A stretch of 33,054 bases of DNA from Methanomicrobiales archaeon (GTDB lineage: Archaea; Halobacteriota; Methanomicrobia; Methanomicrobiales; JACTUA01), in NCBI GenBank assembly GCA_029907705.1, contig JARYLJ010000022.1, positions 1 through 33,054 of the forward strand. The letters are read 5' to 3'. The notes under the pieces were generated by a model. The model saw only the letters and a program-made list of their open reading frames with translations. It did not search any database and had not been told where the DNA came from. The position numbers and the translations under genes are program-made. Shown in pieces: positions 1 through 33,054 of this stretch (position 1 is the stretch's first letter; every line of letters begins with the position of its first letter).

Positions 1-2
1 CA

Positions 3-332
3 TTTGGCCTGGAAGAAAACGTTGCATCTGCAGCGACCTATCTTCTGGGATGGCTGACCGGGATCCTCTTCTTCGTCGTGGAGAAGGAGAATAAGACGGT
101 CCGGTTCCATGCGGTCCAGTCGACGATCCTGTTCATCGGACTCAATGTCTTATACTGGATATTTTCAGGTATGTTCGTATTCCCATGGGGTATGTGGGCC
201 TTTATCTACATGATCAATCTGCTCATCAGTATCGTCATCTTTGTCGCCTGGTTATTCCTGATGTACAAGGCGTACACCGGGGAAAAATTCAAAGTTCCTG
301 TGGTGGGGGAGATCGCAGAAAAGTATGCATGA
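3..332 (+). CDS. DUF4870/Tic20-like small membrane protein (5' end cut by window)
   Basis: The reading frame is open from base 3 and ends with TGA at 330-332; the true start lies before the window. The visible 109 residues contain three hydrophobic segments: one around the AATYLLGWLTGILFF stretch, one starting FHAVQSTILF, and one in WAFIYMINLLISIVIF. The sequence between the first two (EKENKTVRFHAVQS) matches the DUF4870 (Tic20-like) pattern, in which a charged loop with FHAxQ separates membrane helices. No biochemical role is established for this archaeal family. It runs convergently to the ribosomal operon and is not part of it. Family call is by pattern recognition; function is unknown. 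Confidence 0.75.
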   Translation, partial: FGLEENVASAATYLLGWLTGILFFVVEKENKTVRFHAVQSTILFIGLNVLYWIFSGMFVFPWGMWAFIYMINLLISIVIFVAWLFLMYKAYTGEKFKVPVVGEIAEKYA

Positions 333-581
333 TGTACCGGCTGGTCATCAGGGCGGCGCTCCCCCTGAATCAGGCATCGTATCGCAGCATCGATTGAAAG
401 GCGATCGCACAGGGCGATATAGGAGGGCGTCCGGACGAGTGCATCCGATGCACCCGGTATCGGGAGCAGGGGAATCCGTCTGATGGGGGGGACTGTGATG
501 GCCGCCTGTACTCTTTATTCGGCAGATATGCAACTTAATAAAATTCCATCAAAGTGAAAAAGCAGCAAAGATGGTCTGGCC
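333..581. other. Intergenic region between two convergent genes
   Basis: No convincing gene. Near its right end, a run of five T on the minus strand (A5 at 557-561), followed by a further T-rich stretch, could serve as the terminator of the 27-gene minus-strand operon. Confidence 0.5.
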
Positions 582-1112
582 TCATCTCTTTTTCAGATAA
601 GAAATTGCGAGCCCGACGATCCCGCCCAGCTGCTCCGGGTTCCAGAGTTCGGAGTTCAGGATCAGGTGGTAGGGGGAGAGATCCCTGATATCGATGCCAT
701 AGTAATTTCTGTATCGCCTGCTCTCGCAGGACTCGCGGGAGATCGTCTGCATCCGTGCGGAGTACTCGTCCACTCCATCCCGCTGGGCGATCCTCTTTGC
801 CCTGCAGCCCAGGGATGCAGTGAGCCAGATCTTCAGGTTCGCATCTTCGACCATCCATCCCGAGAGCCTCCCCTCGAGGATGATGTTGTCCTTCGTCCTC
901 GCAATCTCCTTCTGCCGCACGTCGATGAGCGCGTCGATGGAGGTGTCGTTCTCGGCCAGCTTCCCGAGTTCGGAGAGGTCCATATTCCGTTCCTTCGCCA
1001 GCTGGCGGAACATCTCGCCCGCGGAGACGAGCTCCATTCCCTCCCGCTGTGCGAGGAGTCGCGCGAGCGAAGTCGTACCGCTGCCGGGCGGTCCGCTTAT
1101 CGTGATTCTCAT
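582..1112 (-). CDS. cmk: Cytidylate kinase (archaeal type)
   Basis: Phosphorylates CMP/dCMP to the diphosphate with ATP in the cytoplasm. The 176-residue product starts MRITISGPPGSGTTSLARLL, a P-loop (GPPGSGTT, residues 7-14), followed by the Cmk-specific region with conserved arginines (EGRLSGWM, then RESCESRRYRNYYGID in the lid region). The length fits the short archaeal Cmk family. The start ATG at 1112-1110 overlaps the TGA of the upstream membrane-protein gene by one base; an upstream extension to 1190 exists but lies inside that gene. It is the last gene of the ribosomal unit here, as is common in euryarchaea, where L14e/L34e and cbf5 often follow; those genes do not follow here. Confidence 0.95.
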   Translation of the reverse strand: MRITISGPPGSGTTSLARLLAQREGMELVSAGEMFRQLAKERNMDLSELGKLAENDTSIDALIDVRQKEIARTKDNIILEGRLSGWMVEDANLKIWLTASLGCRAKRIAQRDGVDEYSARMQTISRESCESRRYRNYYGIDIRDLSPYHLILNSELWNPEQLGGIVGLAISYLKKR

Positions 1113-1714
1113 CAGATACCACCGATATTCATCGATTTCCTGATCACCTGGCTGATGGAGAGCGAGCATATCATATACCAGAGTATCCATGCAGGGATCG
1201 GTCCGAGTGCCGGATTGGTGAAGCCCACCCTGCCGATGAACGGAAAGACGATGAAGCTGCTCACCTGATCCAGCCGGGGGAGTGTATGCAGAAGCCAGAA
1301 GAAGACGGGGACCGAGACGAGCAGGATATAGGACATGGGTTTGAACTGCTGCCTCGTCATCTCCATCTGCTCGGCCATCATTTTATCTCTCTTCGACTCG
1401 AGCCTCTTTATCCTTTTCTCGTCCTCTGATAACTGAGCTTCCCTGAACTCCTTCTGGAACTCTTTGAACTTCTGCTGCATCTCCTGCATCCGGTCATAAT
1501 CGATGGTGTACTTCTGGATGAGCGAGGAGTAGAGACCGGTGATCACCGACAGAATGAGGATGACGATGTAGAATGGGAACCATTGGGCGAGAGGTCCGAG
1601 GATTACGTCCATCGCACTTCCCACGATGACCCTGATCGGTTCGATGCTGTAGGAGAAGATCAGTATCATCGCAATGAGGAGTGCGATGGTGCTCTCGTGC
1701 TTCTTGAGATCCAT
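1112..1714 (-). CDS. EMC3/TMCO1 (DUF106) family membrane protein, YidC/Oxa1-like insertase
   Basis: A 200-residue membrane protein of the DUF106 family, the archaeal members of the Oxa1/YidC/EMC3/TMCO1 superfamily that helps insert membrane proteins. Predicted layout: a helix at about residues 9-30, a second at about 43-64, a long charged coiled-coil segment (about 68-125, rich in E, K, Q and M), then two C-terminal helices around 128-145 and 170-190. Start ATG at 1714 is preceded by GAGGT on the minus strand with about 5 nt spacing; the longer reading frame to 2020 overlaps adk and is not used. It lies two bases behind adk and overlaps cmk by one base. Its place behind secY fits co-production of translocon and insertase. 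Confidence 0.9.
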   Translation of the reverse strand: MDLKKHESTIALLIAMILIFSYSIEPIRVIVGSAMDVILGPLAQWFPFYIVILILSVITGLYSSLIQKYTIDYDRMQEMQQKFKEFQKEFREAQLSEDEKRIKRLESKRDKMMAEQMEMTRQQFKPMSYILLVSVPVFFWLLHTLPRLDQVSSFIVFPFIGRVGFTNPALGPIPAWILWYMICSLSISQVIRKSMNIGGI

Positions 1715-1716
1715 GC

Positions 1717-2286
1717 CTACCTCAGTGCGGAGGTCATCTCCTCGATCGCCTGCTCCAGAAGGTGATTCTGGTTCCTGACGAATTTGACCGTGCAGCCCGT
1801 CCTCGTCGCGATCGCGGCAGAGATCGACCTGTTGAACTGCTGATGCTCCGCGATCGCCCCGCTGCCCTCCATATCCCGGATTCTGGTAAGATCCTTCAGC
1901 CTCCTCCCGAGTATCTGGTCCTCGTCCGTCTCCACGAGGATGAGCGTATCGGGCCTGATCCCGTCGATCACCCAGTCGGGAAGGCCAGGAAGGTAGCCAT
2001 TCGGTGTCTTTATCGAGCAATGGGTGTCCACGATCACATTTCCCCCGATACGGGAGATGAGTTCTGCGGCCCGCTTCTGAAGCTCCTTCTGCACCGGCCT
2101 ATCCAGCCTCCTCATCTGGTCGCGATCAGAGACGATCCCTTCCTTCGAGGCCATATCGAACATGAAGGTCCCGAAGTTTATCGGATTGTACCGTATCCCC
2201 TCCGGTTCCAGCCTCTTCAGGGCACCCTCGATCACGGTGGTCTTGCCGACCCCCGGCACACCCGTGATGATGACTCTGCGTTCCAT
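1717..2286 (-). CDS. adkA: Adenylate kinase, archaeal AdkA type
   Basis: Catalyses ATP + AMP = 2 ADP. The 189-residue product begins MERRVIITGVPGVGKTT, with the P-loop GVPGVGKTT near the N-terminus, and continues with VIVDTHCSIKTPNGYLPGLP and a lid arginine region RRLKDLTRIRD, as in the archaeal adenylate kinase family (about 190 residues), not the bacterial Adk. The ATG at 2286 is chosen over a start at 2304 because AAGGAGTGA precedes it and the longer form would overlap secY. It sits 4 nt behind secY, the classic secY-adk pairing. Confidence 0.96.
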   Translation of the reverse strand: MERRVIITGVPGVGKTTVIEGALKRLEPEGIRYNPINFGTFMFDMASKEGIVSDRDQMRRLDRPVQKELQKRAAELISRIGGNVIVDTHCSIKTPNGYLPGLPDWVIDGIRPDTLILVETDEDQILGRRLKDLTRIRDMEGSGAIAEHQQFNRSISAAIATRTGCTVKFVRNQNHLLEQAIEEMTSALR

Positions 2287-2290
2287 CCAC

Positions 2291-3724
2291 TCACTCCTTT
2301 CCAAAGAACTGCTGCATGAACGGGTACATCTCCATGATCTGCTGGCTCGCGATCTCCTCGTAGAGCCGGTAGGTGATGCTCACGGTCAGCAGCAGACCGG
2401 TTCCGCTCACCCCGCCGATCACACCGAAGAGGTTCGCAATGACGGAGAGAATTCCGATGAACACACCACCGATCACCGTGATCCGTGGGATGAACCTGTC
2501 GAGGTACATCTCCAGCACCGCAGGGCTCTTCCTGTAACCCGGGATGTGCATCCCGCTCCTCTGGATCTGCTCGGCCACGTGGCGCGAGTCGAGGCCCGCG
2601 GTCTTCACCCAGAAGAGCGCAAATATCGCACCTCCCACGACCATCACGAGGACGTCCACACCGAGCCTCAGGAGCACCTCCCAGGGGACATGTCCAAGGT
2701 CATAGGCCCACCACATCCAGTCCCGCGGTCCATTGATGGGTGCGAGGAAATACATAAGGCCGCTCGTCGCCCGCTGACCTTCGAAGGTACCGAATATGGT
2801 GACCCCCGCATTGTGAAGGAATGCGCCGAGCATCTGGATGTTCGCCTGCAGCACCCGCACGAGGATCATGGGCAGGACGCTCGCATAGATCAGCTTCACA
2901 GGAAATCGCGCCCTGATGCCCCTCACATTCGTATGCGCGAGAGGTATCTCGACGCGGGTGGACTCCACATAGACGACGATCAGGAAGATCGCGATCGTGG
3001 TGATGAATGCCACGAGATCTGCAGTGAAGTACTGCAGGTAATTGCCGCCGGACATTCCGATGGCGAAGAAACGCGGTATCAGACCGAAGGGGTAGGGATC
3101 CTGGACCGCCTCCCAGGAGAGGAACCCGTTCACGATCGCCTTGGAAATACCCGCGATGATGAAGAGGCCGACACCCGAGCCGATACCCCACTTCGTCACC
3201 ACCTCGTCCATCAGGAAGATGAGGACACCACCGACGCAGAGCTGGAGGAAGATGAGGAAAGAGACGATGAAGGTGTTCCCGCCGAAGAGCGCGGCTGCCA
3301 CCGCCGCATCCGGTATCATATAACCTCCCACGAGGTTGGGCGCCGCCTCGATCACGATCATGACGAATATGAGGAGCTTCTGCAGGCCCATGTAGATGAC
3401 CTGACCGGAGGCCTCGCTCGTATCGATGGAGATGATGTCCGCACCCTTCAGCAGCTGGAGGATGATGGAGGCGGTCACGATGGGCCCGATGCCCAGATGA
3501 ATGATCGTCCCGCTCTCCCCTGCAAGGAGAGCGCGCCAGTAGAGGAATATGTCCTGCGACTGCGGATCGAGCCCGAAGACCAGAATATTGGAGAGGATAA
3601 AGTAGAGGAGGAGTATGCCCACTGTCCAGAGGAGTTTCTTCTTGAAGTGGACATGGCCCTCGGGGCTCTTCACCGCAGGCATCGCGGCCAAAAATGGCTC
3701 CAATCGCTCCAGCGTCACACCCAT
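2291..3724 (-). CDS. secY: Preprotein translocase subunit SecY (Sec61 alpha)
   Basis: Channel-forming subunit of the SecYE-beta translocon in the cytoplasmic membrane. The 477-residue protein has about ten membrane segments and archaeal SecY hallmarks: the N-terminal amphipathic stretch MGVTLERLEPFLAAMPAVKSP, the plug-domain region with GTIIHLGIGPIVTASIILQLL, and the long cytoplasmic loops between helices 6/7 (RVEIPLAHTNVRGIRARFPV) and 8/9 (DSRHVAEQIQRSGMHIPGYR) that dock ribosomes. ATG at 3724 is preceded by AGGTG. Located 15 nt behind L15 and before adkA, the conserved spc-operon order. Confidence 0.98.
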   Translation of the reverse strand: MGVTLERLEPFLAAMPAVKSPEGHVHFKKKLLWTVGILLLYFILSNILVFGLDPQSQDIFLYWRALLAGESGTIIHLGIGPIVTASIILQLLKGADIISIDTSEASGQVIYMGLQKLLIFVMIVIEAAPNLVGGYMIPDAAVAAALFGGNTFIVSFLIFLQLCVGGVLIFLMDEVVTKWGIGSGVGLFIIAGISKAIVNGFLSWEAVQDPYPFGLIPRFFAIGMSGGNYLQYFTADLVAFITTIAIFLIVVYVESTRVEIPLAHTNVRGIRARFPVKLIYASVLPMILVRVLQANIQMLGAFLHNAGVTIFGTFEGQRATSGLMYFLAPINGPRDWMWWAYDLGHVPWEVLLRLGVDVLVMVVGGAIFALFWVKTAGLDSRHVAEQIQRSGMHIPGYRKSPAVLEMYLDRFIPRITVIGGVFIGILSVIANLFGVIGGVSGTGLLLTVSITYRLYEEIASQQIMEMYPFMQQFFGKE

Positions 3725-3739
3725 GGTTACACCTGTGCA

Positions 3740-4168
3740 CTACAATTCGCCAGCGAGGGCTTTTCCGCCGATCTCTTCTATCTTTGTTTTTGCCTGCTCT
3801 GAAAAGGCTTTTGCTTTGATATGCAGTTTCCGCGTGACTCTACCGCCACCGAGTACCTTCTCCACACCGATACCCGCCGCATCGAGGAGGATTGCATCCC
3901 CCTCCTGTCTGGCAATGCCGTTCTTCAGAAGCGAGGGTACCATCAGATCGATCTCGCCGATGTCCATGACATCCATCTCGATCCTCTGATTGTGGTGGAA
4001 ACCGTCCTTCCCATATGACCTTCCCCGAAGCAGGTACCTGACGAAATGGTGCTTGCAACCTCCTGCATAACCGCGTCCGCCACGGCTACCGCCTCCCCTC
4101 CTGTTCTTATGCGTGCCTCCACCGCAGGTGCGGGATCCGCGGTACTTCGATCTCTTGTTCACCGGCAT
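3740..4168 (-). CDS. rpl15: Large subunit ribosomal protein L15 (uL15)
   Basis: The 142-residue product starts MPVNKRSKYRGSRTCGGGTH, the basic glycine-rich N-terminal extension of L15 that threads into 23S rRNA, and ends with the globular L15 fold (VEKVLGGGRVTRKLHIKAKAFSEQA). The ATG at 4168 is preceded by GAGGTGA; a GTG three codons upstream is possible but overlaps the L30 stop. Five bases separate it from L30. Confidence 0.97.
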   Translation of the reverse strand: MPVNKRSKYRGSRTCGGGTHKNRRGGGSRGGRGYAGGCKHHFVRYLLRGRSYGKDGFHHNQRIEMDVMDIGEIDLMVPSLLKNGIARQEGDAILLDAAGIGVEKVLGGGRVTRKLHIKAKAFSEQAKTKIEEIGGKALAGEL

Positions 4169-4173
4169 CTCTC

Positions 4174-4638
4174 TCACCTCATCCTGTACAGCAGCTGATT
4201 GATCTCGTCACCATAGTAACCGAGTGCACCACCCTGACCGAAGGTCCTCTTGATGGGGAAATGTCCCTTCCTCGGAGGGTGGAGACGGAGTACCGGCTTC
4301 AGATTCGGCACATCCCCGAACGATGCCTCCCCATGGCAGAGTGCACGTGCGAACTCTGCGATGGATCCGAAGCGTGTGTTCGCCTTCACATAGTCGTCCG
4401 TGAGGCGGACATTCCCCATAAGCCTCCCCCTCGTCTGCAGGAGCGTGGTGAGCGTCCCCTCGTCCACCTCTCCATAGGCGACGAAGTCCTTCACCTTCCT
4501 GATCATCCCCAAATATTCGGGTGTATTCGGTATGAGGACGCAGTGGTTGATATGATGAAGGCGGAGCATCTTCAGGGTATCTTTGATCTCCCTCCGCGTC
4601 TTCACCGTCCCCCTGATCTGCACCACGGCGAAGATCAT
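4174..4638 (-). CDS. rpl30: Large subunit ribosomal protein L30 (uL30)
   Basis: Product of 154 residues, [20 protein letters not shown] at the N-terminus: the ferredoxin-like L30 core (first about 60 residues) followed by the long archaeal/eukaryotic L30/L7 extension ending in [22 protein letters not shown] at 4638 overlaps the S5 stop in an ATGA, indicating translational coupling. The much longer frame to 4908 is antisense-type noise inside S5. Confidence 0.97.
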
Positions 4639-5252
4639 CGCATGCCACCCGCCCTGATCAGGTTTGTCTTTCTGAGTGCTTCGAAGGTCGCTTTCGCGAA
4701 GTTGATCGTCGTTCTGGTGTTGCCAGACGTGAAGGTCCATACATCCCTCACCCCTGCCAGTTCGAGGACCTTCTTCGCGGTCTCCCCGGTGACCAGTCCA
4801 ATACCCTGAGGTGCTGGTTTGAGTGTCACCTTCACCGAACCCGCCTTTCCTGTCACCATCATCGGGACCGAATGGATCTCCTGGCAGCCGCACTCCCACG
4901 AACCGCAACCGCGTCTGACCTTGATGATGTGCAGCTTCGCATTGTCTATACCCTTCTTTATCGCATTGCCCACCTGCACATCCTTCCCCTGCCCGAAGCC
5001 GATGTAACCGTTCCTGTTTCCCACGATCACAACGGCCCGGAACTTCACGCGCCTTCCCGAGTCCGTCATCCGCTGGACCATCGTGATGTCCAGCACCTCA
5101 TCGACCAGGTCTGGCACGAGCGCATCCACGATCTGGGGCTCCTTTATCGGCTTACCACTCGAGAGAATCTCGTCTATGGAGGTGATCTCTCCCGAGGAGA
5201 CCAGCCTGCCAAGACCGGTCAGGGGTATCCACCCTTCCATCGTGGCAGGCAT
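4635..5252 (-). CDS. rps5: Small subunit ribosomal protein S5 (uS5)
   Basis: 205 residues. The double-stranded RNA-binding-like S5 N-domain ([20 protein letters not shown], then [20 protein letters not shown]) and the C-terminal S5 fold ([23 protein letters not shown]) are both clear. The cysteine motif CGSWECGC in the middle is typical of the archaeal/eukaryotic S5 (RPS2) group. ATG at 5252 lies one base after the L18 stop with GGGGTG upstream; a second ATG four codons in is an alternative. Confidence 0.97.
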
Positions 5253-5253
5253 C

Positions 5254-5781
5254 TCACACCCCTTCCTTCTGGATGGCCGCCATTACCCTCGATACCTGTT
5301 CCGCGAGGTCTCCTGCTCTATCCTTCCGATATGCCATGATATGCTCTCCCTTCCATCTGCCCTCTTCAGGGAAGATCTTGGCATCGTGCGGTACGTCGAG
5401 TCCACCATCGATCGCACCCTTCAGCGCTCCGAATACGCGAGCGCCTTTCGATGCCCTGTGCAGCCCGATATCCAGGATCGCCCTGCCGAAACCTGCTTTT
5501 TTTGCCTTCACTGCGAAGAGTACGCCTGTGAGGTACGCCGCCGGGGTATTCGCCATGCTCCCCGTGTAACCGAATGCACCCAGCTCCTTTGAATTTGCAG
5601 TGACACGGGTGAGATCGCCCTCCGGACTGGCTTCGACGAGCTGGATGATGATGTATCTGTTGGTCTTTCTGACGACCATCCTCGGATCTTCGCTCACCAC
5701 CAGTCTCATCCTCGCATAGTAGTCTGTCTTTCCCTCCCTCCTCCGTCTGAATGGAACGAAGTATCTCGGCCCTGTCGCCAT
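5254..5781 (-). CDS. rpl18: Large subunit ribosomal protein L18 (uL18)
   Basis: 175 residues, archaeal length for the 5S rRNA-binding protein L18. The start [20 protein letters not shown], the segment [20 protein letters not shown] and the later [20 protein letters not shown] are family-typical. It begins one base after the L19e stop and ends one base before S5. Confidence 0.97.
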
Positions 5782-5782
5782 A

Positions 5783-6235
5783 TTATGCCGACCTCCCTTT
5801 CAGAAGCTCGATCTGGGACTTGAGATGGCTCACATCCCTGAACTCGCCTCCGGATGCCTTTCTATACATCCTCCTGTAGACGTGGCGATCGATCTCGTTC
5901 TTCTCGCGGAGGTCGCGGAGGACGCGCCTGAGTGCCCTGATCCTCTGCATCCACCTCATCTTCTTCGGGAAACGGGCAAACTTCGCACCCTTTCTCCGGC
6001 CCTGTCCCCGGCAGTGTCCGTAGGAACGTTTCTCGATCCTCGCACGGGCCCTGCCCCGGCTGTTGCCCTTCTTCGGCAGGATCCGGATCGTCCCGCCTTC
6101 GATGAGGGACCTGATGTCTTCGCGCGAGATGGCTGCCTCTATCTCCTCGCGTTTCCCCGGATCCAGCCAGACCCGGTAAAGGCCGCATCCGGCGACAGCG
6201 GCGGTAAGCCTCCTCTGATTGTAGAGATCACTCAT
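5783..6235 (-). CDS. rpl19e: Large subunit ribosomal protein L19e (eL19)
   Basis: 150-residue archaeal/eukaryote-specific ribosomal protein, absent from bacteria. The N-terminal helical core ([18 protein letters not shown]), the basic linker ([16 protein letters not shown]) and the arginine-rich C-terminal helices ([20 protein letters not shown]) are characteristic. Its start overlaps the end of L32e by 8 bases. The C-terminal arm reaches the subunit interface in known archaeal ribosomes. Confidence 0.97.
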
Positions 6236-6656
6236 CCCCGCTCACCCCCGCCTCTTCCTTTTCTTCTCTCTCCTCCCTCTCCATTTTCCTGGGATTCAAT
6301 ATCCTGAGGCCCATCTGTAGGGCCTCCCTCTCGATCGTTACATACCTGCGGCCTCCCACGCTCGCTGCGACCCGGATCGCGTGGGTGCTGGCCTCGAGCC
6401 CCCGCAGCATCGTCTCGTTGTGCACGAGCACCTCACGGTACCCGCTTGGATGCAGTCCCCTTACAAGTGCCGGGCTCCCGAATCCGGGTGCGGGTAGCCT
6501 CCCCTTCGACTTGAGCCGCCTCCTCATCTTGTTATGGCGGCCTTTGGGCCTCCTCCAGGCGGAACCGAGCTTCTTCTTGTCGTGAACCCCTCTTCTGACG
6601 AAACGGATTCTTCTCCGTCTCCTGATCGAGAGGCACTTCGTTATCTGAGGATCCAT
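6228..6656 (-). CDS. rpl32e: Large subunit ribosomal protein L32e (eL32)
   Basis: 142 residues. The block [20 protein letters not shown], then [20 protein letters not shown], identifies L32e; the protein ends with an acidic tail ([17 protein letters not shown]). ATG at 6656 is three bases after the L6 stop; the 3' end overlaps L19e by 8 bases. Archaeal/eukaryotic-specific. Confidence 0.96.
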
Positions 6657-6659
6657 ATC

Positions 6660-7184
6660 TCACACCCTCTCAACCAGATATATCCCGTCCTGAAAGACCC
6701 GGGGATCTCGCTTTCTGATCCTGGTCGCCCGCTCGATATTGGAGGCGGTGCCACCGACTCTTTCCCGGTCGATGCCCGTGAGGGTGATCTCGTCTCCACC
6801 CACCGTCACCTTCACGCCCTCCTCGATACGCGCATAACGCGGGTACTTCTCTCCGAGGAAGTTCACGATCTCCAGCCTGTTTCCGATCGTCTTTATCTGG
6901 ATGGGGAAGTGGCTGTAGACCACCTTCATACGGTAGGTGACACCATCCTTCACACTCTGGCACATGTTCCTGATATGGGCGGCATATGTTCCATTGAGCG
7001 CCACGATCTTCTTTCGTGTCTCGGCCGTGGAGATGAGGATCTCGCCCTCCCTCACCTCCACCGAGATCGCCGGGTGGAAGAACTCCCTCTCGATGGTGCC
7101 TCTCGGACCGCTGATCTTCAGCCGGGTCCCCTCCTTTGCCACCGCGATGCCCTCTGGAATCTCGACTCTGTTAATCGTCTCCAT
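6660..7184 (-). CDS. rpl6: Large subunit ribosomal protein L6 (uL6)
   Basis: 174 residues with the two tandem L6 beta/alpha repeats: the first from METINRVEIPEGIAVAKEG, the second around HFPIQIKTIGNRLEIVNFLG. The C-terminal motif with TASNIERATRIRKRDPRVFQ binds the sarcin-ricin region of 23S rRNA in known structures. Eight bases separate it from S8. Confidence 0.97.
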   Translation of the reverse strand: METINRVEIPEGIAVAKEGTRLKISGPRGTIEREFFHPAISVEVREGEILISTAETRKKIVALNGTYAAHIRNMCQSVKDGVTYRMKVVYSHFPIQIKTIGNRLEIVNFLGEKYPRYARIEEGVKVTVGGDEITLTGIDRERVGGTASNIERATRIRKRDPRVFQDGIYLVERV

Positions 7185-7192
7185 ACCTCACC

Positions 7193-7585
7193 TCAGTACA
7201 CATAGGCGAGGAGTTCCCCACCCACGCCGAGCTCCCGCGCCCTCTGGTGCGACATCACGCCCTTCGAGGTGGACATGAGCAGAATGCCGAAGTTCTTCGC
7301 AGGAAGGTACCTCGTCTCCCAATCCTCCATCTCAGGGAGTGTGACGGAGAATCTGGGGTTGATGGCACCACATCTGTTGATCGAACCATTGAGCCCGATC
7401 ACAAAGTGCCCCCCTCTCCCGTCCTCCACATATTCGAAGCCGGAGATGTATCCGTTCTCCTTCATGATACCGAGCATCGCGCCGATGAGCTTGCTTGCCG
7501 GTTCGATCACACAGGTGCTCTTTCCTGTGTCCGAGGCGTTCTTGATCGCGCTCATTGCATCTGCAATCGTGTTCAACCGTGTCAT
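7193..7585 (-). CDS. rps8: Small subunit ribosomal protein S8 (uS8)
   Basis: 130 residues, the standard archaeal length, starting [19 protein letters not shown] and ending with [16 protein letters not shown]; the S8 16S-binding signature ([18 protein letters not shown]) is near the C-terminus. The ATG at 7585 is preceded by GGAGG; a reading frame running upstream to 7708 is in the S14 gene and is not used. S8 also regulates the bacterial spc operon; no such site can be shown here. Confidence 0.97.
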
Positions 7586-7596
7586 CGATCTGCCTC

Positions 7597-7752
7597 CTAA
7601 TTCATCTTTTTGAAGCCCATCCTGGGGGCCCATTCTCTGAAGCACTGCCGGCAGAACATGATCCGGTATCGCCTCACCAGGCCCTGTCTCCTGCCGCATA
7701 TGAGGCACCTGTGTGCGCCACGCCCGAACGTCTTCTTCTGTTCACCACCCAT
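7597..7752 (-). CDS. rps14: Small subunit ribosomal protein S14 (uS14), zinc-binding form
   Basis: A 51-residue gene that lies exactly between L5 and S8. The product begins [16 protein letters not shown] and carries two CXXC pairs (C16/C19 and C34/C37), the zinc-binding form of S14 found in archaea and eukaryotes (RPS29). The start ATG at 7752-7750 directly abuts the L5 TAG, and the stop TAG is at 7599-7597. Position in the operon and motif leave little doubt. Confidence 0.97.
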
Positions 7753-8259
7753 CTAGACCACCTCGACTCGGTATCGTTCTCTGAGGAACGTGATGGCATC
7801 CTGCGGGGTGACCCTCTGGCAGGATGGAAGTCTCCTCCTCTCAATTGCACGCCTCGTCACCCTCGCACCTCTGCGTTCGAGGCAGACACTCACATCCATT
7901 CCGAATATGCCGATCTTCGGATCGTATATCATCCCCGGAAAGTCTGTGTGCTCTTCGATTCCGAAGCTGAAGTTCCCCTGGCTGTCGAACTGCAATGAGG
8001 AGATCCTTCTCTTCACGATATCCAGCGCGGTCTGTACGAACGCCTCTGCCTTTTTGCCGCGAAGCGTGACTTTACAGCCGATGGGTGCGCCCTTTTTGAT
8101 ACCGAATGCGGGGATGGTCCTCCTCGCGAAGGTCTTCACAGGGCTCTGACCTGTGATGCGCCGGAGCAGATCCTCCGCCTTCGAGAGTCTCTCTCCGCTC
8201 TCCCCCACCCCCATATGCACGACGACCTTGTCGACCGTCAGCGCCTGCATTGCGTTCAT
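7753..8259 (-). CDS. rpl5: Large subunit ribosomal protein L5 (uL5)
   Basis: 168 residues; 5S rRNA-binding protein L5. The N-terminal segment [20 protein letters not shown] and the later [20 protein letters not shown] are conserved L5 blocks. ATG at 8259 overlaps the S4e stop (ATGA, 4 bases). Confidence 0.97.
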
Positions 8260-8996
8260 CGTTTAGCCCCCCACCGGGCCGTCTCTTCGGCGGTCCTGCC
8301 GACCATGAAGATGTACTTCTCGATCGTCTCGAATCTGGTCTTCGCCGCCTCGTCCTCGAGGATGACCCTGTTTGGCGTATTACCCGGTCTCTTCTCCACA
8401 GCGACGATCTTCCCGACCTTACCGCTGTGTGTCCCCCCGATGACCATCGCATAATTGCCTGCCTCACAGGGGTAATGATCCAGCAGCTCGAAGCGCTTCT
8501 TCGAGGAATCGAGCGGGCTACCCAGCGTGAGGACGATCGAATCGTTCGGCTTCACCTGCTTATCGGTCAGAAGGTTTGCCCCGTACAGGAGGTTCACCTG
8601 CACCTTTCCGCCCTTCAGGAAGTTCCTGTCCCTGACCTTGCAGAGGCGCAGACCGGACCGCTCTTCTGAAATCTCCTTTGCCACGATCTTTCCATGCTCA
8701 TTCAGCAGGATCGTGAAGTGCTTCCCGATTCTCGGGATGGATATCACGTCGAATACCCCAATGCCCAGGTTTGGGTCACGGCAGATCCTGCCATTCAGGA
8801 TCACATCCTTCTGGTTCAGTATCTGCCTCACCTCCTTCATGTCCTTCGCGAGACCCATCTGGTCCCGCAGCCATATCGCGATCGGCATGGCATTCCGGTT
8901 GTGTGGCCCGGGAGCAGTCTTCGCAACGAATTTCTTCTTCTTCTTCGCGATGCCCCACGAGTCCGGTGCGGTCAGCCTCTTCTGATGATCGCCCAT
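8256..8996 (-). CDS. rps4e: Small subunit ribosomal protein S4e (eS4)
   Basis: 246 residues; archaeal/eukaryote-specific. Begins [20 protein letters not shown], followed by an S4-type RNA-binding domain (about residues 40-90, including [17 protein letters not shown]) and a C-terminal KOW-like region ([18 protein letters not shown]). The ATG at 8996 overlaps the L24 stop by one base (TGATG); a GTG one codon upstream is possible. Confidence 0.96.
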
Positions 8997-9364
8997 CACT
9001 CACCACCCTCACCGAAACGCTTCTTCCTCAACGGATCTTTCATATTCATCTTCGTGATGCAGACATTCGAGGCATTTACCGGACGGGAAACCTCTGTTCC
9101 GTCAGCTTTGGTGACGGAAACCCCATGGATGAAGAGGACCGACCGCTTCTGATCCAGGTCGTCGACCAGCCCTTCCTGGCCCCTGAAATCTCCCCGGAGC
9201 ACCTTTACCGTGTCGCCCTTCACCACTCTCGCGCGTCTCTTTCCATACTTCGACCTGAGATCATCGGAGAGGGGCGCAGTAAGGAAGCGGCTCTGCAGAT
9301 GCTTCGGCGCATTATACCTCGCCTTGTGCTGCTTTCTCGGCTGAATACTATCTGTCAGTGTCAT
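8996..9364 (-). CDS. rpl24: Large subunit ribosomal protein L24 (uL24)
   Basis: 122 residues with QPRKQHKARYNAPKHLQ near the N-terminus and the KOW motif in KGDTVKVLRGDFRGQEGLV. I chose the ATG at 9364 because GGAGG lies just upstream; the in-frame ATG at 9376 (overlapping the L14 stop by one base) would add four residues, and is possible. L24 initiates large-subunit assembly. Confidence 0.95.
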   Translation of the reverse strand: MTLTDSIQPRKQHKARYNAPKHLQSRFLTAPLSDDLRSKYGKRRARVVKGDTVKVLRGDFRGQEGLVDDLDQKRSVLFIHGVSVTKADGTEVSRPVNASNVCITKMNMKDPLRKKRFGEGGE

Positions 9365-9375
9365 GCTACCCTCCA

Positions 9376-9774
9376 TCAGACGATGATCGTGGCCAGAGAC
9401 CCGACCTTCGGGAACCTCTCCGCCACCTCTCTGGCAACGGGCCCCTTGATCTCCGTTCCCTTTGGTTCGCCGTTCGGGTTCACGATGACCACGGCGTTAT
9501 CCTCGAAGGCGACCCGCAGGCCGTCAGGTCTCCGGAACTCCTTCTTCTGCCTGATCACCACTGCCTTCTCCAGTTTTCTCCTCATGTCGGAGGTGCCCTT
9601 CTTCACGGTGACGGTCGCCAAATCCCCGAGCCCGAGGCGCGGCTGCCTCCTCCTCACACCGTGAAAGCCATCTACGGAGACGATCTCCACGATTCTTGCT
9701 CCTGTGTTGTCGGCACAGGCAAGCCTCGTCATCGTCTGGAGCGACCTCGGTATGCGGGACAGCTTCGCCTTCAT
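9376..9774 (-). CDS. rpl14: Large subunit ribosomal protein L14 (uL14)
   Basis: 132 residues, a highly conserved subunit-interface protein. Blocks [20 protein letters not shown], then [20 protein letters not shown], and [20 protein letters not shown] at the C-terminus are L14 signatures. ATG at 9774 overlaps the S17 TGA (ATGA). Confidence 0.97.
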
Positions 9775-10097
9775 GGCTTCTTCACCTCCACGACAACGAA
9801 GCTCTTCGTCTTCGAGAGCGGCCGGCACTCGGCGATACGCACCATGTCTCCAGCCTCTGCACCGATGCATGGCGGATTATGGGCATGGATCTTCGAGTGC
9901 CGCTTCTCGTATCGGTTGTATTTCCTCACGAAGTGGAGGTAGTCGTGCACCACCACAACGGTTCTATCCATCCTGTTGCTCACGACCTTGCCGGTGATCA
10001 CCTGGCCGCGCACCGGCAAGACGCCGTGAAACGGGCAGTTCGGGTCTTCGCATTCCCGCGAAGGTGCCTGAACATCCAGTCCGATATTTCTTGCCAT
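9771..10097 (-). CDS. rps17: Small subunit ribosomal protein S17 (uS17)
   Basis: 108 residues. Begins [20 protein letters not shown] with the archaeal CXXXXC-F-H-G segment, then the OB-fold core ([20 protein letters not shown]). ATG at 10097 is preceded by GAGGAGA; an in-frame ATG at 10115 overlapping the Rpp29 stop is the alternative. Confidence 0.96.
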
Positions 10098-10111
10098 TAT
10101 CTCTCCTCTGA

Positions 10112-10387
10112 TCATCTGCTGCCCCTCAACGCGAGCCTTCTCTCCGGCTGCGTATCGATGGCAGAACCTCTCACTTCCACGATAACGCCATCAGGCAGTG
10201 CCAGCCTGAATACGGAATCGCGTTTCTGGATCCTTCGGGGACCGTTCTTTGTCAGTATTACGAGCATGTGTTTTGTCTCGTCGACGATCCGCCCGCTGAT
10301 CCCGATCTGGGCCGGATTGCTCGCTTCGATCACCTCTGCATGCAGGCCTACGAGCTCGTGTCTGATGATGTTCTTCGGTGTGATCAT
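10112..10387 (-). CDS. rnp1: Ribonuclease P protein component 1 (Rpp29/Pop4)
   Basis: 91 residues; the Sm-like Rpp29 protein subunit of archaeal RNase P, which matures tRNA 5' ends. [20 protein letters not shown] at the N-terminus and the core [20 protein letters not shown] with R-I-Q-K-R following fit the family. It lies between L29 and S17, its usual place in euryarchaea. It overlaps the L29 end by 4 bases (ATGA), so there is no room for the eIF1/SUI1 gene found between them in some other archaea. Confidence 0.95.
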
Positions 10388-10587
10388 CCCTGCTTCCTGC
10401 TCCGCTGCTCTGTCAGAATACGGGCGATCGTGCGCCTGAGTTCACGTATCCTCCCCGGATCTTCGGTCGAACCACCGGTGCTGACCTTCGCACGCTTCTG
10501 CATCAGTTCGAGCCTGAGTTTGGAGAGCTGCTCCGTCAGTTCGGAGTCGCTCATCTGGTGAACCTCGCTGGCCCTGAAGATTGCCAT
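10384..10587 (-). CDS. rpl29: Large subunit ribosomal protein L29 (uL29)
   Basis: 67 residues forming the small helical-hairpin L29: MAIFRASEVHQMSDSELTEQ, then LRLELMQKRAKVSTGG and IRELRRTIARILTEQ. Starts on the one-base TGATG overlap with S3. L29 sits at the tunnel exit and contacts SRP and the translocon in known ribosomes. Confidence 0.96.
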   Translation of the reverse strand: MAIFRASEVHQMSDSELTEQLSKLRLELMQKRAKVSTGGSTEDPGRIRELRRTIARILTEQRSRKQG

Positions 10588-11282
10588 CAGAGCAACTCCC
10601 CCTCCACCTCTTCGGGGAGATCCACTGCTTCTGCAGGCTCGCCCACGTCGATCACCTCGATACGGCGCGGTTTCTGGCGTGGGACCTCTTCCTCAGTCAC
10701 CCTGAAGCTGTCAGGGAGCTTCGCGTCGGGCGGTATGATCCGCACCTGCACACCGATGACACCGAGCTTTTTGATCGCAATCGCGTAACCCTTCTGGACG
10801 ATCGTGATGCTCGGTTCCCCTGCATGCTTCATGTAACCCTCCACGAACTTCTGGACACGCGCACGCGGTCCTGTGAGCTTGCCCGCGATGATCACCTCGC
10901 ATCCCAGTGCTCCGGCATCCATGACACGGCGGACGATGCTCTGCCCTGCCTTACGGAAGTACCAGCCCCGTTCGATCGCATTCGCAAGCCGCTCGGCCAT
11001 GATCTGTGCATTGAAATTGGGATTCTGGACCTGCTGCACGTCCACCTGGGGGCTCTCCACTCCGTAAACGCTGGCAAGCTCCTGTGTCACCTGCCGCACC
11101 AGCCTCCCTCCTTTGCCGATCACGATCCCCGGGCGCTCCGCAAAGATCGTCACCTGCGTCCCCATGGGCGTTCGTGCGATATCCATACCTCCAAAACCGG
11201 CCCTCTTCAGCTCCTTCGTGAGGTACTTCTCGACACGGGCCTTTCTGACCCCTTCGGCAACGAACTTCCGCTCTATGGCCAT
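10587..11282 (-). CDS. rps3: Small subunit ribosomal protein S3 (uS3)
   Basis: 231 residues. A type-II KH domain in the first half (GxxG loop in GIVIGKGGRLV, about residues 53-63) is followed by the S3 C-terminal domain (ERGWYFRKAGQSIVRRVMDA) and an acidic tail. ATG at 11282 overlaps the L22 stop by one base; a GTG one codon before it is an alternative. Lines the mRNA entry channel. Confidence 0.97.
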   Translation of the reverse strand: MAIERKFVAEGVRKARVEKYLTKELKRAGFGGMDIARTPMGTQVTIFAERPGIVIGKGGRLVRQVTQELASVYGVESPQVDVQQVQNPNFNAQIMAERLANAIERGWYFRKAGQSIVRRVMDAGALGCEVIIAGKLTGPRARVQKFVEGYMKHAGEPSITIVQKGYAIAIKKLGVIGVQVRIIPPDAKLPDSFRVTEEEVPRQKPRRIEVIDVGEPAEAVDLPEEVEGELL

Positions 11283-11749
11283 CACGCCACCTCCCTGACG
11301 ATAACCTCCAGGTTCACACGCTCACCTCTCTTCGGGGTCGCCCGGCCCATCGCGCGCGGGAAGAACCTGGTGAACGTTCTCCCCTTATTCGCGGCGATAT
11401 GGACGATCTCCAATGATTCCGTGTCGAGACCTGCATATTCTGCATTTTTGACAGCCGACTGCAGCAGCGCGATATACGCCTTCGCAGCCTTCACGGGATA
11501 TCTGCCAGCGGCCCAGCCCGGGATGCCCCGCTTGTGGGAGACATTCCTCTTGAACCGCTTCATGGGGATCGGACTCTCCAGTCTCGCCACCTTCTCCAGA
11601 TACCCGATCGCCTGGGAGGTGCTCATATGCCTGATGAAGTCGGCAATCTCGATCGCATGCTTCGGCGATATATCCAGCTCGGTGGCCATCGCGCGTGCGG
11701 TGCCTTCCTTCTCCATCTGAACCATGTACTCTCTTTGAACCATCGCCAT
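11282..11749 (-). CDS. rpl22: Large subunit ribosomal protein L22 (uL22)
   Basis: 155 residues from the ATG at 11749, which overlaps the S19 stop by one base (TGATG); an ATG two codons later (11743) is equally plausible since neither has a strong ribosome binding site. Family blocks: KEGTARAMATELDISPKHAI, HKRGIPGWAAGRYPVKAAKA and the C-terminal loop FFPRAMGRATPKRGERVNLE, which in L22 lines the exit tunnel. Confidence 0.95.
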   Translation of the reverse strand: MAMVQREYMVQMEKEGTARAMATELDISPKHAIEIADFIRHMSTSQAIGYLEKVARLESPIPMKRFKRNVSHKRGIPGWAAGRYPVKAAKAYIALLQSAVKNAEYAGLDTESLEIVHIAANKGRTFTRFFPRAMGRATPKRGERVNLEVIVREVA

Positions 11750-12162
11750 CACTTCAGCGGGACATATTTGCTCGATCTCGTGGCACCGATACCCGCGGTG
11801 CCATGCACGACCCTTCTCCGTGTGAGTGCGAACTCCCCGAGGTAATGGAAGACAGACTCCGGCTGGATGTCGACCTTGACCCACTCCTTTCCATTGTGGA
11901 TCTCGATGTTGCGGCCCACCATCTCGGGCAGCACCACCATGCTTCTCAGGTGGGTGCGTATCCTCACATCCCCGCTCCTGAATCGGGCGAGAAGCCCTTC
12001 CTCGCCCCGCGAGAGTCCGCGCTTGATCTTCCGCCTCACGCGTGCAGGCATCACGGGGAGGAGTTCAGCGACGCTCATCTGCCGTAACTCGTCGATAGTG
12101 AGGCCGCGGAAGGTGAATTCTTCACGCCTTCTTGGGAGTTTCTTTATGGATTTTCTGACCAT
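11749..12162 (-). CDS. rps19: Small subunit ribosomal protein S19 (uS19)
   Basis: 137 residues. Archaeal N-terminal extension (EFTFRGLTIDELRQMSVAEL) precedes the conserved S19 core (RTHLRSMVVLPEMVGRNIEI and HNGKEWVKVDIQPESVFHYL, then GEFALTRRRVVHG). The start at 12162 has GAGGTGAT upstream. Binds the 16S head. Confidence 0.97.
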   Translation of the reverse strand: MVRKSIKKLPRRREEFTFRGLTIDELRQMSVAELLPVMPARVRRKIKRGLSRGEEGLLARFRSGDVRIRTHLRSMVVLPEMVGRNIEIHNGKEWVKVDIQPESVFHYLGEFALTRRRVVHGTAGIGATRSSKYVPLK

Positions 12163-12168
12163 CGATCA

Positions 12169-12888
12169 TCACCTCTTCCGCTTGCCTGTTCGACGGGCCG
12201 AGACGTGCCCGACCACCCTGCCGGGCGGCGTCCCTCTCGCCACTGTCTTTGGCCTTCCTGAATGCTGGTGCGCACCGCCGCCGAACGGGTGATCGATCAC
12301 GTTCATCGCGACCCCCCTCACGACCGGCCACTTCGTCGCCGTGGTCTTCATCTTCCAGTACTTCTTTCCAGCCTTGACGAACGGCTTCTCGCCCCTGCCG
12401 CCGCCTGCGACCACGCCAATGGTGGCCATGCAGTAACCATCGAACCATTTCAGCTTGCCGCTCGGCATGCGCACACCCACCTTGTTGTCCTCGGATCTCC
12501 CCATCACCATCGCCTGCGTACCGCTCGACCTGACGAACTTTCCGCCGTCGTTGGGCACCGCCTCGATGTTGCATATCGAGGCGCCCACCGGGATCTCCCT
12601 GAGCAGCAGGGTGTTGCCCATCTTCAGTTCCGCACCCGGACCCCATTCCAGCGCATCGCCGGCACCGGTCCCCTCGGTTGCAAGCACATACTGGGTCTTT
12701 CCGGTCTCCAGTCTCACGAGGGCGACCGGGCCATGCCTCGCCGGATCGTGTTCGATATCGATGACGGTCCCCCTCACCCTCTTCGAGGTGTCTCCTGCAT
12801 GCTTCACCTCGCACCGGTACCTGTGCGATGGTGCGCGCCATGTCGAACCCCCACGGCCCCTGTTCTGTGTCTGTATGCGATGTCCCAT
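12169..12888 (-). CDS. rpl2: Large subunit ribosomal protein L2 (uL2)
   Basis: 239 residues. MGHRIQTQNRGRGGSTWRAP is the archaeal L2 N-terminus; the peptidyl-transferase-proximal C-terminal region PVVRGVAMNVIDHPFGGGAH with its conserved histidines is intact, followed by HQHSGRPKTVARGTPPGR. Eight bases lie between it and L23. Confidence 0.97.
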   Translation of the reverse strand: MGHRIQTQNRGRGGSTWRAPSHRYRCEVKHAGDTSKRVRGTVIDIEHDPARHGPVALVRLETGKTQYVLATEGTGAGDALEWGPGAELKMGNTLLLREIPVGASICNIEAVPNDGGKFVRSSGTQAMVMGRSEDNKVGVRMPSGKLKWFDGYCMATIGVVAGGGRGEKPFVKAGKKYWKMKTTATKWPVVRGVAMNVIDHPFGGGAHQHSGRPKTVARGTPPGRVVGHVSARRTGKRKR

Positions 12889-12896
12889 ATCCTCAC

Positions 12897-13145
12897 CTAC
12901 ATGATACCCAGCCGGCTGAGGATCTCCTCTGCCGCCTTCTCCTTCATGAAACTGATGATCGCCTTCTTCTCGCCCTTCGTGGTCATCATGGTCCTTACTT
13001 CCTTCACTTCCTGATCGAAGGCCTTCTCCACCTCTCTCTGGATCTCGGCCTTGGTCGCATCTCTCGAGACCAGGAACTCGAGGGTGTTCTGCTGCTCCAC
13101 CATCATCATCGCCTTCTCGGTGACGAGGGGGTACTTGAGCCTCAT
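12897..13145 (-). CDS. rpl23: Large subunit ribosomal protein L23 (uL23)
   Basis: 82 residues, the compact archaeal form: [20 protein letters not shown] and the following [20 protein letters not shown] are diagnostic. Overlaps the L4 stop by four bases (ATGA). At the tunnel exit, with L29, it forms the SRP docking site. Confidence 0.97.
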
Positions 13146-13894
13146 TCTGTCATCCCTCCCAGGAGTCTTATCGCACTCTCCGTCCAGAGGGTAAGCCGAC
13201 CCGCATGGGTGCCGGGGGCGAGGAGTTCTGCATTCAGCTGCTTCACCGTGGCCACATCCACGCCGGGAAGGTTCCGGGCCGCTTCGAGGGGCTCCTTCGC
13301 AGTCACGATCAGAAGGCTCTTCTTCTGTTTGTACACCCGTCCCCTCATCTTACCCCGGCCCGCCCGGATCTTTCTTGAGCGCTTCGAACGCTCCACATCT
13401 GCATACGCCCCTATCGCTCTCAGGGCTTCGACGACATCACCGGTCTTCTTCAGCCCCTCCAGCCCGTCCTCTATGATGAGAGGCAGGTCTCCTTCGAAGG
13501 AATGCCCGCGGTGAAGGACGAGATCCTTCATCGCGGTCGCCGCGATCGCAGAGTGGATGGCCTTCCTCATCTCCTTCACGTTGATCTTTTCGAGGAGCAC
13601 CTTCTGGACCTTCGGCGGATGCGCCTCCCTGCCACCCTTCGCCTGCGGCACTCTGGCCGCGCGGGAGCCGTTTTTGATCCTCGGGACATGTGCGACGCCC
13701 CTTCCACTGCCCCATGAATGGGCAGAGGTTCTTATGCCGGCGTACGGATCGGTGCCATGCGGCTGATAACGTGTGCTCTGGACCGCCAGAACCGCTTTCT
13801 TGATGAGATCCGGCCTGAAATCCTCCCCGAAGACGGGAGGGAGCTCCATCTCGCCCGCGACACCTCCATCCAGTGATCTGACCTGTGCCTTCAT
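13142..13894 (-). CDS. rpl4: Large subunit ribosomal protein L4 (uL4)
   Basis: 250 residues, archaeal-type L4 with the extended tunnel loop ([20 protein letters not shown]) and the later core [20 protein letters not shown]. Six bases follow the L3 stop before the ATG at 13894. In bacteria L4 autoregulates the S10 operon; whether any equivalent control acts on the structured leader upstream of L3 is unknown. Confidence 0.97.
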
Positions 13895-13900
13895 CTCGAA

Positions 13901-14911
13901 TCACCCCTGCTTGCTCTGGACGGACACGAACTGGATCGTGGGTACACGGACCTTGTGTTCGCCGAGCCTCACGGCATTTCGTATTCGTACGAGTCTCTTC
14001 ACAGGCCCCGGGATCGAGCCCTTGATGACGAGATATCTGTTCCTGATATCGCCATAATGGAGAAAGCCGCCTGCAGGGGTTATCTCTCCACCATTCTCGC
14101 CGATCTTCAGAAGCCTCTTGTTGAACTCCGTCCTCTGCTGATATCCCAGCTGACCGAGCTGGGGCACCTGCCACCTGATATGGTGTGGATGCCACGGGCC
14201 GAGGTTCCCGATATGCCTCTTCCTGCCGACACGGTGCTTTCTCTTCCGGAGTTTGATCCCCCACCTCTTCACAGGACCCTCGGTACCCTTCCCCTTCGTG
14301 ATCGCCGTGACATCGAGATAGCCACCCGGCTGAACGATCTTCTCCACCGGGATCTCCTTTCCGAGCATGGAGAGTCCGTATTCCAGCCTTTTTCCCATGT
14401 CTCCTCCGGCGATCCGTATCTCCATCAGATCCGGGATCTTCTTCGGGATGCCGTATACCTCCATCGGGCAGGTGTATACGATCGCCCTGATATCCGATAC
14501 ACGCCCTCCAGTGACCGCCTCCCTGATGGCATTCAACGCCTTTTCACTCTCGTGGCTCTTCATCATGGGCAGACGACGCCATATCTCCACGTCCAGCACA
14601 TCCGCCCATACCTCTGTCATCGGATGTTCGCCATTGGTGTCCTTTCTGTAGGCCCTGATCGCCGCCACCTTCGTCGGTGGCAGTTCGACGATTGTCACGG
14701 GAACCGTGATCTCCTTTCCCTCGGTGGGGCTGAACCTGTGGTCGTCCACCATGACGACATGGGTCATACCCACCTTGTAGCCTGCCAGTCCCTGGAAAAC
14801 GGGTTCCCCGTCGTACTCCGCCCAGGACTTGTATTTGGGAATCGGACTCTTCGCCCGTTTTCTCGGGCTGTATGCGAGTGACCCTCTTCGTGGCCTGTTA
14901 GTCTTCGGCAT
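13901..14911 (-). CDS. rpl3: Large subunit ribosomal protein L3 (uL3)
   Basis: 336 residues and the first gene of the operon. Begins [20 protein letters not shown]; family blocks include [20 protein letters not shown] and the loop near [20 protein letters not shown] that approaches the peptidyl-transferase centre. ATG at 14911 is chosen; a TTG four codons earlier is the only upstream alternative. A GAGAGG stretch about 12 nt upstream may act as the ribosome binding site, which is rather distant. Confidence 0.96.
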
Positions 14912-15035
14912 GATCCAATCCAACCTCTCTCCACAACTGTGGTGAGTTCAACGCCGCTTACTTTGCATAGGTAACGTCCCCTGCTGAATCGCCTGACCTC
15001 CCATCAGGAGCGCGGCCCCTCCATCCCGCCTCGTT

Positions 15036-15311
15036 CTCTGATCTTCTCGGGGGGAAGACGGAGCGATAACTTCTGATCTTTCGGGGGACCGAAATATCAG
15101 CAGGATACCCTACTCGCAAACAGATCCTGACGGGATTCCGCTCTCCGCCTGCTCACGGGAGAAGGGCACGCCATTGCGTCCGCCCTGCGGATCCCTCAGA
15201 CCCGGCACACTCAGCACGCTGCGCCTCGGCGCAGTCCTGCCGTCGTATCCTTCCGAGGACGTATTACCATCCCTCATGGCAGTTCCCCATTTTTCCATGG
15301 GCGACTGCCAT
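15036..15311 (-). ncRNA. Candidate structured RNA or long 5' leader of the S10-spc operon
   Basis: Read on the minus strand, this stretch can form at least seven stems. The first (15311 to 15276) pairs ATGGCAGT with ACTGCCAT and, after a two-base internal loop, CCCAT with ATGGG around a 6-nt loop. Next come a CGGA-looped hairpin at 15244-15261, a 6-bp GC stem with tetraloop at 15219-15234, and a junction closed by 15132-15139/15189-15195 that encloses hairpins 15142-15162 and 15164-15185. A long hairpin follows at 15073-15100 (5 + 6 bp, one mismatch, 4-nt loop) and a shorter one at 15042-15058. I do not see RNase P or SRP RNA core motifs. Existence as a distinct transcript is inference. Confidence 0.5.
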
Positions 15312-15325
15312 ACCTTATGAACGGC

Positions 15326-15334
15326 CTTTATTAA
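15326..15334 (-). promoter_or_regulatory. TATA-like element upstream of the structured region
   Basis: The minus strand reads TTAATAAAG here, in an A/T-rich setting inside an otherwise GC-rich region. Its centre is about 20-26 nt from 15304-15311, the base of the first hairpin, which is the normal archaeal TATA-to-start distance. Confidence 0.5.
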
Positions 15335-15393
15335 TTCTCCGGATGCGGTAATAAAGATTTTCGTAACAATTATTAATGGTGGGACAACCGCGT

Positions 15394-15798
15394 CTATTCC
15401 ACGAAGATATCCCCGCTTTCGTTGATGAAAATCGTGAGATCATCCTTCAAATATCGGCCATGGCAGCATTCGGGTACAGAGGATCGTATCCTGTTCAGGA
15501 GTTCGATCGTGTCATATCTCACTTTGATGCTCAGTTTTTCTGCCTCGCGGTATATCGTTTCGGGCACCCCGAGGAGGTCCGTTCCTGCGGTGATCGTGCA
15601 GAGCTGAATCGCGTCCAGCGTGTGGAGGAACGCGATCGTCTCCCTGGCGCGCCGTATATTCTCCATTGCCGCCTTTTCAATGGCGCAGATATTCGCCTTC
15701 GAGGTGGAGAAGAGATCTGCGATCTGCTGCTGTGTGAGCCCCTGCCGCCTCAATCGCAGCACCTGCTTCTGACGTTCTGTCAGGAGCGATTCTTTCAC
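15394..15798 (-). CDS. tfx: Tfx-family DNA-binding transcriptional regulator
   Basis: 134 residues. The N-terminal third (LTERQKQVLRLRRQGLTQQQ then IADLFSTSKANICAIEKAAM) is a sigma-70 region 4-like helix-turn-helix, and the remainder matches the Tfx C-terminal domain. Tfx was described in Methanothermobacter as a protein binding near the fmdECB (molybdenum formylmethanofuran dehydrogenase) promoter. The start is a GTG at 15798 with no ribosome binding site; a TATA box (TTTAAA, 15821-15826) centred about 25 nt upstream implies a leaderless mRNA. It is divergent from mtd, with which it shares a 213-nt intergenic region, so control of mtd or of itself is a reasonable guess, not shown. Confidence 0.88.
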   Translation of the reverse strand: MKESLLTERQKQVLRLRRQGLTQQQIADLFSTSKANICAIEKAAMENIRRARETIAFLHTLDAIQLCTITAGTDLLGVPETIYREAEKLSIKVRYDTIELLNRIRSSVPECCHGRYLKDDLTIFINESGDIFVE

Positions 15799-15820
15799 AT
15801 GTAATAATAATCATGGAAAA

Positions 15821-15826
15821 TTTAAA
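15821..15826 (-). promoter_or_regulatory. TATA box of tfx
   Basis: TTTAAA on both strands, centred about 25 bases before the GTG start of tfx; this spacing predicts transcription starting at or next to the start codon (leaderless). Confidence 0.6.
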
Positions 15827-15951
15827 CACTTTTCTTTAACCACACGAAGAGCCATGACGTCCTCGGGAAAGAAGAAATTCGAATATAAATGAAAAAAATT
15901 AAAAATTGGAACGTATGACAGTCTTATTTTTTCCCTTGGACATAAATTCAA

Positions 15952-15984
15952 AACGTTTATATCCCGACTGATTGATATAACGTT
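15952..15984 (+). promoter_or_regulatory. mtd core promoter overlapped by a large inverted repeat (candidate operator)
   Basis: The TATA box TTTATAT lies at 15956-15962, with the start of transcription expected near 15984-15987. Spanning both is an inverted repeat: left arm AACGTTTATATC (15952-15963), 10-base spacer, right arm GATATAACGTT (15974-15984). The arms are perfect complements except for one extra T on the left. A protein bound here would cover both TATA box and start site, so repression is the simplest reading; the bound factor is unknown. Confidence 0.65.
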
Positions 15985-16011
15985 GTAATTAATCGAAAAG
16001 AGGTGAAATTA

Positions 16012-16854
16012 ATGGTAGTTAAGGTAGGAATTGCCAAACTGGGCAACATCGCCAGCGGTGTGATGGCCGAGCTGCTGCTCGACGAGCGTGCCGACCGTGA
16101 GGACATGGAGACATTCATGGCGACCAGCGGTACGAAGCTCCAGGAGAAGGACATCGATCGTGTGATCAACAACATGAAGGCCTGGGGACCCGACTTCGCC
16201 ATCGTTGTCTCACCGAACGGTGTGCTGCCCGGACCCACGAAGGCTCGAGAAGCACTTCTGGCGGCAGGCATCCCGTCCATCGTTATCACGGATGACATCA
16301 CCACGAAGAAGGAGCAGTTCGAGGCGCTGAAGGCGAGCAAGTTCGGTTATATCATCATGAAGGCGGACGCGATGATCGGAGCGAGGCGGGAGTTCCTGGA
16401 CCCCATCGAGATGGCCGATTACAACGGGAATCTCGTCAAGGTACTCGCGGTCACCGGTGCCTTCCGCAAGCTCCAGATGGAACTGGACAAGGTGATCGAT
16501 CAGGTAAAGGCCGGAAAGAAGGGCGATGCCCTCGTCCTGCCGAAAGTCGTGATCTCCTCTGACAAGGCGGTCGCCGGAGAGTTCACGAACCCCTACGCGA
16601 TGGCGAAGGCGAGAGCCGCATACGAGATCGCCCAGTCGGTCGCCGGCGTGAACGTGAAGGGCTGCTTCATGACAAAGGAGTGGGTGGATTACATCCCGAT
16701 CGTCGCCAGTGCCCACGAGATGATGAGGGCGGCGGCACAGCTCTGCGACGAGGCACGTGAGCTGGAGAAGGGCATGGACGGCGTCATCAGGAAACCGCAC
16801 AAGAAGGACGGCGTCATCGTATCCAAGGTGAAGCTGATCAGCAAGCCCGAGTGA
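16012..16854 (+). CDS. mtd: F420-dependent methylenetetrahydromethanopterin dehydrogenase
   Basis: Reduces methenyl-H4MPT to methylene-H4MPT with F420H2, a cytoplasmic step of CO2 reduction to methane. The 280-residue product starts [20 protein letters not shown], followed by [20 protein letters not shown], a hallmark of Mtd; length is typical. GAGGTGA (16000-16006) lies 5 nt before the ATG at 16012; the GTG start at 16003 would lie on this ribosome binding site and is rejected. Preceded by a strong TATA box with overlapping inverted repeat and followed by an oligo-T terminator, so it is probably a single-gene transcript. Together with mer nearby, this marks hydrogenotrophic methanogenesis. 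Confidence 0.98.
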
Positions 16855-16878
16855 AAGGCGCCCAACAAAATTAATTCC

Positions 16879-16885
16879 TTTTTTT
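16879..16885 (+). terminator. Oligo-T terminator of mtd
   Basis: A run of seven T begins 25 nt after the mtd stop codon, without a preceding hairpin, as expected for archaeal RNA polymerase. Confidence 0.7.
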
Positions 16886-17034
16886 CTCAGATGGCAGATG
16901 GCCCCGTCTGAATCGAGGGGATAAATACCGGATAATCCGGGCATTCCATCGTATCGCAGGGCCTTTTTCGGGTGCCTGTCTTGATCCCGGATGTGGATGG
17001 CACCGACGGGATCAACGCCTCTACAGCCCTCTGA

Positions 17035-18006
17035 TCAGGAATTATCGTTCGATTTCGCCGAAGGCGACACAGTTTCCTGCATCCTCCGGAAGATCGGCCC
17101 CATCTCCTCCGGCATCGTGAGAATGAGGGGCTCCAGGTGGAGGCGCTCCATGAACGAGGAGTCGCTCAACGATACGGTGTTCGGATTGATACGGGCGATC
17201 ATGGAGGAGAATGCCCTGAATCCATGCTCCTCCCCCTCCTCTTCGAAGAAAATGGATAGGTTGAATGCCGATGTCCCGAAGGTGCGATAGAAGTCGATCA
17301 TGCAGAGCAACCCCTCCACGAAGGCGATGAGCTCACTCTTCATCTCATCGAGATGGGAGAATGGGAGGATGCAGAGCACCTCCCTCTCCCCCATGGGGAC
17401 CGGATTTGCGAACCAGAAGAGGTGCCCATCGAGAAGCTGCCTCGTCGATCTCATCTCCGCCTCCCGCATATCGTCCCAGTAACTCCTACCCATCTTCTGG
17501 AGATATCTCTTCCCACCCTCCATGCACCTGCGGACACGGAAGGAAGGCTCCTGATCGACGAGACCCTGGATGTGAGGGTGGGCGATGCTCGCTCCCGCAG
17601 AGGGGAGATAGTTCCAGTTTATCGATGGGAAGCCCTCATGACCCTCCAGCGACTCTATCTGGCCGGAAAACGCATCTAAAAGCTGCTTCGCAGAGAACCG
17701 CTCCACCGTATGCGCCCTTGAGATGACCGTCACGGTATGCCATGCGCCGAAGGGGAAGAGGTTGGGAAAGGTCACGCTCTCCCCGTATACGATCCTCCTC
17801 CCGTCCGAGAAGACAGGCGTTGTGTGCTCGAGCCGTTCGGGGCAGAAAGGGCAACCTTCTGCGGAGGAAGTCACTTGCGGAGCCTGATCGATGCCTCTCC
17901 TCAGCCTTGCGGTACTGATGCGGCACGAGAGCCCGGTGAGGAGATCGGTCCTGTACTGGAGTCTGCCACCCGGCGTGTTTACCTCCCTGACTGTAAACAT
18001 CATCAT
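17035..18006 (-). CDS. galT: Galactose-1-phosphate uridylyltransferase-like protein (HIT superfamily)
   Basis: 323 residues. The N-terminal zinc-type CPFC (residues 52-55) and the active-site block NYLPSAGASIAHPHIQ, containing HPHIQ at 143-147, match the GalT branch of the HIT superfamily, where the central histidine is uridylylated. The family moves UMP between hexose-1-phosphates and UDP-sugars; the actual sugar is not determined here, and archaeal members may be nucleotidylyltransferases of other specificity. Three ATG codons in a row start the frame; I use the first. It lies downstream of mer on the same strand, but the mer terminator separates them, and it converges with mtd. Confidence 0.78.
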   Translation of the reverse strand: MMMFTVREVNTPGGRLQYRTDLLTGLSCRISTARLRRGIDQAPQVTSSAEGCPFCPERLEHTTPVFSDGRRIVYGESVTFPNLFPFGAWHTVTVISRAHTVERFSAKQLLDAFSGQIESLEGHEGFPSINWNYLPSAGASIAHPHIQGLVDQEPSFRVRRCMEGGKRYLQKMGRSYWDDMREAEMRSTRQLLDGHLFWFANPVPMGEREVLCILPFSHLDEMKSELIAFVEGLLCMIDFYRTFGTSAFNLSIFFEEEGEEHGFRAFSSMIARINPNTVSLSDSSFMERLHLEPLILTMPEEMGPIFRRMQETVSPSAKSNDNS

Positions 18007-18077
18007 CTAGCCTCGCCACTGAAGGATGGATGGCGGATACGACCGGCCATTCTAAAGGAATAGCTGCCTTGTTGAAT

Positions 18078-18084
18078 AAAAAAA
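18078..18084 (-). terminator. Oligo-T terminator of mer
   Basis: Seven T on the minus strand, 16 nt after the mer stop codon, in the gap before the galT-like gene. Confidence 0.7.
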
Positions 18085-18100
18085 GAGATTGTTCGGACTC

Positions 18101-19087
18101 TCACACCACGTACTTGCCCAGGAGGCGGATCGAGTTGACCACATCCGGTCCGATCGGGGATCCGAAGATGATCTGCGTGACACCGACTCGGGTCAGCTCG
18201 TCGCACTTCGCCTTCACCTCTTCGGGTGTGCCGGCAATCGTGAAGGCATCGATCTCCTTGTCACCCACGAGTTCGCCCACGGTCTTGAAGTCGAACTTCG
18301 CGAGCGCTGCCTTAATCTTCGCCACGTTGTCCATGTTGAGTCCGTGGCGGTTGAGCACATCTGGCGGGGAGCCTGCGGCGATGAATGCGGCCACGATCTT
18401 CGCGGCATTCCGGGCCTTCTTCTTGTCCTTGTCGATGGACATCGCGGTATAAGCACCGATGTCGAAGCCCTTCTTGCCGACCTTCTCCGTGGCCGCTTTG
18501 ATGATCGGGATCGCCACCTCGAAGTCCTTCGGGTTCGAGGCATTGATGAGCGCCCCGTCACCAACGCGTCCGGCGAGGTCCAAGACCTTCGGGCCCTGTG
18601 CACCCACGTAGATCGGGATGCCCTTCTTACCGGGGAGCGTCACACCCGTCAGCTTCGCGCCGTCATAGTCGAAGAACTGCCGGCCCTTCTTCGTTACCGT
18701 CTCACCGGCAACGAGTTCCCTCATCACCGCAATCGCCTCTTCGAGTCGCGCCACCGGCTTCTCCGGCTGGATCGCGATCTTCGGTAGCGTGGAGAGGTCA
18801 CCCGGACCGATACCGAGTACGGCACGCCCATCCGAGATCTCGTTCAGCGTGCAGTAGAAGGATGCCATCGCTGCCGGGGTGTCCGTGAAGGAGTTCATGA
18901 TCCCCGGACCCATCTTCAGGGTCGTGGTGTTCATCGCCACAGCCGCCAGTGTCGGGTAGCAGTGCCGGTTATTGTAGTGGTTCGTTATCCATGCATAATC
19001 GATGTCTTTCGATTCAGCCAGTTTGCAGTAGGTGACGACCTGCTTGACTGTAATGTTCCCAGGAACGAATTCAATTCCATAACTCAA
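18101..19087 (-). CDS. mer: F420-dependent methylenetetrahydromethanopterin reductase, TTG start
   Basis: Reduces methylene-H4MPT to methyl-H4MPT with F420H2, the step after Mtd. The 328-residue protein belongs to the bacterial-luciferase-like F420 superfamily: MSYGIEFVPGNITVKQVVTY, YAWITNHYNNRHCYPTLAAV, and GRAVLGIGPGDLSTLPKIAI are typical of Mer. The start codon is TTG at 19087, supported by GAGGTGA at 19095-19101 (7-nt spacing) and by the N-terminus matching the family (GIEFVP right at the start). There is no in-frame ATG nearby. Divergent from the FtsZ-like gene, with a 202-nt intergenic region. Confidence 0.97.
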   Translation of the reverse strand: MSYGIEFVPGNITVKQVVTYCKLAESKDIDYAWITNHYNNRHCYPTLAAVAMNTTTLKMGPGIMNSFTDTPAAMASFYCTLNEISDGRAVLGIGPGDLSTLPKIAIQPEKPVARLEEAIAVMRELVAGETVTKKGRQFFDYDGAKLTGVTLPGKKGIPIYVGAQGPKVLDLAGRVGDGALINASNPKDFEVAIPIIKAATEKVGKKGFDIGAYTAMSIDKDKKKARNAAKIVAAFIAAGSPPDVLNRHGLNMDNVAKIKAALAKFDFKTVGELVGDKEIDAFTIAGTPEEVKAKCDELTRVGVTQIIFGSPIGPDVVNSIRLLGKYVV

Positions 19088-19289
19088 GGCTTAATCACCT
19101 CATGAACTATTATCGCCCTTGTGGTTAAAACCGTTGCGTTTTCATGCATGATTGGATACACAGACCCCCTCCTCGCTGGAATTGAGGATTTTTTCCAGCA
19201 CCCCCCGGTGCAGCGCTCGACAGGGATGCATATGATTATCCTTTCCGAATCCGCATTGTACAGCATAAATCTCTCCTTCGGGTGTCCAC
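19088..19289. promoter_or_regulatory. Intergenic region between divergent mer and FtsZ-like gene
   Basis: Contains the mer ribosome binding site, a TTTTAACC element on the minus strand (within 19120-19132) that could be the mer TATA box, and two abutting inverted repeats: GCTGGAA/TTCCAGC at 19175-19199 and GCACC/GGTGC at 19198-19211. CATAAAT near 19264-19270, about 23 nt before the FtsZ-like ATG, is a possible TATA box for a leaderless transcript. Confidence 0.45.
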
Positions 19290-20900
19290 ATGCGTGTTCT
19301 CGCGATCGGTCTGGGTGGAGCCGGGTCGAGGATCGTAGACCATCTCTTCGATCATGATCAGCGGAGCCGCGTGCACTGCATGAAGGCGCTGGCGATCGAT
19401 CTCGATCCCAACACACTCCAGCAGCTCCGCTACCTCCCGCCTGAATCCAGGCTCTTCTTCCCGCCCATCGACCCGGACCGTCCATTCGACGTGGATACAT
19501 CCATCCATATCGAGGAGGTGATGACACGCCTCCACCAGATCGATACGAGCCAGATCGATGCGGTACTCATCTGCGCGGGACTCGGCGGTACACTCGTGGA
19601 TGCGGTCCCAAAGATCGCCAGAGAGATCAGGAAAGCCTTCAGGGAACCGATATTCGGTGTGGCGACGCTTCCCTGCCGGAAGGAGGGGAAGAAGCGGGCG
19701 GCGAAGGCGATGGACGATATCGAGATGATCGGTACGTTCGCGGATGCGCTGATCCTCTTCGACAACGAGCTCTGGTATGGCCGGCTCAGGAAGGAGATGC
19801 CACAGTGGTCAGGTGCCGGAGGAAGGGTGGCACCTCTGTATCTCCACCGGGTAAGGGGGGACGCCAAAGGTGCACAGGCCTCGAACCCGAGGGATGTGTA
19901 TGCATATCTGAACGAAAGGATCGCGAGGTATGTGGGCCTCACCCTCAGAGCAGGAGAATTCACCGAGAGGGGCGTGGAGGTGGCGGAGGTGGTGCTGGAC
20001 GCCGGAGAGGTGCTGAACACCATCACCGGCATGGGTCTCGTCTCCATCGGTTACGCGGCAGAGATGCTCCCCCCCCAGACACCATCGATACTGGGCCTCT
20101 TCAGGTCGAAGAAGCCGTCCATGGAGGAGATGCACGAGAAAGCGGCTCGCATCGTCTCTCTCGCAAAGAAGGCAGTGTACGAGGAGACGAGCATATCCTG
20201 TGACCTCACCAGCGCGGAGAAGGCGCTCGTTCTGATCGCGGGCCCCTCTCACGAGCTCTCGATGCGCGGTTTCCAGACGGTCCGCAGATGGATCGACAGG
20301 AGCATCTCAGGTCTGGAGATGCGTTCAGGCGATTACCCGGTGAAGAATACGCGGTATGTGGTCATCATCGTGATGCTCGCAGGGCTTCGGAATATACCGC
20401 GCATCGAGGAGTTGAGGGAGATAAGGGATCAGTTCAGGCAGGAGACCGGCGTAGTGCACACAGATGGCAGGCCGTTACCGGGTGATGTCCCTTCATCTCC
20501 GGACGCGCTGCCCCCGGACACCGCTGGTATCGGGGTGGCGAAGGTCTCAGCACCGCTCCAGTCACCCCCTCCCGGTGAACCGCTCCCGAAAGAGAGTGCA
20601 GCGGATCTTCCCTCTCTGTCGGGAAGGGGGAGGGGATGGAAGGCGGTGGGACACGTGGAGAACGAGGCGCTCGCACTGCTGAGGGTGATCAAGGACCGAT
20701 GCCACCCCTCCTCCGAGGCAAATGGCTCACCAACCGCTGTCGCAGGGCCCGAAGCGCCGCCAGAGACGAGCGCGGCTCCCATAGAGAGCTCCCCCGCAGG
20801 CGCTGTAAAGAAGGATGAAAAAGAGGCTCCCAGGGGCGAGCGAAGGTCGAGAAAGAGGAAGAAGGAGGGGGAGGATTTCGGCATCACCTGGATTCGTTAG
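19290..20900 (+). CDS. Divergent tubulin/FtsZ-family protein with proline-rich basic tail
   Basis: 536 residues. The N-terminal half has the tubulin/FtsZ GTPase layout: T1 loop GLGGAGSR (residues 7-14), LAIDLD (T2/T3 region), AGLGGTLVD (96-104) where FtsZ has the GGGTGTG signature loop, ATLPCR (125-130), ILFDNELW (155-162) at the base-binding loop, and VLDAGEVLN (235-243) aligned with the T7 loop NxDxxD. Residues about 395-500 are rich in P, S and G, and the end is strongly basic (ERRSRKRKKEGEDFGITWIR). It is not canonical FtsZ1/FtsZ2 or CetZ; it may belong with the FtsZ-like families reported in archaea. Function unknown; a cytoskeletal or membrane role is a guess. The 3' end overlaps convergent nrpR by 17 bases. 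Confidence 0.8.
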   Translation: MRVLAIGLGGAGSRIVDHLFDHDQRSRVHCMKALAIDLDPNTLQQLRYLPPESRLFFPPIDPDRPFDVDTSIHIEEVMTRLHQIDTSQIDAVLICAGLGGTLVDAVPKIAREIRKAFREPIFGVATLPCRKEGKKRAAKAMDDIEMIGTFADALILFDNELWYGRLRKEMPQWSGAGGRVAPLYLHRVRGDAKGAQASNPRDVYAYLNERIARYVGLTLRAGEFTERGVEVAEVVLDAGEVLNTITGMGLVSIGYAAEMLPPQTPSILGLFRSKKPSMEEMHEKAARIVSLAKKAVYEETSISCDLTSAEKALVLIAGPSHELSMRGFQTVRRWIDRSISGLEMRSGDYPVKNTRYVVIIVMLAGLRNIPRIEELREIRDQFRQETGVVHTDGRPLPGDVPSSPDALPPDTAGIGVAKVSAPLQSPPPGEPLPKESAADLPSLSGRGRGWKAVGHVENEALALLRVIKDRCHPSSEANGSPTAVAGPEAPPETSAAPIESSPAGAVKKDEKEAPRGERRSRKRKKEGEDFGITWIR

Positions 20901-21849
20901 ATCCTGCGATCTTCGAGAAAGGTATGGTGCCGGCGCCTATCTCTGTCCTTACGGTGAGGCCGCGTTCGACCGCACGTGCCACGCAGTTCATGCCACTGAA
21001 CGCGACCACAGAAAGCCTGTAGGGATCCGACGGCAGATTGAAGAGTTCCACCCCCATGGCGACGGGGAATGAAAATCCGCACTCCTGCATCAGCCCTATC
21101 GTCCCGCGCGTCTCCTCCTCTGCCTGCACGGGGATCTTTCTCACATTGGCCAGTGCGATACCTTTGCCCTCCGAGATCGCACTTCCCACGGATGTCAATC
21201 CTGCAGAGATGAAGAGCTGGAGCGGGTCGATGGTGGTGCCCCTGTAATCGATCAGATCGAGGAAAGTTCCCGCCTCCCCATCCTGGACGGAGATACGCCC
21301 GCCGTAGGCGACCCTCACAGGCACTCCACGGCGCTGGAGCACGCCGTCCATCGTGATGCTGCAGACCGTAATGAAACCGGTATATCCCCGGGGTACTCTC
21401 GGGTCCCTGTCGAGCTGCCGGTAACCGGAGAAGAACCCGTATCCCGCCTTTATGGCCTCTTCGAAGGCAGCGGCCACTGCCTCGCCCTCGGTCTCGGACG
21501 CGATGGTGAGGTTGTATGCGACATCGCCAGTCGCACTCGATGGATCGAAGGTGCTCCTGTATGCGAGCCTCTCGAGTTCCGAGATGATGAAACCGACCCT
21601 CTCCTCCACCAGCGCCCTTTCCATCTCCGCGACCCCCCGGGGCGTCAGCACCCTCCCGACGTTCCCGATCTTTCGCGTGAATCCTCGCCTGTCCAGGTAG
21701 CTCAGGTAGTACTGCACTGCCCGGTCGGTCAGGACATAACCGCGATCTGCCATCAGCTCGCTCAGCCTCTTCGCCCCCATCGGCTCCTTCGATTCCTTCA
21801 GGATCCTGAGTATCTCCAGGATCTTACGCTCGCTTTCACCATGGATCAT
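20884..21849 (-). CDS. nrpR: Global nitrogen regulator NrpR (winged helix + one NrpR domain)
   Basis: 321 residues. Residues about 5-75 form a winged-helix DNA-binding domain (ILEILRILKESKEPMGAKRL, then DRAVQYYLSYLDRRGFTRKI), and the remainder is a single DUF128/NrpR effector domain (GYTGFITVCSITMDGVLQRR, DPLQLFISAGLTSVGSAISE). NrpR represses nitrogen-fixation and ammonium-assimilation operons in methanogens and is released by 2-oxoglutarate. The one-domain arrangement resembles NrpRI of Methanosarcina, which works with a separate NrpRII; no second copy is in this window. No ribosome binding site is visible before the ATG at 21849. It follows dut by 44 bases on the same strand. Confidence 0.93.
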   Translation of the reverse strand: MIHGESERKILEILRILKESKEPMGAKRLSELMADRGYVLTDRAVQYYLSYLDRRGFTRKIGNVGRVLTPRGVAEMERALVEERVGFIISELERLAYRSTFDPSSATGDVAYNLTIASETEGEAVAAAFEEAIKAGYGFFSGYRQLDRDPRVPRGYTGFITVCSITMDGVLQRRGVPVRVAYGGRISVQDGEAGTFLDLIDYRGTTIDPLQLFISAGLTSVGSAISEGKGIALANVRKIPVQAEEETRGTIGLMQECGFSFPVAMGVELFNLPSDPYRLSVVAFSGMNCVARAVERGLTVRTEIGAGTIPFSKIAGSNESR

Positions 21850-21893
21850 ATGCGGTCTTACGGATTTTCATGGCCCCGTGCGTCTCCTTGCCT

Positions 21894-22325
21894 TTACAGG
21901 CGGGAGGGGATCGCTCCCTCGCTGTCCTGGTACCTGCCTGTATATACCCGGTCGTTTGTGGTCACCTGATGGAGCACCATCTGCACCACCCTCTCCTCGC
22001 GGCGCAGACGGAGGGGTTCGGCACTCATATTTGTAAGACAGAGAGTCAGTTGACCCCGGAATCCCGGATCCACGAAGCCTCCACCGATGAGAAGCCCCCT
22101 CCTCGCATACGATGAACGGCATCTCAGGGTGGCGGCGAGGTCAGCAGGCAACTCCACCCACTCCATACTGGGGACGAGTGAGCACTCCTTCGGCGACAGA
22201 ATCACATCGCTCCCAACCCTCAGATCGTAGGAGGCGGGCTGCAGACACTCCTCGGCGAAGGGCGTCAGCACGAGCCCGCCACCATCGCCGAGCCGATCCC
22301 TGATCGCGCGTGCAGAGAGTATCAT
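21894..22325 (-). CDS. dut: Archaeal dUTPase (DCD/DUT family)
   Basis: Hydrolyses dUTP to dUMP and PPi, keeping uracil out of DNA and feeding thymidylate synthase. The 143-residue product has the DCD/DUT signatures: ECLQPASYDLRVGSDVI, CRSSYARRGLL and GGGFVDPGFRGQLTLCLTN. dCTP deaminases have a catalytic Glu in the TLE-L position of the last block; here it is Cys (TLCL), as another non-Glu residue occupies this site in archaeal dUTPases of this family. That and the short length argue for dUTPase, not dCTP deaminase. ATG at 22325 lies about 42 nt from a good TATA box; the longer frame to 22475 runs into tRNA-Arg. Confidence 0.85.
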   Translation of the reverse strand: MILSARAIRDRLGDGGGLVLTPFAEECLQPASYDLRVGSDVILSPKECSLVPSMEWVELPADLAATLRCRSSYARRGLLIGGGFVDPGFRGQLTLCLTNMSAEPLRLRREERVVQMVLHQVTTNDRVYTGRYQDSEGAIPSRL

Positions 22326-22380
22326 CCGCGATAGGTTACGCAGGAAACGCTTAATATCTTGCGATATAAAACCTAGGCCC
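22326..22380. promoter_or_regulatory. Bidirectional promoter between dut and tRNA-Arg
   Basis: Only 55 bases separate the two divergent genes. On the plus strand TTAATATCTT (22351-22360) is about 26 nt before the tRNA; on the minus strand TTTTATATCGC (22371-22361) is about 42 nt before the dut ATG. The two TATA boxes are adjacent, back to back. Confidence 0.65.
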
Positions 22381-22452
22381 GGACCCATGGGGTAGCGGAT
22401 ATCCTCTTGGGCTTCGGACCCAAGGACGCGGGTTCGATCCCCGCTGGGTCCG
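22381..22452 (+). tRNA. tRNA-Arg(UCG)
   Basis: Acceptor GGACCCA pairs with TGGGTCC, discriminator G at 22452. Anticodon stem TTGGG/CCCAA closes the 7-base loop CTTCGGA, giving anticodon TCG (reads CGA). T arm GCGGG-TTCGATC-CCCGC is perfect. CCA is not encoded (CCT follows), and a T4 run directly downstream can end transcription. Confidence 0.95.
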
Positions 22453-23066
22453 CCTTTTCGTGCGAAACGAGCCATGTTTTTCTTGCCCGGCCTAAAAAGA
22501 AATTGTCACGCAGCCGGATCGTGATTTTCATCGCAGGGGTTTTTTCAATAATTTATTACCTGAACTCACGAGCCATCCGTCATACCTGAACGCCGATACA
22601 CGTGCATACATGGATAAACGGGATTGCATCGCGGGGAAGAAAGACCCTGCCTTCAGACAGGAGATGCGCCGATGGGATGCGCCATATCGCATGAAAGACA
22701 AGTCTCACGTCCAGAGCATGAGAACCGCCGGATCAGGCAGGCATCGTTCTCGAGGGGCACCGGCGACTCGCAGGCATCACATGTAGAACGCATATGGTGA
22801 GTTCAGGTAGATTATGATTAAAATCCCTCCGTACCTGACGATCCATCGGGGTCCGCTTATCTCCTCTTTTCCGGGTAAACGTTATTATCACGGCTTCGAC
22901 CTGTTCCATTACAGGAGTTCATCCAGGGTTGATGCATAAAGGGGGTAACATGGATCGATGCCGATCGGCTCTGGATATGCCATGGGTCAGGGCATATATC
23001 GAGCCAACCGATTAGACAGGATTCTGGCAAATGGTGAGGGGCAGAAGATCGGTCATCACCCAAAAA
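22453..23066. other. Gene-poor spacer between tRNA-Arg and AMP phosphorylase
   Basis: About 610 bases with no convincing gene or RNA. Short frames have no recognisable products. The octamer GATGCGCC occurs twice about 13 bases apart near 22665-22690. A T5 run on the minus strand (A5 at 23062-23066) immediately follows the AMP phosphorylase stop codon and may terminate it. Confidence 0.5.
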
Positions 23067-24590
23067 TCATGCCCAGTGCACCTTGGGCACCCGGTCGATG
23101 AGCATCCCCTCCACCAGCATGGGCATCAGGCGCCTTCCTGTCTCGATCGCCCGCTGCAGCCTCCAGCCACGTTCCGCATATATGGTGAAGATGGGTTCGC
23201 CCCGGTTCACCTTCATTCCCTTCTTCGCATGTATGTAGATGCCTGCACCCCTGTCGTGGGGCGCCCCCGCCTCCCGTGCAATGGTGATGAGCGCCTGGTT
23301 GTTCAGTTCGATCACATAGCCTGACTGCGGCGCATTGACGACGAACTGGTGCTCTCCCGGCACGATCTCCTCGGACTTCACCTTCGGGTCGCCACCCTGC
23401 GTCTCGATGATCTGGTGCATCTTCTCCAGTGCCTTTCCATTGCGCAGAATCTTCTCCGCCGCCTCGTAGCCGGCATTCATCGCTGCCTTACCTGACATCT
23501 CCAGCAGGATGCCGGCGATGGAGAGGCTCTTCTGGATCAGGGAGTTGGGGATCGTCGCACCCTCCAATACGGCGAGCGCCTCTCTCACCTCGAGTTTCGG
23601 ACCAATCGCCCTGCCCACGGGGGATTCACCATAGGTGAGTGCACACTCCACCCGCATGTCCAGGCGCTCACCCATCTCCATGAACTCACGGGCGAGTTTT
23701 CGGCCCTCGTTGATATCAGGTACCTTCGTACCCCTTCCCACAGGGATATCGATCACGACGAGGTCGGCGCCCACCGCCACTTTCTTTGCCATCACGCTGG
23801 CGAGCATCTGCCCCCTCGCGTCGAGCTTGAAGGGGTACTGGACCGTGATGAAGCGGTCGTCCGCCGGCGCGATGTTTGTCGCCCCTCCCCAGACGATCGT
23901 TCCCCCCACCTTCATCGTCATCTCCTGCACCTCCTGCGCAGAGAATTCGACGCTGGCGATCACTTCCATCAGGTCAGCGGTACCCCCGGCGCCCGTGATC
24001 GCACGCGACGAGGTCTTCGGGATCTTCAGTCCGGCCGCCGCGACGATGGGTACCACCAGGAGGGAGATCTTATTTCCCGGTACACCGCCGATGGAGTGCT
24101 TGTCCACGATGGGGTGGGTGGTAAACTTCAGACTCTCGCCTGTATCGACCATCGCCTTCGTCAGGTGCTCCACCTCCTCCATGTCCATACCGTTGATATA
24201 GGTCGCGGAGATATAGGCGGTGATCTCCGAACTGGAGAGCGTATCCTCCACCACGTCCTTCACAATCTCGAAGACCTCGTCCTTCGTCAGCTTCTCCCCG
24301 TTCATCTTTTTCTTCACGTAGTCCAGGGAGACGGGTCGCTCCGCCTCCCTCACCTCGGCGCTCTCGCCGGCGGCGAACTCGAGGCGGCTGTTCGTCTGTG
24401 CGAAGACGCCAACGGTGCCCTTTTCGATGATCGTGGTCGTCGTGTTCACCACCCCGGTGACCGACTTCCCCTTCGCCTGGTTGATCACCTGCACCCTGTC
24501 CCCGTCCATCACCCCGATCTCCCGGGCATCCAGCTTGTTCAGCAGCACGCCCCTCTGTGTGATATCGATCAGTTTCACCGAGAGCTTCAT
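23067..24590 (-). CDS. deoA: AMP phosphorylase (thymidine phosphorylase family)
   Basis: Converts AMP (or CMP, UMP) and phosphate to the base and ribose 1,5-bisphosphate, the first step of the archaeal NMP-degradation route that can feed type III RuBisCO. The 507-residue product has the extra N-terminal domain (about residues 1-84, starting [20 protein letters not shown]) that separates AMPpase from bacterial thymidine phosphorylases, then phosphate/nucleoside-binding motifs [11 protein letters not shown] (164-174) and [17 protein letters not shown] (194-210). An AGGAGA lies about 13 nt before the ATG, and AATATTAAG (24621-24629) can serve as TATA box. RuBisCO and the isomerase are not in this window. 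Confidence 0.93.
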
Positions 24591-25036
24591 ATTCAGGGAT
24601 TCTCCTGTTCTGTCATTTCCTTAATATTTGCACCACGGGTGATATCTCTGTCCATCGGGATGCGGGGGGCAACCTCCGTAAGATGCGGGTCCAGCCCTGG
24701 ATGGGGTCATCCCATCGAATAGTTCGTCGATCCAAAGGGAAGATTCCGAACACGATATGTTCGAATTCAGCATCATCGGAAGTGGTGAAAGGGAATCCAA
24801 TCCTTGCCTTATAACATTATACCCGAACCTGTTCCAACTCACCTGTGTTTCAATGGGGGCAAGGCAGGAGAAGTCCTTTGCGTGTGGAAGCGGAGCAGCA
24901 GGGCTTAATTATCCGGGGGGTTCGTCCTCGTCGATATCTTGTCAATCGCCTGAGTCGATCGTCGAAGGATCCTAGAAGAAAGACAGACCCGATTACACTG
25001 CAATTGATTGTAACTGAAAAAAAGGTGTGATTAGGT
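24591..25036. other. Intergenic region with two inverted repeats
   Basis: Contains the AMP phosphorylase TATA-like box (24621-24629, minus) and two dyads, GATGGG/CCCATC at 24700-24716 and CGAACA/TGTTCG at 24747-24763. No gene is supported. A stretch at about 24790-24806 resembles a tRNA T arm but no complete tRNA can be folded. Confidence 0.5.
25017..25023 (-). terminator. Oligo-T terminator of the S-layer gene
   Basis: Seven T on the minus strand start 14 nt after the S-layer stop codon. Confidence 0.7.
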
Positions 25037-27493
25037 TCAGTGCCTGCGGAGCACCAGCACCGCAACCGCACCAAGACCGATCAGGGCGATGAACGCACCG
25101 AAACCGGGTGTGGTGGTCGGCGGGGGTGTGGTGGTTTCAGGCGCAGTGGTTTCAGGCGCAGTGGTTTCAGGCGCAGTGGTCGGCGGTACCGTGGTGGGTG
25201 TCACCGGGGGTGCCTCGCTGACGGTGAATGTCGTGGTCGCCGTTGTGCCGGTCTCGACACACTCGATGGTCACGATGTACTGGTCAGGCTTGAAGCCCGT
25301 TGTGTCCACATCGAAGGACCATGCATTCTCCAGGCCGGTGCCCTTCACAACCTTCACGGTGCCGGAAGCGCCGCTGAACTCGCTCGCCTGTGTCTTCTCC
25401 GTCGGTCTGAACGAGGCCGAGGTGATTGTGACGATCAGTGCATCATCCACTGCGAGGTTCGTGGTGCCCTTCATCGTGAACTTGTCACCGACGTACTTGT
25501 CGCCAATCGCATCGATGCTGATATAACCCTCCTCAAGCATGAAGAAGAGCTTCACGTAGGTGTCGTCGATGTTCGGTTTGTTCAGCACCTGTACGAGTGC
25601 CTCCGCTGCATCAGAGCCCATGAGGCGATTGGCGCCGATAATCTTGAACTCCTGTAAGCCATCCTGGGCAAGATTGACAACATAATCATCCCGTCTTACC
25701 ACATCGAGTCTGTTGTTGTACATCGGGTGCTGCACAACGACGAAGTACTGTCCCGCACTCCAGTCTCTGGTGTTGCTGTTTTCGTACTTGAAGGATGTGT
25801 CGTCCTCGACACTCTCTGTACGGTCTAAGGCCAGATTAGTGCCGAAGATCCAGATGGCAACACCCTCCGAGGGATTGCCCTCTGCATTGCCCTTGATCAC
25901 CAGCTTGTCTCCCTTTGCCAGTCTCGTGGCATCCATCTGTGCGGTCACGAACGCCTTTCTGATCTGGAAGGATAAAGAGGCGTACTTAACATCAGCGAGG
26001 CTACCTTTGTTCTTCGGCTGAGAGACTGCCCAGACGGTGTACGTGCCGGCATCCAGACCGACGCCGCTGGTGGCCCAGGTGTATTCCCATGTATTGTCGG
26101 ACTTCACGTCCTCGACATGGAATGTGTTAGCATCATCATTTATTGATGCCTGACTTGTATTGTCGAGGTTTGCCCCGTTGGGTGCGAGGTTCGGTCCTGT
26201 GATGAAGAGATATACCCTCTCGGAATCGGTGTTTTCACCAAAGAGTTTGATGTCCATGCCGACATAGTAGACCTTGTCCCCCTCGGCATCGATGGTTACG
26301 GCACCCTTCGTCACCTTCACCTTCACCGTGTCCCACTTTGCAACTGTATACGTCCTGTTATCCTGCACGCGGAATGTGTAGGTCTTGTCATTTGTGGTGG
26401 AACTTGTCGAAACACCAACGGTCCTCTTGCCGGAATCGTCGAGCGTCACCATTGCATATGCACCTGTGCAATTCGCTGCACTGTCGGAAACGCGGGTGTC
26501 TGCTTTATATTCGTAGTAATAGGCATCATCATCTTCAACGCTGACTCCTGCCTGGCCGCGCTTTATCGCCGGTATTTCATTACAAACCGCGCCACTGGTG
26601 CCATCGATCCACAGGACATAATCGCTGTTCGGTCTGCCCGTGATCGCAAGAGAGAAATCATCCCCACGCACAACCGAGTCGGTGTTCGCTGTGATCGTTA
26701 CCGTGTCGTCAGCGATGGTGACTGTGCGGTGAGTCGATACTACCTTGCCTGTGGCGGAGTTCCAGTTCGTCTTCATGCTGTTCGGATCGGCCTCGACCCA
26801 GACCTCGTAGGACCCTGCCTTGTAGATATAGGTAGTATCTGTCTGGGCTTCAGTGTCCCAGTAGTTGGTAGCCACGGTATTCCCATCGGGGAACCAGAGC
26901 GAGGTCATGGTACTGACGTTGAGAGGTAACTTTGTCAATGGATTTTCATCTCCTCCTTCACCGACCACGACGGTATAAACGGAACCAACCGGGTCCTTCA
27001 CCTTGATCGTCAGGAATCCATCTGTGTTGTTGACGTATCCAGCTCTGGTATTTATCGGATGCAGGTTGCTGTCAATGCGGAATGTGAGAAACGCACCGCG
27101 TACTACTGATTTGTCCGATACATCCTTTCCAGTATCAGCGTTCCAGATCTTCAGGTCGATTGAAGGTGTCTGGACCTTGAAAGCCGTACCATTGTTACTT
27201 GTGCCATTCCATGAATACCAGTCGCCGGTTCTATCCGTGAATTCGCTGGGATCCACGTAGAACGATGTCTTCTGGGTAGCTACATTGATCGTGTATGGTG
27301 TTTCGGCCTGGGATTGACCTGGCGCCCAGTAGGCAATCCAATCATCGGGAACAGCCGCCTCGATATTCAGGCCCTGCTCGCCGATGAATATGGTGTCCCC
27401 TGGATTGATGGTCGTGATTCCTGCCGATACGGGCAATACAAGCATAACCATCGCGAGGAGCGCCACCATTGCAATTCCAATTCCTTTACTCAT
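25037..27493 (-). CDS. S-layer glycoprotein with PGF-CTERM-type anchor
   Basis: 818-residue surface protein, probably the main cell-wall lattice subunit. It has a signal peptide (MSKGIGIAMVALLAMVMLVL then PVSA|G, cleavage near residue 24), a long beta-rich ectodomain with several N-glycosylation sequons (for example NGTS, NNGT, NCTG, NVST), then a threonine/proline-rich stalk with PETTA repeats and a C-terminal TPGFGAFIALIGLGAVAVLV-LRRH, a PGF motif, hydrophobic helix and basic end recognised by archaeosortase. The N-terminal region resembles the S-layer family of Methanomicrobiales (DUF3821-type). GGAGG lies 7 nt before the ATG at 27493; an upstream ATG at 27511 would include that ribosome binding site and is not used. 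A distinct leader with two hairpins precedes it. Confidence 0.9.
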   Translation of the reverse strand: MSKGIGIAMVALLAMVMLVLPVSAGITTINPGDTIFIGEQGLNIEAAVPDDWIAYWAPGQSQAETPYTINVATQKTSFYVDPSEFTDRTGDWYSWNGTSNNGTAFKVQTPSIDLKIWNADTGKDVSDKSVVRGAFLTFRIDSNLHPINTRAGYVNNTDGFLTIKVKDPVGSVYTVVVGEGGDENPLTKLPLNVSTMTSLWFPDGNTVATNYWDTEAQTDTTYIYKAGSYEVWVEADPNSMKTNWNSATGKVVSTHRTVTIADDTVTITANTDSVVRGDDFSLAITGRPNSDYVLWIDGTSGAVCNEIPAIKRGQAGVSVEDDDAYYYEYKADTRVSDSAANCTGAYAMVTLDDSGKRTVGVSTSSTTNDKTYTFRVQDNRTYTVAKWDTVKVKVTKGAVTIDAEGDKVYYVGMDIKLFGENTDSERVYLFITGPNLAPNGANLDNTSQASINDDANTFHVEDVKSDNTWEYTWATSGVGLDAGTYTVWAVSQPKNKGSLADVKYASLSFQIRKAFVTAQMDATRLAKGDKLVIKGNAEGNPSEGVAIWIFGTNLALDRTESVEDDTSFKYENSNTRDWSAGQYFVVVQHPMYNNRLDVVRRDDYVVNLAQDGLQEFKIIGANRLMGSDAAEALVQVLNKPNIDDTYVKLFFMLEEGYISIDAIGDKYVGDKFTMKGTTNLAVDDALIVTITSASFRPTEKTQASEFSGASGTVKVVKGTGLENAWSFDVDTTGFKPDQYIVTIECVETGTTATTTFTVSEAPPVTPTTVPPTTAPETTAPETTAPETTTPPPTTTPGFGAFIALIGLGAVAVLVLRRH
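25131..25175 (-). repeat. Three perfect 15-bp tandem repeats in the S-layer stalk
   Basis: The plus-strand unit GTGGTTTCAGGCGCA occurs three times without a mismatch, encoding repeated PETTA in the Thr/Pro-rich stalk before the membrane anchor. Exact identity suggests recent copy-number change. Confidence 0.9.
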
Positions 27494-27549
27494 CAGGTTT
27501 CCTCCTTTCATTGTTCATCAATGCGATTCAGACTGGCATGGCGAGCATG

Positions 27550-27565
27550 TTCGACACACGTCGAA
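27550..27565 (-). promoter_or_regulatory. Second 5'-UTR hairpin of the S-layer mRNA
   Basis: Perfect 6-bp inverted repeat TTCGAC/GTCGAA with a 4-base loop, about 57 nt upstream of the start codon. Confidence 0.6.
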
Positions 27566-27584
27566 AAAGGCTTCACCGTGCCCC

Positions 27585-27605
27585 ATATTCCGATTTACGG
27601 AATAT
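27585..27605 (-). promoter_or_regulatory. Hairpin at the predicted 5' end of the S-layer mRNA
   Basis: Perfect 8-bp inverted repeat ATATTCCG/CGGAATAT around a 5-base loop. Its outer edge coincides with the transcription start expected from the TATA box at 27626-27636. Confidence 0.65.
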
Positions 27606-27625
27606 TAGGATTATTTAGGAGAGCA

Positions 27626-27636
27626 GTTATTATATG
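27626..27636 (-). promoter_or_regulatory. TATA box of the S-layer gene
   Basis: Minus strand reads CATATAATAAC in this interval; the start site is expected near 27605, giving a leader of about 110 nt. Confidence 0.65.
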
Positions 27637-27637
27637 T

Positions 27638-28036
27638 TTTGTGGTCTATCAAAAACGAAAATTCGAAAAATATTGCGTTTTTGCCTGTATACAGTTTTTA
27701 AAATGTTCGGTTTTAAGATTGCGCGCATTAAATTGGAATAAGGGATCCCAATTCATCCGTTCAGGAAGAATGCATGGTGGAAAGGGGATGAGTGCCGTGT
27801 TCATATGGGTATTTTGGCCTCGTATGTACTGGCACCCTGGCATGCGATCTCCTGCACATCAATATATTGACCTGTATATGGAACATCCCCATTGCCTGTT
27901 CATCCTAGAAATTGGGTATGTGTTCTCGTATGCCTTCATCCGATGTGATCCTTCCCATCGGATGGGGAATTCCCGCTCACGGCCGCTCCATGGGATCACA
28001 CATGCCATTCCACGTGGGCTCCGGCATTCCTCTCGA
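27638..28036. other. Non-coding stretch between S-layer promoter and transposase remnant
   Basis: No gene supported. Contains a perfect 9-bp inverted repeat CATCCGATG/CATCGGATG with a 10-base gap (27937-27964), followed at once by the palindrome GGGAATTCCC (27965-27974). The left half is A/T-rich compared with the surrounding sequence. Confidence 0.5.
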
Positions 28037-28912
28037 CTACAAATCCTCTTCTTCGATCATTTGCCACAGGCGGTTGTCGAATTCATGCGTTTGATATGCC
28101 GAATTCATTTTAGATCGCTCGCCCTCCGCATACGACCACCTCTGAGCATTCCCGAGGATCCGTTCGGGAGGCAACCGGTAACAGAAGACCCCGAGCTGAC
28201 CCATCGAGTGGCATTTGACTGAAATACCGCTGCCTCGTCTCAGAGAGAAGGGCATAATCGGGACTGCGATGGGGCCCGATCTCGTTGTGCCGGGACACCA
28301 TCTTATGGAACGAACCGAACCTCGGAAATTGAATTTCAACATCACCGAAGAACCCGTGTTCTGATATCCCGTTTAGTGATACTCGAGGAACCTCCTGAAG
28401 GTATGATCGGCTGTCTTTGGATCCCTCGCTGAGATGAACTGCGTTCCATTCCCGATGAGGGATTGCTCTCTGTATCCCGTACTACTCAAACCTTTCCTGA
28501 AGGAACTGGTTGGTCTTCTCAATGCAGGGTCGATCGAATATGCCATCGCAGGTACTCAATCGCGGGGCATCCGCCATGAACGCGACGAGCCACTCCGCCT
28601 CTCCGTCAATCCGGATCTGCCTCCAGTCTCCCTGCCAGAAAAACATGGAATGCTCCCGTTCTTGCCTGATTTTTATAAAATGACTTGGGGTTTTCTCGAG
28701 GAACAAGGGTCCGAGTGTACGGGTGTCGTGTGATGCGAGTACGATTACTCTGTTTCATGAGAGAACGCTTCCGCTCTTCTCCCTGCTCTTTTCGGATACG
28801 GTAAAAACCATTCGTTTTGCAGAATGAGACGACCTGCCAGATCCTCTGTCCCGTGACCTGATGATACTCCGCGATTTCATGGAACAGTCTTCCTCGTTTC
28901 CATCCAAAGGGT
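28037..28912 (-). pseudogene. Decayed transposase with integrase-core (rve/DDE) domain
   Basis: Fragments of one transposase appear in order but in different frames on the minus strand. An N-terminal part (LFHEIAEYHQVTGQRIWQVV) lies around 28780-28912. The start of the catalytic core (FFWQGDWRQIRIDGEAEWLV then AFMADAPRLSTCDGIFD) is at 28482-28706, ending in a stop. Next, in another frame, comes GNGTQFISARDPKTADHTF (around 28380-28450), where the usual DNGTQF aspartate is Gly, followed by a stop. Then GFFGDVEIQFPRFGSFHKMV and SRHNEIGPHRSPDYALLSE lie in a third frame, and PPERILGNAQRWSYAEGE closes it near 28037-28180. At least four frame or stop lesions and a small internal deletion make it non-functional. 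Terminal inverted repeats were not identified. Confidence 0.75.
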
Positions 28913-29030
28913 GCTCCCGATAATGCGGTGGGATAACATGCTCACCTGGGGCGATAAACGGGTTGTCAAATGATTAACGGTATGGCGGATTCCTTCCCGA
29001 AAAAATCGAAAATCTCATATCTGTTTAAAA

Positions 29031-29103
29031 TAGCCCGGAGCAGATTCGAACTGCTGTCGCGGGATCCAGAGTCCCGCATGATTGACCGCTACACCACCGG
29101 GCT
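29031..29103 (-). tRNA. tRNA-Gln(CUG)
   Basis: Acceptor AGCCCGG pairs with CCGGGCT and the discriminator is A. Anticodon stem CGGGA/TCCCG encloses CTCTGGA, giving anticodon CTG (reads CAG). T arm CAGCA-GTTCGAA-type is intact. CCA is not encoded; TTTT follows the 3' end on the minus strand. Confidence 0.93.
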
Positions 29104-29133
29104 ATGCCTGATAAGGTTAATTGCGGGGAGAGA

Positions 29134-29880
29134 TTAAACTGACGGAGCGCCTCGTTTCAACTTCTGCGCACGGCCGCACCGTCCGCAGGCGAGGCAGACC
29201 TCCGGTGCAGGCATGATCGCCTCCCCGCGCCGGCAGAAGGGCTCGATGTCGTGGAGGTCGCGGATATAATATATGTGCGGCACCAGCGAGATATGGGTAT
29301 AGGAGCCGGTCCGAACCCCGAGGAGGGAGGCGATATGCCGCTGGAGCTGCACCAGCGCATACATGTTCGCTCCCGCTGCACTGAGCATGTCGTTGCTCCT
29401 GAAGACCACCTTCATATGCAGTTTTTCACCGCGAAGGAGGCACTGCACCAGCTGCAGGCAGGGGCAGTCCTTCAGCGATTCGTCCACCACCGGGTTCCAG
29501 GTGATCGCGAGCGCTCTCCTGGTGGATGGGGCCTCCCTGATTTTTCTCACGATGTACCCGATCTGGTCCACGTGCACCTCATTCCCTCCTTTCTGCAGCT
29601 CCTCCCCCCAGTCGAAGAGCCGCCGGTGGTAGTCGTACTCGAAGGCAGAGTCGCTTCCGCTGATGAGGTTCTCCGCATACCGCTCCAGAAAACGGCGCTG
29701 GAACCGCGAACTGGGGCTCACCATCGGTTCGCTCTCCGGTTCCTCCACCCGGATCAGGAGCTCCTCGCATTCGATGGTGGCCTCGCCATCCTCGGTGACG
29801 AGGACGCCCCCCCTCTCCAGCACCGTCCTCACCGCCAGCTCGTGAGCCATGCCAATACTGGGTGCACGGAACGCTCTCAT
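29134..29880 (-). CDS. thyA: Thymidylate synthase, methanogen type (ThyA-like)
   Basis: 248 residues. The block DCPCLQLVQCLLRGEKLHMK then VVFRSNDMLSAAGANMYALV aligns with the thymidylate synthase core (catalytic Cys in PC-xxxQ, here C141; RSxD phosphate-binding motif at 161-164; N/Y residues that bind dUMP), followed by HISLVPHIYYIRDLHDIEPF (the H-x-Y segment). This divergent family in methanogens, which use methanopterin instead of folate, is annotated as putative thymidylate synthase. The C-terminus has an extra CLACGRC motif (C229, C232, C235) of unknown role. ATG at 29880 has no clear ribosome binding site. Works after Dut in dTMP synthesis. Confidence 0.85.
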   Translation of the reverse strand: MRAFRAPSIGMAHELAVRTVLERGGVLVTEDGEATIECEELLIRVEEPESEPMVSPSSRFQRRFLERYAENLISGSDSAFEYDYHRRLFDWGEELQKGGNEVHVDQIGYIVRKIREAPSTRRALAITWNPVVDESLKDCPCLQLVQCLLRGEKLHMKVVFRSNDMLSAAGANMYALVQLQRHIASLLGVRTGSYTHISLVPHIYYIRDLHDIEPFCRRGEAIMPAPEVCLACGRCGRAQKLKRGAPSV

Positions 29881-30719
29881 GCATTAGTGTGTGTGCTCCA
29901 CATCAAAAAAGATCGAGAAGCGATGCAGGCATGGCGAAGGGATGCGGATGAGCAACCGGATGACGACCTGTAATGGCGTTATCCTCCCGAACCGATCCCG
30001 AACGAACTGCTGTCATGCATCGCATCGATGGTGAAGGTGACATTGTCTTTCTGCGATTGAAAGTTCAGCATGGTACTTCCAGATGTTTCAGAGAGCGGAA
30101 CGAACCGCTTTCGATGGTAAGACGGGTAATTTTCCGGCTTCTCTACTGACGAAAGCTCCGAATGGGCTTCCCAACGCACCACTGCACCCCCGACACCACC
30201 GCCGGCGATTTCCCATGTGCTGTGTCAAACCGAGGTCCAGCCGTGTTTCCGCTGGGTGCGTGCACCAGACGGCAGCGCTGGAACCTGTGGAACTGGCGAC
30301 CTTTCAGGATGCGATGGCGGCAGTTGCGCCGTGTGACTCCATCCTGTGGCAGGAAGATCGTATGCGATCGTTCCTTCCGGATGGATCATGTCACCGTATC
30401 ATGGGATCCAGGGCACCATGTGCCGGTCCACATACCGGAACGAACTTTTATGAGCAGGATTCGTGATCGCGATGGCAATCCTTGAAAAGAATAAGACAGA
30501 ACTTCGACGAATGGGGGAGGATGGACGAGTCAGAAGGATCCATCGGTGCTCGACAGGCCGGTTATCCATCCATCGGACGGTGTTGGCCCCTCCCTCCACC
30601 CGCATACGCTCCTGCGGGTCTCGGCATCCCGCATGCATCCGGCATGTGCCCGTGGATCCGTACGTTCATCCATGAATGGCATTACCCCGCGATCCACTGA
30701 CCCGGCCATTCAGGTACGA
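29881..30719. other. Gene-poor stretch with a possible decayed coding fragment
   Basis: About 840 bases without a supported gene. A plus-strand frame around 30275-30466 reads like protein (ALEPVELATFQDAMAAVAPC then DSILWQEDRMRSFLPDGS) but the frame breaks on both sides and I do not recognise a family, so it may be a relic or chance. Nothing else is evident. Confidence 0.4.
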
Positions 30720-30804
30720 TGCGAGGGGTGGGATTCGAACCCACGAACTCCTTCGAGACGGGACCCTAAATCCCGCTCCTTTGACCTGGCTTGGAAACCC
30801 TCGC
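30720..30804 (-). tRNA. tRNA-Leu(UAG)
   Basis: An 85-nt class II tRNA. Acceptor GCGAGGG pairs with CCCTCGC, discriminator A. Anticodon stem CGGGA/TCCCG encloses TTTAGGG, anticodon TAG (reads CUA). A long variable arm (around TCTCGAAGGAG) and T arm GTGGG-TTCGAAT-CCCAC confirm tRNA-Leu. CCA is not encoded. Confidence 0.96.
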
Positions 30805-31358
30805 GATGCGATTCTCCTTTCCGGAGATGCATAATGGTAGGTGATGGATGAATTTGAATCTGGTCATGCGAACGGGACTCGTACAGGCGGATAGATTCCG
30901 AACCTGCATGGCTCGATTCAACCCTCTGGATCGGGCGTGGTATCGACCGACGATGTTCGTGGCCCCTGTCTTTCAGATCATCGGATCTCAGGTAGGGAGA
31001 GAATCCTCGTGCACCCCCCATGTATCCGGATAACAGGGCACGATGATCGATGCCCTCTGTTTTTCCGGTATCTCTGATTCAGGCGGGTATTATCATCTGG
31101 AGGGATGGAAGAAGATGAACCACACGGAGTGAACAGGCCGTTATGGGAAACACCAATACGAAGGGGGCGACTCCCATGAATGGACGCCGGCCACCCCGGG
31201 TGAATCCCGGGCCATGAGGATCGCGCGATATGGACGCGCAGTGGCCGCGGGCACGCAGGATCTGCATGCACACGGTAAGAATTTATCAGCGCCTCTGACT
31301 GGAACGGGTTCGAAGGTAAAGGCATATGGAGGTGGCGGATGCATAAGAGGGTTAGAGG
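30805..31358. other. Gene-poor spacer between tRNA-Leu and trkH
   Basis: About 550 bases; several overlapping short frames on both strands but none with a recognisable product. I see no RNA gene or repeat that stands out. Confidence 0.5.
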
Positions 31359-32834
31359 ATGAAGCGAATCCAGTACCTCGCGATCATCGCGCACGATATG
31401 GGCGAGATCTTCAGGTTCGTGAGCGTCGCCACCATGATCCCTCTCATCGTGCTCGTCTACTATGGTGAATGGGAGATGATCGTCCCCATGGGCTCTGTCC
31501 CCGCGGTCTTCTTCATTCTCGGCTCGCTGATGGAGAGGCTCCCGAGGCAGGGGGAGATTGCGAGGCTGAGTGTCGCACTCGTCGCGGTCGCGCTCACATG
31601 GCTGTCCGTTGCACTGGTCGGCTCGCTACCGTACCTGCTCGGCCTCAAACTCTCCGTCACCGACAGTATCTTCGAGTCGATGAGCGGCTGGACCGCGACG
31701 GGATTCACGATGATCTCATCCCTCGACGTGGCGCCGAGGACGATCCTCTTCTGGCGCTCCTTCACCCAGTGGCTCGGTGGCATCGGTGTGATCGCGTTCG
31801 GCATCGCGATGCTGAGCCGCTCGGGACTCGTGCAGTTCCAGCTCTATCGTTCGGAGGGCCGGTCGGAGGCCTTCATGCCGAGCATCGTCTCCACCGGGAG
31901 GAACATGTGGGGGATCTACCTCGTTCTCACGTTCTTGTTCACGATTGTCGTCTGGCTGATCTCGAGGGTGCCGCTCTTCGATGCGATCAATCTGACGATG
32001 ACCGCCATCGCCACCGGCGGTTTCACACCGAAGGATGGTGGAATTCCGCAGTACGCAAACCCGATGCTCGAGATGGTCCTCATCCCCGTCATGCTCGCCG
32101 GTGCATTGCCATTCAAGATCTACTATTACATGTTCAGACGGAGCTTCAGGAGGGTGCTGATCCAGAGTGAGATGCGAGTGCTATTGCTCCTCGCACTGCT
32201 GGGCTCTTCGCTGGTGGTCTTCGATCTGGTCAGATTCGGAGTCGTTCCCCTTGGGGAAGCCCTAAGGACGGGCGCATTCATGACCGTCTCGGCGATCACG
32301 AGCACCGGTTTCCAGAACGCCTCCATCCATCCATGGCCGAGGGTGACGGTGATCATCATCATCATGATAATGCTGATCGGGGGTTGCGCCGGCAGTACCG
32401 CCGGTGGTATTAAGGTGAACCGCGTGGTGCTCGCGTACGAGGGCCTCATCTGGTGGTTCAGGCGCTCTTTTACGCGCAGAACCACGATCATACCCTTCAA
32501 GCACGAGGGGAGGAGTATTCCGGAGAAGATATCGGAGGTGGAGCTCTCGAAGAACATGCTCGTGGTGATATTATTCATCATCGTGGTATTCTTCTCCACG
32601 CTTGTGTGCCTGCACTTCTATATGCCGGAGATGAAGCTCGAAGAGATCATCTTCGACGTCGTCTCCGCGATCGGGAACAATGGGTTGGGCGCCGGTTACA
32701 TTGGCCCAGAGAGCCCGCTGCCAGTCAAATGGGTCTTCATATTCGTGATGTGGGCAGGCAGGCTGGAGATCGTCCCCGTGATCATGCTCTTCATCGGCAT
32801 CTTCAAGGGGTTCGAGTCGAGGATTCCGAAGTGA
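31359..32834 (+). CDS. trkH: TrkH-family potassium uptake channel subunit
   Basis: 491-residue membrane protein mediating K+ uptake, normally gated by the cytoplasmic nucleotide-binding protein TrkA. The four pore-loop filters of the family are visible: TATGF (112-116), ATGGF (218-222), TSTGF (314-318) and GNNGLGAG (439-446), each after a pore helix, with about eight or more membrane helices in all. GGCAGSTAGGIKVNR (341-355) is the conserved segment following the third pore unit. GAGGG and AGAGG lie just before the ATG at 31359. No trkA gene is adjacent in the window; it could lie elsewhere. Confidence 0.96.
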   Translation: MKRIQYLAIIAHDMGEIFRFVSVATMIPLIVLVYYGEWEMIVPMGSVPAVFFILGSLMERLPRQGEIARLSVALVAVALTWLSVALVGSLPYLLGLKLSVTDSIFESMSGWTATGFTMISSLDVAPRTILFWRSFTQWLGGIGVIAFGIAMLSRSGLVQFQLYRSEGRSEAFMPSIVSTGRNMWGIYLVLTFLFTIVVWLISRVPLFDAINLTMTAIATGGFTPKDGGIPQYANPMLEMVLIPVMLAGALPFKIYYYMFRRSFRRVLIQSEMRVLLLLALLGSSLVVFDLVRFGVVPLGEALRTGAFMTVSAITSTGFQNASIHPWPRVTVIIIIMIMLIGGCAGSTAGGIKVNRVVLAYEGLIWWFRRSFTRRTTIIPFKHEGRSIPEKISEVELSKNMLVVILFIIVVFFSTLVCLHFYMPEMKLEEIIFDVVSAIGNNGLGAGYIGPESPLPVKWVFIFVMWAGRLEIVPVIMLFIGIFKGFESRIPK

Positions 32835-32907
32835 TCGATGGGTGCGAAAGACCGATGAAGCGGGGCGCGAAAGATTCCGGAAATGCCTGACATCCAGAAA
32901 CAGGAAC

Positions 32908-32923
32908 GGGGATATTTATCCCC
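32908..32923 (+). promoter_or_regulatory. Inverted repeat around a TATA-like core near the window end
   Basis: GGGGATA/TATCCCC (7 bp, 2-base centre) contains TATTTATC and may be a promoter or operator for a gene beyond the window. A nearby GGAGG is followed by only a five-codon frame, so no gene is called. The rest of 32835-33054 holds nothing recognisable. Confidence 0.35.
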
Positions 32924-33054
32924 CATGGATCATTCCCTGGAGGAACTTTATCGATGAAACGGATCGACTGAAAAAGGTCATCCTTTCCTTTCGCGAGTAA
33001 GGGAGCGTACACGAAGTGATGTAAAATAAAATCCCCCGTATCCTACAGTGATTT

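Follow-up and report, generated by a model that had tools for sequence, protein, structure and literature searches.

Introduction

To our knowledge, few RNA regulators of ribosomal-protein synthesis in archaea are known. The closest described system to the RNA considered here is the Rfam family RF03135, "L4-Archaeoglobi," which the article of Eckert and Weinberg (2020; PMC7247131) lists as a ribosomal-protein leader (r-leader) of Archaeoglobi only and rates "?", that is, as borderline. As described there, RF03135 lies upstream of rplC-rplD-rplW-rplB, and L4 is its ligand by precedent, since a bacterial r-leader has L4 as its ligand (PMC7247131). Here, we analyze the gap upstream of rpl3 in the genome of a Methanomicrobiales archaeon. 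The window, meaning the whole stretch of DNA that was analyzed, is 33,054 nucleotides long (contig JARYLJ010000022.1). An initial annotation made from the letters alone had proposed that the gap holds an undescribed structured RNA, either a stand-alone small RNA or a cis-acting leader of the ribosomal superoperon.

Results

The gap upstream of rpl3 runs on the minus strand from the rpl3 start at 14911 to the end of a Tfx-like open reading frame (ORF) at 15394, and these limits bear out the 482 bases first given for it. Downstream of L3, the genes for L4, L23, S19, L22, S3, p29, S17, L14, L24, S4e, L5, S8, L6, L32e, L18, S5, and SecY were confirmed. Upstream of the leader lie both the Tfx-type regulator gene and a gene divergent to it (16003 to 16854, plus strand), which we take to be like an F420-dependent methylene-H4MPT dehydrogenase. 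A TATA-box-like sequence in the gap (Table 1) suggests that transcription of the leader starts near 15326. No intrinsic terminator was found on the minus strand between the element and rpl3, and a search of the gap for tRNAs and guide RNAs gave no match.

The leader folds more stably than its shuffles. The minus-strand RNA from 15311 to 15036 has a minimum free energy (MFE) of -124.7 kcal/mol, compared with -103.7 +/- 5.5 kcal/mol for 200 dinucleotide shuffles of the same stretch (z = -3.8), none of which reached the native value, and for the whole leader z was -4.0. The initial annotation had called the density of long stems in the gap unusual, and a z of about -3.9 agrees with that description. 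The stems that it named, a 14-pair hairpin, a three-way junction, and a hairpin with a 4-base loop (H5), are likewise present. They differ in meaning, however: the conserved element is the three-way junction together with a short hairpin, H1, and in the family alignment the 14-pair hairpin had no conserved counterpart even within the same family.

Table 1. Features of the leader, its flanking genes, and a second lineage with a degenerate host gene
Feature	Coordinates	Strand	Remarks
rpl3 (L3), first superoperon gene in the window's genome	13904-14911	-	
H5 hairpin, CUGAUAUUUCGG-UCCC-CCGAAAGAUCAG	15073-15100	-	Outside the covariance model
R1 match (H1, linker, three-way junction, 3' tail)	15111-15238	-	60.9 bits, E 1.2e-12
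P1, GGUCUGA (15202-15196) with UCAG (15130-15127) then, past a bulged G, AUC	15122-15202	-	
RF03135 match, three-way junction core CUGA...UCAG	15127-15199	-	34.7 bits; gathering score 34.5
P2, GGGAUCCGC (15195-15187) with GCGGAAUCCC (15141-15132)	15132-15195	-	
P4, variable hairpin that closes the three-way junction	15142-15163	-	
P3, GGGC/GCCC, asymmetric internal loop GGA/U, upper stem CGC/GCG	15164-15185	-	
Linker, counterpart of the relatives' near-invariant CGGGCUGACAGAG	15203-15218	-	Possible binding site
H1 hairpin, CUGCGC-CGAG-GCGCAG	15219-15234	-	Relatives' counterpart GUUGUGN..NCACAAC
14-pair hairpin of the initial annotation	15276-15311	-	Predicted fold
TATA-box-like CUUUAUUA	15349-15356	-	Predicted; aligned with UUUAUA in same-family relatives
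Tfx-type DNA-binding protein gene, upstream border of gap	15394-15798	-	PF14601, E 3e-29
G157 element (locus L173)	G157:C1:655971-656051	-	Degenerate PF02598 gene keeps fold

The element belongs to a known class, and its context and history are what is new. RF03135 was the only Rfam match in the gap, and because its cut-off is passed, the RNA is not undescribed, as had been supposed. The margin over the cut-off is thin, such that independent support was needed, and scores near the cut-off can arise by chance. Second RF03135 matches in a glucan-phosphorylase-like coding region of f4 genomes (L174 to L177) reach 32.6 bits, so that a score of 34.7 bits, as in the window, would be weak on its own. 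Weaker recurrent matches in one genus (g9) were rejected as chance: of the five loci fetched, four fell in coding sequence of this glucan-phosphorylase-like kind and one in a different coding ORF. A covariance-model search had been suggested as a check on the leader, and R1, a model of 135 positions and 33 pairs trained on 13 Methanomicrobiales sequences with that of the window left out, recovers the element upstream of rpl3 as the sole match in the window and in its genome. Moreover, the window's element shares with RF03135 a covarying three-way junction and a place upstream of an rplC/rplD/rplW/rplB type operon, judged here on L3, L4, and L23. The lineage differs, as the window is from Methanomicrobiales; membership in Archaeoglobi describes the family and is not a structural criterion. 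Finally, the gap gave no Rfam gathering match to RNase P RNA, SRP RNA, H/ACA, or C/D guide RNA (sR43 was subthreshold, at 11.7 bits versus 45), just as no RNase P, SRP, or H/ACA signatures had been recognized by eye.

The element is widespread and tied to rpl3. RF03135 passes its cut-off in 73 of the 150 Methanomicrobiales genomes examined and in 149 of 295 genomes sampled from Halobacteriota, and Haloferax volcanii carries the element. R1 matches 135 of the 150 Methanomicrobiales genomes (105 of 108 good genomes and 33 of 35 genera), once per genome with a single exception. All 60 RF03135 loci that were fetched lie upstream of rpl3, and all 20 fetched loci found by R1 alone lie on the rpl3 strand, 188 to 434 bases before the rpl3 start. 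From the 3' end of the element to the rpl3 start codon, the distance is roughly 160 to 430 bases.

Outside Methanomicrobiales, the RF03135 match falls inside a protein-coding gene. In most of Halobacteriota, an ORF whose end closely precedes rpl3 encodes a SPOUT RNA methyltransferase (PF02598; E about 1e-57), and at gene-intact loci the core lies within an open frame of more than 200 amino acids in 69 of the 69 analyzed. PF02598 is present in 145 of the 295 Halobacteriota genomes and in 4 of the 150 Methanomicrobiales genomes, each time around the element. The profile was not found in the remaining 146 of 150, the window's genome included, and nothing else of the gene can be recognized in the window or in its close relatives. 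Such absence implies that an RNA modification has been lost. With R1, the four intact Methanomicrobiales copies reach 103 to 108 bits. Gene-lost relatives score equally high and other orders far lower, and this speaks against acquisition from another order. Moreover, the genomes that carry the intact copies do not form one clade in a tree of L3, and thus, as we read this tree, PF02598 was lost at least three times in Methanomicrobiales if regain is excluded. When lists were compared by eye, every RF03135-bearing genome listed outside Methanomicrobiales had PF02598 except one, G157, though a PF02598 match does occur in another genome of its genus (G184). Upstream of rpl3 in G157, methyltransferase fragments are scattered over different frames and interrupted by stops, yet the element persists, with a remodeled P3 of about ten pairs. 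G157 is an independent second lineage in which the gene is degenerate and the fold is kept. The element was ancestrally embedded in PF02598 coding sequence and has been kept free in Methanomicrobiales after loss of the gene. No mention of this coding overlap was found in the literature surveyed, which did not extend to the supplement of Eckert and Weinberg (PMC7247131).

The structure of the element is real and under selection as RNA, and in gene-lost genomes it is so without its protein. Gene-lost sequences fold singly into the same three-way junction, and in nearly all of 29 of them the unconstrained MFE equals the MFE with P1 enforced. Paired cells amounted to 91.1% in 42 gene-lost sequences and 89.9% in 44 gene-intact sequences; in the 86 combined, the value was 91.6%, compared with 76.4% when shuffled and at most 55% with slid partners. 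By our own tree-aware null, made in the manner of R-scape and not R-scape itself, and on alignments that were fitted to the covariance model and lean toward structure, covariation was significant at 14 of 33 pairs in 86 sequences, 10 of 33 in 53 gene-lost sequences, and 5 of 30 in 33 gene-intact sequences, and no significant pair fell outside the structure in any of these three sets. A separate run, in which the sets differed in part from these, found 4 and 7 significant pairs. Compensatory changes in the stems, which the initial annotation had named as support for an RNA, are thus seen in the gene-lost set by itself.

H1 has double changes at 7 of 7 pairs, 4 of them significant (86 sequences), and its sequence is wholly replaced in distant members with pairing kept. 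The P1 CUGA/UCAG pairs occur in essentially all 86 sequences, and P1 also forms in the unconstrained MFE. The sequence of P2 is almost free, yet 88% of its cells are paired in the 86 sequences, and all four of its modeled pairs show double changes and are significant. The lower stem of P3 is 99.7% paired and the upper stem strongly covarying; P4 forms in almost all relatives' MFE structures although its sequence is unrelated among them, and 2 of its 5 modeled pairs are significant in the 86-sequence set. H5 lies near the site of a CCGGU-GCAC-ACCGG-type hairpin whose stem sequence changes among relatives. Downstream hairpins of this type, with varying stems, are found in most gene-lost loci, and the mean stem score was 16.1 in 51 gene-lost loci compared with 9.5 in shuffles. 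As a separate observation, two loci of one genus (L074 and L075 of g4) carry tandem CUUCGCGA-like repeats within 110 bases after the element that look like copies of its conserved UUCGCGA tail.

Reading frames were compared across the core. The methyltransferase frame is kept without stops at 26 of 27 intact loci; gene-lost loci are spread 28, 16, and 7 over the three frames, and 30 of 51 contain stops. Across the element, three different frames are occupied by the window and the relatives nearest to it (L001, L066, and L067), and thus the 62-codon ORF at 15110 to 15298, the conservation of which as protein was to have counted against an RNA, is not a conserved protein.

Where the gene is intact, the element is probably used in two ways, as codons and as a fold. 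Identity at four-fold degenerate third bases was higher inside the element than elsewhere in the gene in one family (f9; 0.686 versus 0.345; circular-shift fraction, 0.011) and higher inside than outside in a mixed gene-intact set (0.50 versus 0.326; 0.011), in the four intact Methanomicrobiales (0.741 versus 0.485; 0.10), and in a halobacteria-like set (0.734 versus 0.632; 0.14). The silent-site excess is clear in the first two of these four groups and weak in the four Methanomicrobiales and the halobacteria-like set. Higher silent identity inside the element indicates that the stretch probably serves both readings at once; the two weak groups would not by themselves reveal this. In the halobacteria-like loci (L035 to L064), silent-site identity is highest immediately upstream of the Rfam core (0.88 over 15 codons), which suggests further RNA structure inside the methyltransferase gene.

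Discussion

We interpret the gap as the 5' leader of the rpl3 superoperon, holding a conserved RNA that probably acts in cis, and we think it reasonably probable that this RNA is an r-leader bound by a ribosomal protein of its own operon. Of the two options first offered, the cis-acting leader is supported by position, covariation, and conservation. The leader would consist of H1, the near-invariant linker, the three-way junction that forms the RF03135 core, and the downstream hairpin, and it would act on its own transcript, that of the rpl3-rpl4-rpl23-rpl2 superoperon. An operon ribosomal protein in excess over rRNA would bind the leader and lower expression of the operon. L4 is the candidate ligand by precedent, and L3, L2, or L23 could take its place; the linker may be the binding site. 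The methyltransferase would not be needed as a ligand, as most Methanomicrobiales carriers lack PF02598. Because the element ends roughly 160 to 430 bases before the rpl3 start, control probably works through elongation or termination, or through stability or processing, and not by direct masking of the ribosome binding site.

Whether the leader mimics rRNA bears on its ligand. r-Leaders frequently, though not necessarily, resemble the rRNA site of their ligand, and at the sequence level no such resemblance appeared: when three Methanomicrobiales 23S rRNAs were compared with it by shared words, by motif patterns, and by best ungapped match, nothing rose above shuffles. The 23S rRNAs of relatives were used because a search of the window's own genome found none. 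A likeness of the linker to GGGAUAACAGAG of the 23S peptidyl-transferase region was rejected, as shuffled linkers match equally. It is therefore gene context alone that points to a ribosomal protein as the ligand. Moreover, in gene-intact genomes ribosomes translating the frame would unfold an RNA that lies within it, and a simple r-leader model is harder to uphold for that reason.

The element might instead be a cis-acting RNA of the operon that senses no ribosomal protein, being a processing or stability site or the site of another factor, such as an RNA-binding protein or a small molecule. The distance from the rpl3 start, the undetected mimicry, the location within a coding frame in most of Halobacteriota, and the near-invariance of the unpaired linker and tail would all fit such a site, but the strict tie to the rpl3 superoperon is typical of r-leaders, and no Rfam riboswitch or guide-RNA family matches. 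We regard this alternative as possible but rather unlikely. A stand-alone small RNA gene that precedes rpl3 by chance could account for a compact fold of 130 to 200 bases with a TATA-like element upstream. It is disfavored because every confirmed instance, 80 of the 80 checked (60 plus 20), is upstream of rpl3, and elsewhere in Halobacteriota the RNA lies within a coding gene that adjoins rpl3; we consider it very improbable. That RF03135 is merely misread coding conservation and the window a decaying pseudogene remnant has in its favor the matches within conserved coding sequence outside Methanomicrobiales and the 32.6-bit coding stretch, but it is scarcely credible and already contradicted, given an element found in 135 of 150 genomes while PF02598 is not found in 146, pairing kept despite internal frameshifts and stops, covariation in gene-lost genomes alone, and a gene otherwise unrecognizable in the window and near relatives.

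Returning to the r-leader, we lean, on balance, toward a history in which the RNA arose inside the methyltransferase coding sequence, outlived a gene that was repeatedly lost (at least three times in Methanomicrobiales without regain and once in G157), and still controls the superoperon. A borderline Rfam candidate thereby becomes a well-supported RNA across much of Halobacteriota. Since the usual place of the element is inside a protein gene, the description of RF03135 as a 5' untranslated leader is incomplete. Where a gene is lost but the RNA embedded in it is spared, nature has itself separated the coding function from that of the RNA, and the element of H. volcanii offers a tractable case for how archaea control ribosomal-protein synthesis.

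Compared with known systems, the window's RNA is like RF03135 in that its three-way junction core exceeds the gathering score and it too lies upstream of rplC-rplD-rplW-rplB. Unlike RF03135 as published in the body of that article (PMC7247131), it is found across Halobacteriota, is extended by H1 and H5, and stands free in most Methanomicrobiales, whereas outside that order PF02598 coding sequence encloses it. Bacterial L4 leaders had no Rfam match in the window's gap; that of the S10 operon, which includes L3, L4, L23, and L2, would be a functional analogue (PMC7247131). The source of the RNA sequence is the YREGVV...GSD..AWVDVG..SPVP region of the PF02598 gene, which encodes the element. The protein gene was not found in the window's genome, and there the RNA alone remains.
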